This document shows positions 1 to 64,000 of a DNA stretch of 64,000 nucleotides, piece by piece; the first letter of the stretch is position 1; each line of letters begins with the position of its first letter. The DNA comes from Acidobacteriota bacterium. Its GTDB lineage: Bacteria > Acidobacteriota > Terriglobia > Bryobacterales > Bryobacteraceae. The stretch is taken from NCBI GenBank assembly GCA_025352795.1, contig JANXSF010000007.1, forward strand, positions 1 through 64,000, written 5' to 3'. The notes beneath the pieces were generated by a model, which worked only from the letters and a program-made list of their open reading frames with translations, had not been told where the DNA came from and searched no databases. The position numbers and the translations under genes are program-made.

Positions 1-94
1 CTCGCCTCGACTTTGGGCAGCCACGCCAGGCGCGACCCCGGCGCTGCTGTGCGAACATACCATGAGGGTTGAGATTCAACCCCTCAATTAGGAA

Positions 95-132
95 CTTTCT
101 ACTTTGCCGGGAATAGGATCTTTCTACTTTGC
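95..132. repeat. 13-base direct repeat, possible IS terminal region
   Basis: The 13-mer CTTTCTACTTTGC occurs at 95-107 and again at 120-132, 25 bases apart. Bases 1-60 are more GC-rich than what follows, with no start codon that leads anywhere. Closely spaced short repeats at the tips are typical of some transposon families, for example the IS21 group, so this may be the right end of an element lying left of the window. That is inference; no transposase is visible. Confidence 0.35.
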
Positions 133-139
133 TCCGACA

Positions 140-217
140 CGCAGATGACGCAGATGAACGCAGATAAAACGTAAATTGCATTGCCCGTTTTATCTGCGTT
201 CATCTGAGCCATCTGCG
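140..217. repeat. Palindromic intergenic repeat (32-base arms)
   Basis: Bases 140-171 and 186-217 are reverse complements with 2 mismatches in 32, around a 14-base loop. Each arm is built from the sub-repeat GCAGATGA/GCAGATAA. The design, with long arms, a short loop and no coding potential, is that of a REP/MITE-like element. No other copy was seen in the window. Confidence 0.7.
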
Positions 218-398
218 GATAATTCGTCTTAGGCTGCTCAGGACGAAACGATTAGGCTTCCTTTACATTAAGAAGTCGTCAATTACCATTTTAGGGCACT
301 TTCTAAACGCGGAACTTTTGTGTTGTGAGTTAAACTCTCGATTGTAGTCCTAAAGTATCAATCTAAAAACAATCCAAATTATCGACCTGGAGATGAAG
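218..398. other. Non-coding leader of the EXORDIUM-like gene
   Basis: With the repeats at 95-217 this completes a stretch of nearly 400 bases without a gene. I see no open frame with coding character. The AT-rich part at 280-390 probably holds the promoter of the downstream gene, but no clear -35/-10 pair stands out. A GGAG at 389-392 serves the next gene. Confidence 0.4.
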
Positions 399-1352
399 AT
401 GAAATTTGCTGTATCCATACTAGCTTTAACTGTTGTCACCACTTTTGCGCAGCAGTCCGACCGCGAGGAACGCGGCCAGCAGGAGATTACTGTTGGCCAC
501 TCAATGAATCCACGTGCGGAAAGTGAAGGCTCACGGGCTTCCAGAGGTGGCGCTCCGACGGCTGGCTCCATTGGCGTAATTTTGCCAAAGATCACCTATC
601 ATGGCGGCCAAGTGATGAGTACGCCGACGGTCTATTTGATATGGTACGGGAATTGGAATCAAACGAACGGCACGGATAATCCAATGGGGCAAACAATCGT
701 CCGCGATTTCCTGTTTGGTTTGAGTAACTCGGGGCATTTCAAAATCAACACATCTTATGTAACTCCAACCGGCTTGGTGAACGTAGGGGCTGAATACACA
801 GACGCAGGTTCACTTGGCGTAAGTTTGAGTGACTCTAACATTAAAACAATTGTGACCAACGCTGTGAATGCAGGCAAATTGCCACGGGACACAAGTGGAG
901 TTTACTTTGTGCTGACTTCCAGTGACGTGGCTGAATCTTCTGGCTTCTGCACGAAATATTGTGGTTGGCACACAGCGGGTCGCATTGCCGGGTCAACTTT
1001 GAAGTATTCCTTTGTCGGCAATTCGGCGCGCTGCTTAAGCGGATGTGCAGCGCAGGCTACCGGGCCCAATGGCAATGCGGGCATCGACGGAATGCTGTCG
1101 GTGTTGGCGCATGAATTGGAAGAGACTGTATCAGATCCTTTACCAACCAGTGGCTGGGCCGATAGTGGCGGTGCCGAAAATGGCGATAAGTGTGCCTGGA
1201 CATTTGGGGCGAATCCTAAGATTGCGACCAATGGGGCTTTCTATAATTTGACGTTGGCTGCGCAATCACAGCCGACGCGGAATTACTTGATTCAACGAAA
1301 CCTGGATGCCAACAGCGTCTGTTACGTGGACTACATTACAAAAACTCAGTAA
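399..1352 (+). CDS. Secreted EXORDIUM/PHI-1-like protein
   Basis: This is a predicted exported protein of 317 residues. A signal peptide spans about residues 1-18 (MKFAVSILAL... ending TFAQ). The body resembles the phosphate-induced PHI-1/EXORDIUM family known from plants and also found in soil bacteria: a PTVYLIWYGNW strand early on, an HTAG segment with four nearby cysteines, and a late AHELEETVSDP...GW...GDKC stretch. In this family the HExxE/GDxC part looks like a metal site, but no enzymatic activity is established. GGAG at 389-392 is well spaced for the ATG at 399 and too close to the ATG at 393, so I chose 399. It stands alone and converges on the next gene across a hairpin. Confidence 0.75.
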   Translation: MKFAVSILALTVVTTFAQQSDREERGQQEITVGHSMNPRAESEGSRASRGGAPTAGSIGVILPKITYHGGQVMSTPTVYLIWYGNWNQTNGTDNPMGQTIVRDFLFGLSNSGHFKINTSYVTPTGLVNVGAEYTDAGSLGVSLSDSNIKTIVTNAVNAGKLPRDTSGVYFVLTSSDVAESSGFCTKYCGWHTAGRIAGSTLKYSFVGNSARCLSGCAAQATGPNGNAGIDGMLSVLAHELEETVSDPLPTSGWADSGGAENGDKCAWTFGANPKIATNGAFYNLTLAAQSQPTRNYLIQRNLDANSVCYVDYITKTQ

Positions 1353-1367
1353 GTCGATTTGACTGTG

Positions 1368-1405
1368 CGGCGGGGAATTGGTGGTGTAACCGCTACTCCC
1401 CGTCG
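1368..1405. terminator. Hairpin between convergent genes
   Basis: Bases 1368-1376 pair with 1397-1405 over 9 base pairs (one G-T) around a 20-base loop. It lies in the 57-base gap between two convergent genes. Only a weak T-rich tail follows (TCTGTTATTT), so it is a plausible but not certain bidirectional terminator. Confidence 0.4.
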
Positions 1406-1409
1406 TCTG

Positions 1410-2291
1410 TTATTTGCCTGTCAAGTGCTGGTCAAACCAGCTAACCATTTCGCCTAAATAATCAGGCGGTTTGACTGCCCCTGGAAATGTGGCACCGTGA
1501 CCCCCGCCGGGTATAAGAAGCAGCTTTACTTTTACGCCTGCGGCCTTGAGTTTCGCCTCCATATCTACCGATTGGCTGAAGTCTACTTGCTCATCTTTGT
1601 CTCCGTGCATCAACAGAAACGGGGCATCGTCACTGGTCACGTAGGAGATGGGTGATGCTTCGGAATAAGTCTTGTATTCCACCGTTTCATGCGAGATTTC
1701 CGCAGCAGGTTTTTGCATCCCAATCAGAAAACTTCCATTAGTCCCTTTCAGGAAATTAGTAGGAGCGGCGCGTGCCACCACGCATTGCACTTTCGCACTT
1801 TCTCGTTCCACGGGGTCGGGATTGTTGGCGTTTCCTTTGCCATCCAGCGTTCCAAGCATACTGACCAGATGACCGCCGGAAGATCCGCCAGAGCCTCCAA
1901 TACGATCAGGTCGAATGCCGAAACGTGCGGCGTTGTAACGAACGAAGCGGACGGCACGCTGCGCATCTTCGACTGGGGCGGGATAACGGAATCGAGGTAA
2001 GGCTCGATGATTGATTACGAATACGGTATAGCCACTGGTGGCCAGAGCCTTCGCATAGAGCAGTGATTGGCTATTGGTTTTCAGCTCTTCGGCACTGTAG
2101 GCAAGGGGTGCCGTCCAACCGCTTCCTGAAATGTGGATGACGCCAAATCCTTTTGGGTTGGCCGGTTTGTAGATATCCAGCAGCAGCGCCGAGCCGGAGT
2201 ACATTCCATAGACGACGTTCGATTGAAGGGTAAACGGTTCTGCAGCGGACAGGGCGCAACTCAGCAGAATAGGGATAAGGATAAGTTTCAC
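1410..2291 (-). CDS. Secreted alpha/beta-hydrolase (esterase/lipase type)
   Basis: This is a predicted exported carboxylester hydrolase of the BD-FAE/acetyl-esterase-like group. The open frame extends further upstream, but residues there look non-coding. The GTG at 2291 gives VKLILIPILLSCALSAAEPF, a good signal peptide, so I chose it although no clear Shine-Dalgarno precedes it. Visible motifs are an oxyanion-hole-type HISGSGW near residue 53, the nucleophile elbow GGSSGG with Ser near 138, HGDKDEQVD with the acid residue, and GGGHG carrying the catalytic His near the C-terminus. The natural substrate cannot be told. It is monocistronic, converging with the EXORDIUM-like gene. Confidence 0.8.
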   Translation of the reverse strand: MKLILIPILLSCALSAAEPFTLQSNVVYGMYSGSALLLDIYKPANPKGFGVIHISGSGWTAPLAYSAEELKTNSQSLLYAKALATSGYTVFVINHRALPRFRYPAPVEDAQRAVRFVRYNAARFGIRPDRIGGSGGSSGGHLVSMLGTLDGKGNANNPDPVERESAKVQCVVARAAPTNFLKGTNGSFLIGMQKPAAEISHETVEYKTYSEASPISYVTSDDAPFLLMHGDKDEQVDFSQSVDMEAKLKAAGVKVKLLLIPGGGHGATFPGAVKPPDYLGEMVSWFDQHLTGK

Positions 2292-2488
2292 ATGGGGGAG
2301 TTTATCGCAGTGGATGGTGGAGGTGCAAATTGATCGGACATCATACGATTGGTCTAAAATCCCAATCGCTTCCATGTGTCGTGATCACGCTCAAAATCTT
2401 CCATGGTGCAGTTTGCTGTGTCGTTGGGGTCCATGAATCTAACCTAACCCTGCTTTGGACGGGAGTCAAGGCGGAAAGAGTGGAGTGT

Positions 2489-2556
2489 TCTCCCCCTCTA
2501 AAGAGTGGGGAGTTAGCGGCGACCAAGCGGGGGGCGGAATCCAAAAAATCCGCCCC
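2489..2556. terminator. Two GC-rich hairpins downstream of serC
   Basis: Bases 2531-2538 (GGGGCGGA) pair perfectly with 2549-2556, with an A-rich loop between them that reads as a T-run on the minus strand. A second imperfect inverted repeat covers about 2489-2511. They sit 3' of serC and could end its transcript. They could also be part of a dispersed palindromic element. Confidence 0.4.
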
Positions 2557-2568
2557 TTCCCCGTGCCC

Positions 2569-3720
2569 CTAGAACGTAGCTCGGACTTCGCCCCATGCCC
2601 AATCAAGCCATGGCATGAGCAGTGCTAAATCAGTGGACTCCACGGTTGCCCCACCCCAAATTCGGAACCCAACGGGGGCGTCGCGGTAGGCGCCGATGTC
2701 GAATGCTGCGCCTTCCTTTTCCAGCATCGAAACAATGGTTTTCGCGTGCTTGGCTTGATCCTCTTCAGAAAGTGCTGTGTAGGCTGGGTCAATGATCTTA
2801 AGGCAGATGGATGTGCTGGAGCGGATGGCTTTGTCTTCTGCCAAAAATGCTGCCCAGGTGGACTTTGCCACCCAATCTTCAATTACTTTCAAATTCGCTT
2901 CGGACCGTGTCACCAACCCCGCCAGACCGCCAATGCTTTCGGCCCATTTCAAACCGTCGATGGCGTCTTCCACACACAACATAGATGGGGTGTTGATGGT
3001 TTCGCCAGCGAAGATGCCGGAAATCAATTTGCCGCCTTTGCTCATCTGGAAAATCTTGGGAAGCGCACGGGCTGGGGTGAATTGTTCCAACCGCTTTACG
3101 GCGCGGGGACTGAGGGCGATCATGCCGTGGCCGCCTTCGCCTCCCAGCACTTTCTGCCAGGACCAAGTGACCACGTCCAGTTTCTGCCAAGGCATCTGCA
3201 TCGCGAATACTGCTGACGTGGCATCGCAGATCGCCAGTCCTTCCCGATCGGTGGGAATCCAATTGCCATCGGGGACTCGTGCACCGGATGTGGTTCCATT
3301 CCAAGTGAAGACAACGTCATTGTTCCAGTTCACTTTGCTGAGGTCGGGCAACTGGCCATAGGCGGCTTTGGAAACCACCAGATTCTCCAGCTTCAACTGG
3401 CTTTTGCAATCGGTCGCCCAGCCGCTGCCGAAACTTTCCCAGCAAAGCACTTCAACGCCACGTTCGCCGAGCAAAGACCACATGGCCATTTCAATTGCAC
3501 CGGTGTCGGAGGCGGGTACGATGCCAAGTACGTAATCATCGGGCATGCCGAGGATCTTTTTACTGCGGTCGATGGCTTCAGCGAGTTTGGTCTTGCCGAT
3601 TTTGGCCCGATGGGAGCGTCCCACGGCGGCACCTTTTAACGCATCGAGCGACCATCCTGGTCTTTTCGCGCAAGGTCCAGAGGAAAAACAGGGATTCAGG
3701 GGAGTCTTAGTTGGCTTCAT
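2569..3720 (-). CDS. serC: Phosphoserine aminotransferase
   Basis: This enzyme converts 3-phosphohydroxypyruvate and glutamate to phosphoserine and 2-oxoglutarate, the second step of serine synthesis, in the cytosol with PLP. The 383-residue protein starts [15 protein letters not shown], as in the mycobacterial/archaeal-type SerC family. PLP residues are visible: the Asp of CDATSA near 166, and the Schiff-base Lys near 190 in [14 protein letters not shown]. The family's C-terminal GFRIWGG segment is present. It is divergent from serA across a 378-base gap, so both serine enzymes share one control region. Confidence is high for the fold and for the pathway role. Confidence 0.93.
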
Positions 3721-4098
3721 ATATTGTTGTCTGCTTCTTTTCGAATGTTGGAAGGAACAAAGCGTCAGGCTGCTGCATCACGCTACAAGATCCTACATAT
3801 ATTCTATCGAAATCGTTACCGAAGGATTGGATTGCGGTATTTCCAGCGGACATGTAGCCGATGCGTATTTGGTATCCTAAAGGTTCACTCCCTCATCATG
3901 CACAGCAAGAAGCAAAGGCTACTGACTCTGGGTTCTATCCCTCTATATCTACCTGGATTTCCCGGTTGGCCCATCTTAGCTGATCTTTTTAAAAAACAGC
4001 TATCAAAACGGCTACCTTGTTGAGTCTGGTAAGGGTGTGGCCGCGCGGTTGCAGCGTGTTCTGCAACATTCTGTTTGAAGAAAAAATAAAAGGAAGAA
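3721..4098. promoter_or_regulatory. Divergent control region between serC and serA
   Basis: This 378-base gap separates two serine-synthesis genes transcribed in opposite directions, so promoters for both must lie here. AGGAAG just before the ATG at 4099 is the serA ribosome-binding site. Short open frames run through it on both strands, but none has a ribosome-binding site or recognisable protein content. I could not identify a riboswitch or T-box fold by eye. Confidence 0.5.
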
Positions 4099-5691
4099 AT
4101 GAAAATCCTAGTAGCTGAACCAATGGCCGCTGCCGGTATTGAACTACTGAAAGCGCAGCCCGGTTGGGACGTGATCGTGTCCAACCCCAAGGAATATGCC
4201 CAATATCTGGGCGATATCGACGCTCTGCTTGTTCGCAGTGCCGTCAAAGTGAACGCTGACCTTTTATCGAAGGCGCCGAAACTGAAAGTGGTTGGCCGGG
4301 CCGGTGTCGGCGTGGATAACGTGGACCTGCCAGCGGCCACTGCCGCCGGTGTTTTGGTGATGAACACGCCTGGCGGAAACGCTATTTCCGTGGCTGAACA
4401 CACCTTGGCCCTGATGTTGTGCATGGCCCGTGCAATTCCGCAAGCCAGCGCATCCACGAAGTCTGGCAAGTGGGAAAAGAAGAAGTTCATGGGTAACGAA
4501 CTGCGCGGCAAAACGCTGGGCGTGGTGGGCCTGGGCTCTATTGGTCGCGAAGTTGTGAAGCGAGCGCGCTCCTTTGAAATGCGCATTCTGGCTTCCGATC
4601 CATTTGTTTCCACGCAAGCAGCCACAGACATTGGCGTGGCGCTAGTGGACCTGGCTCAGCTGTGTGCGGAGTCCGATTACATTACGCTGCACATGGCTTT
4701 GACGCCGGAAACCACCGGGATGTTCAACGCCACAGCCTTCGCCAACATGAAGCAGGGCGTGCGGATTATCAATTGCGCCCGTGGTGAACTGATTAATCAA
4801 CCGGCGCTTGTGGAAGCCATGAAGTCCGGTAAAGTTGGCGGTGCTGGCCTGGACGTATTTGAAGTGGAACCGCCGGTGGCTGACGACCCGATGCTGGCGT
4901 TGGAAGGCTTGATTGCGACGCCACACATTGGTGGATCGACAGAAGAAGCTCAGGAAATTGTCGGCGTGAAAATCGCTGAACAAGTGGTGGAATACCTGGC
5001 TCACGGAGTGGCCATCAATGCGGTGAATATGCCCGCGATGTCGCCTGATCAGTATAAGACCGTTGGACCTTACATCGCACTGGCGGAACGATTGGGCACC
5101 TTTGCTGCCTATGCGGCGGAAGGCAACCCGAAGTCGGTACGCATGATCTATTCTGGTCGCATTGCGGAATTCAACACCACTTTGCTGCGCAACTCTGGCC
5201 TGGCTGGAGTTCTGTCACGCTCAACGGGTACCAAAGTGAATTTAGTGAATGCCATGCCCATTGCTGCGGAGCGTGGACTGGCGGTGGTGGAACGTCATGA
5301 GAATCGGAACGGGCATATCGATTCCATTCGCCTGGAACTGGAAACGGAACTAGGGGTGACTATTGTGGAAGGCGCGGTGGTTCTTGACAAGCCTCGGCTG
5401 ATTCAAATTGATGGAATTTATATTGAAGTGAATTTGGCTGGTCACTTAATCTTGCTGAAGAACTACGATGTGCCGGGCGTAATCGGCCATGTGGGGGGCG
5501 TGTTGGGCGAGAACAAAATCAACATCGCCAACTTCGCATTGGGTCGTCAGGAAGGTGAGGCGACGGCGGAAAAGCCGATGCGGGCGATTGCGGTGGTTGG
5601 GGTGGATGCGCAGGTTCCCGAATCGGTACTTACGCAGTTGAAAACGAATCCGGCAATCCGGGTGGCACGGGCGGTTGAGATTTCGGCGTAG
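4099..5691 (+). CDS. serA: D-3-phosphoglycerate dehydrogenase
   Basis: This enzyme oxidises 3-phosphoglycerate to 3-phosphohydroxypyruvate with NAD, the committed step of serine synthesis. At 530 residues it is the long form, with a split substrate domain, a Rossmann NAD domain with GLGSIG near residue 145, a GRAGVGVDNVD segment near 70, an intervening ASB-type domain, and a C-terminal ACT domain (about 455-530, LLKNYDVPGVIG...). The ACT domain is the usual site of serine feedback inhibition in this family. The ATG is preceded by AGGAAG. It is transcribed divergently from serC, which makes its substrate's next acceptor enzyme. Confidence 0.95.
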   Translation: MKILVAEPMAAAGIELLKAQPGWDVIVSNPKEYAQYLGDIDALLVRSAVKVNADLLSKAPKLKVVGRAGVGVDNVDLPAATAAGVLVMNTPGGNAISVAEHTLALMLCMARAIPQASASTKSGKWEKKKFMGNELRGKTLGVVGLGSIGREVVKRARSFEMRILASDPFVSTQAATDIGVALVDLAQLCAESDYITLHMALTPETTGMFNATAFANMKQGVRIINCARGELINQPALVEAMKSGKVGGAGLDVFEVEPPVADDPMLALEGLIATPHIGGSTEEAQEIVGVKIAEQVVEYLAHGVAINAVNMPAMSPDQYKTVGPYIALAERLGTFAAYAAEGNPKSVRMIYSGRIAEFNTTLLRNSGLAGVLSRSTGTKVNLVNAMPIAAERGLAVVERHENRNGHIDSIRLELETELGVTIVEGAVVLDKPRLIQIDGIYIEVNLAGHLILLKNYDVPGVIGHVGGVLGENKINIANFALGRQEGEATAEKPMRAIAVVGVDAQVPESVLTQLKTNPAIRVARAVEISA

Positions 5692-5704
5692 AAAATTTGA
5701 AGGA

Positions 5705-5725
5705 AGGGCCGGAATACCCGGCCTT
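5705..5725 (+). terminator. Hairpin after serA
   Basis: Bases 5705-5712 pair with 5718-5725 over 8 base pairs (one G-T), with a 5-base loop, 14 bases after the serA stop. No T-run follows, so termination strength is unclear. Confidence 0.4.
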
Positions 5726-5828
5726 ACCCTTGAATGACTTGTAATTCTGTGTTAGCATTTAGTAGCTCTCGAAGGGTCCCTAACGGGACATCCCAAAGCA
5801 AATCCCACGGAGTGTTGAACACCCACGA

Positions 5829-6269
5829 ATGAGTTTTACCGTTTTTCTTGGCAATCTTCCCCTATGGGTGACCGCTGACGATATCAAGACCTGGTTGCAA
5901 GCAGACAACCTGGTGGCCGATTCGATCAAAGTCATCCGCAACCCGGAAACGCAGGAATCCAAAGGCTTCGCGTTTATAGAAGCCCCGAACGCAGAGGAGA
6001 TGCAGTCTGTCATCCGGCGTTTTGACCGTGCGCCTCTTGAAGACAAGCTTCTGCGCGCAAACCCCGCGCAACCGCCCAAAGGCAAAGGGGGAGTAGCGCC
6101 TGTCGGCTTCATGCCGCCTCGCTCTGCTGTTCCTGGAGCTTTTGTTGCTGGCGGCCCACCGAGGGTCGACGGCGTCGACCGCAAATCGCGTGGCGGCAAG
6201 AAGCATAAGAAGCGCACATCCAACCAACCGCAAAGTGCATTCGCGGAAGAGTTGGCCAAGGCTCTATAA
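5829..6269 (+). CDS. RRM-type RNA-binding protein
   Basis: This is a 146-residue cytosolic RNA-binding protein with one RNA recognition motif at about residues 3-80. RNP2 is VFLGNL (5-10) and RNP1 is KGFAFIEA (45-52), both with the aromatic residues that stack on RNA. The tail is a basic, Gly/Pro-rich region ending in KSRGGKKHKKRTS, a common unstructured RNA-binding extension. The leader contains a small GTCCC/GGGAC hairpin (5776-5789). A GGAG at 5809-5812 sits far from the ATG but beside a GTGT/ACAC mini-hairpin that could bring it nearer. A clear hairpin terminator follows. Small bacterial RRM proteins are often cold- or stress-linked, but nothing here proves that. Confidence 0.85.
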   Translation: MSFTVFLGNLPLWVTADDIKTWLQADNLVADSIKVIRNPETQESKGFAFIEAPNAEEMQSVIRRFDRAPLEDKLLRANPAQPPKGKGGVAPVGFMPPRSAVPGAFVAGGPPRVDGVDRKSRGGKKHKKRTSNQPQSAFAEELAKAL

Positions 6270-6308
6270 TCAAGTAGCTTCGGATCTCCTAGTAACAGTA
6301 TCCAGAAT

Positions 6309-6336
6309 GGCCCAGCGCAAGCTGGGTCGTTTTGCT
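6309..6336 (+). terminator. Rho-independent terminator after the RRM gene
   Basis: GGCCCAGC (6309-6316) pairs with GCTGGGTC (6321-6328) around a GCAA tetraloop, followed by GTTTTGCTTT. The stem, GNRA loop and T-rich tail together make a good intrinsic terminator. Confidence 0.75.
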
Positions 6337-6338
6337 TT

Positions 6339-7464
6339 ATGGTTGTTATGATAGATGCATTTCCTGAACACATGCCCGCAAACGCGCTCGACTACATCAC
6401 GATCAAAGGATTTAAGAGCATTGCTTCCGTTGAGAAGCTTGCGATTAAACCGATCAATATTGTGATTGGGGCGAACGGATCTGGGAAGTCAAATTTCATT
6501 GGCGTTTTCGATTTTCTTCGAGCGATTTGCGATGGGAACATTGGCACTTATGTGACGGTTGCAGGTGGAGCCGAAAAGGTATTGCACTTCGGCTCGAAAT
6601 CCACGAAGCGGATTGATATAGAACTCTCGCTACAAAACAGCGTTAGGTACGGAATATATCTCCCACCGACCGCAGACGATGGACTTGTAGTTGAACCAGA
6701 ATTAATAAATAGTGGGCATACAATTCTTCTTCTTCCATTGAAACGCGGAAGGGAAGCTAACATTAGCGATCCCATTCCCAAAGGTCATGAAGAGTTGGTG
6801 CGTAACACACTGCATCAATGGCGGCCTTACCACTTGAACGACACTGGTTCCTCTTCCCCAATGCGGAAGACTGCCACTGTCGACGACAATCGTTTCCTGC
6901 AAGCAGACGGTGCCAATTTGGCTGCTTTTCTTTACTATCTTCAGGAAAAACAGGAAGACTCCTACAAACTCATCGTCCGCACCATTTAACTTGTAGCCCC
7001 GTTCTTTCATGACTTCCGCCTGGCCCCTCTCCAACTGAATCCAGACACTATCAAGTTGGAATGGCGTCACAAACGGTCCGAACAGTATTTCGACGCCTCC
7101 TCGCTCTCCGATGGGACGCTCCGCTTCATCGCCCTGGCCACCCTGTTCCTGCAACCTGAGGCACTTCGTCCTTCCTTGATCCTTGTCGACGAGCCCGAAT
7201 TGGTACTGCATCCTTATGCCTTGGAACTGCTGGCATCCTTGATTCGCCAAGCATCCGTGACATCGCAAGTAATCGTATCCACGCAATCGTCCCTGTTGCT
7301 TGATCACTTCAACCCGGAAGACGTCATCGTTGCGAATCGGGTAGCTGACGGTACCCAACTCACACGCTTAGATCCTTGAACGCCTTAAAAAATGGCTGGA
7401 AGATTACAGCCTTGGACAACTGTGGGAGAAAAATGAGTTTGGAGGTCGGCCTGTTCCTGGCTGA
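6339..7464 (+). pseudogene. AAA (OLD-like) ATPase, interrupted
   Basis: This is an SMC/OLD-type ABC ATPase of the kind paired with DUF4276 proteins. The N-terminal half has ITIKGFKSI and Walker A GANGSGKSN (about residue 45). An in-frame TAA at 6987-6989 then stops it, and the same frame continues at once as LVAPFFHDFRL with the signature SLSDGTLRF, Walker B LILVDEPE and QVIVSTQS. A CAA-to-TAA change would explain the stop. A second lesion is one extra T near 7376. Removing it restores the family's C-terminal tail (RLKKWLEDYSLGQLWEKN) up to 7464. The segment near 6710-6750 also reads poorly. The real start could be 6339, 6348 or 6373. It is followed 6 bases later by the DUF4276 partner, as in intact cassettes. 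Confidence 0.8.
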
Positions 7465-7470
7465 CCCTGC

Positions 7471-8165
7471 ATGGCCCGCTTACTCATTGATGTGGAAGGC
7501 CAGACGGAAGAGGCATTCGTAAACCGAGTTTTGCGTAACCATTTGGTTGCGAGGGATACCATTCCGTTGCCTCTAAACTCATAGGCAACGCCCGTTTGCG
7601 TGAAGGACGCGGTGGAATAAAACGCTGGCCTTCGGCGAAAAAAGACATCACAAACCACCTGATGGAAGATGCCCACAGCATTGCAACTACTATGGTGGAT
7701 TACTACGCTTTGCCTGCGGGGGAGCAAGGCGGATGGCCAGGAAGAAGTCAATCGAACGCAATGCTAACTGCGACAACAAAGTCACGCTGCGTGCAAGACG
7801 CCGTGAAGAAGGACTTGATGGCGCAGATGGGGCACAGCTTCAATTCCAACCGCTTTGTTCCGTTCATAGTGATGCACGAATTTGAGGGCCTACTTTTCAG
7901 TGACTGCGCTGCATTCAGTCGCGGCATTGGCAAGCCTGAACTTGAGTCTCGTTTTCAGGAAATCCGCGATCAGTTTACAACGCCCGAAGAGATCAACGAT
8001 TCACCCGAAACAGCTCCTTCGAAAAGAGTAGAGGCTTTGGTGCCGGGTTACCAAAAGCCATTCCTCGGCAACCTGGCGATTTTGGAGATTGGGCTGGAAC
8101 GAATCCGCACCGAATGTCCCCTTTTCGATGCGTGGCTAAGGCAGTTGGAGAATCTTGTTTGTTGA
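7471..8165 (+). pseudogene. DUF4276 (Toprim-like) protein, frameshifted
   Basis: The ATG at 7471 opens a typical DUF4276 N-terminus (MARLLIDVEGQTEEAFV), but the frame closes at TAG near 7582. The rest of the family sequence continues in another frame: IGNARLREGRGGIKRWPS, VDYYALP, then FVPFIVMHEFEGLLFSD to 8165. One missing G in the AGGG run near 7552 explains the shift. DUF4276 is related to Toprim/OLD nuclease partners, and ATPase + DUF4276 pairs are thought to act in phage or plasmid defence (inference by family). With the broken ATPase upstream, this is a degenerate two-gene operon unless the lesions are sequence errors. Confidence 0.8.
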
Positions 8166-8263
8166 ATTGCCCTTTTCAACCGCTTTTTATGACTTTATGG
8201 GTTAGTTTTCCTGCATCCCGGTAGAATCTCTAGCCTTTATTTGGGATGAGCTATGGTTAAAAG

Positions 8264-8287
8264 ACCGCTCCCTCGCGGTCACGGCTC
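8264..8287. repeat. Partial copy of the 12766-12857 palindrome
   Basis: These 24 bases are identical to bases 12777-12800 plus the next base positions of the left arm of the large inverted repeat further on (core CCGCTCCCTCGCGGTCACGG). Only one arm is present. It lies against the 3' end of the cyclophilin gene. It shows that the element is dispersed. Confidence 0.65.
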
Positions 8288-8290
8288 TGT

Positions 8291-9052
8291 CTACTTCGGA
8301 GGGGCTGGTTTTGGAGCTACCACTGCTGGCTTGGGGGATGCGGGTTTTGGAGCTGCTGGGACTGCTTTCTTCTGCACTGACACTGGTGCTACCTGTGGTT
8401 CCCGATAGACTCTTACCCTGGCCATTTTCACTGGGACATCGGGCTTGTTCTGCCCTGCTGCACCGCTTGGGACCCGTGCAATCTTTCCGACCAGTTCCTG
8501 ACCAGACACGACTTGTCCGAATATGGTGTGCTTGCCGTCCAAGTGCGTAGGGGTTCCTTCCGTTATGAAGAACTGGCAGCTTCCTGTTCCTAAGCCGGCG
8601 TTGGCCATTGCTAAACGACCGGGCACGTCAAACTTTAAGCTAGGGTGAAACTCATCAGGAATCTCTGCGGTTCGACCGGAGCCAGAGCCGGTGGGGTCAC
8701 CACCTTGAATCATGAAACCAGGAATCACACGATGAAAGGTCAGGCCATTGTAAAAAGGCAGACGGCTCTTGGCGCGGGTCATCGGATTTATATATTCTTT
8801 ACGACCCATGGCCAGGTCGGCAAAATTCTTCACCGTGATGGGCGATTCCTTTTCGAAGAGCATCAGCGTGATGGTTCCCAAAGGCGCTGTTCCCTGAACA
8901 ATGGTCATGTCGCAATAAAGCCCTGGTTCGCGCTTCACGACAGGTGGTTTTACGGGGGCCAACTTTGGAGGAGCAACGGCCGGAGCCTGCCCAAATGCCA
9001 AAACGCCGAATCCAAGCGGCAACAGAATACGAGACAATAAAAGGGTTCGCAT
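8291..9052 (-). CDS. Exported cyclophilin-type peptidyl-prolyl isomerase
   Basis: This protein catalyses cis-trans isomerisation of prolyl bonds during folding of exported proteins. It has 253 residues. A signal peptide (residues 1-21, ending LAFGQA) is followed by a Pro/Lys-rich linker and the cyclophilin domain at about 45-205, with TFHRVIPGFMIQGGDPTGSG (catalytic Arg and Gln region), GRLAMANAG, QFFI and HLDGKHTIFGQV. An Ala/Pro/Lys-rich tail of about 45 residues follows and looks unstructured, perhaps wall- or membrane-contacting. It is transcribed away from the nucleotidase gene, with which it shares a 32-base divergent gap. Confidence 0.92.
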   Translation of the reverse strand: MRTLLLSRILLPLGFGVLAFGQAPAVAPPKLAPVKPPVVKREPGLYCDMTIVQGTAPLGTITLMLFEKESPITVKNFADLAMGRKEYINPMTRAKSRLPFYNGLTFHRVIPGFMIQGGDPTGSGSGRTAEIPDEFHPSLKFDVPGRLAMANAGLGTGSCQFFITEGTPTHLDGKHTIFGQVVSGQELVGKIARVPSGAAGQNKPDVPVKMARVRVYREPQVAPVSVQKKAVPAAPKPASPKPAVVAPKPAPPK

Positions 9053-9084
9053 AAACCTCTAATTATAACTTGGAATCCGCCCGA

Positions 9085-10719
9085 ATGGCTTTGTTTCGTA
9101 TCCTAATCACCTTAATCCTGAGTACGGCCTTACCGGCTGCCAGCATTGAAATCAGTCTGCTTTCCACCACTGACCTTCACGGCAACATTCTGCCCTACGA
9201 TTACTACACGGCCAAAGCTGCACCTCGCGGTCTGGCCAAAGTGGCGACCTTAATCAAAGAAGCTCGTATTCAAAACCCGAACTCCCTGCTGTTGGATTGT
9301 GGCGATACCATTCAAGGGGCTCCCCTGGAGACGGTTCATCAAATGGCCGTGCGCGCTGGAAAGTCCACGCAAATTGATCCCATGATGGCGGTGATGAATT
9401 ACTTGCAATACGACGCCATGGCGATGGGAAATCATGAACTGAACTACGGGTTGAACAACATGCTGACGGCCCGTAGTCAGGCGAAATTTCCCTGGCTATC
9501 TGCCAATACAAGAATCGTCCCAGGGGGTGCTGCGGTAAAGCCATTTCGGGGTTGGATTGTGAAAACAGTTGCCGGGGTAAGGGTAGGGATTATCGGCATT
9601 ACTACGCCAGCCATTCCTATGTGGGAAAAGCCGGACAACTACAAGGGCTACCGTTGGATCTCCGGGGTGACTGCGTCCAAGGAAGCCTTAGCTGAAATGC
9701 GTAAATCGGCCAAGCCCGATGTGGTGGTGGTGATTGTGCATGCGGGCCTTGATCGCGATATGGCCACGGGCCAAATCAAAACAGGTGAAGCGGCAGGCGA
9801 GAATATGGTGCACCAAATTGCTACCGATGTCCCAGGCATTGACGTTATTTTCTTTGGACACACGCATCAACAATTGGCAGGCACAATCATAAACGGCGTA
9901 TTGCTGGTGCAGGCGAAGAATTGGGGTGGGTCACTGGCCAGGGTGGACCTGAAGCTGGAAGGTGCACCTGGTAAGTGGAAGATTTCCAGCAAAGACAGTC
10001 GACTGATTCCAGTGACTGCCGCAACGGTACCTGATGCGAAAGTTATGGCAATTGTCAAGCCTTATCACGATGCGGCGGAGAGGTACTTGAGCGAGCCGGT
10101 AGCGGAATCGTTGGTGTCTTTACGTGGCACTCATGCCCGCGAAATGGATTCCGCTCTGGTGGATATGATTCATGAAGTGCAGATGCACTATGCCAAAGCC
10201 GATGTGTCTTTTGCCAGTCTGTTCAATACTGCGGTTAACTTTCCCAAGGGCCCGGTGACGGTGCGGGAACTGGCATCGCTGTATATATATGACAACGAAC
10301 TTTATGCCATTGAAGGCGATGGGCAAATGGTCAAGGATGCGCTTGAAAACGCCGCCCGCTATTTCCTATCCTGTCCGCCGGATGGCTGCCCTGGCATTGT
10401 TCAAACGAATCCTAAGGTGATTGGCTTCAACTATGACACGGCTCAGGGAGTGGATTATGAGATTGATCTTCGGCGTCCAGAAGGGGATAGAATTCGCAAG
10501 CTGATGTACAAAGGGAAGCCCCTGGCTATGGATCAGAAGTTACGCTTGGCCGTCAATAACTACAGGTCCGGTGGCAGTGGCGGATACACCATGTTCCAGC
10601 GCGCTCCAATCGTATGGCGATCTGGAATGGAAATTCGCGAAATGATGATTGACTACTACCGCGAGAAAAAGGTCTTTCCGGAAAAGCCAGATAACAACTG
10701 GCGCTTAGTGTTGCGATGA
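9085..10719 (+). CDS. Exported 5'-nucleotidase / cyclic phosphodiesterase
   Basis: This is a UshA/CpdB-family periplasmic enzyme that releases phosphate from nucleotides. A signal peptide (MALFRILITLILSTALPAAS) makes the ATG at 9085 the better start than an in-frame TTG at 9070. The N-terminal metallophosphatase domain shows TTDLHGNI, DCGDTIQGAP, GNHELNYG and GHTHQ, the dimetal ligands. The C-terminal 5'-nucleotidase domain ends with the substrate-binding segment YRSGGSGGYTMF. Whether nucleoside monophosphates, 2',3'-cyclic nucleotides or UDP-sugars are preferred cannot be read from the sequence. Its likely role is phosphate and nucleoside scavenging. Confidence 0.92.
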   Translation: MALFRILITLILSTALPAASIEISLLSTTDLHGNILPYDYYTAKAAPRGLAKVATLIKEARIQNPNSLLLDCGDTIQGAPLETVHQMAVRAGKSTQIDPMMAVMNYLQYDAMAMGNHELNYGLNNMLTARSQAKFPWLSANTRIVPGGAAVKPFRGWIVKTVAGVRVGIIGITTPAIPMWEKPDNYKGYRWISGVTASKEALAEMRKSAKPDVVVVIVHAGLDRDMATGQIKTGEAAGENMVHQIATDVPGIDVIFFGHTHQQLAGTIINGVLLVQAKNWGGSLARVDLKLEGAPGKWKISSKDSRLIPVTAATVPDAKVMAIVKPYHDAAERYLSEPVAESLVSLRGTHAREMDSALVDMIHEVQMHYAKADVSFASLFNTAVNFPKGPVTVRELASLYIYDNELYAIEGDGQMVKDALENAARYFLSCPPDGCPGIVQTNPKVIGFNYDTAQGVDYEIDLRRPEGDRIRKLMYKGKPLAMDQKLRLAVNNYRSGGSGGYTMFQRAPIVWRSGMEIREMMIDYYREKKVFPEKPDNNWRLVLR

Positions 10720-10805
10720 GTTTTTGTAGAGCTCTTGCAGCGGGAGAAGTTTCCTGAAGGGAATGGAAAAACAGCTTGCCCTCACTTTTCTAATAGAATA
10801 TTAAA

Positions 10806-11795
10806 GTGCAGATCGATTCCGAAGTGCAAAGTGCCGTAGCCCGGCTCAACAAAGTTCGCCAGGAAATTGGCAAAGTCATTGTAGGACAGCAAGAGGTCGT
10901 CGATGGCGTTTTAATATGCCTTCTGGCTGGTGGCCATGTATTGCTGGAAGGTGTTCCAGGGCTGGGTAAAACTACGCTATTAAGGACACTTTCTCGCGTG
11001 CTTCACTTGAAGTACTCTCGTATCCAATTCACTCCTGACCTGATGCCTGCCGATATTGTTGGCAGCATGATGATGGAATCCGATGATCGTGGTGGTAAGA
11101 ATTTGCGTTTCCAACCTGGTCCTATATTTGCTCATCTTGTGCTTGCTGACGAAATCAATCGGGCCACGCCGAAGACGCAATCGGCTCTGCTTGAGGCCAT
11201 GCAGGAACGAACCATCACTAGTGGCACTACCACGCATGAGTTGGAATCGCCCTTCTTGGTGATGGCCACTCAGAACCCCATTGAAATGGAAGGAACGTAT
11301 CCGCTTCCTGAGGCTCAGTTGGATCGGTTCCTGATGAAGATCATCGTGGAATATCCTACGCGTGCGGAATTGAAAGTGGTTGTGGATCGCACTTTGAATG
11401 CGGAAAGCGTGCACCTGGATTCTATTCTGGATCGTACTGCCATTCTGGAGATCCGTTCGGTTTGCCACAAAGTGTTGGTGGCTCCGCATGTAATGGATTT
11501 CGCCGTCGATCTGGTGATGGCCACGCAGCCAGAAAGCAGCAATGCTCATCCACTGGCCAAAAAGTATATTCGCTATGGAAGTTCGCCACGTGGTGCGCAA
11601 TCCCTGGTTGAATGTGGGCGAGTGTTGGCCTTGATGAAGGGTCGCCTGCATTTGAGCACGCAAGACATTCAATCCATTGCCCAGTCGGTAATGCGGCACC
11701 GTATTATTCTGAACTTTGATGCCCATGCTGATGGAGAAACGCCGGACAGCATCCTTAAGGAGATCGTCAAGAGCGTTGTCCCTTCGGCGGCTTAA
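10806..11795 (+). CDS. MoxR-family AAA+ ATPase
   Basis: This is a chaperone-like AAA+ ATPase of 329 residues, starting at a GTG. Walker A is GVPGLGKTT near residue 47, Walker B/sensor LADEINRA near 115, and the MoxR-typical MEGTYPLPEAQLDRF follows. MoxR proteins work with DUF58 and von Willebrand factor A (VWA) proteins encoded beside them. Here the DUF58 gene starts 3 bases after the stop, followed by two VWA-type proteins. The cluster is comparable to bat/aerotolerance operons and probably matures or installs metal cofactors or envelope complexes; the actual target is unknown. Confidence 0.93.
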   Translation: MQIDSEVQSAVARLNKVRQEIGKVIVGQQEVVDGVLICLLAGGHVLLEGVPGLGKTTLLRTLSRVLHLKYSRIQFTPDLMPADIVGSMMMESDDRGGKNLRFQPGPIFAHLVLADEINRATPKTQSALLEAMQERTITSGTTTHELESPFLVMATQNPIEMEGTYPLPEAQLDRFLMKIIVEYPTRAELKVVVDRTLNAESVHLDSILDRTAILEIRSVCHKVLVAPHVMDFAVDLVMATQPESSNAHPLAKKYIRYGSSPRGAQSLVECGRVLALMKGRLHLSTQDIQSIAQSVMRHRIILNFDAHADGETPDSILKEIVKSVVPSAA

Positions 11796-11798
11796 CTG

Positions 11799-12680
11799 AT
11801 GGCGGAAGCTCTGATTGACCGGCAATTTCTAGAGCGTTTAGAACGGCTCACAATTCACTGGCAGAAATCGTTTCCTGGCTTGGTGGGTGGCCATAATGCC
11901 TCGCGCTTTTCTGGCTCCGGACAGGAGTTTCTGGATCATCGCAGCTTTCATCCAGGGGATGATTTGCGGGCCGTCAACTGGCGGGCCTACATGCGCCTGG
12001 AACGTTTAATCCTGAAAATGTTTCAAGTGGAACCGCGTGTTCCGGTGCGCTTTTTGTTGGATACTTCAGCTTCCATGGCTACCGGCGATCCCGATAAATT
12101 TGACTATGCCAGAAAGCTGGCGGCGGCGCTTTGCTACGTGGGCTTAGTGCGTTTGGAAACTATTCTGGTTCAACCCTTTGCTGATACGTTGCATGATCCT
12201 ATTGCGGTAGGCGGTGGGCGGCATCGTTTTCAGCCAGTGGCCGAGTACCTTTCCAAGTTGGAAGCTGGGGGGAAGACTGATTTCCTGAAAGTGTCTCGAC
12301 AATTTTTGGCGGAGTATCCACAGCGCGGATTGCTGATTCTGATCTCAGATTTCCTGGATGATCGTGATGCTGAAAAGCCGCTGCAATATCTGGCCGATTT
12401 TGGACATGAAGTGTTCCTGATTCATTTGTGGTCTGACCAGGATCGTCGTCCACCTTGGACTGGTGAACTGGAAGTGGAAGATGCCGAAACGGGCAAGATC
12501 GTCAAGATGAATTTCGATGATGAGTCGCGGGAAGCTTACACCACGGCCTTTGATAGTTATGCGGCAGCGGTGCGTCAAATGGCTTTGCGCAAGGGCGGTA
12601 AGTACGTTGGGGTGCCCACGTCCACGCCAGTTGAGGAAGCGATTTTTGGACCAATGATGCTGGCGCGGGGGATTTACTAG
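11799..12680 (+). CDS. DUF58 / VWA-like protein
   Basis: This is a 293-residue cytosolic partner of the MoxR ATPase. It has the DUF58 signature GDDLRAVNWRAYMR near residue 50 and a VWA-like fold with an intact MIDAS start (DTSAS, near residue 87), so it may bind a divalent metal. It begins 3 bases after moxR, which implies translational coupling. A large inverted repeat separates it from the next operon gene, so downstream expression may be reduced or reset there. Confidence 0.9.
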   Translation: MAEALIDRQFLERLERLTIHWQKSFPGLVGGHNASRFSGSGQEFLDHRSFHPGDDLRAVNWRAYMRLERLILKMFQVEPRVPVRFLLDTSASMATGDPDKFDYARKLAAALCYVGLVRLETILVQPFADTLHDPIAVGGGRHRFQPVAEYLSKLEAGGKTDFLKVSRQFLAEYPQRGLLILISDFLDDRDAEKPLQYLADFGHEVFLIHLWSDQDRRPPWTGELEVEDAETGKIVKMNFDDESREAYTTAFDSYAAAVRQMALRKGGKYVGVPTSTPVEEAIFGPMMLARGIY

Positions 12681-12765
12681 TGCCCATGGTAGTTGGAACA
12701 TACGGTCTGCTTCACCGAGGCAATGCACAATCGGACAGCTTCAAGTGTTGGAGTGGAATGTATCA

Positions 12766-12857
12766 GGCCTTTGAAAAACCGCTCCCTCGCGGTCACGGCT
12801 CGGTAGGATTAGTTCGTTACCGAACCGTGACCGCGAGGGAACGGTTTTTTAAAGGCC
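12766..12857. repeat. Long near-perfect inverted repeat (40-base arms)
   Basis: Bases 12766-12805 and 12818-12857 are reverse complements with 3 mismatches in 40, around a 12-base loop. The outer ends are GGCCTTT/AAAGGCC. It lies in the 226-base gap between the DUF58 and BatA genes. A 24-base part of the left arm recurs at 8264-8287, so this is a member of a dispersed REP/MITE-like family rather than a unique terminator. In RNA it would fold into a very stable hairpin and could attenuate or process the operon transcript. Confidence 0.85.
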
Positions 12858-12906
12858 AACAGAATGTCTCACTCTGTCTTTCTGGTTCGGAGTTAGCGGA
12901 TAAATA

Positions 12907-14823
12907 ATGTTCTTTCTGAACCTCAGCCTGGCCGAATTTACGGCACTATTCAGCGTCCTGGGTGGCGTTGTGGTGGCGCTGTATCTGTTGGACCGTTCGC
13001 GTAAAAAGATAAAAGTTGCCACGCTGCGCTTCTGGGTTCCTGCCGACAAACCGCCGGAAGCCAAGCAGCGTCGCAAAATTCAGCAGCCGCTTTCCTTGCT
13101 GCTACAAATGTTGGGATTGCTATTGTTGCTGGCGGCGTTGGGACAGTTGCGATGGGGCTCACCGGAACATTCCTTGCGCGATCATGTGCTGTTGTTGGAC
13201 ACCTCTGCCTGGATGAAAGCGAAGGATGGACGGCGCACATTGTTGGATTCCACCAAAGCAGACGCCATCACTTATTTGCGATCCTTGCCTTCGACTGATC
13301 GGGTGATGGTGGTTTCAGCAGACGCTTTGGCCACTCCCGCTACTGTGTTTGAATCCAACCGCAATGTGCTGGAAGAAGCTGTCAAGTCTGCTAAAGCAGG
13401 GTCATCGGCATTGCAACTGACGCAGGCGATTGATTTTGCGAAACAGATGCAACGGCTGCATGGTCGGGGCGAAGGGGAGATTGTTTATACCGGTGCCGGG
13501 CGGATGGCGGATAAAGATGACAATTTGAATCTGCCGAAAAATTTCCGATTGCTGAGTATTCGTAAGGGTGGGGAAAATGTCGGGCTGCGAAAAGTGTCGC
13601 TTAGGCGGTCGGCAGTAGACGGCGAAATTTGGGAAGTTTTCGTGACGGCGCATAATTTTGGAATCAAGCCACGGGTGATTCTCATTGCTTTGGCATATGG
13701 GCATGCGCCTGTGGCATCGGGAAGGTTGGAACTCGCGCCGGGTGCCGATCAAAGTGGACGCTATGAATTTCGAACTAAAGCTGCCGGGGAACTGGAAATC
13801 CGATTGATTGTGGACGACGCGATTGCTGCCGATAATCGGGCGATTTTTGAACTGCCTGCACAGCGTCTGTTGGATGTGGCTGTCTACTCTGATGAACCAG
13901 AGCTGTTGCGACCATTCTTAGGTGTGCATCCGTGGATCACTCCAAAGTTTTTTCCGACTCGCGCTTATTCGGCCGATACGAAAGCGGCGATTGTGATTCT
14001 GGATCGCTTCAAACCTGCGGCTGCCCCTAAAGGTCAGGCGATCTATATTGAACCGCCCAGCGGCAGTTCTCCGGCAGGCACAGCGAGTCCGATCACTGCG
14101 GCCATGCGGCTTTCCTGGCACAATGAACATCCGGTTGGCGAAGGTTTGCGCACGGGCGATGTGCGGCTGGAGCGGGGCGAATATTTCCCAGGTGCTGTTG
14201 GTTCCACTGTGATTGCTGAAGCTGATGGCAAGCCGGTGATTGTGGCATTGACGGAACCAAGTAGGGCAGTGGTGCTGGGCTTTCATCCTGCAAAATCGCA
14301 ACTGCGCTATGAGTTGGCTGCGCCGCTTTTATTTGCCAACATTCTGAATTGGCTGGCACCGGAAGTGGCCCGCCAAAGAGAGTGGAATGGGGAAAGCATT
14401 GGCATGGTGCGGGTTGCCGTTGATAGCAATCTGAAGCCAGAAAACATTCAGGTGTTGAACGAAGGTGGCGTGGCTTTGCCCTTCACTCTGGTTGGCAACA
14501 AACTGCAATTTTTCGCTGGTGCGGAAGGCATGGTGCGAGTGATTACCGGTGGCAGGGAACAGGTGTATTCCTTGACTCTACCGGAGGTCGCCGAAAAACA
14601 GTGGGAGCCGCCGAAGACGGTGCGTCGCGGCTTACCGGGCAGGTTTTCTGGCGGTGCAAGTTCTTTCGATTTGTGGCAGTGGTTGGCGATGGCCGGTGGG
14701 CTGTGTCTGCTGTTTGATTGGCTGTGGTTTGGGCGAATTCGGTTGCATGCTTCCACTGCTGGACAGCAATCTATCGGCAGTTGGTTTATGGGGCAAGTGT
14801 CCTCCTGGAGGAAAGCCGGATGA
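12907..14823 (+). CDS. BatA-domain membrane protein with degenerate VWA
   Basis: This 638-residue membrane protein has an N-terminal BatA/aerotolerance domain (LSLAEFTALFSVLGGVVVALYLLDR). A second membrane segment lies near residues 58-78 (LLLQMLGLLLLLAAL), and a C-terminal one near 600-620. The VWA-like region starts with LLLDTSAW, where the MIDAS DxSxS has lost its second serine, so metal binding may be weak or absent. It probably forms an inner-membrane complex with the next gene's product, whose ATG overlaps this stop codon by 4 bases. A long palindrome precedes it within the same operon. Confidence 0.88.
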   Translation: MFFLNLSLAEFTALFSVLGGVVVALYLLDRSRKKIKVATLRFWVPADKPPEAKQRRKIQQPLSLLLQMLGLLLLLAALGQLRWGSPEHSLRDHVLLLDTSAWMKAKDGRRTLLDSTKADAITYLRSLPSTDRVMVVSADALATPATVFESNRNVLEEAVKSAKAGSSALQLTQAIDFAKQMQRLHGRGEGEIVYTGAGRMADKDDNLNLPKNFRLLSIRKGGENVGLRKVSLRRSAVDGEIWEVFVTAHNFGIKPRVILIALAYGHAPVASGRLELAPGADQSGRYEFRTKAAGELEIRLIVDDAIAADNRAIFELPAQRLLDVAVYSDEPELLRPFLGVHPWITPKFFPTRAYSADTKAAIVILDRFKPAAAPKGQAIYIEPPSGSSPAGTASPITAAMRLSWHNEHPVGEGLRTGDVRLERGEYFPGAVGSTVIAEADGKPVIVALTEPSRAVVLGFHPAKSQLRYELAAPLLFANILNWLAPEVARQREWNGESIGMVRVAVDSNLKPENIQVLNEGGVALPFTLVGNKLQFFAGAEGMVRVITGGREQVYSLTLPEVAEKQWEPPKTVRRGLPGRFSGGASSFDLWQWLAMAGGLCLLFDWLWFGRIRLHASTAGQQSIGSWFMGQVSSWRKAG

Positions 14824-17333
14824 GCTTTGAGCGACCGTGGTTCCTGTTGGCGGCACTCATTCCCTTGGCCTGGCTTGCCTGGGAATGGCGCAAGGGAAGA
14901 CAGCGCACTTCGCTAACTTTGAAGGCGTTGAGTTTCTGCTGTATCCTGCTGGCGCTGGCCGAACCTTCCATGGTGACGTCAGAAACAAAAATGGCTGTTT
15001 CCGTTTTGGTCGATACGTCGCAAAGTATTTCGGATGAAGGCCTGGCCAAGGCTTCAGCGGTTGCCAATCAAATACAAAAACAACGGGGTCGCAACTGGGT
15101 GAAGGTGATTCCGTTCGCCCGCAATTCACGTCGCGAGACTGCTGTGGAATTGGCTAAAGGTTACGACTTCAAACATAGCGATGGGGAATTGGGGCGTGGC
15201 ACGAATCTGGAATCGGCTGTGCGGGAAGGCATGGCGGCAATGCCGGAAGGGTTGGTTCCGAAACTACTCTTGCTTACCGATGGGCATGAAAATACGGGCA
15301 GCGTGGCTAGAGCCAGCTATCAGGCGCAACAACTGGGCGTGCCTATTGACACTATAGAATTGGCTGGCCGACCCAGGCCCAAACTTCGATTGGATTCCGT
15401 GATTGTACCGGGCCAAGCCTATACAGGGGACCGTTTCCCCATTGAATTGGTGGTGAGCGCTCCTAAAAAATCACCCGTGACTGTAGAAATTACTGCGGAA
15501 GGAAAGCTGATTGGATCGAAGCAGGCGACGTTGGAACCTGGGACAAATCATGTTCGTGTCAACGCCAGTTTGAACACTTCGGGCTCGGTGGATCTTACCG
15601 GTGTGATTCGTGCGGAAGGGCAGGGGGATGTGCGCTTTGCTCGAGCTATTTCCCTGAGCAAGCCACGCTTGTTGTACGTATCGCAAGATCCTGACGGTTC
15701 AGAAAAGCATTTGCTGCAAGTCTGGAATTCGTCGCAGTTCACCATTGATCGCGTCCCGGAACTGACCGAAAGTAAGCTGGCCAATTATCAGTTGGTAGTG
15801 TTGAATAATCTGGATCTGGAAACTATGGCGCTGGATAGGAAAGCCAGCATGGAAGCCTACGTCAAACATGGTGGAGGCCTGTTGGTGATTGGCGGGGAAC
15901 GCAATATCTACCTGGAAAATAAGAAAGAAGTGGATCTGTTGGAGCGATCCTTGCCGGCGAAACTTGCGCCTCCGAGATCGCCGGAAGGGACCTGCGTGGT
16001 TCTGATCATCGACAAATCGTCTTCCATGGAAGGCCGCAAGATGGAACTTGCTCGGCTTGCTTCTATTGGAGTGGTGGAAAATCTTCGACCTATTGATTAC
16101 GTGGGCGTTCTGATTTTCGACAACTCTTTTCAGTGGGCGGTGCCCATTCGCAAGGCTGAAGACAGGACGTTGATCAAGCGGTTGATCGCTGGAGTAACTC
16201 CCGATGGAGGCACGCAAATCGCTCCTGCGTTGAACGAAGCCTATCGTCGGGCACTGCCGTTCAAAGCCACATTCAAGCACATTGTTCTGCTCACTGACGG
16301 CATTTCAGAAGAAGGCGATAGCATGAGCCTATCGAAGGAAGCGGCGCTGAACAAGGTTACGATTTCCACCGTAGGATTGGGGCAGGACGTGAACCGTGCT
16401 TATTTGGAAAAGATCGCGAGCTACGCCAAAGGCAAAGCCTATTTTCTGAATGATCCGGCAGGCCTGGAACAAATTCTTTTACGCGATGTGATGGAGCATA
16501 CAGGGTCCACGGCGGTGGAAAAAAGTTTCACTCCTATAGTTCAAAAGAAGGCCGAAATTTTGGACGGCGTGGGAATGGAATCGGCTCCAGCGTTGAAAGG
16601 TTATGTGAAGTATGAAGCCAAAAAATCGGCTGATCTGATTCTTGCGGTGGACCAAAAAGATCCATTATTAGTGCGCTGGCAGTACGGGCTGGGCCGTTCA
16701 GCGGTGTTCACTTCCGACGCGAAAAGCCGCTGGGCTGAGGCTTGGGTTTCCTGGAACGGGTTCGATAAATTCTGGCAAAATGTGGCGCGAGATCTTTTGC
16801 CCCACGCGCAGGATGCGGAAGCGAATTTGGAATTGGATCCAATAGCGGGTGAATTGGTTGCCACCTATAAGCTAAGCGGCAATACTGCTGAACCGGGAAC
16901 ACTTCCCAACCTATATGTTTTTGGGCCAGAGAATTTCCGCCAGCCTATTGTGTTGACCAAGGCGGCAGGCGGGTTGTACCGGTCTCGCATTTCTATTGGC
17001 GAACGTCAGGGCATGTTCCGCGTTCGATCTCTTGAAGATTCCAAGCTTTTTCCTGAGATTGGATATTATCGGCAGGAAGAAGAGTTGAACGATTTCGATT
17101 CCAACCCCGGCTTGTTGAAACAGATCAGTTCGTTCACCAATGGGCGATTCAATCCTTCGATTGATCAGGTTTTCACTTCCAGTGGTCGCAGCGTCAACGC
17201 TGTTATGCGTTGGTGGCCAGGACTGTTGGGCTTAGCGATTGCGCTAAACCTGATTGAATTGATTGTTCGCAAAGTGCGTGCGATCCGGTCTGAGCGGGCG
17301 TATAATCAAGCGAAACAGTTTCAGGAGGCTTGA
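14820..17333 (+). CDS. Large VWA-domain membrane protein (two VWA modules)
   Basis: This 837-residue protein starts at the ATG in the ATGA overlap with the BatA gene, which is preceded by GGAGG. Membrane segments lie at about residues 8-20, 33-48 and 795-815. The first VWA module begins VLVDTSQSIS, and a second begins LIIDKSSSMEG near residue 395; both keep the DxSxS MIDAS. Between them is a glutamine-amidotransferase-like stretch (YVKHGGGLLVIGGE), as often seen in large BatB-like proteins. It probably forms, with the MoxR, DUF58 and BatA proteins, a membrane-bound assembly or chaperone system. A GGAGG for the next gene lies in its last codons. Confidence 0.9.
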   Translation: MSFERPWFLLAALIPLAWLAWEWRKGRQRTSLTLKALSFCCILLALAEPSMVTSETKMAVSVLVDTSQSISDEGLAKASAVANQIQKQRGRNWVKVIPFARNSRRETAVELAKGYDFKHSDGELGRGTNLESAVREGMAAMPEGLVPKLLLLTDGHENTGSVARASYQAQQLGVPIDTIELAGRPRPKLRLDSVIVPGQAYTGDRFPIELVVSAPKKSPVTVEITAEGKLIGSKQATLEPGTNHVRVNASLNTSGSVDLTGVIRAEGQGDVRFARAISLSKPRLLYVSQDPDGSEKHLLQVWNSSQFTIDRVPELTESKLANYQLVVLNNLDLETMALDRKASMEAYVKHGGGLLVIGGERNIYLENKKEVDLLERSLPAKLAPPRSPEGTCVVLIIDKSSSMEGRKMELARLASIGVVENLRPIDYVGVLIFDNSFQWAVPIRKAEDRTLIKRLIAGVTPDGGTQIAPALNEAYRRALPFKATFKHIVLLTDGISEEGDSMSLSKEAALNKVTISTVGLGQDVNRAYLEKIASYAKGKAYFLNDPAGLEQILLRDVMEHTGSTAVEKSFTPIVQKKAEILDGVGMESAPALKGYVKYEAKKSADLILAVDQKDPLLVRWQYGLGRSAVFTSDAKSRWAEAWVSWNGFDKFWQNVARDLLPHAQDAEANLELDPIAGELVATYKLSGNTAEPGTLPNLYVFGPENFRQPIVLTKAAGGLYRSRISIGERQGMFRVRSLEDSKLFPEIGYYRQEEELNDFDSNPGLLKQISSFTNGRFNPSIDQVFTSSGRSVNAVMRWWPGLLGLAIALNLIELIVRKVRAIRSERAYNQAKQFQEA

Positions 17334-17337
17334 GTTT

Positions 17338-18534
17338 ATGTCGAACCGTAGAAAATTCCTGCAGGTTGCAGGGTCAGTACCGATTGCTGGCGCATTCATT
17401 GCGGCAGGTGCCACCGGGCCGCAAAAGGGTCGTGATTATTTCAAGGAATTAGGCGTGCGCACCATGATCAACGCCGCTGGCACCTACACTGCGTTGACTG
17501 CATCGTTGATGCGTCCAGAAGTGATGGATGCCATTAACTATGCCTCTAATAAATTTGTTCGTTTGAATGAATTGCACGATGCTGTAGGCCGTCGCGTTGC
17601 TGAATTGTTGCAGTGCGAGCCGCGATGGTTCCCAGTGGTGCTGCGGCTGCGTTGAGAGCGGGCACGGCGGCATGTGTTGCGGGTAGCGATGCTGACGCCA
17701 TCCGTCGCATTCCAACAGATATGACTGGTTTGAAGACGGAAGTGATTATCCAAAAAACGCATCGTTATGGGTATGATCATGCCGTTCGGAATTGTGGCGT
17801 GAATATGGTGGAAGTGGAAACGGCTGCCGACTTGGAACGTGCAGTAAGCAAACGCACGGCCATGATGCTATTCTTCAACGCCAACAATAACGACGGCAAG
17901 ATTAAGGATGAAGAGTTTGTCACCCTGGGTAAGAAGTACGGCATCCCCACTTTCAATGATGCAGCGGCGGATTCTTTACCCATGGAAAATTTGTTCAAGC
18001 GGACCAAGATGGGTTTTGACTTAGTAACGTTTTCCGGTGGCAAAGGGATTCGTGGTCCGCAAAGTGCGGGGCTGCTTCTGGGTCGTCGAGATTTGATTCA
18101 TGCAGCGCGCATGAATACTTCCCCCAATGGTGATACGGTTGGCCGTGGGAACAAGGTGAACAAGGAAGAACTGGTAGGGATGCTGGCCGCAGTGGAATCT
18201 TAATCTGAAGCGCGATCATGCTGCGGAATGGAAAGAATGGGAACGGCGGATGAACATTGTTGCCACTGTCGCCAAGAGTTTCCCCAGCGTGACAACGGAA
18301 GTTTTTGTATCGGAAATCGCCAACCATGTACCGCACTTGCATATCCGTTGGGATCAAACAAAGATCAAGGCATCTTATGCCGATGTGGTTAAGAAATTGC
18401 GCGATGGTGAGCCGTCCATTGAGACCACTCCAGGGTTCACCGACAGTTTGTTTATGAACTTCTGGATGCTGCAAGCGGGTGAGGCGGAAATTGTTGCCAA
18501 GCGCTTGAAAGAAGTTTTGAAGGCTGCTGTTTAA
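17338..18534 (+). pseudogene. SelA-like PLP-dependent protein, two frameshifts
   Basis: This encodes a Tat-exported fold-type I PLP protein related to SelA (seryl-tRNA selenium transferase) and usually annotated as an aminotransferase. The N-terminus has a twin-arginine signal (NRRKFLQVAG), then GVRTMINAAGTYTAL. The frame breaks near 17619, where one lost G would restore AAMVPSGAAAAL. It then runs through FNDAAADSLP and TFSGGKGIRGPQSAG (the PLP lysine), and breaks again at TAA 18201-18203. Removing one A there restores SYLKRDHAAEWKEW and the C-terminal domain to 18534. A strong GGAGG precedes the ATG and links it to the VWA operon. It is not selA itself (no tRNA-Sec context). It is either decayed or affected by sequence errors. 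Confidence 0.82.
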
Positions 18535-18594
18535 ACCGTCTCTGCTTTGGGCCGTGCTTTCCTAGCGTAGAATGAGAAGAAACTGGAGGTCCTT

Positions 18595-19575
18595 ATGCGG
18601 GTAATTTGTTTTCTTCTTTTCACAGCGATGGCATTGGCCCAAGAGGGCGCGTTGCCCATTGACCCGGTTCTGGATTGGCTTCCGCTCGACACTGAAACGT
18701 TGGTGGTGGCCAATTACCAACAAACAATTCAGCAGGCGCTGGGCGGGACAAATTCAAACGACCCTGCGGCAGATTTTCAGTGGCAACACTTCGCGCAAAT
18801 TCCTAATTTTCTTTTCACCGCAAATACTTTGCTCAACAAGAAAATGATTTACGCCGCAACTGCTGCACGACGCTTCCGATTGCCTCCGGTGACCGCCCAG
18901 GGGCTGTTTCCATTGGGTAATGGGCTTTCCGATAGCTGCACATTTATTCAATACGATCAGCCTGTGAACGACGTGGTTACGCTGGCGCTGGCCGCCTATC
19001 CACGGGAAAGTGTTGCCGGTCAATCGTCGTGGATCGTCACGTATCTGCCGCATCAGCAGATTGCCGGAATTCCAAACTATCGAGCTTGGATCGTCATGCT
19101 GAAGCCAGATCTTTTTGTGATTTCTTCAGACCGCGATTTTTTAGAAACGGTGTTGCAGCGTTTTCGCAAGTCGAAGATGGACAAGCGAGCCTTGTCTGCC
19201 GATGCGCCGTATTGGAAGTGGGTGGATAAGAGTGCCAGCTTCTGGGGCGTGCGCAGTTACGATTCCGATTCGATTGACGATCCTACTTCGCCATTCATTG
19301 CGAAATCCTGGTCGTGGGACGATGACAAATCCACTGCGTTCACTTTCCAGTACGACATTGCATCAAGATTGCTGAAAATGACGCGACTTTCGGGAGCGAC
19401 AGTTGTCCCGATCAGCGGTGATTTAGAAAGCGGAGCAGCGAAGGCGGGTTTGGCATTGGACCGCCCACAGGATGGGGTTTTGACCATGATCGCGACGGTG
19501 AACGCGGCCAATACTTCAAGTGCCGGACTGACGTATTCGGCGATTACCTGGGCTGGCTTTTTCAGCTTGAACTAG
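18595..19575 (+). CDS. Secreted protein of unknown function
   Basis: I do not recognise this 326-residue protein. A well-placed GGAGG (about 18583) precedes the ATG, and residues 1-15 (MRVICFLLFTAMALA) form a signal peptide, so it is translated and exported. The mature part contains LDWLPLDTETLVVANY and later LKPDLFVISSDRDFLETVLQRF, a pattern of secreted acidobacterial proteins with no assigned fold. No membrane anchor, cysteine pair or catalytic motif stands out. It sits alone between the SelA-like remnant and a VapBC pair. Confidence 0.7.
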   Translation: MRVICFLLFTAMALAQEGALPIDPVLDWLPLDTETLVVANYQQTIQQALGGTNSNDPAADFQWQHFAQIPNFLFTANTLLNKKMIYAATAARRFRLPPVTAQGLFPLGNGLSDSCTFIQYDQPVNDVVTLALAAYPRESVAGQSSWIVTYLPHQQIAGIPNYRAWIVMLKPDLFVISSDRDFLETVLQRFRKSKMDKRALSADAPYWKWVDKSASFWGVRSYDSDSIDDPTSPFIAKSWSWDDDKSTAFTFQYDIASRLLKMTRLSGATVVPISGDLESGAAKAGLALDRPQDGVLTMIATVNAANTSSAGLTYSAITWAGFFSLN

Positions 19576-19576
19576 T

Positions 19577-19614
19577 TTGACATCACTGTATCACCGTGTC
19601 ACGATGTAGTGATG
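19577..19614 (+). promoter_or_regulatory. vapBC promoter/operator candidate
   Basis: A consensus -35 TTGACA lies at 19577-19582. An inverted repeat CATCACT (19581-19587) / AGTGATG (19608-19614) overlaps both the promoter and the antitoxin start codon, with a further ATCACCGTGTCACGAT in the middle. VapB-type antitoxins usually bind such palindromes at their own promoter, so this fits autoregulation. No good -10 or Shine-Dalgarno is evident. Confidence 0.45.
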
Positions 19615-19845
19615 CGGACCACTGTTACTCTGGATGACGATATCTATGAGACCGTTCTTCACCTTTCGCAAGTATCAGGGGAACGTCTGGGTAAAGTGCT
19701 TTCTGATCTGGCACGCCAGGCCCTGACACCATCAAAGCCTACCAATGGCCGCGCTGCAAGCAGATTTCCTGTTTTTGAAATTCCTCCCAATACGCCACTT
19801 ATATCGATGTCTCGAATTCAGGAAATGATCGATGAAGAAGGATAG
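19612..19845 (+). CDS. vapB: VapB-type antitoxin
   Basis: This 77-residue protein begins MRTTVTLDDDIYETVLHLS, the ribbon-helix-helix DNA-binding pattern of many antitoxins. The tail (SMSRIQEMIDEEG) is probably the part that wraps the toxin. The start could also be the GTG one codon upstream. Its last 14 bases overlap the PIN toxin gene, the usual antitoxin-first arrangement. It would neutralise VapC and repress the pair through the palindrome at its start. Confidence 0.82.
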   Translation: MRTTVTLDDDIYETVLHLSQVSGERLGKVLSDLARQALTPSKPTNGRAASRFPVFEIPPNTPLISMSRIQEMIDEEG

Positions 19846-20263
19846 ACTCCTTTTTTTGGACGTGAATGTTTTGATGGCACTCGCCTGGACCAACCATCCG
19901 TTTCACGCAAAAGCGGTCATGCGTTTGGGAACAAGCAAACAAAAATGGGCAACCTGCGTGCAGACCCAATTAGGTTTCATTCGGTTGTCTTCCAATCGCA
20001 CCATTGTTTTAGTATCGAAGCGTCCTGCAGAAGCTCAGGACATGCTTGCGGCGATGACGGCAGATCCTAATCATGTCTATCTTGAAGATCAGCCTGCTCC
20101 ACTCAGCAAGCCAGTGCGCGACCTATTTAGTCAACTGCTGGGAACGAAGCAAGTGACGGACGCATACCTTTTGGCCGTAGCTCGTCACCATCAAGCAACC
20201 TTTTTAACTTGCGACGTTCGAATGAGGGCTTTGGGGGCGGGGGATATCGAACTGCTTGTTTAA
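19832..20263 (+). CDS. vapC: VapC-type PIN ribonuclease toxin
   Basis: This is a 143-residue PIN-domain nuclease. The acidic residues expected for metal binding are present: FLDVNVLMAL (Asp near residue 10), the Thr/Asp of VTDAYLLAVARHH near 108-112, and LTCDVRM near 128. In this family the toxin cleaves tRNA or rRNA when VapB is degraded. The ATG lies inside the antitoxin gene. The 3' end stops 2 bases before the convergent rRNA methyltransferase gene. Confidence 0.87.
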   Translation: MKKDRLLFLDVNVLMALAWTNHPFHAKAVMRLGTSKQKWATCVQTQLGFIRLSSNRTIVLVSKRPAEAQDMLAAMTADPNHVYLEDQPAPLSKPVRDLFSQLLGTKQVTDAYLLAVARHHQATFLTCDVRMRALGAGDIELLV

Positions 20264-20265
20264 CT

Positions 20266-21474
20266 CTACTGTTTAACCAATCTGGTAATGGTTTCCATGT
20301 GATATGTCTGGGGGAATAGATCCACCAGGATCATTTCGTCAATGGCATAACCACCTGCTGTTAGCGCTTGCAAGTCACGAGCCAAGGTGGGCGGATCGCA
20401 AGAAATAATGGTCACATGCTTAGCCCCAATGCGTAGCAACTCTTTAGTAACTGGCTTACCTAAGCCCGCACGCGGGGGATCCACCAGAATGAAATCGGGA
20501 GTTTTATCGGCACTTTCCAAAAACATTTCTGTCTGATTTCGAATGGTATCTACTTTGCGATGCGCGGTGGCCATGTTCGCTTCCAGGTCGGCATGTCCGC
20601 TACGGCTCATTTCAACGGCAGTCACTTTTTTGAATCGTCGGGACAAAGGAATAGTGAATAGACCCACGCCGGCGTATAGATCGAAGGCCAATGTTCCTTC
20701 GGCCTTACCAATTGCCGCGTCGACCAAATGAGGAAGTAAGAATCGGTTGATTTGGAAAAAGGAGCGGTGACTGACTCGAAACTTTTCTCCCATGGCATGG
20801 TATTCCAGCGGACCTGAGATGGCCCCGCTGATTTCCTTTTCAACCCAATCAAAGAAGGGCCTGGCAACGTGCAGTGCTCCATGGGTCTGCATTACGTTCA
20901 CTTGCACTTCGCTTTCATTGGTGAACAATTCCAGTGATTCCAGAAAGCGTGGAAAGCGGCGATCTTTCACAATGCCGCGCAATGCGCACAGAGCTTCGTT
21001 GATCTTTGGCGAAACAATGGGGCATTCTTCCACATCCACTACGGAATGCGATCCTGCTTTGCGATAGCCGATACGACCGTTTTCAATGTGGAACTGAGCT
21101 CGATTACGATATTCCCAGGGTTCACCAACAATGGCCGGAATTTCTGCAGGGGCAGTGACACGGCCTACGCGTTCCAACACTTCCCTCAGTACGGTCTTTT
21201 TGATCTCTACCTGATTGTCATAAAAAGTGTGCTGATAATTGCAGCCGCCGCAATGGGTGAAGTACTCGCACTTGGGATCAATTCGATCCTTGGACCGTTC
21301 GACAATACTTTCAATACCGCCTTCGTCGAATTCTTTCTTTTCTTTGACAACGCGGATGGCAATGTCTTCGCCGGGCAGCACAAACGGCGTCATCACTACC
21401 TTGCCTTCGTTTCTAGATAGGCCAGTTCCGCCGTAAACCATTTTTTCAATACGCACCTTTCCATTGTCGCGCAT
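20266..21474 (-). CDS. 23S rRNA uracil-5 methyltransferase, RlmD/RlmCD type
   Basis: This enzyme transfers a methyl group from SAM to C5 of a uridine in 23S rRNA. It has 402 residues. An N-terminal TRAM domain (about 5-55, VRIEKMVYGGTGL) is followed by a 4Fe-4S site C69-x5-C75-x2-C78, then the SAM-binding FDLYAGVGLFTIPLS near 245, VDPPRAGL, and the catalytic cysteine near 359 in SCDPPTLARD. The three domains match RlmD/RlmCD. Which uridine is modified (747, 1939 or both) cannot be told. It is convergent with vapC. Confidence 0.9.
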   Translation of the reverse strand: MRDNGKVRIEKMVYGGTGLSRNEGKVVMTPFVLPGEDIAIRVVKEKKEFDEGGIESIVERSKDRIDPKCEYFTHCGGCNYQHTFYDNQVEIKKTVLREVLERVGRVTAPAEIPAIVGEPWEYRNRAQFHIENGRIGYRKAGSHSVVDVEECPIVSPKINEALCALRGIVKDRRFPRFLESLELFTNESEVQVNVMQTHGALHVARPFFDWVEKEISGAISGPLEYHAMGEKFRVSHRSFFQINRFLLPHLVDAAIGKAEGTLAFDLYAGVGLFTIPLSRRFKKVTAVEMSRSGHADLEANMATAHRKVDTIRNQTEMFLESADKTPDFILVDPPRAGLGKPVTKELLRIGAKHVTIISCDPPTLARDLQALTAGGYAIDEMILVDLFPQTYHMETITRLVKQ

Positions 21475-21530
21475 GTGGTTGCGGGAATCGGCTTGATTTC
21501 GTCAGGCAGCACCCGCGTTATCCTTCTCCT

Positions 21531-22313
21531 ATGGTGGAAACGGTCTTAATTACAGGTGCATCCAGCGGGATTGGCTTAGAATTAGCGCGGGTGTTTGCGT
21601 CTCAAAAATCGAACCTGATCCTTACTGCTCGCAGTCAGCCACAGCTAGAGCAGGTGGCTGCTGAATTACGAGTTGCTTCAAGAGTGCAGGTGACCGTACT
21701 CCCTTGCGACCTTTCAAAACCAGGTGAAGCCGAACTGCTATTTGCAAAAGTCGAACATCTGGGACTTCGAGTTGATGTGCTTGTGAACAATGCCGGTTTT
21801 GGTTTGTACGGACATTTCAAGGACACCTTCCTGGGCAGGGAACTGGAAATGATTCAACTGAATATTGTGGCGGTCACCACACTTACAAAGCTTGTCCTCC
21901 CAGGTATGGTTGCCCGTAATCATGGACGTATTCTTAATATCGCATCGACCGCTGCCTTTCAAGCTGGGCCACTGATGGCCGTCTACTATGCCACCAAGGC
22001 TTACGTGCTGCACTTCAGCGAAGCCATAGCCAATGAACTGCAAGGGACCGGTGTTGAAGTTACTGCGCTTTGTCCTGGACCTACGGAAAGTGCATTCGTC
22101 GGCAACGCTAAGCTGGAAACATCGAAGCTGTTCCATAACAAGAAAGTTCCCACTGCTGCCAAAGTTGCGCGCGAAGGTTACAATGCCATGATGGCTGGAA
22201 AGACACTGAAAATTGTCGGATTGCGCAACCGTTTTTATGCATTGATGGCGCGACTTCTGCCTCGTCAACTGATGATCAGTGCTGTGCGGCAGGCTCAGGA
22301 TCCCATCCGCTGA
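21531..22313 (+). CDS. Short-chain dehydrogenase/reductase
   Basis: This is a 260-residue classical SDR that uses NAD(P). The nucleotide-binding TGASSGIG is at residues 8-15 and NNAGFG near 90. The catalytic Ser is in ASTAAFQ near 140 and YxxxK is YYATKAY near 153. After the start comes LARVFASQKSNLILTARSQ, where the Arg following the strand favours NADP(H) (inference). The substrate is unknown. It is divergent from the rlmD-like gene and followed by trpS after 42 bases. Confidence 0.88.
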   Translation: MVETVLITGASSGIGLELARVFASQKSNLILTARSQPQLEQVAAELRVASRVQVTVLPCDLSKPGEAELLFAKVEHLGLRVDVLVNNAGFGLYGHFKDTFLGRELEMIQLNIVAVTTLTKLVLPGMVARNHGRILNIASTAAFQAGPLMAVYYATKAYVLHFSEAIANELQGTGVEVTALCPGPTESAFVGNAKLETSKLFHNKKVPTAAKVAREGYNAMMAGKTLKIVGLRNRFYALMARLLPRQLMISAVRQAQDPIR

Positions 22314-22355
22314 AACGGTACCTTACGCCCAGCGCGGTACAATCGTGGTTTACCC

Positions 22356-23345
22356 ATGAAAGTTCGCGTTCTTTCCGGTGTGCAACCCACCGGCAACCTT
22401 CACATCGGCAATTATTTAGGTGCTCTGAAAAACTGGGTGAAAATCCAGTATGACTATGAAAGCATCTTCTGCATTGTGGATCTGCACGCCATCACGGTCT
22501 ATCAGAACCCGCAAGAGCTGCGCTCTAACATCCACCAATTGGCCGCGCTGTTTCTGGCCTGTGGCATTGATCCCAAGCATTCTTCGATCATCGCGCAATC
22601 CTCGGTGCCCGGCCATGCGGAACTTGCCTGGATGTTTACTTGCGTCACGCCGTTAGGCTGGCTGGAAAGAATGACCCAGTTCAAGGCTAAAAGTGAAGCG
22701 CAAGAAACCATTGGCGATGGCTTACTGCAATACCCTGTTCTGATGGCTGCCGATATTCTGTTGTATCAGGCGAAGATCGTACCTGTTGGCGATGATCAGC
22801 GACAGCACCTGGAACTTACCCGTGATATTGCGCAGCGCTTCAACTCGCAATATGGCGAAACATTTGTTCTGCCGGAAACCAAACTGCCCTTGGTTGGCGC
22901 ACGGGTGATGGGTTTGGACGACCCCACTACCAAGATGAGCAAATCGGCCACAGGCGCAGGTCATGCCGTGGCACTGCTTGATCCGCCTGCTGTGATTCGT
23001 AAGAAAATCATGCGTGCTACTACCGATTCGCAACCCGGAGTCAACTTTGAATCCAAAGGTGCGGGGGTTGAAAATCTGCTGAACATTCACCAGGCGTTTA
23101 CGGAATGGACGGACGATCAGATGCGGGCTCACTTTGAAGGCATGCGTTATGGGGATTTGAAAAAAACTGTTGCTGAAGCCGTAGTTGATGGACTCATGCC
23201 CATCCAACAGCGCTATCAGGAAATCACCGCCGATCCCAGCATCATCACCGCCGTTTTGAAAGAAGGGGCTCTGCGCGTTATCCCCATTGCTCAGGCAACG
23301 GTGGAACTAACCAAGCAGCGCATGGGGCTCTATTCGTTGGTGTAA
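22356..23345 (+). CDS. trpS: Tryptophanyl-tRNA synthetase
   Basis: This enzyme charges tRNA-Trp with tryptophan. It is a 329-residue class Ic synthetase with GVQPTGNLHIGNYLGAL (HIGH motif, residues 15-18), the tryptophan/ATP pocket DLHAITVYQ, GDDQRQHLELTRDIA near 150, and KMSKS near residue 196. Length and motifs are those of standard bacterial TrpS. It probably shares a transcript with the following MFS transporter (6-base gap). Confidence 0.96.
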   Translation: MKVRVLSGVQPTGNLHIGNYLGALKNWVKIQYDYESIFCIVDLHAITVYQNPQELRSNIHQLAALFLACGIDPKHSSIIAQSSVPGHAELAWMFTCVTPLGWLERMTQFKAKSEAQETIGDGLLQYPVLMAADILLYQAKIVPVGDDQRQHLELTRDIAQRFNSQYGETFVLPETKLPLVGARVMGLDDPTTKMSKSATGAGHAVALLDPPAVIRKKIMRATTDSQPGVNFESKGAGVENLLNIHQAFTEWTDDQMRAHFEGMRYGDLKKTVAEAVVDGLMPIQQRYQEITADPSIITAVLKEGALRVIPIAQATVELTKQRMGLYSLV

Positions 23346-23351
23346 TGTTTT

Positions 23352-24644
23352 ATGGCGTCTGAGGCGTTTTCCTTTCGCGACTACAAGCGCATTCTGCGTG
23401 AGAACCGCAATTTTCGTCTGTTGTGGTTCGCCCAAATTGTTAGCGAACTTGGTGACTGGTTTTACTCGCTGGCAGTCTACAGCATGCTGCTGCAGTTCAC
23501 TGGCAAGGCCGAATCCATTGCACTTGCCTTCATTCTACAAGTACTGCCACAAGTGCTCACATCCCCTGCGGCAGGAGTTTTAAACGACCGCATCAGCCGT
23601 AAGAAAATCATGATCTTCGCCGATTGGGCACGGGCCGTGATTGTATTGCTGATGCTTGTGGTCCGCACGCCTGGCATGATCTGGTTCATTTACGTTTTGT
23701 TGTTTTTTGAAACGGTGATGTGGGCTCTATTTGAACCAGCCCACCACGCCGTCATTCCCAACATCACAAATGAGCGGGACATGACGCCCGCCAACACGCT
23801 GTCTTCACTGACTTGGTCGTTCAACTTCATGATCGGGTTTTCATTGGGCGGGCTATTCACCGCAGCCTTCGGACGCGAAGCTGTTTTCGTTATGAATGCA
23901 GTCTCATTCGTCGCATCAGCAATGCTTATTCGGCGCATGGATTTTGTGGAACCTCATATGGCAGCGCATCCCAATTGGACCTGGCGTTCGCTATTTGATT
24001 TCACTCCCATCGCCGAAGGGGTGCGCTACGTGCGGCAAGACGGAAGATTGTTTGTCACCATGCTTTGCAAAGCTGGCCTGGGAATTTTAGGATCCAACTG
24101 GGTGCTGCTGCCCATTTTTGGCGCGCGTGTGTACCCATTGATCACAACAACTTTCGGTGCGGAGAAAGCAGGCATATTGGGGCAAAGTGTTCTGATGGGT
24201 GCCCGCGGAATTGGCGCCATACTTGGTCCCATTGGGGTATCCAGATTCGCAGGGAATTCTGAAGCGCGAATGCGACAATGTGTGTTGATCGGCATGCTGC
24301 TGGGGTGTGCTGGCTATGTGGGCTTAGGGCTTAGCAACAGCATGTGGACTGCATGCCTGGGTGTGTTGGTGGCCCATGCCGGGCTGGCCATGATCTGGGT
24401 CTATTCCACCACGCTACTGCAACTGTGGACCGATGATCGCTTTCGTGGACGAGTGTTCTCCGCTGAATTCAGCTTTGGGGTGATGACCATGTCCGCATCC
24501 AGCGCCATTGCCGGATATCTTGTAGATCAAGGAGTTTCGGTGCAACGAATTGCGGTGGTCAATGGGTTGGCGATGTTGGCCCCGGCTCTACTATGGTGGG
24601 TGGCACAACGATTGTGGAAACCACAAACCCCTCGTCCATCGTAG
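23352..24644 (+). CDS. MFS transporter (MFS_3/enterobactin-exporter type)
   Basis: This is a 430-residue inner-membrane carrier with about 12 hydrophobic segments. The start has NFRLLWFAQIVSELGDWFYSLAVY, and the loop after segment 2 has DRISRKKIMIFADWARA, both typical of the MFS_3 group. A second-half loop, LWTDDRFRGRVFSAEF, is the repeat-half equivalent. Substrates in this group are usually drugs or siderophores, but none can be assigned. The ATG follows trpS by 6 bases. The 3' end overlaps a kinase gene on the opposite strand by 86 bases. Confidence 0.9.
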   Translation: MASEAFSFRDYKRILRENRNFRLLWFAQIVSELGDWFYSLAVYSMLLQFTGKAESIALAFILQVLPQVLTSPAAGVLNDRISRKKIMIFADWARAVIVLLMLVVRTPGMIWFIYVLLFFETVMWALFEPAHHAVIPNITNERDMTPANTLSSLTWSFNFMIGFSLGGLFTAAFGREAVFVMNAVSFVASAMLIRRMDFVEPHMAAHPNWTWRSLFDFTPIAEGVRYVRQDGRLFVTMLCKAGLGILGSNWVLLPIFGARVYPLITTTFGAEKAGILGQSVLMGARGIGAILGPIGVSRFAGNSEARMRQCVLIGMLLGCAGYVGLGLSNSMWTACLGVLVAHAGLAMIWVYSTTLLQLWTDDRFRGRVFSAEFSFGVMTMSASSAIAGYLVDQGVSVQRIAVVNGLAMLAPALLWWVAQRLWKPQTPRPS

Positions 24645-25056
24645 GGGGCTGAAGCTTGGTAGCCATATGACGAATGACCTCTTCCGGCACTACTCGATTG
24701 CGCATTTGATTGCGCTCCACACAGACCTCAATCGGCGTATTGAAGAAGAGTGCTTCCGCCTGACAACCATATAGCTCCGCTATCTTGATATACGCTCGGC
24801 GATCTTTTCGAGTCAGGTTAGTAGCGTCAATATAAGTTTCTTGCGCCCCTAACTGAATGCGCATGGTGAGCAATTTTCTCAGCAAGCCGAACACTACACT
24901 GTGGATGGATTGGTCGGTTGCATCATCGCGTAGAAGTCGTCGCATTTCGTCTGAAGAAAGTGTCGGGTAATGATGTTCCTTCAGCCAAGTGGACTTACCT
25001 GATCCGGGCAATCCAATTACGACAATCACACGTTGCATCATAGCCGTTGGTTGCAT
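24559..25056 (-). CDS. P-loop kinase, polynucleotide kinase-like
   Basis: This is a 165-residue AAA_33/Zeta-like P-loop enzyme that probably phosphorylates a nucleic acid end or a small molecule. Walker A is GLPGSGKST near residues 15-23. YIDATNLTRKDRRAYIKIA near 95 and ALFFNTPIEVCVERNQMR match the family's lid and base-binding segments. The first ATGs are at 25056 and 25041, and the start is not decided by a ribosome-binding site. Its C-terminus (SPTH) overlaps the 3' end of the MFS gene on the other strand over 86 bases. It ends the minus-strand cluster that begins with the ECF sigma gene but may be separate from it. Confidence 0.85.
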   Translation of the reverse strand: MQPTAMMQRVIVVIGLPGSGKSTWLKEHHYPTLSSDEMRRLLRDDATDQSIHSVVFGLLRKLLTMRIQLGAQETYIDATNLTRKDRRAYIKIAELYGCQAEALFFNTPIEVCVERNQMRNRVVPEEVIRHMATKLQPPTMDEGFVVSTIVVPPTIVEPGPTSPTH

Positions 25057-25062
25057 GGATTC

Positions 25063-27519
25063 TTATTGCACCGTGTTGATATAAAGTTGCCACGGACCCC
25101 AATAATAGGGCTTGTGGTAGACCTTCGATTGGATCATATTGCACTTTGCCGCGCGGAGTGACTGGCTCGCCGTATGACCTTCAAGGCCAGCATAGAAATC
25201 GGCGAACAACTCCGCTGCCGCGCCGTCGTGCACATCCCAAAGCCCAGCTATCACTTGCTTGGCACCTGCTTGCAGAAACGCGCGTGATAAGCCCACCAAG
25301 CCTTCGCCGGGGAATGTTTTGGCACCTGCGCCGCTGCAAGCCGAAAGCGTTACCAGATCGGCATGGAGAGGCCTTCGCGCAAGATCCCTGGCAGTTACCC
25401 TGTATCCCCGAGGGTCTTCGCGAAGTATCAGCGCTGAATCCAATGGGCTGGCGGAATTGGCAATGGCGTGCATCGCAAAATGGAGGTGTGAAAAGTTTTC
25501 AACTGGCTGGGCGAGGTAGCGGGTGCGACTGGCTTCCTCTCCAGTCAATTTGGTCACCCGATCTTTTGGAAAAAAGCTGGCCACACTTTTAATTTCTGCG
25601 GCCGCGTTTGCTAAATCTTTGAAGCCTTCAGGGTAGTGATCTGGATCCCCGACCACCAACAAAGATCGTGGGGTTTTGCGCAATTGGCGTTTGCTCATTT
25701 GCATAGTGCGAAGGGAAGGGGAAACGGCCACCTCATGATCTTCAATCAAATAACGATGGTCTGCGAATGAGGGCAGGAGTTCAAAGTTGATGGAATGAAG
25801 GAAACTATCGGCGACCACTAATAAGGGCACTTGCTCCTTCAATTGTTTGCGTGCAGGCTCAAGCAATAGCTGAAAAAGTTTGGCTCTTGCACCTGATGAA
25901 TTATCGTCCGGTTCGCGCATGGCGGTGACCACAAATTCGCGATATTCTTCCACCAGCTTACGAATCTGTTCTTCAGGAGGAAGCGAATAAACTTCCATGC
26001 CTGAAGGCTCAATCACCCAAAGGTGAGATGCAGCAGCGCCAAGAGAATAATACAGAATTGTGCGCTTTGTGGAACTGGCGATGTTCATGGCATTTGGTGC
26101 GACACTTGCCGTGGTTAAGCTGTCTCCCAGTGCTCTGGCGCGGCTTGAATCGGCCACGGTCAATGCTTCTTCTTTTTTACCTTGTGCTATGAGAAAGTCA
26201 ATATACTTTTGAAACAAGGGCTTGAGTTTTGCAAAGTAGGAAATTCTGTACTCATCTCCCTGCATGGTAGTCCGTTGCCTTTCTGCTAATTCTTCGGCTT
26301 GTTTAAAGGCGATGGCAACTTTGCCGGGCTCGCCAGAATCAATGAATAAAGTAGCCAATCTAAAGGCGGTTTCCAGAATCAGTTCACTATCGTTGCCTGC
26401 CAGGCTAATCGCTTGCCGATAAAGTGTTTCGGCTTGGCCGAACTGCTTTCGACCTTGGGCAATGCGTGCAGCGTTGAAGCGATGGTAGCGAATGCGATCT
26501 GGGTTCCCCAATCCCTTTGCCTGATTGTTGAATAGTTCAGCCGTTCCATAATCCTTCAGATCAATATAGGCAAGCGAAATATTATTGAGCCATTGCGCTT
26601 TCCTGTCGCTTTCCGTTGTGAGTTCCAGAGCCTTTTTGAAATTTGCAATGGCACCTTTGTAATCGCCAACTTCTTCCCGAACAATCCCCAAGTTGCCTTG
26701 CCAATATTGTTGTTCGGCAATGTTGCCCAGCTTTTCAGCGCCCAGGGTGGCTTGTTGAAGTAGGTCTTTGGCTTTTTCAAAATCGCCAAGACTTTGGTAG
26801 CACACCCCCAAATTCCCAAGTGCCTTGACTCGATTGCCTGCCAGTTGCAACTGTTCAAATTTTGCCAATGCCTGTTGTAGCCAATAAATTGCTTCATTCA
26901 AATGATTGTTTCTTAGAAGCACAATGCCCATGTTGCCCAGACATTGTGCCAACAAATAATCATCCCCTAACGTCACCGCCGTAGCGATGGCATGACGAAG
27001 GGTCACCTCCGCTTCATCGGTCTGATTCAGCGTAATTTGCAGTGCGCTCTTGCGGATTTCAATGAGCGTTTCTAATTCTGAAGACTTTAACGCTTTGGCG
27101 TCGGTAAGGGCTTGATCCAGATATTTGGTGGCCGAAGGAATATCAAATTGTCTGAGGCGGGCTAATCCCAAATGCATCAATCGACGTGTTCTGATCAAGG
27201 CATTCTGTGGCTCTGGTGTGTGGTTCAAAACAACTTCGGCTTCAGTGGCCATTCTTTTGTTTAACAAGATGTCCGCTTTGAGTAACCGAAATTTCCATTC
27301 CTGGTCTGATCCTGAAACCAGGGAATGGCCGTTCAATTGTTGATCCACCAAACGCGATGCCTCTTCCAGTTTTTCCCGCTGAAAGAGGCTGTCGGCTTTT
27401 TCGTAAATCGCGGACGGATTGGACTGACAACTGGACAGATGACTGAAGACGAAAGCTATGGCCAGGGGTTGCCGCCACCCGCTGCTCCGCCAAAAGTGCC
27501 TTCCCCTTCCCCTGGACAT
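25063..27519 (-). CDS. TPR-CHAT protease-like lipoprotein
   Basis: This 818-residue protein has a signal with the lipobox LSSC near residues 28-31, so it is probably an envelope lipoprotein. Tetratricopeptide repeats span about 40-430, for example the helical pairs AKALGNLGVCYQSLGDF and YKGAIANFKKAL. A C-terminal caspase-like CHAT domain (about 510-818) carries a candidate catalytic His684 (HFAMHA) and Cys728 (LSACSGAG). CHAT proteins are cysteine peptidases or dead relatives; here both residues are kept. A strong GAGGTG (27528-27533) lies inside the preceding gene. It is the last gene of a sigma/anti-sigma operon, which suggests regulated proteolysis, not shown. Confidence 0.88.
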   Translation of the reverse strand: MSRGRGRHFWRSSGWRQPLAIAFVFSHLSSCQSNPSAIYEKADSLFQREKLEEASRLVDQQLNGHSLVSGSDQEWKFRLLKADILLNKRMATEAEVVLNHTPEPQNALIRTRRLMHLGLARLRQFDIPSATKYLDQALTDAKALKSSELETLIEIRKSALQITLNQTDEAEVTLRHAIATAVTLGDDYLLAQCLGNMGIVLLRNNHLNEAIYWLQQALAKFEQLQLAGNRVKALGNLGVCYQSLGDFEKAKDLLQQATLGAEKLGNIAEQQYWQGNLGIVREEVGDYKGAIANFKKALELTTESDRKAQWLNNISLAYIDLKDYGTAELFNNQAKGLGNPDRIRYHRFNAARIAQGRKQFGQAETLYRQAISLAGNDSELILETAFRLATLFIDSGEPGKVAIAFKQAEELAERQRTTMQGDEYRISYFAKLKPLFQKYIDFLIAQGKKEEALTVADSSRARALGDSLTTASVAPNAMNIASSTKRTILYYSLGAAASHLWVIEPSGMEVYSLPPEEQIRKLVEEYREFVVTAMREPDDNSSGARAKLFQLLLEPARKQLKEQVPLLVVADSFLHSINFELLPSFADHRYLIEDHEVAVSPSLRTMQMSKRQLRKTPRSLLVVGDPDHYPEGFKDLANAAAEIKSVASFFPKDRVTKLTGEEASRTRYLAQPVENFSHLHFAMHAIANSASPLDSALILREDPRGYRVTARDLARRPLHADLVTLSACSGAGAKTFPGEGLVGLSRAFLQAGAKQVIAGLWDVHDGAAAELFADFYAGLEGHTASQSLRAAKCNMIQSKVYHKPYYWGPWQLYINTVQ

Positions 27520-28184
27520 CCCAGTGTCACCTCAAGCATGCTTACTCGTCGAACATTGTATGAGCAAAACAAGCGCGCCAATCGAACAGATCCGAATTGA
27601 GGAATTTCCAGGACATGGTCCTTGAACCCAAAATCTGCATCATTGCTAACCATGCTGTAGCTGGTGAGCTGGCCTTTGTTTTGCCCTAAGCTTAACGATG
27701 ATAGCGCTTCCATTCCCCTATCCGTGATGAGGCTTGAAAAAGTCGGATATTGGTTAAATAAGCTGGTGGCCAACTGAACATGGATCGGCTTGCCGTCAAT
27801 GCGCAGATTTTCAAAGGAACAGCCCAGTGGAGTTATCTGTACTTCAGAAGGATTTTCCTGATTCGGATACATGGCTGAAACGCGCGAAATAATTCGGTCG
27901 CACGTGATCATGTCCATTACATTGATCTTTTCAATGCAGACTGATGCCATTGAAAAATAGGCTTTGTCGGCTTCGCTGTAGTTTCCGATGGCCTGGCTGC
28001 GAGCCGATCCAAAAGAAAAGAAATTCTTGAAGCGATAGTTTTCCACATGCGCTTGTGAATATCCACCATGAATAGAAAGAGCGCAGGTGGCTTGCCCTTC
28101 CAGCACTTCATGAAATGGAAGGGTAATGTTTCCGCCGAAAGCAACGGCGTCTGCCTGGTAAAGAAAGGTCTTCTTATCAGCCAT
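27456..28184 (-). CDS. Unknown protein of the sigma/CHAT operon
   Basis: This 242-residue product has no signal peptide and no recognised domain. It has runs such as ALSIHGGYSQAHVENYRF, INVMDMITCDRIISRVSA and CSFENLRIDGKPI. The last two weakly resemble secreted choice-of-anchor P proteins, from memory and unverified. A Gly-rich tail (GEGEGTFGGAAGGG) is encoded in the 64 bases that overlap the CHAT gene, which therefore depends on translation through here. It lies 20 bases after the anti-sigma gene. It could be a substrate, adaptor or inhibitor of the CHAT protein; this is a guess from position. Confidence 0.75.
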   Translation of the reverse strand: MADKKTFLYQADAVAFGGNITLPFHEVLEGQATCALSIHGGYSQAHVENYRFKNFFSFGSARSQAIGNYSEADKAYFSMASVCIEKINVMDMITCDRIISRVSAMYPNQENPSEVQITPLGCSFENLRIDGKPIHVQLATSLFNQYPTFSSLITDRGMEALSSLSLGQNKGQLTSYSMVSNDADFGFKDHVLEIPQFGSVRLARLFCSYNVRRVSMLEVTLGCPGEGEGTFGGAAGGGNPWP

Positions 28185-28204
28185 TCGAGTAGTCCTTAGT
28201 GATT

Positions 28205-28903
28205 TTATTTTAGTTGTAGTTGAAACGAATACTCAGCCAACGGTTTTCCATTGGGGCTGCCCGGTTCCTGCACGCTGAGTGAGTACTTACCGCTGTCAAG
28301 ATCTCGGGTGGGCAGGTGGACATACATTGGTCGTCCAGGGAGTGGTCTTGGTACTTCAAACTTTACTTTCTCTCCAGTTTGTTTCCGCAAACTACAAATA
28401 AAAACTTCAGCGGGACTTTCTGGATTGAAGTCGAAATAGAGGGAGATAAATTTCTTGTTGCGGGAAAACGGGATTGTGTCTTCGTCCCCTCTGGTATCAC
28501 CTTTAAGCGGAAAATATCCACCCGATTGATAGTTGCCCGGTGAATCTAATTCGCGCTGTAAGGCCGGGTTCACCACCAGCGCTTCATGTGTGTAAAGGCC
28601 AAGAAATACCAGAGAAGCAAGCACTGGGGCGGCAATGCGGAACGATTGTAGGAAACGTTGAAACCGTGTCCCGGCAGGTACCGGAAGCGCTATCGGTGCA
28701 CCACCAAACTGATTCGCAACTGGGAGCTGCTCGCGTAGGACAACGCGCGCATTTGTCAGAAACATGGCAGTCTGATTGAGTTGCTTAGAACACTCGGAAC
28801 ATTCAAAACAATGGACTTCAAATAATTCCATTTGTTGGGGGGTGAGCAGCCCAAGGACGTAGCTTTCAATGGCTCCGGAACTTTCTACCTGCTGATGATC
28901 CAT
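28205..28903 (-). CDS. Zinc-binding anti-sigma factor
   Basis: This is a 232-residue membrane protein. Residues 31-38 carry the ZAS motif H-x3-C-x2-C (HCFECSEC), the zinc site of redox-sensitive anti-sigma factors. One transmembrane helix is at about 90-107 (RIAAPVLASLVFLGLY). A periplasmic part of about 120 residues follows, with LPTRDLDSGKYSLSVQEPGS near the end. It directly follows the ECF sigma gene, its presumed partner, which it would hold at the membrane until a signal arrives. Confidence 0.88.
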   Translation of the reverse strand: MDHQQVESSGAIESYVLGLLTPQQMELFEVHCFECSECSKQLNQTAMFLTNARVVLREQLPVANQFGGAPIALPVPAGTRFQRFLQSFRIAAPVLASLVFLGLYTHEALVVNPALQRELDSPGNYQSGGYFPLKGDTRGDEDTIPFSRNKKFISLYFDFNPESPAEVFICSLRKQTGEKVKFEVPRPLPGRPMYVHLPTRDLDSGKYSLSVQEPGSPNGKPLAEYSFQLQLK

Positions 28904-28952
28904 TTCAACGTTTCCAATATGTAAGTGTCTTTCGCAGTCCTAACGTTTCATA

Positions 28953-29534
28953 TCAAAATGAAAGAAACGTAAAGAAATTAGTGGCCTTCATACTGGCACC
29001 ATTCATTGCAGTGCGAAACTTTTGTTTGGCGCGGTGTAAAAGTACTCTAAGATACTCATGTTCAACGTGAAATGTTCGGCATACATCGGTCCTATCTGCT
29101 TCCTCAAGAAAAACCATAGTCAAAATCTGCCGGTCTTTGTCTGGCAATTGCGATAGCACCAGAGCCACAGCTTTTTTCCTTTCCTCGGTTACCATACCAC
29201 TTTCAATGTCTAACCTTCTATCCATAATGTCGGAGTCTGCATCCTGCAGTAATGGATGCCGGGCATCCCCTCGTAAGAATTCCAAAGTGACATTGTTGCT
29301 CACTGAAAGTACATAAGCCCCTAAGCTTTCCGGTCTATCCAGTTGCCCGCCAGAACGGATAAAGCGGACCACCCGCAGAAACGTTTCCTGGCAAACATCG
29401 GCCATCAATTCCTTGGATCGCAACCGACGACGCAGACGGTACCAGATCACCGTGGAAAAGTGAGTCACAAAATGTTGCTCCGTATCAGGATCACGTTCCC
29501 GAAGACGGTTCAAATAGTTGGCGTCAAACACCAC
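28953..29534 (-). CDS. ECF-type RNA polymerase sigma factor
   Basis: This is a 193-residue sigma-70 family protein of the extracytoplasmic group. Region 2 has LMADVCQETFLRVVRF (core binding and -10 melting). Region 4 has LSQLPDKDRQILTMVFLEE and a helix-turn-helix VCRTFHVEHEYLRVLLHRAKQKF for -35 recognition. It starts at a GTG. It is the first gene of a four-gene minus-strand operon (sigma, anti-sigma, unknown, TPR-CHAT) and is divergent from the holin-like gene across 172 bases. It likely drives its own operon. Confidence 0.9.
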   Translation of the reverse strand: MVFDANYLNRLRERDPDTEQHFVTHFSTVIWYRLRRRLRSKELMADVCQETFLRVVRFIRSGGQLDRPESLGAYVLSVSNNVTLEFLRGDARHPLLQDADSDIMDRRLDIESGMVTEERKKAVALVLSQLPDKDRQILTMVFLEEADRTDVCRTFHVEHEYLRVLLHRAKQKFRTAMNGASMKATNFFTFLSF

Positions 29535-29706
29535 GGCTGCTCGGCTGCCCCCTTTGCAGATACGTTATAGTTTATTGCAAACCACAGTACCACATCCAAA
29601 TTCATGCGTCGCAAGTCTCAAAAGATTAACTTGCGTCAATGAATTGATGATACATATTACCACCCGCACTTGAAGATCAGCGCGATTTGAGCTACATTGC
29701 AACGAC

Positions 29707-30072
29707 ATGGTAAATCTACTTCTTCGCTGGCTTATCAGCGCCATTAGCCTGTTGATTGTGGCGTATTTTGTTCCTGGCATTCATGTCAACGGCGGATTTC
29801 TTACAGCCTTGATTGCCGCTGTGGTCATTGGCTTGGTCAACGGCACGTTAGGCGTCGTGATCAAGTTTTTCACTTTCCCGTTTCGTCTGCTTACGTTGGG
29901 AATTCTATCTTTGGTGATTAACGCTTTCATGCTGATGCTTTCTGCCCAGTTCGTAGATGGTTTCAAAGTGGATTCGTTTGTAGCCGCTTTCCTTGGTTCC
30001 ATTCTGCTGACTGTTACCAATGCGGTGCTGCGTATGATTGTGCCGGACGGGGATAATAAAGCCAACAAATAA
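29707..30072 (+). CDS. Phage-holin-like (PF04020) membrane protein
   Basis: This 121-residue protein has four hydrophobic segments, for example LLRWLISAISLLIVAYFVPGI and LLTLGILSLVINAFMLML, and almost no soluble part. It matches the widespread YvlD/PF04020 membrane family, named phage holin family but without known phage function. It starts at the ATG at 29707 and ends with a hydrophilic DGDNKANK tail. A hairpin follows. It is monocistronic. Confidence 0.87.
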   Translation: MVNLLLRWLISAISLLIVAYFVPGIHVNGGFLTALIAAVVIGLVNGTLGVVIKFFTFPFRLLTLGILSLVINAFMLMLSAQFVDGFKVDSFVAAFLGSILLTVTNAVLRMIVPDGDNKANK

Positions 30073-30080
30073 GGTCTTTG

Positions 30081-30099
30081 ACGCCTAACGTTAAGGCGT
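30081..30099 (+). terminator. Hairpin after the holin-like gene
   Basis: ACGCCT (30081-30086) pairs with AGGCGT (30094-30099) around a 7-base loop, followed by TTTCATT. It is short and has only a weak T-tail, so it is a candidate terminator. Confidence 0.4.
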
Positions 30100-30168
30100 T
30101 TCATTGACTACAAATTGACCCGTACGGCCTATGGTGTAAACAGCGGTTCCGGTACAAAATGCTAACAG

Positions 30169-30453
30169 ATGCATCAGGCAATCGCTATAGAGTTTCGAAG
30201 GGAACCTCGCCTTAACTGTGATGGGGACGTCACCCTGGCATTTGAGTCAGAAACTGTTCCATCGAATAACGCCGTCGCTCGGATGCTGGACGTCAGCGAT
30301 ACCGGCTTTCGTGCTGCTCACAATTGTGCCGATCTGCGGCCTGGGATTCAGGTCCGCTTCAACCACAAGTTTTTTGTTGGCTTAGCCAAAGTGGTTTGGA
30401 CCCATCCCCGTGCAGGCCGTCTTGAAAGTGGCTTTCAAATCATCCATAACTGA
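30169..30453 (+). CDS. PilZ-domain protein
   Basis: This 94-residue protein is essentially one PilZ domain. It has an N-terminal FRREPRL (the RxxxR c-di-GMP motif, about residues 9-14) and ARMLDVSDTGFRA (the D/NxSxxG motif, about 43-51), so cyclic-di-GMP binding is plausible. In the second motif D-V-S-D-T-G matches the consensus. It has no other domain and no enzymatic partner, so it may act as a small adaptor. It lies between the holin-like gene and an ABC exporter operon. Confidence 0.78.
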   Translation: MHQAIAIEFRREPRLNCDGDVTLAFESETVPSNNAVARMLDVSDTGFRAAHNCADLRPGIQVRFNHKFFVGLAKVVWTHPRAGRLESGFQIIHN

Positions 30454-30533
30454 TTTATTTTAAGATCTTGAACTTTCTACCTCACGTTCCGTAGTAAATT
30501 AGGGCTTTAGTAAAGGTCACTAATGAGGGTGGG

Positions 30534-31469
30534 ATGCTTCAAGTCAATTCACTGAAGAAAAACTACGGAGCATTGCAAGCTGTTGATGGTGTCACTTTTT
30601 GTGCCAGTGATGGCGAAACCATCGGATTATTGGGTCCTAACGGTGCTGGAAAAACCACCACAGTTTCCATCATTGCCGGTCTTCTAAGCCCAACTTCAGG
30701 GGAAGTCCTGATCAACGGGCGTCCTCTTTCTGGTGATACCGATCCAGTGAAGCGCAAGATAGGGTTGGTTCCTCAGGATTTGGCACTCTACGACGAAATG
30801 TCGGCTCTGGACAATCTATCGTTTTTTGGAGCTCTCTATGATTTGAGTGGTGCACCCCTGACCCGTGCCATTGCCGAAGCATTGGATTTGGTGGGGCTGG
30901 CTGATCGTGCAAAGGATAAAGTGGGCACCTTCAGCGGAGGTATGAAGCGCCGGTTGAACCTCGCCGCGGCTCTGCTTCATGATCCACAAATCCTGCTGTT
31001 GGACGAACCCACCGTAGGCGTTGATCCGCAAAGCCGGAACGCGATATTCGACAATCTGGAAGTTCTCAAGAGTCGTGGCAAGACACTGATTTACACCACT
31101 CACTACATGGAAGAAGCCGAACGGCTTTGTGACCGGTTAGTTATCATTGATCACGGCAAGGTGATTGCCGACGATACACTCCCCAATCTATACCAGTTGC
31201 TTCCTGTCACAAATGTGCTGGCAATTGAATTGGCAGACCCTCCAGACGCCCCGTTATTGCTGGGGTTGAAGGCACTTCCACAGGTAGAAGCCGCTGAATC
31301 GCAAGGTCGCGTTTTGAAAATCGGGATTCGCCATCTGTCGGAAGATACGCCTGCTATTTTGCAATGGTTGGTAATGGAAGGGCATCCCTACACGCATTTG
31401 GCGAATGAACGGGCAAGCTTGGAAACAGTATTTTTGAATCTCACAGGAAGGAGTTTGCGCGACTCATGA
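30534..31469 (+). CDS. ABC-2 exporter, ATP-binding subunit
   Basis: This is a 311-residue cytosolic ATPase driving the adjacent permease. Walker A is GPNGAGKTT (near residues 36-44), the Q-loop VPQDLAL, the signature TFSGGMKRR, Walker B LLLDEPTVGVDP and the H-loop YTTHY. The C-terminal extension is typical of multidrug/antibiotic (DrrA/NatA-type) exporters. GAGGGTGGG precedes the ATG. The permease overlaps the 3' end by 4 bases, a coupled pair. The substrate is unknown. Confidence 0.93.
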   Translation: MLQVNSLKKNYGALQAVDGVTFCASDGETIGLLGPNGAGKTTTVSIIAGLLSPTSGEVLINGRPLSGDTDPVKRKIGLVPQDLALYDEMSALDNLSFFGALYDLSGAPLTRAIAEALDLVGLADRAKDKVGTFSGGMKRRLNLAAALLHDPQILLLDEPTVGVDPQSRNAIFDNLEVLKSRGKTLIYTTHYMEEAERLCDRLVIIDHGKVIADDTLPNLYQLLPVTNVLAIELADPPDAPLLLGLKALPQVEAAESQGRVLKIGIRHLSEDTPAILQWLVMEGHPYTHLANERASLETVFLNLTGRSLRDS

Positions 31470-32770
31470 TCACACCATTGGTGGCCCTTGTAAGACGTGA
31501 CCTGCGACTCTTTTTTTCTGATCAACGCTCTGTGTTGATGAGTTTTTTGGCACCAATCGTCATCGCCTCTTTTTTTGGTTATGTGTTTGGAGGCAGCGGT
31601 GGGAAGACGGAAACAAGTAAGATTCCGGTGCTGATTGTGGATCAGGACGGAAGCGACATTTCCCGTCAGATTGCTTCCGGTTTGACTGCCGACAAAAACC
31701 TGGAAGTGAAAGTGGTTTCCTCTGAATCGGCCAAGGAATTGGTCCGTAAAGGCAAAGCTACGGTCGCGATTCTACTGCCCAAAGAATTTGGAGCCAATGC
31801 TGCAAAGGCTTTGTTCACTTCCGATGGCAAGCCAGAGATCGATTTTTTCTACGATCCTTCTCATCGTATGGAGATGGGTATGGCGCAAGGAATTCTTACT
31901 GGGCAGGTGATGCAGACTGTAAGTAAAGAAATGTTTGGTGGGGCTACCGGTCAAAAAATGGCATCTGATGCATTGGCACGTGTGGAACAAAGCCAAGGGT
32001 TGGATAAAGCAAGTAAGTCGACAATCAGTGATCTATTGCGCAGTGTAGAAAAGTTTAACAATGAAAACGCGAAGGCAAAGGTTGATGGCAAGCCGGTTTC
32101 GTCTGGCGGGTTCACCACTCCTTATCAAGTTCGCGAAGAAGCGGTCACTTCTGGAACATCGGTTGAGTACAATGGCTACGCTCATTCCTTCGGCGGTATG
32201 GGAATTCAGTTCATCCTCTTTATGGGGATCGATGTGGGCATTGGAGTCCTATTGCAACGGCAGCGCGGATTGTGGAAGCGTTTGCGTGCAGCCCCAATTT
32301 CAAAGACACTTCTTTTGTCAGCCAGAGTGATCAGCGCGGCAATCATCGCGCTGGTGATTTTAACCGTCATTTTCACCTTTGCGCGAATTGTGTTTGGAGT
32401 TCGCATTGAAGGTAGCATGTTGGGATTTGTGGGAATTTGCTTGGCCTTTTCATTGATGACCGCAACCTTTGGATTGCTGATTGCCGCGCTGGGCAAGACC
32501 CCTGAAGCAGCCAGAGGGCTGTCCGTATTCGTCACACTGCTGTTAGTGATGCTAGGCGGTGCCTGGGTGCCCGCGTTCATATTCCCGCAATGGTTACAGA
32601 CGGTGACAAAGTTTGTACCCACCCGTTGGGCAATGGACGGACTGGACGCCATGACGTGGCGCGGGTTGGGAGTGGATGCAGCCCTCGGACCCATTGCTGT
32701 CCTGCTGGGCTTTGCGTTGCTATTTGGGGCCGTGGCTGTGCATCAATTCCGATGGGAAGCGGAAGGATAG
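31466..32770 (+). CDS. ABC-2 exporter permease
   Basis: This is a 434-residue inner-membrane permease of the ABC-2 type (YhgE/DrrB group). Hydrophobic segment 1 is near residues 20-40. A large external domain (about 45-230) follows with VLIVDQDGSDISRQI, then five clustered membrane segments from about 240, including LIFFAR-type and WLQTVTKFVPTRWAMDG regions near the end. It shares its start with the ATPase stop (ATGA overlap), so the two form one exporter. No dedicated membrane-fusion protein is adjacent. Confidence 0.9.
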   Translation: MITPLVALVRRDLRLFFSDQRSVLMSFLAPIVIASFFGYVFGGSGGKTETSKIPVLIVDQDGSDISRQIASGLTADKNLEVKVVSSESAKELVRKGKATVAILLPKEFGANAAKALFTSDGKPEIDFFYDPSHRMEMGMAQGILTGQVMQTVSKEMFGGATGQKMASDALARVEQSQGLDKASKSTISDLLRSVEKFNNENAKAKVDGKPVSSGGFTTPYQVREEAVTSGTSVEYNGYAHSFGGMGIQFILFMGIDVGIGVLLQRQRGLWKRLRAAPISKTLLLSARVISAAIIALVILTVIFTFARIVFGVRIEGSMLGFVGICLAFSLMTATFGLLIAALGKTPEAARGLSVFVTLLLVMLGGAWVPAFIFPQWLQTVTKFVPTRWAMDGLDAMTWRGLGVDAALGPIAVLLGFALLFGAVAVHQFRWEAEG

Positions 32771-32784
32771 CAATTCAAGGCAGG

Positions 32785-34179
32785 CTAACTGAGCATCTCT
32801 TTAATCAGCGTCCCTTCCACATCGGTAATCCGAATCTGACGTCCGTTATATGGCCACGTTAACTTCTCATGGTTCATTCCCATCAGATGCAGAATGGTCG
32901 CATGCACATCAGCCACGCTCTTCTTATTTTCTTCCGCTGCTAAGCCATACTCATCGGTGGTGCCGATCGCCTGACCACCCTTGATCCCGCCACCGGCCAT
33001 CCAAATGGTGAACCCCTGCGGATTGTGGTCTCGCCCATTCATCCGTTGCGAAATCGGCATGCGACCAAACTCGCCGTGCCAAATCACCAGCGTTGAATCC
33101 AGTAATCCTCGAGCCTTTAAATCAGTCAACAATCCCGCCGTAGGCTGATCCGTTTCCTTGCAATGCAGCCCGTGGTTTTCTTCAATTTCCCAGTGCGCAT
33201 CCCAGCTTTCCTGAAAATTTCCGCCACCTGAAAAAATCTGCACATAGCGCACGCCACGCTCCACTAATCGCCTGGCCATCAAACACTGCCGACCCACGTA
33301 ATCCGTATGCTGCTCGCCAATGCCATACAGCTTGCGCGTGGCATCGGATTCCTGATTCATATCCACTGCTTCCACGGCGCTTGATTGCATGCGGAACGCC
33401 AGTTCGTAGCTTTCCATGCGGGCCTGCAATTCGGTATCTTCGGGATTCTTATTCAGGTGCTGTTCGTTCAACTGCTTCATGTAATCCAGCCAACGCCGCT
33501 GCCGTTCTGGCGTCATATCTTTAGGCGGCTTCAGGTCAACAATGGGATCGCCTGTAGATCGAAACGGTGTGCCTTGATACGCCGCTGGCATAAAGCCGTT
33601 GCCCCAGTTCGGCGCGCCGCCAATTGGGCCGCCTCTCCAATCGGTGAATACAACAAAGGCTGGCAAATTCTGATTCTCTGTGCCCAGTCCATAGGTCACC
33701 CAACTGCCCAGGCTGGGATAGCCGGTTTGCACAAAGCCTGTGTTCATTTGGAACAGTGCTGGGCCATGGTCATTGCTCTTTGAATACATAGACCGGATGA
33801 AACAAATGTCGTCCACTTTTTTCGCAACGTGCGGAAATAATGAGCTGACGTCCATACCACTTTGGCCGTACTTTTTAAATTCCCAGGGCGACGGCATCAG
33901 TCCCCCGGGCGTGCCTTGGCTAACCACTATACTCTTGCCCGGTATGGTTTCCCCGGCATGCTTTTTCAGCATCGGCTTCGGGTCAAACGTGTCCACATGA
34001 CTCACGCCACCGTAACAAAAAATGGAGATTACGTTTTTGATCTTCGCCGGAAAATGGGGCTGTTTCGGTGACACTGCTGAAAGCCTTGCCCCTTGCAGCA
34101 AATCAGCAAATGCCAATCCGGCAATGCCTCCGCCGGTTCTCAACAAAAGGTCTCTACGGGAAAGGAATCGTTGGCTCAT
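32785..34179 (-). CDS. DUF1501 protein, Tat-exported
   Basis: This is a 464-residue member of the sulfatase/alkaline-phosphatase-like DUF1501 group, usually found with PSD1 proteins. A twin-arginine signal (FLSRRDLLLRTGGG) lies at the N-terminus. The alkaline-phosphatase-like body has SMYSKSNDHGPAL and, near the C-terminus, IWHGEFGRMP and GRDHNP, the expected metal-binding positions. Function in this family is not established; it may be peptidoglycan- or polysaccharide-related. It overlaps the upstream PSD1 gene by 4 bases, so the two are made together. It converges with the ABC exporter genes. Confidence 0.9.
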   Translation of the reverse strand: MSQRFLSRRDLLLRTGGGIAGLAFADLLQGARLSAVSPKQPHFPAKIKNVISIFCYGGVSHVDTFDPKPMLKKHAGETIPGKSIVVSQGTPGGLMPSPWEFKKYGQSGMDVSSLFPHVAKKVDDICFIRSMYSKSNDHGPALFQMNTGFVQTGYPSLGSWVTYGLGTENQNLPAFVVFTDWRGGPIGGAPNWGNGFMPAAYQGTPFRSTGDPIVDLKPPKDMTPERQRRWLDYMKQLNEQHLNKNPEDTELQARMESYELAFRMQSSAVEAVDMNQESDATRKLYGIGEQHTDYVGRQCLMARRLVERGVRYVQIFSGGGNFQESWDAHWEIEENHGLHCKETDQPTAGLLTDLKARGLLDSTLVIWHGEFGRMPISQRMNGRDHNPQGFTIWMAGGGIKGGQAIGTTDEYGLAAEENKKSVADVHATILHLMGMNHEKLTWPYNGRQIRITDVEGTLIKEMLS

Positions 34180-36638
34180 GGGATGTACACAAACTCGTTG
34201 ATGTTAAATAGTGTCTGGCAAAAATCATTTAATCCAAACGTGCTGCCACGAATAAATTCACTGGCTTGATGGATTTCGCCAGCAGTGGGAGGTCGGCTCA
34301 ATGCCAGTCGATACGCTGTCTTCACCTGCTCATCCGTGTTCGGGGTAATGGCCTGCAAGCGCTGCGCAAAGTATTTGGCATTCATTCCAATTGCCGCATT
34401 GTTCATCATGATCAAAGCCTGCGGGGCAATGGTGGAACGATTACGGCGGGAACAGGAAGTCATGCTGTCTGGCTTATCGAATACATCCAACATGGGCAGT
34501 GGTATTGTCCGCTTGCTGAACACGTAAATGCTGCGTCGCCAAGTGGACGGATCGTTATCCGGTTTGCCCGCCCATCCGCGTTTGGATGAAGATTGAAACA
34601 GTGCTGGATCAATGAACGGGTACACCCCTTGCCCACCCATTTTCAAATCCAAAGTACCAGCTACGGCCATAATCTGATCGCGAACCGCTTCGGCTTCCAG
34701 CCGCCGACGAGGCATCCGCCAAAGGCTGCGATTCTCCGGGTCAATCTTACGATTCTCCTCACTATCCATCGCCTCCATACGATAGGCTTCTGAGTTCATC
34801 ATCAGCCGATGCATGGCTTTAATACTCCAACCTTGTCGAGTGAATTCGCCTGCTAACCAATCCAGAAGTTCAGGATGGCTGGGCTTTTCGCCAGTCTTGC
34901 CAAAGTTGCTGGGTGTGCGGACAATTCCTTCTCCGAAATGATTCGCCCAAATGCGATTCACCATCACCCGTGCCGTTAAAGGATTTTCAGTGGAAGCAAC
35001 CCAATCCGCAAATCCACGACGTCGCCAACTGGACTTTGCATCTGCCGGAGGTTCAGGGAAATTCCATTCCCCCTGATACGCTGCGGAAAGGACTCCAGGC
35101 TTCATCACGCTGCCTTTTGATCCCGAGTTGCCGCGATACAGAAAGTGGGAATCCGGTGCCTTTGTGCCCGATTCTTTCACCGCCATCGCCGTCGCCAATT
35201 CTGCCGGACGCCTCTTGTCCATTTCAGCAATTTTCCCTTTCAATTCTTTCTGCTTATTTTGATCTTCAGGAGTCATCGCCGCCGTTAACTGTTCCGGCTC
35301 CACATTGAATGTTTTTTGCACTTGGATCGCGTTTAATTTTTGTCCCTCAGTGCGTTTCTCTTCCGGGGTATCCAAAGCAGACTTCACGTAATCTGGAAGC
35401 TTGGCCACTTGCTGCGCTTTCAACATGTCGCGATACGTTTTTTCCAACTTGCTGAGTTCTGACTTAATCGGCTTCTCTTCTTTGTCAATCGCTTCACTAG
35501 CCGCGTTCCATAAATCCATTTCCCGCTTGGAAACAATGGCTGGCTCCTCCGCCTTCATCGGCCAGAACACTGCCTGCACACGATAATAATCCTTCTGCGC
35601 AATAGGATCGAATTTGTGATTGTGGCAGCGAGCGCATTGAATGGTCATGCCCAAGAACGAATTCACGGTGGTGGCAATTACATCGTCCAGTTCGTCCAAA
35701 CGGGTTTGCTCATCTTTCTTATTATTTTCAGTGCCCAGTCGTAGAAAGCCAGTGGCAATCAATGCATTGTTGTCCCCTGGATGAAATTCATCGCCGGCAA
35801 TTTGCTGCTTGACGAATTCGTCGTAGGGCATGTCCTTATTCAGCGCGCTGATCACCCAGTCACGGTAGCGGAAAGAATTAGTTCGTTCGCGATCATATTC
35901 GTAGCCGCCAGAATCAGAATAACGGGCCAAATCCAGCCAATGGCGTGCCCAACGTTCGCCATACTGCGGCATCGCCAACAGCCTTTCTACCAGCGTCTCC
36001 CACGCTTTTTCTGATTTGTCGTTCACAAATTCTTCTACCTCAACAGGTGTGGGCGGCAGGCCGATCAAATCCAAGTAAGCACGACGAATCAAGATGCGAC
36101 GGTTGGCCTGCGGCATCGGTTTCAATCCTTGCGATTCCATTTTTGCCAGCAGAAACGAATCCACAGGATTTTTCGCCCAGCCACCTGTAAGAGTCTGCGG
36201 CACCGGCGGATGAACTGGTTTCACAAAGGCCCACCAGTTGCGTTCCTCTGCCGTAATCGGACGCTCTTCCATTTTGGCCAGCGCCGCTTTCCCGTCATCG
36301 CCTTTAGTTAAGTCAGGAAGGTTCAACCCTTCATTGATCCACCGTTCCAAAACGGCAATTTCCGCTGACGACAATTTCTTTCCTGGCGGCATGGAAGGAT
36401 TTTCTTTGCCACTGACAAGGTTCATCAAACGACTTTCACTTGCCTTGCCCAAAACGGCACCTGCACCGCGTTCGCCGCCTTTCAGAATACTTTCCTTGGT
36501 GCGCAGGTCGAGGCCAGACATCTTCATTACGGATCCATGACAAGCCAGACAGTTGCTCTTCAATACCGCCGCAGCTTGATCCTGAATTTCTTGCGAAAAC
36601 GCTAAGACCTGTAAAAAGCACAATCCAATGAATCTCAT
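34176..36638 (-). CDS. PSCyt1/PSCyt2/PSD1 multidomain protein
   Basis: This is an exported cytochrome c-like protein of the family typical of Planctomycetes and Acidobacteria. The start is set at the ATG at 36638, giving the signal MRFIGLCFLQVLAFSQ; the longer open frame upstream is unlikely. PSCyt1 has the haem motif CLACH near residue 30. PSCyt2 spans about 160-390 and contains CARCHNHKFDPI. A coiled linker follows, then PSD1 in the last 280 residues (ENPLTARVMVNRIWANHFGEG). It may be involved in electron transfer or complex carbohydrate breakdown; the role is unknown. It is translationally coupled to the DUF1501 gene. Confidence 0.9.
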   Translation of the reverse strand: MRFIGLCFLQVLAFSQEIQDQAAAVLKSNCLACHGSVMKMSGLDLRTKESILKGGERGAGAVLGKASESRLMNLVSGKENPSMPPGKKLSSAEIAVLERWINEGLNLPDLTKGDDGKAALAKMEERPITAEERNWWAFVKPVHPPVPQTLTGGWAKNPVDSFLLAKMESQGLKPMPQANRRILIRRAYLDLIGLPPTPVEVEEFVNDKSEKAWETLVERLLAMPQYGERWARHWLDLARYSDSGGYEYDRERTNSFRYRDWVISALNKDMPYDEFVKQQIAGDEFHPGDNNALIATGFLRLGTENNKKDEQTRLDELDDVIATTVNSFLGMTIQCARCHNHKFDPIAQKDYYRVQAVFWPMKAEEPAIVSKREMDLWNAASEAIDKEEKPIKSELSKLEKTYRDMLKAQQVAKLPDYVKSALDTPEEKRTEGQKLNAIQVQKTFNVEPEQLTAAMTPEDQNKQKELKGKIAEMDKRRPAELATAMAVKESGTKAPDSHFLYRGNSGSKGSVMKPGVLSAAYQGEWNFPEPPADAKSSWRRRGFADWVASTENPLTARVMVNRIWANHFGEGIVRTPSNFGKTGEKPSHPELLDWLAGEFTRQGWSIKAMHRLMMNSEAYRMEAMDSEENRKIDPENRSLWRMPRRRLEAEAVRDQIMAVAGTLDLKMGGQGVYPFIDPALFQSSSKRGWAGKPDNDPSTWRRSIYVFSKRTIPLPMLDVFDKPDSMTSCSRRNRSTIAPQALIMMNNAAIGMNAKYFAQRLQAITPNTDEQVKTAYRLALSRPPTAGEIHQASEFIRGSTFGLNDFCQTLFNINEFVYIP

Positions 36639-36796
36639 TTTGCTTGCCGTCACCTTGCTGTGATTATATCGAATAGCGGATGGCTTAGAGGATTGTGTAA
36701 AGAGCTCAGCCATGCTACTTTGACCCTATATTCATAGCGTGTTCATAGTCGACTGCTACAATCAGGCTCTATTCGCTTTTACAAGGGGAGTTTCAC

Positions 36797-39700
36797 ATGT
36801 CTCAAGCTCAGTCGCTTTTCAAATCAACTTCACAACTATGCCTGGCCATAGTTCTTTCCATTAGTTTTGCCTACGCGCAGTTTGATACCGCTGCTGTTCT
36901 TGGCTCCGTGCGCGACGCTTCCGCCCTCGCTATCGCTGGAAGCTCAGTTATCCTCATCAATACAGAAACCGGCGTTAAACAATCGTCAGTGACCAATGAA
37001 TCAGGCGATTTTCAATTCTTCAATGTCAAAATTGGTCGCTACACAGTGACCGCAGAAGCTAAGGGTTTCAAAAGCGTCAGCGTTTCAGCATTCACTGTTG
37101 CTGTGAATGCCCGTCAACGTGTGGACCTCACTTTGCCTGTCGGCGACGTGAAAGAAGTGATCACCGTCAATGAGGCGGCTTCTTTGCTTGAGACTGATTC
37201 CAGCTCCAAAGGGCAGGTTGTGGGCAATCAGGAAATCGTCAATTTGCCACTAAACGGGCGCAATTATGCCGATCTGGCTCTGCTTGTTCCCGGTGTCCGC
37301 AAATCGGACTTGGCCTATGGCATTCCGCCACGCGACGGTTCGTTCAACGTGAACGGCATGCGTAGCTCGCAAAACAATTTCATTGTAGATGGCGTTGATA
37401 ACAACTCTTACGGCACTTCCAATCAAGGATTCTCTAACCAGGTGGTGCAGGTGTCGCCCGATGCTGTTCAGGAATTCAAAGTGGAAACCAGCAGTTATAG
37501 TGCCGAGTTCGGCCGCGCAGGAGGGGCCATTCTCAACGTCAGCATCCGCAGCGGTACCAATACAATTCACGGTGCGGCTTATGAGTTTTTACGCAACACA
37601 GAATTAAACGCCACGGGATATTTCAAACCATTGCTCAATCAGAAACCGGTCTTAATTCAGAACCAGTATGGTGGAGCATTTGGTGGCCCTATTAAGAAGG
37701 ACAAAGCTTTTTTCTTCGCCGATTACGAAGGCTTTCGTCGTGTGGAAAAGGCTCCACAGTTTGCATCTATCCCGACTCTGGATCAACGCAACGGCATTTT
37801 CAAAGGTCCCATACAAAATCCATTCACCGGGGAAGTTTTCAATAACGGCATAGTCCCTGCGGGTCAAATCACCAAGTTCGGGAAAGATATTCTAGGCGAT
37901 CTTCCAGCTCCCAACCTCCCTGGGGTCGGCAATAACTTACAAACTTTACCGAAGCAGCCAACCGATGTGGATAAGGGCGACGTTCGTTATGACCAATACT
38001 TTACTTCCAAGCTGACGGCCTTTGTCCGTTACTCGCATCGCTTGTCGAACATCATTGTTCCAGCTTCCATTCCGGGCCCTTCCGGCGGTAACAGCAATGG
38101 GAACATCCGCGTAATGAATTACCAGGTTGCTGGTGGAACTACTTACAACTTGACGCCCCGCTCCGTTATAGAATTCCGCATTGGTGTGGGCAAGTCTGAG
38201 GGTGGAAAGACCCCCTGGTTCGTAGGAACTACAAGTTTAGGCGAACGGTTTAGTCTCCCCAACGCGCCGCGCGACCCCCGCTTCACTGGCGGCGTCAATT
38301 CGCAGGGCATCAACGGATTTACCACGATGGGTGTGCAGACGTCCAATCCACAATTCCAAAATCCGTTGGTGATTAATCCCAAGGTGAATTATTCGTTGTT
38401 ACTAGGAAAGCACAGCATCAAGGCTGGTTATGAATATCAGGCCATCAATACTCAGATCGACGATTTCAATCCGAAGTATGGTGCCGATACATACGCCGGT
38501 CGCTTCAGCAAGGTTGCCGGTACCGCCAATGACAACGAACAGTTTGTTGCTGATTTTCTGTTCGGTGCGCGGAGTAACTACACACTGAACAACGCCGTAA
38601 TCGTGAACTACCGCCAGCGGATGCAATTCTTCTATCTGGCCGATGACTGGAAAGTGAGTCGCAAACTGACCATCAACGCCGGGCTCCGCTACGAATATGC
38701 CACCCCACAATACTTGGATAACAATCTAATTTCCAGCTTCGACCCTGGGACTAATACGCTGATCGCAGCCAAAGCGGGCAGTACTTATGAACGTTCCCTG
38801 ATCCATCCCGATAAGAATAATTTTGCTCCGCGACTGGGCATTGCCTATACGGTTTCTCCGAAGACAGTTATCCGTTCGGCATACGGTGTGAGTTACATTC
38901 ACTTCAATCGCATGGGTGGAGAGAACTTACTGGCTTACAATTTACCGAACATCGTCAACCCAACAATTGACCAGGCACCACTCACCGCGGGGTCCGCTGG
39001 CGTGCCACTGTGCACCAACAATACACAGGCTCCAGGTACTTGTTTCCGAACCACACTGCAAGGATATCCAGACAACTTTCTGAATGTCGCCAATGTGAAG
39101 CTGACTAATGTGCGCACTAACTACATCCCCGCCGATTACAAAACAAGTTACGTGCAGAACTGGCATTTCACCATTCAACGGGAGTTAGTCAAAGACTTGC
39201 TGTTAGATGTTGCTTACGTCGGTGCCCGTGGCAATGGGCTGATGATTCTTGCCGATTACAACCAGGCAGTCCCCAACACCAATACTACTAACTTGAGCCT
39301 TCAATCTCGCCGACCCAATCAGAGTTTCGGGCTGATCCAAATCGCTTTCGGCGGAGGCTTTCTTACCTATCATGGCGTTCAGGCCAAAGTGGAAAAGCGC
39401 TTCAATAAGGGCTTCTACCTGCTCAATTCCTTCACGTACTCAAAGTCGTTGGATAACGCCAGCGGTCATTTAGAAGCGAACAACGGCGATAATTCCCGCG
39501 CCAACTATCGCGACCTTCGTAATGATAAAGGTGTCACCGGTTATGATCAGCCGTTCAACAACACCACGACGTTCCTTTACGATCTGCCCTTTGGCAAAGG
39601 TAAAAGCTTCGGTGCTGGTTGGAATAAACCTACCGATCTGCTGCTTGGCGGCTGGCGTTTTTCCGGCATCAACACTATGAATTCAGGTAGCCCAGTGAAC

Positions 39701-40111
39701 CTTACTTACAGCCCCTCCTCTGATTTCTCTGTAAGTGGTTCCCCAAACTATCGCCCCAATTTAATTGGTAATCCGGTACTGGATGCCAGTGCTCGCACCT
39801 CGCAACCAAGCTACGTTCAGTACTTGAATAAAGACACCGTTGTTATTCCCACAGACCGGTCCACGCCCTTTGGAAATGCCGGGCGCAACGTAGTTCGCGG
39901 TTTCGGCCTGTATCAGATTGATATGGGATTACACAAAGACTTCGCGCTTACTGAACGCTTTAAGATGTCTTTCCGTACCGAAGCGTTCAACGTTTTCAAT
40001 CGTACGAACTTCGCCGCGCCCAACGGGAATCGATCTGCAGGAAGCTTTGGACAAATCAGCAGTACTTACCCGGCACGGCAATTGCAGTTTGGTCTGAAGT
40101 TATTGTTCTAA
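36797..40111 (+). CDS. TonB-dependent receptor, Oar-like (first copy)
   Basis: This is a 1104-residue outer-membrane protein. A signal peptide of about 28 residues is followed by a carboxypeptidase-regulatory-like domain (about 30-115, AVLGSVRDASALAIAGSSV). Then come the TonB plug (about 120-230, LPLNGRNYADLALLVPGV and DGVDNNSYG) and a long beta-barrel ending in LQFGLKLLF, the terminal aromatic insertion signal. AGGGGAG precedes the ATG. Very large receptors of this kind are expanded in Bryobacter/Solibacter-type acidobacteria and may take up polymers. The ligand is unknown. It is divergent from the PSD1 gene. Confidence 0.93.
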   Translation: MSQAQSLFKSTSQLCLAIVLSISFAYAQFDTAAVLGSVRDASALAIAGSSVILINTETGVKQSSVTNESGDFQFFNVKIGRYTVTAEAKGFKSVSVSAFTVAVNARQRVDLTLPVGDVKEVITVNEAASLLETDSSSKGQVVGNQEIVNLPLNGRNYADLALLVPGVRKSDLAYGIPPRDGSFNVNGMRSSQNNFIVDGVDNNSYGTSNQGFSNQVVQVSPDAVQEFKVETSSYSAEFGRAGGAILNVSIRSGTNTIHGAAYEFLRNTELNATGYFKPLLNQKPVLIQNQYGGAFGGPIKKDKAFFFADYEGFRRVEKAPQFASIPTLDQRNGIFKGPIQNPFTGEVFNNGIVPAGQITKFGKDILGDLPAPNLPGVGNNLQTLPKQPTDVDKGDVRYDQYFTSKLTAFVRYSHRLSNIIVPASIPGPSGGNSNGNIRVMNYQVAGGTTYNLTPRSVIEFRIGVGKSEGGKTPWFVGTTSLGERFSLPNAPRDPRFTGGVNSQGINGFTTMGVQTSNPQFQNPLVINPKVNYSLLLGKHSIKAGYEYQAINTQIDDFNPKYGADTYAGRFSKVAGTANDNEQFVADFLFGARSNYTLNNAVIVNYRQRMQFFYLADDWKVSRKLTINAGLRYEYATPQYLDNNLISSFDPGTNTLIAAKAGSTYERSLIHPDKNNFAPRLGIAYTVSPKTVIRSAYGVSYIHFNRMGGENLLAYNLPNIVNPTIDQAPLTAGSAGVPLCTNNTQAPGTCFRTTLQGYPDNFLNVANVKLTNVRTNYIPADYKTSYVQNWHFTIQRELVKDLLLDVAYVGARGNGLMILADYNQAVPNTNTTNLSLQSRRPNQSFGLIQIAFGGGFLTYHGVQAKVEKRFNKGFYLLNSFTYSKSLDNASGHLEANNGDNSRANYRDLRNDKGVTGYDQPFNNTTTFLYDLPFGKGKSFGAGWNKPTDLLLGGWRFSGINTMNSGSPVNLTYSPSSDFSVSGSPNYRPNLIGNPVLDASARTSQPSYVQYLNKDTVVIPTDRSTPFGNAGRNVVRGFGLYQIDMGLHKDFALTERFKMSFRTEAFNVFNRTNFAAPNGNRSAGSFGQISSTYPARQLQFGLKLLF

Positions 40112-40173
40112 TGATATAAGTGGTATAGGCCCTCCAACGCACCAAGAGCCCTGTCCCACTTACTGATAACTTA

Positions 40174-42849
40174 CTAGCGCAACGCAGCTTCAATCGCTTC
40201 CAGTTCCTTACCAGCTTCAGCGTACTTGCCTTGCGATACCAAGTCGCGATATCGCTTCATATGGCTTCGCGCAGATTCCATTTTGTCAGAATAAATCGGC
40301 ACCGCTGACATAACCGGAACAGTTCCATCTTTCGATGGTGTGAGCGGCACAGGGGCACGAGTTCCCGCAATTTCCGCCAGCCCTTCCTCGTAACTATTGG
40401 AATAGATCAAGCGATTGCCGACAGCCATCACCACTTTTTTCAATTGCGGCATTTTTGCTTGCGATGCCTGCAGGTAGAGCGGTTGAATGTAAAGGAAGGT
40501 GCCATCAATGGGAAGCACCTGCATGTTGCCATTCACCACCTGCGAACCTTGCTGATTCCACAACGTCAAATCTTTAGAGATTTGTTGATCTTGGTTCAAC
40601 CGTGCCTCAATTTGCATTGGACCGTAGAAAAATTCCTGCTTAGGAAGTTCTATAAAAACCAACTCTCCCAGTTTCCCCTTGTCGCAACGGCCCACCATCA
40701 TCCCCTGTAAATTGTCTTTGCCACGCGGTGTGAACAGCATGGTCAACAGGAACTCTGGTTCGGTTTCACCTGGCAGTGTGGCAATTTGATAGGACGGTGC
40801 CACGTGAACTGCCTTGCCTGCCGCCGTTCGCGTCTCACGAGCCGTGTCCCAAACATCTGCTTTGTTGTAGAACGAATCAGGGTCAGACATGTGAAAGGTT
40901 TGGAAAATTTGCGACTGCACTGCAAACATGGTTTCCGGGTAACGGGCATGGTCACGCAGGCCTGCAGGCATGGCCGATGCAGGCAGAAACAAACCTGGAA
41001 ATAAATGTTGATAGGCCGTAATAATGGGATCAGCTTCATCAAAAATGTAGAGCCGCGTTTCCCCGGTGTAGGCGTCAACGGTAGCTTTTACAGAGTTGCG
41101 AATGTAGTTGAATCGACCAAGCTGATCACTATAAGACCTTTGCGAATACGGGTGCGTCTCCGCAGTGGTGTACCCATCAATCATCCAAATTAGTTTGCCG
41201 CTGTCTTCAATCACCAGATACGGATCTTCATCCCAGGCCAGGAAATCAGCAATATCGGAAACTCGTTCGCGGATGCGACGATGAATCATCATCCGGCTTC
41301 CATCCTGAAGGTATCCAGTTAGTAGAATGTTGAAATCGCCATAGTAAACCGCCGCAGTTAGTCGCAGCCACCAATTGTCGATGGCGAAGCCGCCCTTGCC
41401 TTCATACTGGCTATGCACATTTTCTGACCCCGACGGGTAATTGAATTCAGGCAGCTTGGTATGAACGAAAACTGGTTCCCGTGCAGTTTCTCCGAAATAT
41501 ATTTCAGGGCGTGTCAGCTTCAAATCGGGAATGGTTACCTTGGGCGGGGCATCCTGAATGAACAGGTTTGGCAGGCCATCGGAGGTCAGCCGGTTGGCGT
41601 CTGCCGCAACCAAACCATAGCCGTGCGTATAGATAAAGTGAGTGTTTGGCCAGCTTTTTTGCGCGTCGCCCAGTTGATCCATATCCAATTCCCTGGCACT
41701 CAACAAAATTTGGCGCATGTGACCTTGCAAGGAATAGCGGTCCACATCTGTATCCTGAAAGCCATAGGGTCGCAACGGTTGAATTTGCGAAACCGTATCG
41801 TGAAATGCCCGCCAATCCCAAATGCGAACCGTGGAAAGCAGTGTCTTGTTCTTGGTTAGATCAATGTTGGCTTCTGGCTTTGCGTCGTATTTTATAGTCT
41901 TGTGCCGTTCGCTTAAACCGTAAGCAGCGCGGGTCGCCTCTAAATGCTTGGCCACATATGGTTTTTGTAGCGAAATCTCGTTCGGCTTCACATACAAGGA
42001 ATTGACGATGCGCGGAACAATTGCTTCCAGCGGCCATACCAAAACTAAAATTCCGGCCACTTTGTATTTGCCTAATGCGCACCCTACGGCGATGATTAAA
42101 AATGACGCAATGCTCACCCATATCAAAGGCAGTTGCACATTCTCCGCCACGTAATCCACGCCGGTTAAAAAGGAGTGGTCTTCATACAATAATGAAAAGC
42201 GGTCCAGGTAAGATTTTCCGGCTAGTCCAACAAAGAAAATGGCAGCGGTCACTCGCAGAAATTTAGAGTGCGACCAAGCCTCAAACAGGGCAGGGGAGAT
42301 GGTAAATCCGTTCCCTTCGCCATTGCTGCCGAATTGTTGAGGCAGGGACCAGATGGTTTTTGACACAGCAAATACTAAAGCAGAAACGAATGCCAAAACC
42401 AGTAGGTAATTAAGGAGGGCAGCGTAGAAAGGGTATTCGAATAGGTAATAGCTTAAAGAGAATCCAAACGCCGGGTCATGCCACTTCGTTTGGGCTACGC
42501 CTTGTCCTGCTACAAAAAGCTGAACAAGCTTTGGCTGAATGGTGGCTCGGGCAATAAATCCACTAATAGCCAGCAACAATAAAGTGGTGAACTGCGCGTA
42601 TTCTTTGTGTTGACCCAATCCAGTATTAACAGATTTCAAAGCGCGCGCATGAACTGTAAACAAGACTAAAAATGCAATCAGCGCAGCGATCACATAAGGA
42701 AGCGGATCGTAGTACCACATGCGCAACCACGTATCCAGTTGGCCAATTTCACCCCACCAGTGGTACTCAATAATCCAACCGGCAATCGTTCGGGAAAAGA
42801 AAAACAACAGGAACAATAACAACAGAACAATGGGGCCTCTGCGTGGCAT
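40174..42849 (-). CDS. UPF0182 membrane protein
   Basis: This is an 891-residue inner-membrane protein of a widespread but uncharacterised family. I set the start at the ATG at 42849, with GGAG seven bases upstream, giving MPRRGPIVLLLLFLLFFF. About seven transmembrane segments fill the first third (to about residue 300). A large extracytoplasmic part follows, with IRNSVKATVDAYTGETRLY and YPETMFAVQSQIFQTFHM, both typical of UPF0182. It is divergent from a small membrane protein gene 94 bases away. Confidence 0.92.
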   Translation of the reverse strand: MPRRGPIVLLLLFLLFFFSRTIAGWIIEYHWWGEIGQLDTWLRMWYYDPLPYVIAALIAFLVLFTVHARALKSVNTGLGQHKEYAQFTTLLLLAISGFIARATIQPKLVQLFVAGQGVAQTKWHDPAFGFSLSYYLFEYPFYAALLNYLLVLAFVSALVFAVSKTIWSLPQQFGSNGEGNGFTISPALFEAWSHSKFLRVTAAIFFVGLAGKSYLDRFSLLYEDHSFLTGVDYVAENVQLPLIWVSIASFLIIAVGCALGKYKVAGILVLVWPLEAIVPRIVNSLYVKPNEISLQKPYVAKHLEATRAAYGLSERHKTIKYDAKPEANIDLTKNKTLLSTVRIWDWRAFHDTVSQIQPLRPYGFQDTDVDRYSLQGHMRQILLSARELDMDQLGDAQKSWPNTHFIYTHGYGLVAADANRLTSDGLPNLFIQDAPPKVTIPDLKLTRPEIYFGETAREPVFVHTKLPEFNYPSGSENVHSQYEGKGGFAIDNWWLRLTAAVYYGDFNILLTGYLQDGSRMMIHRRIRERVSDIADFLAWDEDPYLVIEDSGKLIWMIDGYTTAETHPYSQRSYSDQLGRFNYIRNSVKATVDAYTGETRLYIFDEADPIITAYQHLFPGLFLPASAMPAGLRDHARYPETMFAVQSQIFQTFHMSDPDSFYNKADVWDTARETRTAAGKAVHVAPSYQIATLPGETEPEFLLTMLFTPRGKDNLQGMMVGRCDKGKLGELVFIELPKQEFFYGPMQIEARLNQDQQISKDLTLWNQQGSQVVNGNMQVLPIDGTFLYIQPLYLQASQAKMPQLKKVVMAVGNRLIYSNSYEEGLAEIAGTRAPVPLTPSKDGTVPVMSAVPIYSDKMESARSHMKRYRDLVSQGKYAEAGKELEAIEAALR

Positions 42850-42943
42850 GGATAAACTCCTGGAACCTAGTGTAGCGCCCGGACTCAAGCAACTTGCGAA
42901 AAAAATCTGTCAATTCCAACTGTTGCCATCATCTAGTCTTTAC

Positions 42944-43390
42944 GTGGCTCTTATAAAATTTCTGATGCTTGCCAACGCTTTTGCGACCTTTTACATGACA
43001 GGGCTCATCTGGTTTGTCCAAATCGTCCACTATCCGTTATTTGAAAAAGTGGGTGCACCGGGCTGGGGAACCTATCATCAGATGCACACAGAACGAACTG
43101 GTCTGGCTGTTGGCCCGATGATGCTGATAGAAATGGCATCAGCCATTTGTCTGTTTTGGTACAGGCCCGCCGGAATCCCCTTGAGCGAATGGGTGGCAGG
43201 CTTTGCCGTCCTCATTGTTATTTGGCTATCCACGCTGTTGCTGCAGATCCCCGCCCATGAACTGTTGAGCAAAACGCATGCCGTGGATACGATAGATAGT
43301 CTGGTAACCACCAATTGGCTTCGCACAATAGGATGGACGTTTCGTTCGGGCTTGTTGCTCAAATGGTTTTGGCACAGTTGGCTTGACTGA
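42944..43390 (+). CDS. Small four-helix membrane protein
   Basis: This 148-residue membrane protein has FYMTGLIWFVQIVHYPLF near its start, a WGTYHQMHTERTG loop, and further helices such as FAVLIVIWLSTLLLQIPAHEL. The pattern resembles uncharacterised DUF1772-like integral proteins, from memory. The start is uncertain: the GTG at 42944 fits the usual N-terminal length, while the ATG at 42965 is the alternative. Neither has a clear Shine-Dalgarno. It lies between UPF0182 and the peroxiredoxin-like gene. Confidence 0.65.
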   Translation: MALIKFLMLANAFATFYMTGLIWFVQIVHYPLFEKVGAPGWGTYHQMHTERTGLAVGPMMLIEMASAICLFWYRPAGIPLSEWVAGFAVLIVIWLSTLLLQIPAHELLSKTHAVDTIDSLVTTNWLRTIGWTFRSGLLLKWFWHSWLD

Positions 43391-43476
43391 AATATTTTGA
43401 GCCCGACCCACGCATTTCGGAATCCGATTTTCTAATGGGGTGAGATTGTTTTCCCAACCTGGAGTACTGGTCCTTT

Positions 43477-44046
43477 ATGTTTAATGTTTTCAGGCGCAAA
43501 AAACGGCTATCTCCAGAAACTGATCCATCCACCGTGGCAAAGTTGTTGAGCGAAAAGCTCACCAAATCCGGTACTGATCTGGCTACTCTATCCAAAATCA
43601 AGCCCGTCCTGGTCGTATTCTTACGCCATGCTGGCTGCACTTTTTGTCATGAGGCAGTGGCCGACATTTCCAAAGTTCGCCAAGCCATTGAAGCGTCAGG
43701 CACCAGCATTGTGATTGTTCATTTTGGAAATGAAGTGGCGGCTACAAAATTGCTTGCACAGCATGGGCTTCAAAACATTGAAACCATCTACGATTCCAAC
43801 CAACTGCTTTACGAAGCCTTTGGGTTAAAGCGTGGCACTCTGGGCCAAGTGGCCAGTCCCAAAGTCATTTGGAGAGGGCTCCGTGCCGGGTTATTTGACG
43901 GCCACGGGATTGGCCGTAAACAGGGCGATATTCTGCAACTCCCGGGAGTTTTTCTATTGGACGATTGCCAGGTTGTGAACAGCTTTCGTCACAAGACTGC
44001 CGCCGATAGACCAAACTACGTTGCGGTATCCTGCCGCCTGAATTGA
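43477..44046 (+). CDS. Peroxiredoxin-like (AhpC/TSA, SelL-related) protein
   Basis: This is a 189-residue thioredoxin-fold protein. The redox CxxC is CTFC near residue 55 in FLRHAGCTFCHEAVADI. The pattern of the strand before it (VLVVFLRHAGC) and LPGVFLLDDCQVV near residue 155 place it with the PRXL2/SelL-type peroxiredoxin-like family. It probably reduces peroxides or disulfides in the cytosol (no signal peptide). A GGAG lies in the leader. It stands alone, upstream of the phosphofructokinase gene. Confidence 0.8.
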   Translation: MFNVFRRKKRLSPETDPSTVAKLLSEKLTKSGTDLATLSKIKPVLVVFLRHAGCTFCHEAVADISKVRQAIEASGTSIVIVHFGNEVAATKLLAQHGLQNIETIYDSNQLLYEAFGLKRGTLGQVASPKVIWRGLRAGLFDGHGIGRKQGDILQLPGVFLLDDCQVVNSFRHKTAADRPNYVAVSCRLN

Positions 44047-44074
44047 CCTTGCTTTTTCCTGCCATTCAACACGG

Positions 44075-44080
44075 TATACT
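44075..44080 (+). promoter_or_regulatory. Candidate -10 box of the phosphofructokinase operon
   Basis: TATACT at 44075-44080 fits a sigma-70 -10 box 33 bases before the ATG. A good -35 at the right distance is not obvious, so this is only a candidate. Confidence 0.3.
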
Positions 44081-44112
44081 AGGGGTATAAATCCCCAAAA
44101 CATAGGAATTTC

Positions 44113-45297
44113 ATGGCAACCAGGCGCATTGGTATTTTAACCGGAGGCGGTGACGTACCCGGCCTCAATTCTGTCATCAAGAGTGTAGTTTATAGAGGCA
44201 GTGAACTGGGAATGCAAGTGATTGGCATTCGTCGAGGATGGGAAGGTTTAACCCACGTCAATTTCGACGATGAAGCCAGCCGCACCCGCTATATTCTTCC
44301 ACTGGATCGCACCAACACTCGAACAATTGACCGCACCGGTGGTACATATCTGCACTCCAGTCGAACGAATCCTTCCAAGATGAAGAAGGTTGCCGCTCAT
44401 TTGAATGCAGCGGATTATCCTACCAGCGAAGTGACCAAAGGCGGCGTCACCAACACTGTGTATGACGTTTCTAAGACCGTGTTAAAGAATCTGGAAACAC
44501 TGCAATTGGATTACCTAATTGCCATTGGCGGCGACGATACGCTTAGCTATGCAGCCACATTAGATAAGTTGGGTGTGAAAGTTATTTCCATTCCCAAGAC
44601 CATGGATAACGATGTTCGCAACACCGAATATTGCATTGGTTTTTCAACGGCCATCAGCCGCGCTACCGACGCCATTCAACGACAGCGGACAACCGTTGGT
44701 TCGCACGAAAGGGTGGGTGTGTTCCGCATTTTTGGACGCGATGCCGGATACACTGCGCTCTATACGGCTTACGTTAATTCACTTCGTTGCGGCATCCCCG
44801 AATTCAAGTTCGATAAAGAAAAGATGATTGAACTGATCCTGAAAGACAAGCGCAATAATCCCAGCAATTACGCCCTTGTGGTACTCAGTGAAGGTGCCGA
44901 ATGGGTGGGCTACGAAGCCACGGAGTACGGTGAGCCCGATGCTTACGGCCATCGTAAGAAAGCGAATGTCGGCGAAAGTTTTGCTGATCTGATTAAGAAG
45001 GTTTCCGGCGAAGAAACTATCGCCAGCGATCTGACCTACGACCTTCGTTCCGGCAGTCCTGATTTTGTGGATAAGCTGATTGCAGGCACATTCGGGAACA
45101 TGGCGCTAGATGCCATTGTAGAAGGCAAAAGTGGCTTGATGACGGCGATCAATCATGGTTGTTATGCCATGGTTCCCATTCCAGATCCGAAGCTTGGGCC
45201 GCGCAAAGTGGAGCTGGACACTATGTACAATCGCGAACGTTTTCGTCCGAATTACTCAAACAAGTTGGGACTGCCCATCTTTTTAACTAAGGCATAA
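44113..45297 (+). CDS. 6-phosphofructokinase with PPi-type residues
   Basis: This enzyme phosphorylates fructose 6-phosphate at C1 in glycolysis. It has 394 residues, with GGGDVPGLN at the start. The donor-site motif is GGDDT (139-143) rather than the GGDGS of ATP enzymes, and the catalytic loop reads PKTMDND (161-167) rather than PGTIDND. Asp142 and Lys162 occupy the positions (Gly104 and Gly124 in E. coli PfkA) that distinguish pyrophosphate-dependent enzymes, so PPi use, and hence reversibility, is likely; this is inference. AGGAA precedes the ATG. The next gene begins right after the stop. Confidence 0.92.
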   Translation: MATRRIGILTGGGDVPGLNSVIKSVVYRGSELGMQVIGIRRGWEGLTHVNFDDEASRTRYILPLDRTNTRTIDRTGGTYLHSSRTNPSKMKKVAAHLNAADYPTSEVTKGGVTNTVYDVSKTVLKNLETLQLDYLIAIGGDDTLSYAATLDKLGVKVISIPKTMDNDVRNTEYCIGFSTAISRATDAIQRQRTTVGSHERVGVFRIFGRDAGYTALYTAYVNSLRCGIPEFKFDKEKMIELILKDKRNNPSNYALVVLSEGAEWVGYEATEYGEPDAYGHRKKANVGESFADLIKKVSGEETIASDLTYDLRSGSPDFVDKLIAGTFGNMALDAIVEGKSGLMTAINHGCYAMVPIPDPKLGPRKVELDTMYNRERFRPNYSNKLGLPIFLTKA

Positions 45298-45948
45298 ATG
45301 TCCTGGCTTGACCACTTCACTGGGAAAAAGCCGAAAACTCTGGAACTGACGGCGGATTTGCGAGAGCAGATCCGCCGGACTTTTAATGAGGCTGCCACGG
45401 ATGAAGAACATTTTCCTTCCACCATTGACCCTCGTATCTATCACGTTAAATTGATTGCCGAATACCTTGGTGATTTGAACGGTAAGCGGGTTCTGGATGC
45501 AGGTTGTGGCAAGGGTCGGTTCGCCAGAATCGTAAAAGATCGTAACCTTCAAGCCGCCGTGCATTGCATGGATCTGGCGGAAGCTATGCTGCAATATGCG
45601 CCAACAGATTTGCAACGATGCGCCGGTTCCCTTACGGCATTGCCGTACCGAACGGAATGCTTCGACGCTGCCTACGCTACAGAGAGTTTGGAACATGCTG
45701 TGGAAATTGAAAAAGCAGTTGACGAACTTTGTAGAGTGGTGAAGCCACGTGGCCGCATCGTAGTGATCGATAAAAATGTGGAGCACTGGGGCAAGCTCAA
45801 CACGCCACTTTGGGAGCGCTGGTTTAGTCGGGAAGAGATGGAGAAAATGCTTCGCAAGCACTGTCGCACAGTGAGCAGCATGCCCATTAGCTACTGGGAA
45901 GATGTGGCCCCAGATGGCATGTTTCTAGCCTGGCTGGCTGAGAAGTGA
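45298..45948 (+). CDS. SAM-dependent methyltransferase (class I)
   Basis: This 216-residue protein has motif I VLDAGCGKGRFA (near residues 63-74), then the acidic end of strand 2 at CMDLAEAML, and a later strand PRGRIVVIDKN. It is the Methyltransf_11 type, where small molecules, quinones or tRNA may be targets; none can be assigned. The ATG follows the phosphofructokinase stop with no gap, so they are cotranscribed. There are no membrane segments. Confidence 0.88.
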   Translation: MSWLDHFTGKKPKTLELTADLREQIRRTFNEAATDEEHFPSTIDPRIYHVKLIAEYLGDLNGKRVLDAGCGKGRFARIVKDRNLQAAVHCMDLAEAMLQYAPTDLQRCAGSLTALPYRTECFDAAYATESLEHAVEIEKAVDELCRVVKPRGRIVVIDKNVEHWGKLNTPLWERWFSREEMEKMLRKHCRTVSSMPISYWEDVAPDGMFLAWLAEK

Positions 45949-45985
45949 AAATCCGGGATCTGATTCGACTTTTGGAGTCTGATGG

Positions 45986-46207
45986 ATGATTACCTATACA
46001 GTGATTTTTGAAAAAGGCCCTTCCTCTTGGGGTGCCTACGTCCCCGATCTTCCAGGCGTCATCGCTACTGGGATTTCGTGGGAGGAGGTGGAAGTATTGA
46101 TCCGCGAAGCAATCGAATTTCATCTTGAAGGATTAAACGAAGAAGGCTATCCCATTCCAAAACCAACTAGCTTCGCAGGTGTGGCTGAGATTCACCCCGC
46201 ACCTTGA
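45986..46207 (+). CDS. HicB-like antitoxin fold, no HicA partner
   Basis: This 73-residue protein has MITYTVIFEKGPSSWGAYVPDLPGV and ends EEGYPIPKPTSFAGVAEI, the partial RNase H fold of HicB-type antitoxins. No HicA toxin gene (small dsRBD-like) is present in the flanks, so it is orphan, as is common for this fold. An ATG 7 bases after its stop begins the DUF2442 gene. It may regulate another locus or be inactive. Confidence 0.75.
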   Translation: MITYTVIFEKGPSSWGAYVPDLPGVIATGISWEEVEVLIREAIEFHLEGLNEEGYPIPKPTSFAGVAEIHPAP

Positions 46208-46213
46208 AATAGA

Positions 46214-46483
46214 ATGGACACTTCCCTTTCTAATTCTGGAGAACGCGTGCGAGACGTACACTTCAGCGACGATGCGCTGGCCGTAGACCTTTTAGACGGG
46301 CGTACAATTACTGTTCCACTTACCTGGTATCCCCGACTCATGAACGCTACGCCTGAGCAACGCTCTCGTTGGAAAGTAAGCGGAGCAGGATATGGGATTC
46401 ACTGCCCGGACATTGACGAAGACTTGAGTACAGCAGGTCTTTTGCGTGGGGCACCAGCAGCCCCTTGTCGCGGCAAATCCTAA
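46214..46483 (+). CDS. DUF2442 protein
   Basis: This 89-residue protein has FSDDALAVDLLDGRTITVPLTWYPRL followed by RWKVSGAGYGIHCPDIDEDLSTAGLL, the characteristic DUF2442 core. The family is usually encoded beside a DUF4160 partner and has toxin-antitoxin-like distribution; here no DUF4160 gene is seen, only the HicB-like gene 6 bases upstream. The stop TAA (46481-46483) overlaps the stop of the convergent DUF1569 gene. Confidence 0.8.
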   Translation: MDTSLSNSGERVRDVHFSDDALAVDLLDGRTITVPLTWYPRLMNATPEQRSRWKVSGAGYGIHCPDIDEDLSTAGLLRGAPAAPCRGKS

Positions 46484-46938
46484 AGTCCGAACTGGCGCAG
46501 ATGATGGTCCAAGTGAAGGTAGGCCCAGCGGTCCCACTCCCAATCCGTCATCGTCCCGAAAATGGGGTGGGGCGGCGGAGTGTACTGACGCGGTTGCTTG
46601 CAAAATCGGTCCAGGTAAACAAGTAATAACTGACGATCTTTTTGAAACTCTTGCGGTTTGGTTCCGCCCAATTGTTGATCCATTTCAGGGCGGGTTGGCA
46701 CTCCTTTGGGCCAGGGGATCGGCAATCGAAGCGCCACGTGCTTGATCACGTTTCTTTGAAACCATACGCCCGTCTGGCTGCCCCCTTTTTCACCGGTGGT
46801 CAACCGGAACGAGTCCGTAAGATGACAAAGCATCTGACTAACAGACATGTTGCCCCACCGCCTTTGAGACTGAGGCGTTAAGGCGGTTAGACGACTGCGC
46901 ACTTCCTGCAAGTTGGCATTGTTTTGGAGCGTTTTCAT
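46480..46938 (-). CDS. DUF1569 (DinB-like) protein
   Basis: This 152-residue protein has SVSQMLCHLTDSFRLTTGE near the start and FGTMTDWEWDRWAYLHLDHHLRQFGL at the end. The spaced histidines suggest a DinB-type four-helix metal site. Start at the ATG at 46938, one base after the stop of the upstream gene (TAATATG), so it is translationally linked to the LssY_C gene. The function of DUF1569 is unknown; thiol transfer is only a family-level guess. Confidence 0.82.
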   Translation of the reverse strand: MKTLQNNANLQEVRSRLTALTPQSQRRWGNMSVSQMLCHLTDSFRLTTGEKGGSQTGVWFQRNVIKHVALRLPIPWPKGVPTRPEMDQQLGGTKPQEFQKDRQLLLVYLDRFCKQPRQYTPPPHPIFGTMTDWEWDRWAYLHLDHHLRQFGL

Positions 46939-46939
46939 A

Positions 46940-49279
46940 TTAGAAAGTGAATGAAAATCCCAAAGTGGTGCGCTGCTGCACAAGCCTGCCTCGGAACTTT
47001 GGCAAGGCAGCGGTTGGGGCGGCTATGTCTCTCTCTTCCAGAGGCACGATGTTAGGCAATGTAAGGGACTTCTTCAGGAAATCTGGACTGCCACTGATGG
47101 TGCTGCGGTAATCCAATTTCACTGTCCAGCGCGGACAAATCCGATATTTAAAGCCTGCGCCTACCTGTGATCCCATTTGGAAAATGCCTCCACCTTCAAG
47201 CGGTGCAGCGTTCCCAAAATTGTATGCGGCATTGATCATGCCCACGTTGTTCAATCCGAACCGGAAAAGCCCACGAGCTTTCTTGAAAGGTGAATCGGAA
47301 AGGTTAACCAACTGCAGCACCGGCCCAGCCGATAAATAAGGCCGCCAACGACTTTCCCGAGGTCGCAAATTCACCAGCGTCGCATAGGAAAATTGTCGAG
47401 TCACTAAACCCGTATCCTGCTCTTCCACTGTTGCTAAATCCGTTGCACCCACGCTGGTTACGCCTTGTAAACCCAAATGAAATTTCCCTCGCTGGTAATG
47501 CAGGCCCAGCTCATGGGAAATATATCGTTGCGAATTCATCGTCACGGAACCCCCGAAGCTGGTTCCTGATTTCACCAAGTTTTCCGCAATCACAGTAAAA
47601 GGATCTGTCGATTGGCCGGGCCGGGGAAAGGGATGGAAAATCCGCACACCTTCAGCCCCGGTACTGCTATTCGCGAATCGCTGAAAACCGATATCCAGGC
47701 TCAGTTCCACTCTTGGCGCTTCCCAAACATTGGGCAAAGCTTCGTCCGGCGGAGGCAGTGGCACAGGTCCTATGAATGAGGAACCCGATGCCAAGCCGTC
47801 AAAAGGGTGAAAGGCTTGGGTCATAATGCCGGTCTGCCGATCTGGACGTTGATCCTTTTCCTGATCTTTATTTTTAAGGTATTGAATGCCAGTGATTAAT
47901 CCGCTGACACCTTGGTAAACCAGGTTCCCTCGCACCACATCGTTCCGAATGGTAAGGAAAGTTTGACGACTGGCGCGCATTGCTGCATTGCCCCGGAATG
48001 GGCCTGGCGGGGGCGCAATGGCTTCGTCAAACCTTCTGGCATTGTTGCAATCGTTCAACCGAATAATAGTGATGGCCCCATCGGTTGCCAGACTCTCCCC
48101 AGTTGCGTTCTTTGAGTCTTTGGGCACCCAGGGCCTTTCCATACTTTCGGCTTCTTCCACGCATCCAGTAAGAATCAGGTCGTTCATTACCTTGGCCCGC
48201 TCATTGTCAATCCGTTGGTCAATGCGATGGTAGAACTTTTGGCCAGCAGAAAAGCTGATGCCAATATCCTGCGTTGAAGATGCTGTCAAAAGCGTATGCC
48301 CTTGCCAGCTTTCCCCGCTATCAAAAATCCGAATATGATGACGCTTGTTAAACGTGTTCATCGCCTTTGATAGGGAAGCCACCGGACGCTTTCCAGCCAA
48401 CATGAGCGTGGACATGGGAGCTTCGTGATAACTCTGATTTTCCGCAAATGCGCGCAACGCCCGATACTTGGAATTCGCCGTCGGCCGATCTGATTCCACC
48501 CAGCCCGCCGCGCTGAACGCCCGCTCAATCGCATCACGAGATCCCACAAAAAGTGTGTTCACGATGTCCGATTCCCGTTTGCCCACCAATGTCCGGGTCC
48601 GCACCGGCATTCTTCGGATGGCACTGCGTAATGCCAACCGATCATCTTCGGTAATGTGCAATCTGTGCGTCGGTTCGTCAAAAGCGTTGTTTACTTTAAG
48701 GGGTTCATTCAACCGCACGCGCAACTCTGTGCCTACGGGAAAGCGGATCTCTGGTTCAGAAAATCGAAGTAACGCCGCCGAAGCAGCACTGGCAAATACC
48801 AGCGCGATGGGGTCCACTGCCGCCAAAGAAGTAATCACTCCACTGCCACGATGCCCTGGCATCTCAGTCGAACGAATGCCGTGAATCTTGCCTTTTTGAT
48901 CCACCCGTTCCCGCGCGTTTTCCACTTCAATCAACTGCGTGCGGATATTGAATTGTTCGCCATTGGGTAGGGCCAGTTGGTCAAATTCAAGAAACAGCAC
49001 AGCCCGTTCCCGCAGTAACCCAATGCCAACTCGTTTCACTTCCCTGATCCTGCCGCGGGCCATGGTCTCCATGGGTAAATAAATCACCCCATCCACCACC
49101 ACTGGCGAACATAAATAAGCTTGAATGGACGCCCCTTCTTGCGAAGAGAAAGAGTTTACTTCTTGCCGCAGACGAAGTTCCAGAATGCTTCCAACCGGAA
49201 TAGTTGCGCCGTGAAGGGTGGCACCCATCACCGCACAAAAAACTAGCGCGCTGTAGTTTTTCCTAGCTTCTTCCGCCAT
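46940..49279 (-). CDS. Exported LssY_C protein with C-terminal beta-barrel
   Basis: This is a 779-residue envelope protein. A short signal peptide (SALVFCAVMGATLHGA) is followed by a region with repeated strands (about 30-200). A LssY C-terminal domain-like segment lies at about 250-400, with ERAFSAAGWVESDRP, APMSTLMLAGKRP and FYHRIDQRIDNERAKV. Then comes a membrane beta-barrel-like tail from about 520 (VELSLDIGFQRFAN) that ends TTLGFSFTF, the outer-membrane insertion signature. This combination is unusual; LssY domains normally sit in PAP2-type membrane proteins. It is followed by DUF1569 in the same transcript. Confidence 0.75.
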   Translation of the reverse strand: MAEEARKNYSALVFCAVMGATLHGATIPVGSILELRLRQEVNSFSSQEGASIQAYLCSPVVVDGVIYLPMETMARGRIREVKRVGIGLLRERAVLFLEFDQLALPNGEQFNIRTQLIEVENARERVDQKGKIHGIRSTEMPGHRGSGVITSLAAVDPIALVFASAASAALLRFSEPEIRFPVGTELRVRLNEPLKVNNAFDEPTHRLHITEDDRLALRSAIRRMPVRTRTLVGKRESDIVNTLFVGSRDAIERAFSAAGWVESDRPTANSKYRALRAFAENQSYHEAPMSTLMLAGKRPVASLSKAMNTFNKRHHIRIFDSGESWQGHTLLTASSTQDIGISFSAGQKFYHRIDQRIDNERAKVMNDLILTGCVEEAESMERPWVPKDSKNATGESLATDGAITIIRLNDCNNARRFDEAIAPPPGPFRGNAAMRASRQTFLTIRNDVVRGNLVYQGVSGLITGIQYLKNKDQEKDQRPDRQTGIMTQAFHPFDGLASGSSFIGPVPLPPPDEALPNVWEAPRVELSLDIGFQRFANSSTGAEGVRIFHPFPRPGQSTDPFTVIAENLVKSGTSFGGSVTMNSQRYISHELGLHYQRGKFHLGLQGVTSVGATDLATVEEQDTGLVTRQFSYATLVNLRPRESRWRPYLSAGPVLQLVNLSDSPFKKARGLFRFGLNNVGMINAAYNFGNAAPLEGGGIFQMGSQVGAGFKYRICPRWTVKLDYRSTISGSPDFLKKSLTLPNIVPLEERDIAAPTAALPKFRGRLVQQRTTLGFSFTF

Positions 49280-49363
49280 GGATCTCCATTCTACAATGCC
49301 AACTTACGAATGCTGACCGGCATAAGTACTGGTACTTGCCAATAAGGTTATCGGCAGAATCGA

Positions 49364-50161
49364 TTAATTGGAGCAGTTTTTCCTCTTGATTTCAAGAGCC
49401 TCCGGCATCCACTTCCCGAACTGCTGAATGCGAGTTTCGTGGCTGGGATGCGTCGACATAAACTGGTTGGGTTGCCCGTGACTCATAGCGGCCATGCGTT
49501 CCCAAACCTTGGGAGCCTCTTCCGGGTCAAAGCAAGCGCGGGTTGCGAAGACCAATCCCATATGATCTGCCTCCGATTCGTGTTCGCGGGAAAATGGCAG
49601 CAGAATCCCATATTGAGCTCCCAGACCCAAAGCCACCATAATGCCCTGTTGCTTAGTAGAGTCCATGCTGGACATGGCCACGCCAGCCGCAATTTCACCC
49701 ATCTGAACTAACTTTTGCTGGGCCATCCGTTCCGCTCCGTGCCGGGCAATGGCATGGGCAATTTCATGACCCATCACAATGGCCAACCCATCATCGGTCT
49801 TAGCCACTGGAATAATACCTGTGTAAACGGCTACTTTGCCTCCCGGCAGACAAAATGCGTTCACTTGGTCAGACACCAGCACGTTGAAATCCCATTGATA
49901 TCCTGGATCTTCAGAAACTTTCGCCAACCGTTCGCCAACGGAACGCACCGTTTGCACCAATTTGCTACTGGCTGGTGCCACCTGCGATTCATGCAGAACT
50001 TGTTGATAAGATTGCAGCCCCATCGCCGCTTCCTGCGTGGGATTGATATCTACTAAATGTTTACGTCCGGTAATGGGCACCGTTTGCCGATGATCAAAGA
50101 AATACCAGACAGCGTAGAGGCCGAAAAGTAATATTGGAAGAAGTTTTATTTTACCGTCCAT
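49364..50161 (-). CDS. M48-family metallopeptidase
   Basis: This is a 265-residue zinc protease of the YcaL/LoiP/BepA type. An N-terminal hydrophobic segment (LLPILLFGLYAVWYFF) may anchor it or act as a signal. The zinc site is HEIAH at residues 132-136 (GHEIAHAIARHG), with the third ligand in HESEADHMG. The family handles quality control of outer-membrane proteins and proteolysis of misfolded exported proteins. It lies between the LssY_C gene and a receptor gene. Confidence 0.9.
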   Translation of the reverse strand: MDGKIKLLPILLFGLYAVWYFFDHRQTVPITGRKHLVDINPTQEAAMGLQSYQQVLHESQVAPASSKLVQTVRSVGERLAKVSEDPGYQWDFNVLVSDQVNAFCLPGGKVAVYTGIIPVAKTDDGLAIVMGHEIAHAIARHGAERMAQQKLVQMGEIAAGVAMSSMDSTKQQGIMVALGLGAQYGILLPFSREHESEADHMGLVFATRACFDPEEAPKVWERMAAMSHGQPNQFMSTHPSHETRIQQFGKWMPEALEIKRKNCSN

Positions 50162-50399
50162 AGATCCTTTTGACTTTCATTTTCATCAGATAGGGTACAT
50201 CGACTGAAGGGGAAATTGCACGTCCGGAATCAGCTTCCGGCTGTAAATTGTGGGATAGCAATGCGTTAGACTAGGGATAAGAATATTTCGGCGTTGAAGG
50301 GAAAGCACTTATTGGCTGGCATTGTTGTCCACCCTCCAAAATAATTAATACGTGAACGCGGCGCTAATAGCGCGTGAACACACACCAAGGATACGTACC

Positions 50400-53243
50400 A
50401 TGAAAATCAATCAAGTCTTGCTGTTGGCGTTTTCGCTGCTGGCAATCCCCATAGCTACCTTCGGACAGGCCTCGGCAATTAACGGTCAAATCACAGGTAC
50501 AATCACCGACGTAACTGGTGCGGCCATTGCTGGTGCCAAAGTCACCGCCGAAAATATCAATACCGGATTCTCTCAATCTGCAGAAACCGAAGCAAGTGGT
50601 CTGTATCGTTTTAACGTGCTGCCCCTGGGCCGCTACAACGTCCGAGTGGAGTCTCCCGGCTTCGCACCGGTTAAGCAGACGGGCATTGAATTGAACGCCG
50701 GTGCCACCGTGACGCAAGATGTCCGCCTGGAACTGAAGGGTGTCACCACAGAAGTGGTGGTTTCCGCATCCTCAGCAGTTATTGACCCCAGCCGCACCGA
50801 TACGGGTCGCAGCTTGTCCAGCTATGTCATCGCCAATCTGCCGCTGGTATCGCGCAACCCTTTCAACTTTATCCTGCAACAGCCCAATGTCACCGGGCGT
50901 GGCAATACCGAATTCGGTGTCCCGCGCAAGGTGAATGCCAATGGTTTCAACGGTCGCATCAATTATCAGTTGGATGGTTCAAACAATACCGAAAGTGATC
51001 GTGCGGGCATTCGCCTGTTGCCTATTTCCAACGAATGGATCGACGAAGTGCAAACCATCAGCAACGGCTTTGCCCCAGAGTTCGGCAACACGGTGGGCAG
51101 CGTGTTCAACACCATTACCAAGTCCGGTTCCAATGACATGCACGGGTCCGCCGCCTATATTTTCCGTCGCACTCCCTTCAGTGCCCGGCCCGCATTGCTG
51201 GCCCCGGAACGTCCTACCCCCGATGTGAATGTGAATGCTTTCAATGCCAGCGCCGGCGGCAGAATCATTCGCGACAAGCTATTCTATTTCGGATCTTATG
51301 AACACGTGGTTCGCGACCTTCCCCAGCCCGTTACCCCAACAGCAGCCGTAATCGCACAGTTGGGCCTGCCCTCTACCTATGCCGACGCCATTCCCTTCAA
51401 GCAAAAAGTGACCTTCTTTTTGGCCAAAGCAGATTGGCAGATCAATTCCAAAAACCGGCTTTCCATTCGCTATAACGGTCACCAAAACGATTCCCCATTC
51501 AACAATGGTGGTGGGCTTACGCTGGTTTCACAAACCTACAATTTCGTAGATCGGTCCCATGCCGGAGCAGTGCAGTTGATCTCTGTGATTTCGTCCAGAG
51601 CAGTGAACGAACTTCGAATTCAGATTCCTAACCGTGCCCAACAACAGAACACTTTTGAAGCCAATGTAGCCGGACCTTCCATTTCTGTTTCCGGCGTGGC
51701 CAACTTCGGCAATTCCCCCAATACCGGCTTTCTGTATCAGGAACGGACGCCAGAAATCAACGAAAACTTCAGCTACAACCATGACCGTCATTCGCTAAAG
51801 GTGGGCACCTCCATTCGCTGGATTCGTGATATTCAAACCCAGGCCGTCAGCGCCACCTACACCTTTCCGAACATCGCCGCCTACCTTGCTGCGGTCTCCG
51901 GTGCCACACCCAAAAGCTACTCGGCATTTGCTCAAAGCATTGGCAACCCGTCTATCAGCTACAATTCCCGCTTCGCCGGATTCTACGGGCAAGATACGTG
52001 GAAGCCGCTGAAGAACGTTACGCTGACTTACGGCCTTCGTTACGACGTGTTCAGCCCTCCGGCTGCCAATTCCGCATCTCCGCTGGCATCGTCCAAGAGT
52101 TTCCGCACTGACAAGAACAACGTTGCTCCACGCTTAGGCGCCGCTGTCGGGCTGGGCAAATGGGTGCTGCGCGCTAGTGGCGGCGTTTTCTTCGATCCTT
52201 TCCAGACCGATCAATATCGCAAATCAATCCTGCAGAATGGTTCGCCTATTTTCTTTTCGATCAACGTGCCCCCAACATCGGCCATCGCTCCGTCCTATCC
52301 CAATGTGTTCACCGGAATCCCCACCGGATTTGCGCTTTCGGCACAGGATGTAAACACGGTCTCGCCTGATTTTTCAAGTTTATATTCGGTGAACGGCAAC
52401 GTGTCTATATCGCGGGAACTGGGCACCAGCGCCGGAGTCACCGCCACTTACCTCTATACCCGTGGCAACAAGCTGGCGGTCTGGAGCAATCGCAATCTGA
52501 TTCCCAATGGCAGCTTCCTAGCCGATGGCCGCACCATTTTTGGCGCAGCCCGGGCCAACACTTCCTTCAACAACATCATCGTCGCAGAATCAGTGGGGCA
52601 GTCCACTTATAACGGTATGAACCTGACGTTCAACAAGCGCTTCGCCCGTGGTTTGGACGGCTTCGCCACCTGGACCTGGTCGCATTCCATTGACGATGCC
52701 CCGGAACAAAACAACATTGATTCCGGTGCCAATTTCTTATCCGACATCACCAACCGTCGTCGCGACAGAGGGAATTCGTTAACTGATCGTCGCCATGCTT
52801 TTAACGGCAACCTGGTTTGGAATACATCCACCATGGTTTCGTCAAAGCCAGTTCGATATATATTGAGCAACAACCGCATTGCGCTGCTATTTAATGCGCA
52901 AAGTGGTGAAAACTTCAACCTGGGCGGCAATCGAATTTTGAACGGAGATACATCAGCCGGTGCAGCATTCCAACGTCCGCTATATGTGGGTCGCAACACA
53001 GTGATGGCACCAGCCACGTATGAATTGAATGTACGCTATTCCAGAATTTTCCCAATCGGAGAACGCTGGAAGCCGGAGTTCTTTTTCGAGTCGACGAACA
53101 TTCTGAATCATACGAATGTGACTGGGTTGAACGTGACCACAAGCGTGGATACGGCAGGTGCAGTACTAACTCCTGCAACCCGTGCGTGGACCACAGCGTT
53201 GGATCAACGATTGGTTCAGTTTGGATTGAAGCTGTCTTTCTAA
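50400..53243 (+). CDS. TonB-dependent receptor, Oar-like (second copy)
   Basis: This is a 947-residue outer-membrane receptor. The start is the ATG at 50400, preceded by AAGGA; an open frame 48 bases further upstream is unlikely. A signal peptide (MKINQVLLLAFSLLAIPIATF) is followed by the carboxypeptidase-regulatory-like domain (about 25-110, GQITGTITDVTGAAIAGAKV), the plug, and a long barrel ending in LVQFGLKLSF. Its architecture parallels the receptor at 36797-40111, and the pair flanks an unrelated block. Transport substrate unknown. Confidence 0.93.
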   Translation: MKINQVLLLAFSLLAIPIATFGQASAINGQITGTITDVTGAAIAGAKVTAENINTGFSQSAETEASGLYRFNVLPLGRYNVRVESPGFAPVKQTGIELNAGATVTQDVRLELKGVTTEVVVSASSAVIDPSRTDTGRSLSSYVIANLPLVSRNPFNFILQQPNVTGRGNTEFGVPRKVNANGFNGRINYQLDGSNNTESDRAGIRLLPISNEWIDEVQTISNGFAPEFGNTVGSVFNTITKSGSNDMHGSAAYIFRRTPFSARPALLAPERPTPDVNVNAFNASAGGRIIRDKLFYFGSYEHVVRDLPQPVTPTAAVIAQLGLPSTYADAIPFKQKVTFFLAKADWQINSKNRLSIRYNGHQNDSPFNNGGGLTLVSQTYNFVDRSHAGAVQLISVISSRAVNELRIQIPNRAQQQNTFEANVAGPSISVSGVANFGNSPNTGFLYQERTPEINENFSYNHDRHSLKVGTSIRWIRDIQTQAVSATYTFPNIAAYLAAVSGATPKSYSAFAQSIGNPSISYNSRFAGFYGQDTWKPLKNVTLTYGLRYDVFSPPAANSASPLASSKSFRTDKNNVAPRLGAAVGLGKWVLRASGGVFFDPFQTDQYRKSILQNGSPIFFSINVPPTSAIAPSYPNVFTGIPTGFALSAQDVNTVSPDFSSLYSVNGNVSISRELGTSAGVTATYLYTRGNKLAVWSNRNLIPNGSFLADGRTIFGAARANTSFNNIIVAESVGQSTYNGMNLTFNKRFARGLDGFATWTWSHSIDDAPEQNNIDSGANFLSDITNRRRDRGNSLTDRRHAFNGNLVWNTSTMVSSKPVRYILSNNRIALLFNAQSGENFNLGGNRILNGDTSAGAAFQRPLYVGRNTVMAPATYELNVRYSRIFPIGERWKPEFFFESTNILNHTNVTGLNVTTSVDTAGAVLTPATRAWTTALDQRLVQFGLKLSF

Positions 53244-53263
53244 GCTGAGTAGAAGCTCAACGC

Positions 53264-53644
53264 CTATATGGCAGAAGCTCGTTTGGGATGCCCCATCGAC
53301 TCTGCCATATAGTTCACTATTCTTACCATTTCCTGCAATAAAACTGCGGAAAGTTGATTTGGTCCAAGCCTGGAAGCATCGTAAAAGGCTTGCACAGCGC
53401 GATAATAAATGCGGATCATGCAATGATCCACGCTATCTTCACCCTCCGACCGGAACTCATTGCCATTTCGCATCATGTAGGAAATTAAACGGTAATCGCG
53501 TTCCACCGCCACAGCTTCCACGGCCCCCGCAACATCCAGTCCTTCCAGCTTACGACCATGTCCACCAGTAATCAGGATCAGCCGACAGGCATAACAGAAC
53601 CAGGCGATTAGCGGTAAAAATGAAACTATGGCAATGGTTCCCAA
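53264..53644 (-). CDS. Small membrane-anchored protein, unknown
   Basis: I do not recognise this 126-residue protein. The first 25 residues (MGTIAIVSFLPLIAWFCYACRLILI) form one hydrophobic anchor. The rest is charged and helical, for example EAVAVERDYRLISYMMRN and LSAVLLQEMVRIVNYMAES. It converges with the receptor gene (20-base gap). The bases upstream (53645-53769) contain no obvious regulatory site. It may be real, given its stable coding character, but evidence is limited to the open frame and the anchor. Confidence 0.55.
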   Translation of the reverse strand: MGTIAIVSFLPLIAWFCYACRLILITGGHGRKLEGLDVAGAVEAVAVERDYRLISYMMRNGNEFRSEGEDSVDHCMIRIYYRAVQAFYDASRLGPNQLSAVLLQEMVRIVNYMAESMGHPKRASAI

Positions 53645-53769
53645 CTCGAACGCCCTCTCTGGTATTTAGTATCTGCGTTGAGTATAAGAAAGACAGCCTT
53701 CAGGCTCAAGGGAAATCGGTAGTGATAGGTGCCGATTGCTATTGTCCTACTACGCAGGCGTGGGCCGTA

Positions 53770-54342
53770 CTAGCGGGGGAATACCATGTGCGAAGGGTCG
53801 ATACCCGTTTTGACGCACAAATCGCGATATAGTTTGCCATAACTAGACGTAATGTAGTGACCCGACGAGTAGCCAAGTACCACTGCCGTCTGGTCGATCC
53901 ATTCTTCCTCACCTTCCAATTCCAGAAAATTGCCGATGGGCGTTTCATCCAGCACGACTATCCCTGGCTCATTTGGTTTAGCGAATTCAGTACGATACTT
54001 TTCATAGCGGAACAACGGTTGAAACCCCAGTCGCTTCAGTATCGCTGCTGTGGATACGCCATCTGAGGTAGTCACCTCAAGTTCTTCGCGAATTTTATGG
54101 GTTGAAGAAGCTTCACTTTTCCCCTTGTAAGTGAGGACATGACGCGTACCAGCAAGACGCAGTCGCAGCAGTTCCCCACGACCACGTATCGACTGATCGG
54201 GAGTGTCATAGACATCATTGATCTCCAGGTGGCGCGGAGTTATCTCTTGAAAGCCGTGGGCAAGGATGGATTGGCTGGCGGAGAATGCATCTTGAATCGC
54301 GATCTTTATTTCGCGTTCCTGGTTGGCGGATTTTTGGGACAC
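53770..54342 (-). CDS. CYTH-domain protein (class IV cyclase/ThTPase type)
   Basis: This 190-residue protein begins at a GTG at 54342; an open frame extends to 54429 but the extra residues are Cys-rich and unlike the family. The CYTH hallmark is EREIKI near residue 9 (ExExK type). Later family positions are LRLRLAGTRHVLTYKGKSE (basic and acidic strands) and FLELEGEEEWID. CYTH enzymes bind triphosphates in a beta tunnel and are adenylate cyclases, thiamine triphosphatases or inorganic triphosphatases; which activity applies is unclear. It lies downstream of the HTH/nucleotidyltransferase pair. Confidence 0.82.
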   Translation of the reverse strand: MSQKSANQEREIKIAIQDAFSASQSILAHGFQEITPRHLEINDVYDTPDQSIRGRGELLRLRLAGTRHVLTYKGKSEASSTHKIREELEVTTSDGVSTAAILKRLGFQPLFRYEKYRTEFAKPNEPGIVVLDETPIGNFLELEGEEEWIDQTAVVLGYSSGHYITSSYGKLYRDLCVKTGIDPSHMVFPR

Positions 54343-54471
54343 GCAGATATCGTAGCAAGGTGGGTAGTAGCATACAGGTCTTCGGCAGGCGCAAGACTTT
54401 CCCTTAAGACCGTGATTGGATCGCGGCAATCGCTCTGATTCGTGCCAAAATAAAGCCCAGTCTTCCTTGGC

Positions 54472-55110
54472 TCACATCATCGGGCAGAAAATGGCCGGGC
54501 AGCGATTCAACAAATCTTCAACCTCCAATAGTTCAGTAAACTGAGTCGCCAAATACCGCTTTACTCCCGATTTTGCCTGTTCAATTTCCCCCATCAATTC
54601 CTCTCTTCCATCCACCACCGCAATAATATCTTCCAGGTCGTGACTGGCATAAAAATCGCGACGACCACGTGAATGAAATGCTTCAAACTTCGTCGCGAGG
54701 AAAAATGGTGGAGTCACCAGACGGATGCTCAACTTTGGTGTCAGTTTAAAGGGATGCGATTCCTTGACGGCTTCCGGATACCATTTATTACTAAATCCCA
54801 GCACCTTACCCGAAGCGGGCATCACATCCAACAACATGTCTCCAATCGCCCAACGGCAAATTGGAGCGCCCTCATGTGGATCCTCGTGAAAGCCCATTGT
54901 GCGGAGTCGATCACCAAGATTCGCCCATTGGCTGTACGTCACCAATTCGGCAATCACATCGACGTCGCTTGTCGGACGCACTGGCGCACTTGCTGGATCG
55001 GTAATGAACAGGCCAGTAGTGCAGCCTCCGACAAACACGAACTCAGGAAGCAATGGCCCAAGCCGCCTGGCTACTTCCTCTGTCAGTACAAAATTGGGAT
55101 TGCCCGTCAT
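54472..55110 (-). CDS. AbiEii-like nucleotidyltransferase (putative toxin)
   Basis: This is a 212-residue nucleotidyltransferase-fold protein. The active-site pattern is FVFVGGCTTGLF followed by RPTSDVDVIAEL near residues 44-56 (G-G ... S/DxD). A later acidic position appears in GDMLLDVMP, where an Asp is expected. Similar AbiEii/MenT-type toxins add nucleotides to tRNA or other acceptors. It overlaps the upstream HTH gene by 4 bases (55107-55110), an antitoxin/toxin-like pairing. Whether it is toxic here is inferred from that arrangement. Confidence 0.8.
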   Translation of the reverse strand: MTGNPNFVLTEEVARRLGPLLPEFVFVGGCTTGLFITDPASAPVRPTSDVDVIAELVTYSQWANLGDRLRTMGFHEDPHEGAPICRWAIGDMLLDVMPASGKVLGFSNKWYPEAVKESHPFKLTPKLSIRLVTPPFFLATKFEAFHSRGRRDFYASHDLEDIIAVVDGREELMGEIEQAKSGVKRYLATQFTELLEVEDLLNRCPAIFCPMM

Positions 55111-55649
55111 CCTTGCGATCCACGAAGAGTCCGCTTAGAAATCCGAGCGGTGATTTCCTTCTCTGCAAACTGCCGTTCCCGTGCTCTTCCTTCGCGCAGG
55201 CCATCAATCAGCGCCAACAATTCATACATGTTTTTATCCAGTTTCGCCGCCTTCGGCGCGTTTTTTGTCAAAGGGGAGAAGGCAATCCCCCGCACCTTAC
55301 CCTCAACGCTTGGCCACACCGGCGGTGGATCGGAAGTTGGTGCAAATTCACTATTCATAGGGGGTGCAGCATACGACGTGGGCATCCCCCGAGTCATGGA
55401 TCCACGTTCCGCAGGGAACGCATATTTCAATCCATGAATTACAAATTCTAACAAAGCACGGCGATCTACGCTTAACTTCATTTCCAGTTCGGTCACCAAA
55501 CGGGCTGCTTTTGCCCGCTTCACGGCATAGTAAACCTCAGACGCATTCATCCCCAGGCTTACCGCCAAGCTGGCATATGTAGGTCGCCCGCCACGCGGCA
55601 ACAAAGCAATCTTCAAAGCAACCAACACATCCTGAGGCCTCAAATCCAT
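55107..55649 (-). CDS. HTH protein upstream of the nucleotidyltransferase
   Basis: This 180-residue protein has a probable winged helix-turn-helix at about residues 5-55 (TYASLAVSLGMNASEVYYAVKRAKAA), then a Pro-rich linker and a helical C-terminus. It is the first gene of the pair and probably the antitoxin/regulator. A perfect 13-base-arm palindrome lies 12 bases upstream of its ATG, fitting a self-repressed operator. The ATG follows AAGGAT with hardly any spacing, an unusual ribosome-binding site. Confidence 0.78.
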   Translation of the reverse strand: MDLRPQDVLVALKIALLPRGGRPTYASLAVSLGMNASEVYYAVKRAKAARLVTELEMKLSVDRRALLEFVIHGLKYAFPAERGSMTRGMPTSYAAPPMNSEFAPTSDPPPVWPSVEGKVRGIAFSPLTKNAPKAAKLDKNMYELLALIDGLREGRARERQFAEKEITARISKRTLRGSQG

Positions 55650-55660
55650 ATCCTTATTAT

Positions 55661-55691
55661 ATTCTATATTCTAAATTCTAGAATATAGAAT
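55661..55691. promoter_or_regulatory. 13-base-arm palindrome at the HTH/fabZ divergence
   Basis: Left arm ATTCTATATTCTA (55661-55673), spacer 55674-55678, right arm TAGAATATAGAAT (55679-55691): a perfect palindrome with a 5-base centre. It lies 12 bases before the HTH ATG (minus strand) and about 60 bases before fabZ (plus strand). It is very AT-rich in a mid-GC window. It is best read as an operator for the HTH protein, possibly touching the fabZ promoter. Confidence 0.75.
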
Positions 55692-55752
55692 GCCCTCAAC
55701 CACACCCCCTTCATCAACCCACATCTCCCGTTGCTATACTTGCAATTACCGC

Positions 55753-56199
55753 ATGGCCACCTTGGATATTGATCAGATTCGCGACATCCTGCCGCACCGT
55801 TACCCGTTTCTCTTCGTCGACAAGATCGTGGAAATGGAAGACAATCGCATTGTCGGCATCAAAAACGTCACTGCCACCGAACCTTATTTCCTCGGCCATT
55901 TTCCTGATTACCCAGTGATGCCCGGTGTCCTCATCACCGAAAGCATGGCCCAAGTGGCCGGGATCCTGGTGCTGAAGGACATGGAAAATCGTAAAGATAA
56001 GCTGGTTCTATTGGCTGCTGTGGATGATGCACGCTTCCGCAAACCAGTCCGCCCTGGCGATCAACTTCGCATTGAAATGGTCGTGATATCGCGCAAAGCC
56101 CGCGTCTGCAAAATGCGCGGCATCGCTTCTGTTGACGGTGTGATTGTCGCTGAAGCCACCGCAATGTGTGTCTTGCAGGATAAGAAGCCCTCCCTCTAA
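55753..56199 (+). CDS. fabZ: 3-hydroxyacyl-ACP dehydratase
   Basis: This enzyme dehydrates beta-hydroxyacyl-ACP in fatty-acid elongation and feeds hydroxyacyl chains to lipid A. It has 148 residues from the ATG at 55753; upstream in-frame codons look non-coding. FabZ hallmarks are LPHRYPFLFVDKI (active His), GHFPDYPVMPGVLITESMAQ (active Glu) and a C-terminal hotdog sheet. It is the first gene of the fabZ-lpxA-lpxI group, as in other Gram-negative bacteria. Confidence 0.95.
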   Translation: MATLDIDQIRDILPHRYPFLFVDKIVEMEDNRIVGIKNVTATEPYFLGHFPDYPVMPGVLITESMAQVAGILVLKDMENRKDKLVLLAAVDDARFRKPVRPGDQLRIEMVVISRKARVCKMRGIASVDGVIVAEATAMCVLQDKKPSL

Positions 56200-56210
56200 A
56201 GAGAACCTTG

Positions 56211-56990
56211 GTGCCCATTCATCCAACGGCTATCGTCCACCCGCAAGCTCAAGTCGACCCCACCGCTGTGGTCGGGCCTTACTGCGTCATTGGTGCTGAC
56301 GTCCACATTGGCGCGCGTACTGAACTGAAAGCCAACCTGTTTATTGAAGGTCCCACCTGGATCGGCAAAGACAATGTTCTCTTCCCCTATTCGTCCATCG
56401 GCGTTGCCTCTCAAGACAAGAAATACGCTGGCGAATACGCTGAAACTCGCATTGGTGACAACAACACCATTCGCGAATTCGTCACTATCAATCGCGGCAC
56501 CAAAGGCGGTGGCTCGCTAACTAAAATCGGCAATAGCAACTGGATCATGGCCTATGTCCACATCGCTCACGATGCCATTGTTGGCAATCATTGCATCCTG
56601 GGCAATGCCGTTACTTTCGCCGGGCACGTGACCATTGAAGATTACGCCAACGTCGGTGCATTCTCTGGACTACATCAGTTTTGCCGTGTCGGTCGCAGCG
56701 CCATCATCGGCGGATACAGTGGTGCCATCACCCAGGATGTTCTTCCTTACTCCATGACGGTCGCCAAACGTGAAGTGAAAACCTTTGGTGCAAATCGCAT
56801 TGGTATGGAACGACGTGGTATTTCCAGCGAATCGATTGAAGCGTTGCAAACCGCGTTACGACTGCTGACTCGGGGAAAACTCAATACCACTCAAGCCATT
56901 GCCAAAATCCGCGAAGAGCTACCTGAATCCCCAGAACTGGAGCAATTGCTGGAATTTATCCGCACCGCCGAACGAGGATTCGTAAAATAA
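56211..56990 (+). CDS. lpxA: UDP-GlcNAc acyltransferase
   Basis: This enzyme transfers 3-hydroxyacyl from ACP to UDP-GlcNAc, the first step of lipid A. It has 259 residues and starts at a GTG at 56211 (a TTG one codon before is possible). It is a left-handed parallel beta-helix from hexapeptide repeats (IHPTAIVHPQAQVDPTAVVG, LGNAVTFAGHVTIEDYANVG). The catalytic His is in YVHIAHDAIVGN near residue 120. A C-terminal helical domain follows. It sits directly after fabZ and before lpxI. Confidence 0.96.
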   Translation: MPIHPTAIVHPQAQVDPTAVVGPYCVIGADVHIGARTELKANLFIEGPTWIGKDNVLFPYSSIGVASQDKKYAGEYAETRIGDNNTIREFVTINRGTKGGGSLTKIGNSNWIMAYVHIAHDAIVGNHCILGNAVTFAGHVTIEDYANVGAFSGLHQFCRVGRSAIIGGYSGAITQDVLPYSMTVAKREVKTFGANRIGMERRGISSESIEALQTALRLLTRGKLNTTQAIAKIREELPESPELEQLLEFIRTAERGFVK

Positions 56991-56994
56991 ATCT

Positions 56995-57810
56995 ATGCGC
57001 TACGGAATCATTGCCGGCAACGGCCGCTTTCCGATTCTCGCCCTCGAAGCTGCCCGCACTCAGGGTGACGAAGTGGTGGCCATTGGCATTGAGGGCGAAG
57101 CATCTAAGGACATTGAAGCACTAGCCAGCAAGACTTATTGGATCTCTATCGCTGCGCTTACAAAACTAATTAATATCCTTCATCAGGAACAAATCACAGA
57201 GATTTTGTTTTGTGGCCAAGTAAAGCATATCAGCCTCTTCAACGCCCTTCGGCCCGATTGGCGCTTAGCCAAATTACTGCTTTCCTTAAAGCGCAGGAAC
57301 ACCGATTCACTACTTGGCGGTGTGGTCAAACTTCTTGCAGAAGAAGGAATCCAAGTGGCCGATTCCACCCGTCTTCTAAAGCCCCTGCTGGCACCCATCG
57401 GCACGATGACAAAACGCCAGCCCACCGAAGAGGAAGCAGAAGACATTGCCTATGGCCGCCAGGTTGCCGATGCTTTATCTGCTTTCGACATTGGCCAATC
57501 CGTTGCCATCGCCGAAAAGGCTTGCGTGGCTGTTGAAGCCATGGAAGGAACTGACGAAATGCTTCGTCGTGCATCGGCACTCACTGCCGGACGCCGTGAT
57601 CTGCGCCTCATCAAAGCCGCCCGTCGTCGCAAACATTTGCAGTTCGATGTACCCGTGGTGGGCCCTGAAACCATCGCTGTCATGCGGGAAACCAAGACTA
57701 CCGCGCTGGCCATCACCGCCGGACGTACCCTGTTGCTTGATCGCGATTTGATGCTGCGCCAAGCCAATGATGCCAAAATTACGATTGTCGGATATGCTCC
57801 AGAGGATTGA
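56995..57810 (+). CDS. lpxI: UDP-2,3-diacylglucosamine hydrolase
   Basis: This enzyme cleaves UDP-2,3-diacylglucosamine to lipid X and UMP, the LpxH-alternative step of lipid A synthesis. It has 271 residues. Family positions are MRYGIIAGNGRFPILALEAARTQGD (binding fold) and later EGTDEMLRRA and KAARRRKHLQFDVPVVG, characteristic of LpxI (DUF1009). It starts 4 bases after the lpxA stop, in the same operon. The presence of lpxI suggests lpxH is not needed in this organism. Confidence 0.93.
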   Translation: MRYGIIAGNGRFPILALEAARTQGDEVVAIGIEGEASKDIEALASKTYWISIAALTKLINILHQEQITEILFCGQVKHISLFNALRPDWRLAKLLLSLKRRNTDSLLGGVVKLLAEEGIQVADSTRLLKPLLAPIGTMTKRQPTEEEAEDIAYGRQVADALSAFDIGQSVAIAEKACVAVEAMEGTDEMLRRASALTAGRRDLRLIKAARRRKHLQFDVPVVGPETIAVMRETKTTALAITAGRTLLLDRDLMLRQANDAKITIVGYAPED

Positions 57811-57816
57811 CGAAAG

Positions 57817-58767
57817 TTGAATAAACCAGTAAATATTGCAGTGGTCGGTACGGGACAGTTTGGGCGCAATCATCTGCGGGTTGTCGCTTCTTTACCCAAA
57901 GCCAAGCTAGTTGCGATTTGCGATGCTGATCCTGCCCGCGCCAAAGCCGCCGCCGAAGAGTTTGGTGTTCCAGCAGTCGAACTCAGTAATCTAGTTGGCC
58001 TGGCCGATGCAGCCATCGTCGCCGTCCCCACATCCGCTCATGCTGGAATTGGTTGTGCGCTGCTCAACGCAGGCCTCGACGTCCTGATGGAAAAGCCCAT
58101 CGCCTCTACGCTGGAAGAGGCTCAGCAATTAATTGATGCTGCCGATCAGAACAGTCGCATTCTTCAAATTGGGCATTTGGAACGCTTCAACCCCGCCGTA
58201 CAAGCCGTCACCAAACGCATCACCACGCCGCTATTTTTTGAGATCCACCGCATGAGCCTGTTCTCCCCTCGCAGTCTGGATGTGGATGTTGTTCTGGATC
58301 TGATGATTCACGACCTGGATATTGTCCTATCCATGGTGGGCTCGCTGCCTGAAGAAGTGCGTGCCGCTGGCATACGCATTCGTTCTGAAAAAGTAGACAT
58401 TGCCAACGTGCGTCTGGCCTTCCCTGGCGGATGCGTTGCCAACATTACGGCCAGCCGTGTTTCCACTGAAAAAGTACGTAAAATGCGCCTTTTTCAACCG
58501 CATCAGTACATTTCGCTCGATTATCAGAAGAAGGAAGCCGTAGCGTTTTCTGTGTCTCCTGCTCAACAAATCGGCTTCGAGGCATTTGCCATTGAAAAGA
58601 ACGAGCCGTTGAAAGAGGAAGTAGCCGCTTTTATCGATTCGGTAGTTATGCGTACCAAACCTTTGGTGGATGGTGCGCAAGGCGCAAAAGCTTTACTAGT
58701 GGCACTCGATATCCTTGCTAAAATTGAAGACCACGCGCGCGTTGTTGCTAAGACACTTGGCCACTAA
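57817..58767 (+). CDS. Gfo/Idh/MocA-family oxidoreductase
   Basis: This is a 316-residue NAD(P)-dependent sugar dehydrogenase-like protein, starting at a TTG. The Rossmann start is VAVVGTGQFGRNH-like (near residue 10), with EKPIASTLEEA near 90, the family's EKP motif with the catalytic Lys. It is encoded between lpxI and the TonB gene, as in several Gram-negative lipid A operons, so it may act on a UDP-sugar for LPS, perhaps a hexosamine. The substrate is not proven. Confidence 0.88.
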   Translation: MNKPVNIAVVGTGQFGRNHLRVVASLPKAKLVAICDADPARAKAAAEEFGVPAVELSNLVGLADAAIVAVPTSAHAGIGCALLNAGLDVLMEKPIASTLEEAQQLIDAADQNSRILQIGHLERFNPAVQAVTKRITTPLFFEIHRMSLFSPRSLDVDVVLDLMIHDLDIVLSMVGSLPEEVRAAGIRIRSEKVDIANVRLAFPGGCVANITASRVSTEKVRKMRLFQPHQYISLDYQKKEAVAFSVSPAQQIGFEAFAIEKNEPLKEEVAAFIDSVVMRTKPLVDGAQGAKALLVALDILAKIEDHARVVAKTLGH

Positions 58768-58788
58768 CCTCCACGCTTTGCCTAAGCA

Positions 58789-59850
58789 GTGAGCACACAG
58801 CAACCCAGTGACGATTTAGATTTTCTGCTTCACTTTGAAGACCCAGGCAGAGAAGGTGGCGCCGTTAAAGCCGTCATCGGCTCCATCATCTTTCACTTAT
58901 TCCTGTTCGTTGTCGTTTATAATGTTCCGATTTTTGAGGCACGAGTTTTTCATGAACCGCCACCGTCAATTACTGTGGCCAAAAAGGTAATTCCGCTCAT
59001 TGCACCCGTTCTGGAGCCTACCCAGACGGATCCCAACAAAGGTAAGATCAATCGTAATTTCGATGTCGATAGTCTGCAACCCAAAGAGACTGTTCAAATA
59101 AAAAAGTCCATGCCTGCAGTGAAGCAACAGGCATCCAAATCGCCACCGTCTGATTTTGTGCCGCCCACACCGGTACCACCAGCACTACAGCCCACTCCCA
59201 AAATCGCTGAACCACCAAAAATCGAAATCGCGCAAACCGAAAACACTTTGAAGACGCAGCCTGGCCCGGGCGTCCCCAATGTCCCACCACCACCGCCCGC
59301 TGCGACTCAGGAAAAGCCGAAGCTCGCCTTTGAATCGCCAGGGGCTGCGTCTATGGGATACGGCACTGGCGGTCAAATTCCCCGTCCATCCAGGTCAATA
59401 CAGGAATCAGCGAGGGCCTCCGCTGGACGCAGTGGCGGTCTCACCGTCGGCGATGCTAGCGACGGCATCGGCGGTCTGGGCGATCTTTCCAAGCGCCCAA
59501 CACCAGGACGTAATTCCAGCAATCTGGAACTTCTTAGCGATCCCCAAGGCGTTGACATGCGCCCCTACTTAGTCAAAGTGATGGCAGCCGTGCGACGCAA
59601 TTGGCAATCCGTAATTCCTGAGAGTGTCAAGTTAGGTCGCAGAGGTCGTGTAGTAGTGGCGTTCTCTATTGATCGGGAAGGCGGCGTTCCAAAATTGGTG
59701 TTGGCAATTCCTTCCGGTGCGGACCCTCTGGACAGAGCAGCCGTCGCTGGCATCAGCGCCAGCACCCCTTTCCCACCGCTACCTGCTGAATTTAAAGGCG
59801 GTCAAATCAGACTTCAATTCACATTCAGTTACAACATGGCTGGCAATTAG
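58789..59850 (+). CDS. TonB-family energy transducer
   Basis: This is a 353-residue inner-membrane protein starting at a GTG. One membrane helix (about 27-47, VIGSIIFHLFLFVVVYNV) is followed by a long Pro/Lys-rich periplasmic spacer (about 70-190, with PTPVPPALQPTPK and GPGVPNVPPPPPA). The TonB C-terminal domain follows at about 255-353. It would energise the large receptors in the window. It is the last gene of the fabZ operon and ends before a strong hairpin. Confidence 0.87.
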   Translation: MSTQQPSDDLDFLLHFEDPGREGGAVKAVIGSIIFHLFLFVVVYNVPIFEARVFHEPPPSITVAKKVIPLIAPVLEPTQTDPNKGKINRNFDVDSLQPKETVQIKKSMPAVKQQASKSPPSDFVPPTPVPPALQPTPKIAEPPKIEIAQTENTLKTQPGPGVPNVPPPPPAATQEKPKLAFESPGAASMGYGTGGQIPRPSRSIQESARASAGRSGGLTVGDASDGIGGLGDLSKRPTPGRNSSNLELLSDPQGVDMRPYLVKVMAAVRRNWQSVIPESVKLGRRGRVVVAFSIDREGGVPKLVLAIPSGADPLDRAAVAGISASTPFPPLPAEFKGGQIRLQFTFSYNMAGN

Positions 59851-59854
59851 TGGA

Positions 59855-59888
59855 TTAAGGCGATCCAACAGACCGTGGATCGCCTTAA
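59855..59888. terminator. 13-base-pair hairpin between convergent genes
   Basis: TTAAGGCGATCCA (59855-59867) and TGGATCGCCTTAA (59876-59888) are perfect reverse complements with an 8-base loop. They lie between the TonB gene and a convergent secreted-protein gene, so this is a probable bidirectional terminator. The T-tract is weak. Confidence 0.6.
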
Positions 59889-59892
59889 CCAT

Positions 59893-60321
59893 CTAAAACG
59901 CCCCGGCCAGAATCGTTTGACCGCCATTGCGCACAGTCACCATATCTCCTTTTTGAACAGCCGGAACCAACGCGCCATCCTGTGAACTGAGTTCCAGTTC
60001 TCCTTCCCCTAAAGCGGAAAGTTTAATGGTGCCCAACTTAGTTACTACGGTTCCCTGCTGCAAAGATACCGTCAACATAGTTGCAACAGGCAAATTCACG
60101 TGCTCAACTTCGACATTCAGCCGTGCGCGACCCCTTGCATCAGCTCTGAAATCGGCACTGCCTTCTGGTGTTGTTCCACCAATTACCGCTCCTGCAAGTT
60201 TGGTCTTGAGTCGAGTGTCCGTTGTTTGGCCACCTTTTCCGCCATGATCGTCAGCCATCAGGGCGGTGGTGCCACCAAGAAGTGTAAGAACCGCAAATGC
60301 GGCGTTAAGTATCGTTTTCAT
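59893..60321 (-). CDS. Small exported protein, unknown
   Basis: This is a 142-residue product. The start is the ATG at 60321, with GGAGG 8 bases upstream; an open frame extending to 60468 is not the real start. A signal peptide (MKTILNAAFAVLTLLGGTTALMA) is followed by DDHGGKGG and beta-rich segments such as RARLNVEVEHVNLP and GTIKLSALGEGELELSSQDG. No known domain is seen. It converges with the TonB gene and is divergent from the cco operon. Confidence 0.75.
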   Translation of the reverse strand: MKTILNAAFAVLTLLGGTTALMADDHGGKGGQTTDTRLKTKLAGAVIGGTTPEGSADFRADARGRARLNVEVEHVNLPVATMLTVSLQQGTVVTKLGTIKLSALGEGELELSSQDGALVPAVQKGDMVTVRNGGQTILAGAF

Positions 60322-60648
60322 AAGTAATTTCCTCCATTCTTCAATTCGGCCATTGCCCAACACAACCGCACTGTAAAGCTTAGTGCAGTTGCAGGAAACG
60401 AAGGAAGCAATCCAATGCCTTCCTTTGATCCTGGTAAGTACGACAGGTCGAATCAGTCTGCGGAACACAAATAACGATTAAAAATGGTTAGCGTTGCTTG
60501 GGCGATGTTTTGGCACGTTAAATGCTTCTCTCTATTTGATGACTCATGTAATCTAAACATATGGGCGGTCATCCCCACCGCGTTACTCGTAACTGGGTGA
60601 GTTCACCCTTGTTGAGTTCCGACGGGCAGGAAAGGGAGGTTACTTTCA
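60322..60648. promoter_or_regulatory. Control region of the cco operon
   Basis: This 327-base gap contains the start region of the small exported-protein gene, a near-consensus sigma-54 promoter (60510-60527), and a 122-base leader that ends with GGGAGG (60634-60639) before the GTG of ccoS. Leader bases 60560-60620 can form a few weak stems (for example GGGTGA/TTCACCC). No other gene was seen. Confidence 0.55.
60510..60527 (+). promoter_or_regulatory. Sigma-54 (-24/-12) promoter of the cco operon
   Basis: TTGGCACG (60510-60517), four bases, then ATGCTT (60522-60527). The invariant GG (60512-60513) and GC (60524-60525) are spaced as in the RpoN consensus TTGGCACG-N4-TTGC, with one deviation in the -12 box. 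Transcription would start near 60537, about 110 bases before ccoS. It predicts activation by an enhancer-binding protein not in this window. Confidence 0.65.
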
Positions 60649-60834
60649 GTGTTCTTTGTCTTTGTCTTTATTTGGTCGTTCGCTTTATTCGCAGGCGTAA
60701 CTATGGTTTGGCTTTTGGCATGGGCTATCCGGCGTGGTGAATTTCAGAATCCTCGCGAAGCCGCCAAAATGATCTTCGATGAAGAAGAGCCCATCGGCAG
60801 GATCACGGACCACTTTCCAGGGGAACGGTCATGA
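60649..60834 (+). CDS. ccoS: CcoS-like cbb3 oxidase assembly protein
   Basis: This 61-residue protein starts at a GTG after GGGAGG. One membrane helix (about 4-26, FVFIWSFALFAGVTMVWLLAWAI) is followed by RRGEFQNPREAAKMIFDEEEP, which resembles the CcoS RSGQFDDLEGPA...ILFDD tail. CcoS helps put haem/copper into CcoN. It is the first gene of the operon, whereas elsewhere it usually follows ccoI. Its stop overlaps the ccoN start (ATGA). Confidence 0.7.
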   Translation: MFFVFVFIWSFALFAGVTMVWLLAWAIRRGEFQNPREAAKMIFDEEEPIGRITDHFPGERS

Positions 60835-62351
60835 TACAAAACCAAATCTTACAGAACCCAATCCCAGAAGCTCTGCGGCCTGAGTTGGAAGCACGAATTG
60901 AAGTGGATACGTACAGCCGCCCTGTCATCGTACTTTACTGGAGCACCAGCCTATTCTGGCTTACATTCGCCACACTCGCCGGGCTCATCAGTTCCATCAA
61001 ACTGCATTCTCCGGGCTTCCTCGGGGGGATGGAATGGATAACATTCGGTCGCATTCGTCCAGTTCATTGGGACACGGCAATTTATGGATTTGGTGGCTTA
61101 GCCGCATCGGGAACCTTGCTGTGGCTACAAGCCCGGCTATGTCAGATTCGCCTGCCATTTCGCGAACTTTTGTTGGTAGGTTGCGTAATTTATAACCTTG
61201 GTATAGCTGTGGGAGTTGTTGGCATTCTGATGGGTCAATCCACTGGTGTTGAAACGTTAGAGTTTCCCTTGTATGCCATCCCCTTCCTGGTAATTCCTTA
61301 CGTGTTCATCGTTATCGCCAACTTCAACATGTACTGGCGTAAAGCGACAAAGCACACTTACGTTTCGCAATGGTATCTAATGGCCGTCACCGTCTGGTTC
61401 CCCATACTGATCTTGTCTGCCGAAGCGTGTACTAACTTTGGTGCAGTAGACGGCGTGGCCCAGGCAATTGCTAACTGGTGGTACGGGCACAATGTTGTGG
61501 GACTTTTTGCGACACCAACAGGCATCGCCGCAGCCTACTATCTAATCCCCAAAGTCATTGGTAAGCCGATTCACAGCTACCATCTTTCGCTGCTGGGATT
61601 CTGGTCCAACGCCATTTTCTATAACTGGGCAGGCACTCATCACCTTACAGGCGGGCCTTTGCCAGCTTGGACCATTACTCTTGGCGTGGTCGGTAGTCTA
61701 ATGATGTTCATCCCGGTGATCACCATCGGAATCAATCATCATATGACCATGCTGGGCAGCTTCCACTATTTGAAGACTAGCCCCACGCTGCGTTTCGCCG
61801 TCATGGGTTCCATGTGTTACACGCTCTCCAGCTTTCAAGGCTCACTGGAAGCTTTGCGCAGCCATCAGGAAGTTACTCACTTTACCCACTACACCATTGG
61901 ACATGTCCACTTCGGCATGTATGGTTTCTTCGCACCACTGATGTTCGCCATGATGTACTACGCCATGCCTCGTCTAACCAATCAGGAATGGAGCAGTGCC
62001 CGGCTAATCCGCATCCACTTCTGGTGCACCCTGGTGGGCATGCTCCTTTATGTTCTAGCCATGTGCTTTGCTGGAATTCGTCAGGGTTTGATGATGAACG
62101 ATCCGTCCATTCCGTTTCTTAACATTGTCAAATTCACGGTGCCGTTCCTAATGTTAAGAACGCTGGCCGGGTTGATACTCCTCACTGGAACCATCGCATT
62201 CCTGATTAACTTCAGCCGCATGCTTACCCGTCATACGTTCACTTACTCAACACCCACGCTGTTCACATCGAATCGGCGGTGGGAAGACATCCTTGAAAAA
62301 GAAAAGGAACTGACCAGCAAACAAATATTGGACGGAGGGCAAGGCGCATGA
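60831..62351 (+). CDS. ccoN: cbb3 oxidase catalytic subunit
   Basis: This is the oxygen-reducing subunit of cytochrome cbb3, with low-spin haem b and the haem b3-CuB centre in the inner membrane. It has 506 residues and about 12 hydrophobic segments. Ligand histidines appear in FGRIRPVHWDTAIY, WWYGHNVVG and THHLTGGP (CuB region), and THFTHYTIGHVHFGMYG (haem b/b3 region). The high-affinity enzyme works at low oxygen. It overlaps ccoS and ccoO by 4 bases each, so the operon is translated as a unit. Confidence 0.95.
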   Translation: MIQNQILQNPIPEALRPELEARIEVDTYSRPVIVLYWSTSLFWLTFATLAGLISSIKLHSPGFLGGMEWITFGRIRPVHWDTAIYGFGGLAASGTLLWLQARLCQIRLPFRELLLVGCVIYNLGIAVGVVGILMGQSTGVETLEFPLYAIPFLVIPYVFIVIANFNMYWRKATKHTYVSQWYLMAVTVWFPILILSAEACTNFGAVDGVAQAIANWWYGHNVVGLFATPTGIAAAYYLIPKVIGKPIHSYHLSLLGFWSNAIFYNWAGTHHLTGGPLPAWTITLGVVGSLMMFIPVITIGINHHMTMLGSFHYLKTSPTLRFAVMGSMCYTLSSFQGSLEALRSHQEVTHFTHYTIGHVHFGMYGFFAPLMFAMMYYAMPRLTNQEWSSARLIRIHFWCTLVGMLLYVLAMCFAGIRQGLMMNDPSIPFLNIVKFTVPFLMLRTLAGLILLTGTIAFLINFSRMLTRHTFTYSTPTLFTSNRRWEDILEKEKELTSKQILDGGQGA

Positions 62352-62953
62352 ATCGCACACTACTGCTGATACTGGGCATCTTCCTTACGATCGCATCGTC
62401 GGTCACGGGACTGGTGATTATTCCCAACTGGCAATTTCAGGAATTGAAACCAGTAGTCAAAAACGAAGGCCAGCAGTTCCCGGCTCCATATGAAGGGGAA
62501 GCAGCCCAGGGACGTCGCGTTTACATAGATCAAGGCTGCATTTACTGCCACACCCAGCAGGTCCGCATGAAAGGGTACGGTGCGGATATTCGACGTGGCT
62601 GGGGAACTCGCCGCTCTGTTCCTCGCGATTATATTTACGACCGCCCTCACCAGTTAGGCACCATGCGCACTGGTCCTGATCTGGCCAACATCGGCGGACG
62701 TCAGCCTTCAAGCGAATGGCATGCGCTGCATCTTTATAACCCACAGATCACTTCCCCCGGATCGGTCATGCCTCGGTTCGATTACTTATTCACTGAAGTT
62801 ACAGAACCCTCACAACTAACTAACCTAGCAGTTAAGGTTCCAGTGGGTTCCGGTAGGGTCACTCATATTATTCCCACCGAACGTGGGCAGTCGCTGATTA
62901 GTTATCTTACGCGGTTGAATCAATCCTACCCATTTCCAGAGGCAAATCAATGA
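62348..62953 (+). CDS. ccoO: cbb3 oxidase monohaem cytochrome c subunit
   Basis: This is a 201-residue membrane-anchored cytochrome c that passes electrons to CcoN. An N-terminal helix (residues 4-26, LLLILGIFLTIASSVTGLVI) is followed by the haem motif CIYCH at 64-68 in QGCIYCHTQQVRMKGYG, and a likely axial Met in GSVMPRFDY. Its length and the GTRRSVPRDYIYDRPH segment are those of CcoO. The stop overlaps ccoP. Confidence 0.95.
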   Translation: MNRTLLLILGIFLTIASSVTGLVIIPNWQFQELKPVVKNEGQQFPAPYEGEAAQGRRVYIDQGCIYCHTQQVRMKGYGADIRRGWGTRRSVPRDYIYDRPHQLGTMRTGPDLANIGGRQPSSEWHALHLYNPQITSPGSVMPRFDYLFTEVTEPSQLTNLAVKVPVGSGRVTHIIPTERGQSLISYLTRLNQSYPFPEANQ

Positions 62954-63636
62954 GCGAAGCTACACCGACCGGAGGTGCACCAAACGAAGTCACGCCTCCC
63001 AACCCCGATGCAATCTTCGCATTGCACTCGGCAGCCATGCGCGAGGCTTCCGAACCGCGCGATGGCATTAAGCCCACGCCTGTCTCTTACCTGATTATGT
63101 GCTTCTTCTGGGTACTTTTCGGAGGATGGTACATGGGTTATTACAGTGGAGAGTTCAGAGCCAACGGTCTAAACGAACGTGCTGTTGGAGGACCGCTTGC
63201 TGCTGCACCTCCTCAAAATCCTATGGTGCTGGGCAAAGAAATATTTGGTCCCTGTATGCAATGCCACCAGGAGACCGGTCTGGGTGTACCAGGCAGTTAT
63301 CCTCCATTAGTCGGCTCTGAGTATGTACTGGGAGACAAGCGCCGTTTAGTGGCCATTCTGCTGAACGGAATCACTGGTGATCTAGTAGTCAAAGGAAAAA
63401 CTTACAATTCGCAGATGCCAAGTTGGAAGCTTCGCGAAGATGAAGAAATTGCCGCTGTGCTCACTTACATCCGCGCTAGTTGGGGGAATTCGGCAGATAG
63501 TGTACCTACCAATCTGGTTACAACTATCCGCAAAGAGCTGGGCGATAAAGGGGGCTGGGATGCTAAGTCGCTAGCCGAATTCGCCGAATCAAAGCCAGCG
63601 GCAGTAACTCCAGTGGAAGCCCAAGCAACTAAGTAG
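62950..63636 (+). CDS. ccoP: CcoP-like cytochrome c subunit, one haem
   Basis: This is a 228-residue subunit with one membrane helix (about 44-63, SYLIMCFFWVLFGGWYMGYY) and a single haem motif CMQCH (102-106) in FGPCMQCHQETGLG. CcoP usually has two haem c groups; only one CxxCH is present, so this is a short or monohaem form. Axial Met is probably in NSQMPSWKL. It receives electrons from soluble cytochrome c. The next gene begins 5 bases after its stop. Confidence 0.88.
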   Translation: MSEATPTGGAPNEVTPPNPDAIFALHSAAMREASEPRDGIKPTPVSYLIMCFFWVLFGGWYMGYYSGEFRANGLNERAVGGPLAAAPPQNPMVLGKEIFGPCMQCHQETGLGVPGSYPPLVGSEYVLGDKRRLVAILLNGITGDLVVKGKTYNSQMPSWKLREDEEIAAVLTYIRASWGNSADSVPTNLVTTIRKELGDKGGWDAKSLAEFAESKPAAVTPVEAQATK

Positions 63637-63641
63637 AGTCA

Positions 63642-64000
63642 ATGCTTCTCGACACCAACCACTTACGAAGCGCAACATCCGACCGCCAACAGCAAGCCGC
63701 CCAAATTGCTTGTGCCTGTTTGGAAGAAGCACCTGCGTCGTTGTGGTGGCGCATCGGCGGCAGCGCATTCCTGGCGATGAATGGCATGGTTTTCAGTATC
63801 GCCTTGAATGGTTCCGACGTCACCCCGGCCGAACGGTACAACCTGGAACTTACGGTGTTCTTTGTAACTTTACCCGTTTTCTTTTTACTAAGTTGGGAGT
63901 TTCTGCAAGCCACTTGGAGGTCGTTACTACTCCGCCAGCTCTCCATTGAATTTCTGTTCTTACTCGGAATCGTAAGTAGTCTTACGGCTTCCGCTTTGTT
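63642..64000 (+). CDS. Membrane protein, probably CcoI-type P-ATPase (partial)
   Basis: The open frame runs off the window end. The first 119 residues have a soluble start (LRSATSDRQQQAAQIACACLEEAP), then helices GGSAFLAMNGMVFSIALNGS, LTVFFVTLPVFFLLSWEFLQA and LSIEFLFLLGIVSSLTASA. This layout, directly after ccoP, suggests the copper-exporting P-type ATPase that supplies CuB to the oxidase. No phosphorylation motif lies within the window, so the assignment is inferred from position and helices. Confidence 0.55.
   Translation, partial: MLLDTNHLRSATSDRQQQAAQIACACLEEAPASLWWRIGGSAFLAMNGMVFSIALNGSDVTPAERYNLELTVFFVTLPVFFLLSWEFLQATWRSLLLRQLSIEFLFLLGIVSSLTASAL

Follow-up and report, generated by a model that had tools for sequence, protein, structure and literature searches.

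A TPR-CHAT protease gene in a conserved acidobacterial operon with an ECF sigma factor and a transmembrane anti-sigma factor: a candidate site-1-type protease

The window analyzed here is a stretch of 64,000 nucleotides of an Acidobacteriota bacterium (contig JANXSF010000007.1). Its minus strand, to which all features below belong, harbors four open reading frames (ORFs) that an earlier note on this DNA had described as one unit: an ECF sigma factor (28953..29534, 193 aa, GTG start), a ZAS anti-sigma factor (28205..28903, 232 aa), a protein of 242 aa termed p242 (27456..28184) and a TPR-CHAT protease (25063..27519, 818 aa). The protease ORF overlaps p242, starting 64 bases ahead of its end, and in many homologous loci p242 starts at most 25 bases after the anti-sigma stop. 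Since gene order and strand are maintained in homologous acidobacterial loci, the arrangement is not due to chance, and the four genes form a conserved acidobacterial operon. Phmmer found no counterpart of a kinase ORF lying downstream (24559-25056) in the other loci compared, and this ORF was not counted in the cassette. Full-text literature searches returned no published description of the operon.

The sigma factor matched Sigma70_r2 of Pfam with 29.1 bits (cut-off 24) and exceeded the cut-off of TIGR02937 (56.4 bits), while the two region-4 models of Pfam stayed just under theirs (22.2 and 20.4 bits vs 25.7 and 24.1). Together with the HxxxCxxC motif encoded next to it, this identifies a sigma factor of the kind that is paired with a ZAS anti-sigma, as had been claimed earlier. 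The zinc-binding motif itself, H31-x3-C35-x2-C38, is located at 28790..28813 and is carried by 92/95 homologous ORFs. In Pfam the anti-sigma factor obtained a LIM match only, which was sub-threshold, and its family profile found PDB chain 3hug_B (E 2.8e-4), the anti-sigma factor RslA. A transmembrane segment is predicted from hydropathy at about residues 86-105 (28589..28648) and lies in a helix spanning residues 80-120 of the AF2 model (m31fbc01aebc1, mean pLDDT 84.6); the hydropathy was above threshold in 73/95 homologous ORFs and below it in 22/95. Judged by this model, the protein is predicted to span the membrane once, with the ZAS domain in the cytosol and an Ig-like domain in the periplasm. 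The genome also encodes a site-2 protease homologue (M50, PF02163, E 1.8e-64), and M50 proteases are near universal (14/14 controls).

Membership of the protease in the CHAT peptidase family PF12770 was evident from a score of 176.2 bits (curated cut-off 24) for residues 547-810 (25090..25881) and from an intact dyad of His684 (25468..25470) and Cys728 (25336..25338). The TPR region extends over about residues 90-383 (26371..27252; TPR_12, 99.9 bits). Both catalytic residues were aligned in 92/97 CHAT ORFs, some genes being counted twice, and the five ORFs without an aligned dyad are either cut by contig ends or belong to the divergent C137 pair. The lipoprotein nature proposed earlier agrees with a lipobox, LSSC with Cys31 (27427..27438). 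Among the N-termini of 94 p242-linked CHATs, 56 carry a lipobox, 32 a hydrophobic segment without lipobox and six neither; the window CHAT fell among these six by the automatic threshold, though LSSC follows a hydrophobic run. A stricter export rule gave 43 lipoboxes, four hydrophobic segments and seven without either for 54 CHATs of the same type as that of the window (type A, see below). Because of the lipobox or another hydrophobic N-terminus, the TPR-CHAT should lie outside the inner membrane, alongside the Ig-like domain of the anti-sigma factor.

The AF2 model of p242 is all-beta (pLDDT 89.1). Its glycine-rich C-terminal tail (27459..27521), with the pattern LG.P.EG....G...GNG...P, is conserved in family alignments and is modeled as an ordered strand, not as a free tail. 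The NF040603 model (choice-of-anchor P) was matched by 38/40 family members at E values up to 0.1, the p242 of the window being unmatched, and 3/7 relatives scanned singly exceeded its 27-bit cut-off; p242 thus appears to be a remote relative of choice-of-anchor P, a grouping of surface proteins with varied anchors. Export and surface anchoring, as expected for that group, are not apparent in p242: a hydrophobic N-terminal window exceeded the threshold in 2/54 family members, and there only barely, and no signal peptide was seen. With the p242 profile, HisF (E 0.47) was the top match in the PDB. Foldseek against PDB and a viral library gave no match reaching E 1e-3, the highest Z in VIA-align 2 was 4.8, and no fold name is claimed. 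CHATs activate bacterial gasdermins; a gasdermin-like pore was considered for p242 and dropped, RCD-1 appearing at Z 3.2 only, among unrelated rows. Pfam yielded no family that was matched by more than one of 40 p242 members, and PHROGs yielded nothing for three of four members and one weak match (E 0.014) for the fourth. No p242 relatives were found in plasmids or, in a search that reached close relatives only, in viral contigs.

To describe the operon beyond the window, homologous loci were collected in several ways. Two sets, L053-L105 (53 loci) and L106-L149 (44 loci), share some genomes and were found through p242, which is therefore present there by construction. A fairer set added CHATs from a search of 150 genomes of the order with CHAT profile A6, through which 15 further places above 300 bits were fetched on contigs where p242 had not been found earlier; the A6 score separates type A imperfectly, as one CHAT at 264 bits (G128) has p242. 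In addition, 21 relatives gave 61 CHAT places, of which 40 were fetched, leaving out places already included and weak or fragmentary ones, and 38 rows from them entered a CHAT tree. In this tree the window CHAT and another 53 CHATs linked to p242 fall on the same side of a branch.

For the neighbor count, 13 of 63 orthologous (type-A) CHATs were dropped beforehand, having less than 2.5 kb upstream, and in the remaining 50, with at least 2.5 kb, a gene was scored as absent if no HMM match was obtained at the set E-value. The anti-sigma factor was found in 50/50, p242 in 47/50, the sigma factor in 46/50 and all three in 43/50, which makes anti-sigma factor and protease the steadiest pair. The sequence-relatedness set, counted in the same analysis, comprised 37 CHATs, 34 of which were kept, with the anti-sigma factor in 33 (none detected in L142), the sigma factor in 34 and p242 in 34. 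In the three type-A operons without detectable p242 (L308, L312 and L315, which are outside the CHAT tree) the remaining genes are present, and in the four without detectable sigma factor the anti-sigma factor is still there and visual inspection showed no sigma-like ORF ahead of it. A second operon type (type B) has the order CHAT, sigma, anti-sigma, and p242 was not detected in it. By the stricter export rule 13/21 type-B CHATs have a hydrophobic segment and 8/21 have none above threshold, so their export is less clear than that of type A.

CHAT homologues without sigma genes in close relatives had been named in the earlier note as a finding that would speak against a protease-gated sigma switch. 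The outcome was mixed: such homologues are common among the paralogues (18/38 without adjacent sigma); among the orthologues the sigma factor was undetected in the 4/50 operons that keep the anti-sigma factor. With its conserved unit of sigma factor, anti-sigma factor and CHAT, the switch remains the leading reading, but p242 as its obligatory substrate or adaptor was not supported: no signal peptide was seen in p242, although the CHAT is predicted to be exported, and p242 was undetected in 3/50 type-A operons and in type B. The anti-sigma factor is the better substrate candidate because it stands beside the CHAT in 50/50.

We therefore favor, with confidence somewhat short of even, an envelope-sensing ECF sigma switch in which the CHAT cuts the anti-sigma factor as a site-1-type protease. 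The anti-sigma factor would bind and retain the sigma factor in the cytosol via its ZAS domain, while its single helix would traverse the inner membrane and place the Ig-like domain outside. With export as a lipoprotein or via a signal or anchor segment, the TPR-CHAT would reside in the same compartment. A stimulus sensed by the TPRs would lead the CHAT to cleave the outer domain of the anti-sigma factor, most likely after a conserved Arg of a membrane-proximal loop; a site-2 protease would then complete the breakdown and free the sigma factor for its supposed regulon. p242 would probably be an input or output of this switch, not an obligatory substrate. A CHAT lipoprotein sorted to the outer membrane would need to bridge the periplasm, which counts against cutting of the anti-sigma factor.

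The candidate cleavage site is Arg138-Gly139 (28487..28492), located in the model in a loop (133-141) that follows the first periplasmic strand and is predicted to be near the membrane. At the aligned columns R is found in 78/88 and G in 69/88 distinct homologues, and R followed by G, A, S or D within five residues in 84/88. Leaving glycines aside, Arg138 is the best-conserved position of the periplasmic part; the domain also has glycines that are equally or more conserved (G205 in 85/88, G177 in 77/88). By eye, 20/21 type-B anti-sigma factors have R plus G, A or S, 15 of these being RG, with an uncertain register in four (L187, L188, L299, L304), and L290 has R-Q instead. An RG at most 60 aa after the transmembrane segment was found in 14/18 anti-sigma factors of CHAT loci vs 5/20 of other ECF loci (Fisher p 0.003), the control being unmatched, as its 20 proteins mostly do not have the same Ig-like domain and were taken from loci that extend only about 1.5 kb to either side. 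The Arg is also carried by homologues whose fetched stretch contains no CHAT (R-A in L289 and L300, R-S in L292), so its role may be structural. Clostripain, metacaspase, paracaspase, gingipain R and separase are listed as clan CD enzymes with P1 Arg in PMC4357240. A likeness to separase, an acidic residue after LW found in 45/52 non-gap rows of type-A CHATs, was considered as proof of Arg specificity and dropped: the residue is missing from 20/21 type-B CHATs, whose anti-sigma factors have the same Arg, and it is therefore no proof of P1-Arg specificity.

In the most viable alternative, which we consider possible but rather doubtful, the CHAT is an output: other proteases would sense envelope stress for the sigma switch, and p242 and TPR-CHAT would be its co-transcribed effectors, with the CHAT breaking down further proteins of the envelope or surface. 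Targets of sigma factors are usually co-transcribed with their regulator, and the many CHATs of relatives without adjacent sigma (18/38) imply that CHATs have other work. Yet the anti-sigma factor is more constant beside the CHAT than the sigma factor (50/50 vs 46/50), and the order CHAT, sigma, anti-sigma exists without p242. Nor is self-activation of the operon supported: an unsupervised motif search in 76 regions upstream of it found GGTATACT, which resembles a housekeeping -10 element, and no paired boxes of ECF type. The log-likelihood of this motif was 156.6 vs 14.9-15.5 in three base-permuted sets, which were run with fewer starts and iterations; it scored above 4 in 62/76 regions, in 36 of which it starts 45-55 nt before the start of the sigma model. 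A 30-column motif from the same search looks like start-of-gene coding similarity, and visual inspection of the gaps between anti-sigma factor and p242 revealed no common ECF promoter.

Two further alternatives assign the central role to p242. That it is cleaved by the CHAT or serves as its adaptor, acting as a second sigma inhibitor like Csx30 of type III-E CRISPR, would fit its position between anti-sigma factor and CHAT in 47/50 operons, its conserved C-terminal tail and the clustering of p242-linked CHATs on one side of a branch. We regard this as unlikely, as no signal peptide was seen in p242, in contrast to the predicted export of the CHAT, the tail is ordered in the model, the PDB offers HisF at E 0.47 as best match, and p242 was undetected in three type-A and all type-B operons examined. 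Its relation to choice-of-anchor P, a group of surface proteins, and its conserved NG...P tail would also suit a p242 that is exported non-classically and activates the TPR-CHAT as an outside ligand, the operon reporting its secretion or assembly in the way DegS responds to outer-membrane protein tails; with no export signal seen in p242 and no tail-binding domain identified by Pfam in the CHAT, this appears slightly harder still to credit. A cell-death or defense module with an incidental sigma factor is highly improbable: CHAT is counted among effector domains of bacterial defense systems and caspases neighbor ECF sigma factors in EACC2 systems (PMC10907252 and PMC8195603, respectively), but PADLOC returned three TPR-protein models only and no CHAT effector model, p242 relatives were not found in plasmids or, for close relatives, in viral contigs, and the CHAT is predicted to be exported.

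Returning to the CHAT as site-1-type protease, a broader proposal is advanced more tentatively: exported CHATs may serve as site-1 proteases for transmembrane anti-sigma factors of Acidobacteriota, cutting after a conserved Arg of the Ig-like domain in two operon families, one of which gained a choice-of-anchor-like protein without signal peptide as reporter or target. If true, transcription in a widespread, little-studied phylum would be controlled across a bacterial membrane by caspase-type proteolysis in the absence of CRISPR, and a cysteine-protease class would join the enzymes that initiate anti-sigma proteolysis. It would also suggest that the combination of TPR-CHAT with a sigma inhibitor known from type III-E has exported parallels.

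Among known systems, the EACC2-caspase neighborhoods likewise bring together a caspase-like domain, an ECF sigma factor and a TPR protein, but their domains (EACC2, DUF1822) differ (PMC8195603). ECF54 likewise has CHAT genes in its conserved context; according to PMC8999054, CHAT, subtilase or carboxypeptidase genes occur there, proteolytic control is proposed and ECF54 is placed under control without an anti-sigma factor, whereas here the anti-sigma factor is the most constant partner (50/50). The type III-E CRISPR CASP (Csx29, Csx30, CASP-sigma) also links a TPR-CHAT with an ECF sigma factor and a sigma inhibitor, which is cleaved in a loop (PMC10028731). The earlier note had called the likeness an analogy rather than homology, and this was borne out: the Csx29 model NF041237 scored 23.6 bits on the window CHAT vs a cut-off of 300, p242 gave no PDB match below E 0.47, the protease here is predicted to be exported and a membrane-spanning ZAS anti-sigma factor takes the place of the inhibitor. 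Direct repeats of at least 20 bases with copies within 120 bases were absent from the 64-kb window, so no CRISPR array was seen there, and the type III-E analogy is a functional one that holds in logic only. The design has in common with regulated intramembrane proteolysis as in RseA/DegS and RsiW (RseA and RsiW are named in PMC10028731) a transmembrane anti-sigma factor, an outer domain, a proposed first cut outside and a genome-encoded M50 protease; unlike in those systems, the candidate for the site-1 cut is a cysteine protease of caspase-like type, whose cleavage of the anti-sigma factor we infer.

All four genes that the earlier note had described were present in the window, in the same order on the minus strand, encoding an ECF sigma factor (28953-29534), an anti-sigma factor (28205-28903), a 242-residue protein (p242; 27456-28184) and a TPR-CHAT protease (25063-27519). 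H31, C35 and C38 of the anti-sigma, as well as His684, Cys728 and the lipobox Cys31 of the CHAT, were each found in the sequence. In a Pfam search the sigma factor and the CHAT were recognised above the cut-off, and neither the anti-sigma nor p242 had a match above it. The window p242 itself also gave no match to the NCBIfam family choice-of-anchor P (NF040603), a family of surface proteins. Among forty p242 members, 38 matched this family at E ≤0.1 (best 3.4e-10), and its cut-off was passed by three of the seven members scanned. Therefore, the label 'unrecognised' is right for the window protein and wrong for its family. Modelling with the forty members gave a confident all-beta fold (pLDDT 89.1), for which comparison with PDB and viral structures yielded no clear match.

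By single-sequence search, p242 relatives were detected in 54 of the 150 genomes of the order, the window's own included, and in 23 of 60 genera. In a phylum-wide sample of 297 genomes, a p242 profile had matches in 17. In named GTDB contigs a p242 relative is encoded at 44 loci, and the surrounding genes are repeatedly arranged as sigma, anti-sigma, p242, CHAT on a single strand; 43 titles carry acidobacterial names and one is a MAG labelled Myxococcota. A complete operon is present at L116, in a MAG of that label. Counting from the CHAT is fairer than counting from p242. The A6 profile, built from orthologous CHAT domains, matched in 131 of 150 genomes of the order, with 63 places above 300 bits (counted from the listing) and the next at 272 bits. 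The loci examined held 63 CHAT ORFs orthologous to that of the window (type A), and upstream of the 50 with at least 2.5 kb available an anti-sigma was found in 50, p242 in 47, sigma in 46 and all three in 43. In three type-A operons p242 was undetected and sigma and anti-sigma were retained; at L075, L083, L102 and L314 the sigma gene was undetected and the other three genes were retained. A tree of 101 CHAT domains, which did not include the three orthologues with p242 undetected, placed all 54 CHATs that have an upstream p242 on one side of one branch (SH-aLRT support 100); shuffled labels needed a mean of 33.8 changes. These 54 had mostly been found via p242.

A GGTATACT-like -10 element precedes the sigma gene family-wide (62 of 76 upstream regions score >4) and is expected at ~29540-29620 in the window; this conservation suggests that the operon may be under housekeeping transcription. 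Some loci carry additional features. Repeat-like remnants occur at two of them: in L115 (9706-9990) a p242-like start and an anti-sigma-like end lie between anti-sigma and p242, and L203 (7897-9499) has three pieces of p242 ORF. On the downstream side of the operon in L130, a second sigma with the same profile match (7954-8799) points towards the operon, and a further CHAT lies beyond this sigma. A protein of ~740 residues that contains NPNYFG and two copies of a T.YE.L.C.G stretch is encoded near the operon at L119, L120, L122, L126, L131, L140 (opposite strand), L141, L143, L145, L060, L341 and L345, some ORFs being partial. Three members had no match in Pfam or NCBIfam. Strong matches occur in six of 299 genomes of the class, adjoining the operon in three (G320, G455, G565), apart from it in two and contig-limited in one; in 21 relatives it occurs once, adjoining the operon.

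The window genome encodes six CHATs in total, of which one on contig C7 (L009) directly precedes its own sigma and anti-sigma genes. For 38 CHATs taken from 21 relatives, a directly adjacent ECF sigma gene on the same strand was present in 20 cases (13 CHAT-sigma, 4 sigma-CHAT, 3 with p242) and absent in 18. Because sigma region-4 matches number 50 per 6 Mb in the window genome, chance CHAT-sigma adjacency is estimated at a few per cent. A second ECF-CHAT operon type (type B), in the order CHAT-sigma-anti and with p242 undetected, is common in the same family, comprising L009, L213, L214, L216-L219, L222, L224, L290, L291, L293-L295, L297 and L298. On contig C137 of the window genome (L010), two long, divergent CHAT ORFs of 1206 and 1010 aa are oriented away from one another.

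An automatic rule sorted 94 distinct p242-linked CHATs into 56 in which a hydrophobic run is followed by a lipobox, 32 with a hydrophobic segment only and six with neither. On visual inspection a hydrophobic run followed by a Cys was present in five of the last six, including the window CHAT; the sixth (L133) had been read from an incorrect start region. A stricter rule gave 43 lipobox, 4 hydrophobic and 7 neither for another subset of 54 type-A CHATs, and 13 hydrophobic and 8 neither for 21 type-B CHATs. No lipobox or hydrophobic segment of the CHAT kind was seen at the p242 N-terminus (median hydropathy 1.06; 2 of 54 above the 1.8 threshold). Of 95 homologous anti-sigma ORFs, 92 have the ZAS motif and 73 a strongly hydrophobic segment. 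In the anti-sigma model, residues 3-59 are helical and, past a weak linker, a single helix covers 80-120; the eight strands that start at 129 form an immunoglobulin-like sandwich by structure comparison (best Z 8.1, middling on the tool's own scale; 90-92 residues, rmsd 2.8-2.9).

Within this domain three residues are at least 90% conserved, Arg138 and two glycines. The candidate cleavage site Arg138-Gly139 (28487..28492, minus strand) lies in the modelled loop 133-141. Column 138 is Arg in 78 and column 139 Gly in 69 of 88 distinct homologues, which include one of type B (L009); when a 5-residue misalignment is allowed, 84 of the 88 have an Arg with Gly, Ala, Ser or Asp directly after it. Type-B anti-sigmas mostly have a strand-loop Arg 15-19 residues past the membrane segment (by eye, 15 RG, 5 R-A or R-S and 1 R-Q among 21; register uncertain in four). 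RG follows the membrane segment in 14 of 18 CHAT-locus anti-sigmas versus 5 of 20 others, the latter mostly having different domains.

We tentatively favour the reading that the CHAT would act as site-1 protease, because the anti-sigma and the CHAT are the constant pair with a predicted shared compartment, the CHAT protease is intact, a conserved basic residue lies in the predicted near-membrane loop of the anti-sigma, clan CD enzymes often cleave after Arg (PMC4357240), and an M50 (site-2 family) protease is present in the window genome. Three anti-sigma homologues for which no CHAT was found nearby still have R-A or R-S, which counts against cleavage at this site. A serious rival is that the CHAT is instead an effector of the regulon.

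Among the literature matches listed, with most subscription journals outside the scope, no description of a sigma/anti-sigma/p242/CHAT operon was found in the accessible text. For ECF54, a review reports that control by proteolysis, with no anti-sigma involved, had been put forward because CHAT, subtilase and carboxypeptidase genes occur in the context of this group (PMC8999054). Csx30, an inhibitor of CASP-sigma, is cleaved by Csx29 within a loop, between residues 427 and 429 (PMC10028731). The logic of Csx29, Csx30 and CASP-sigma is like that proposed for the window operon, whereas the parts and compartments differ.
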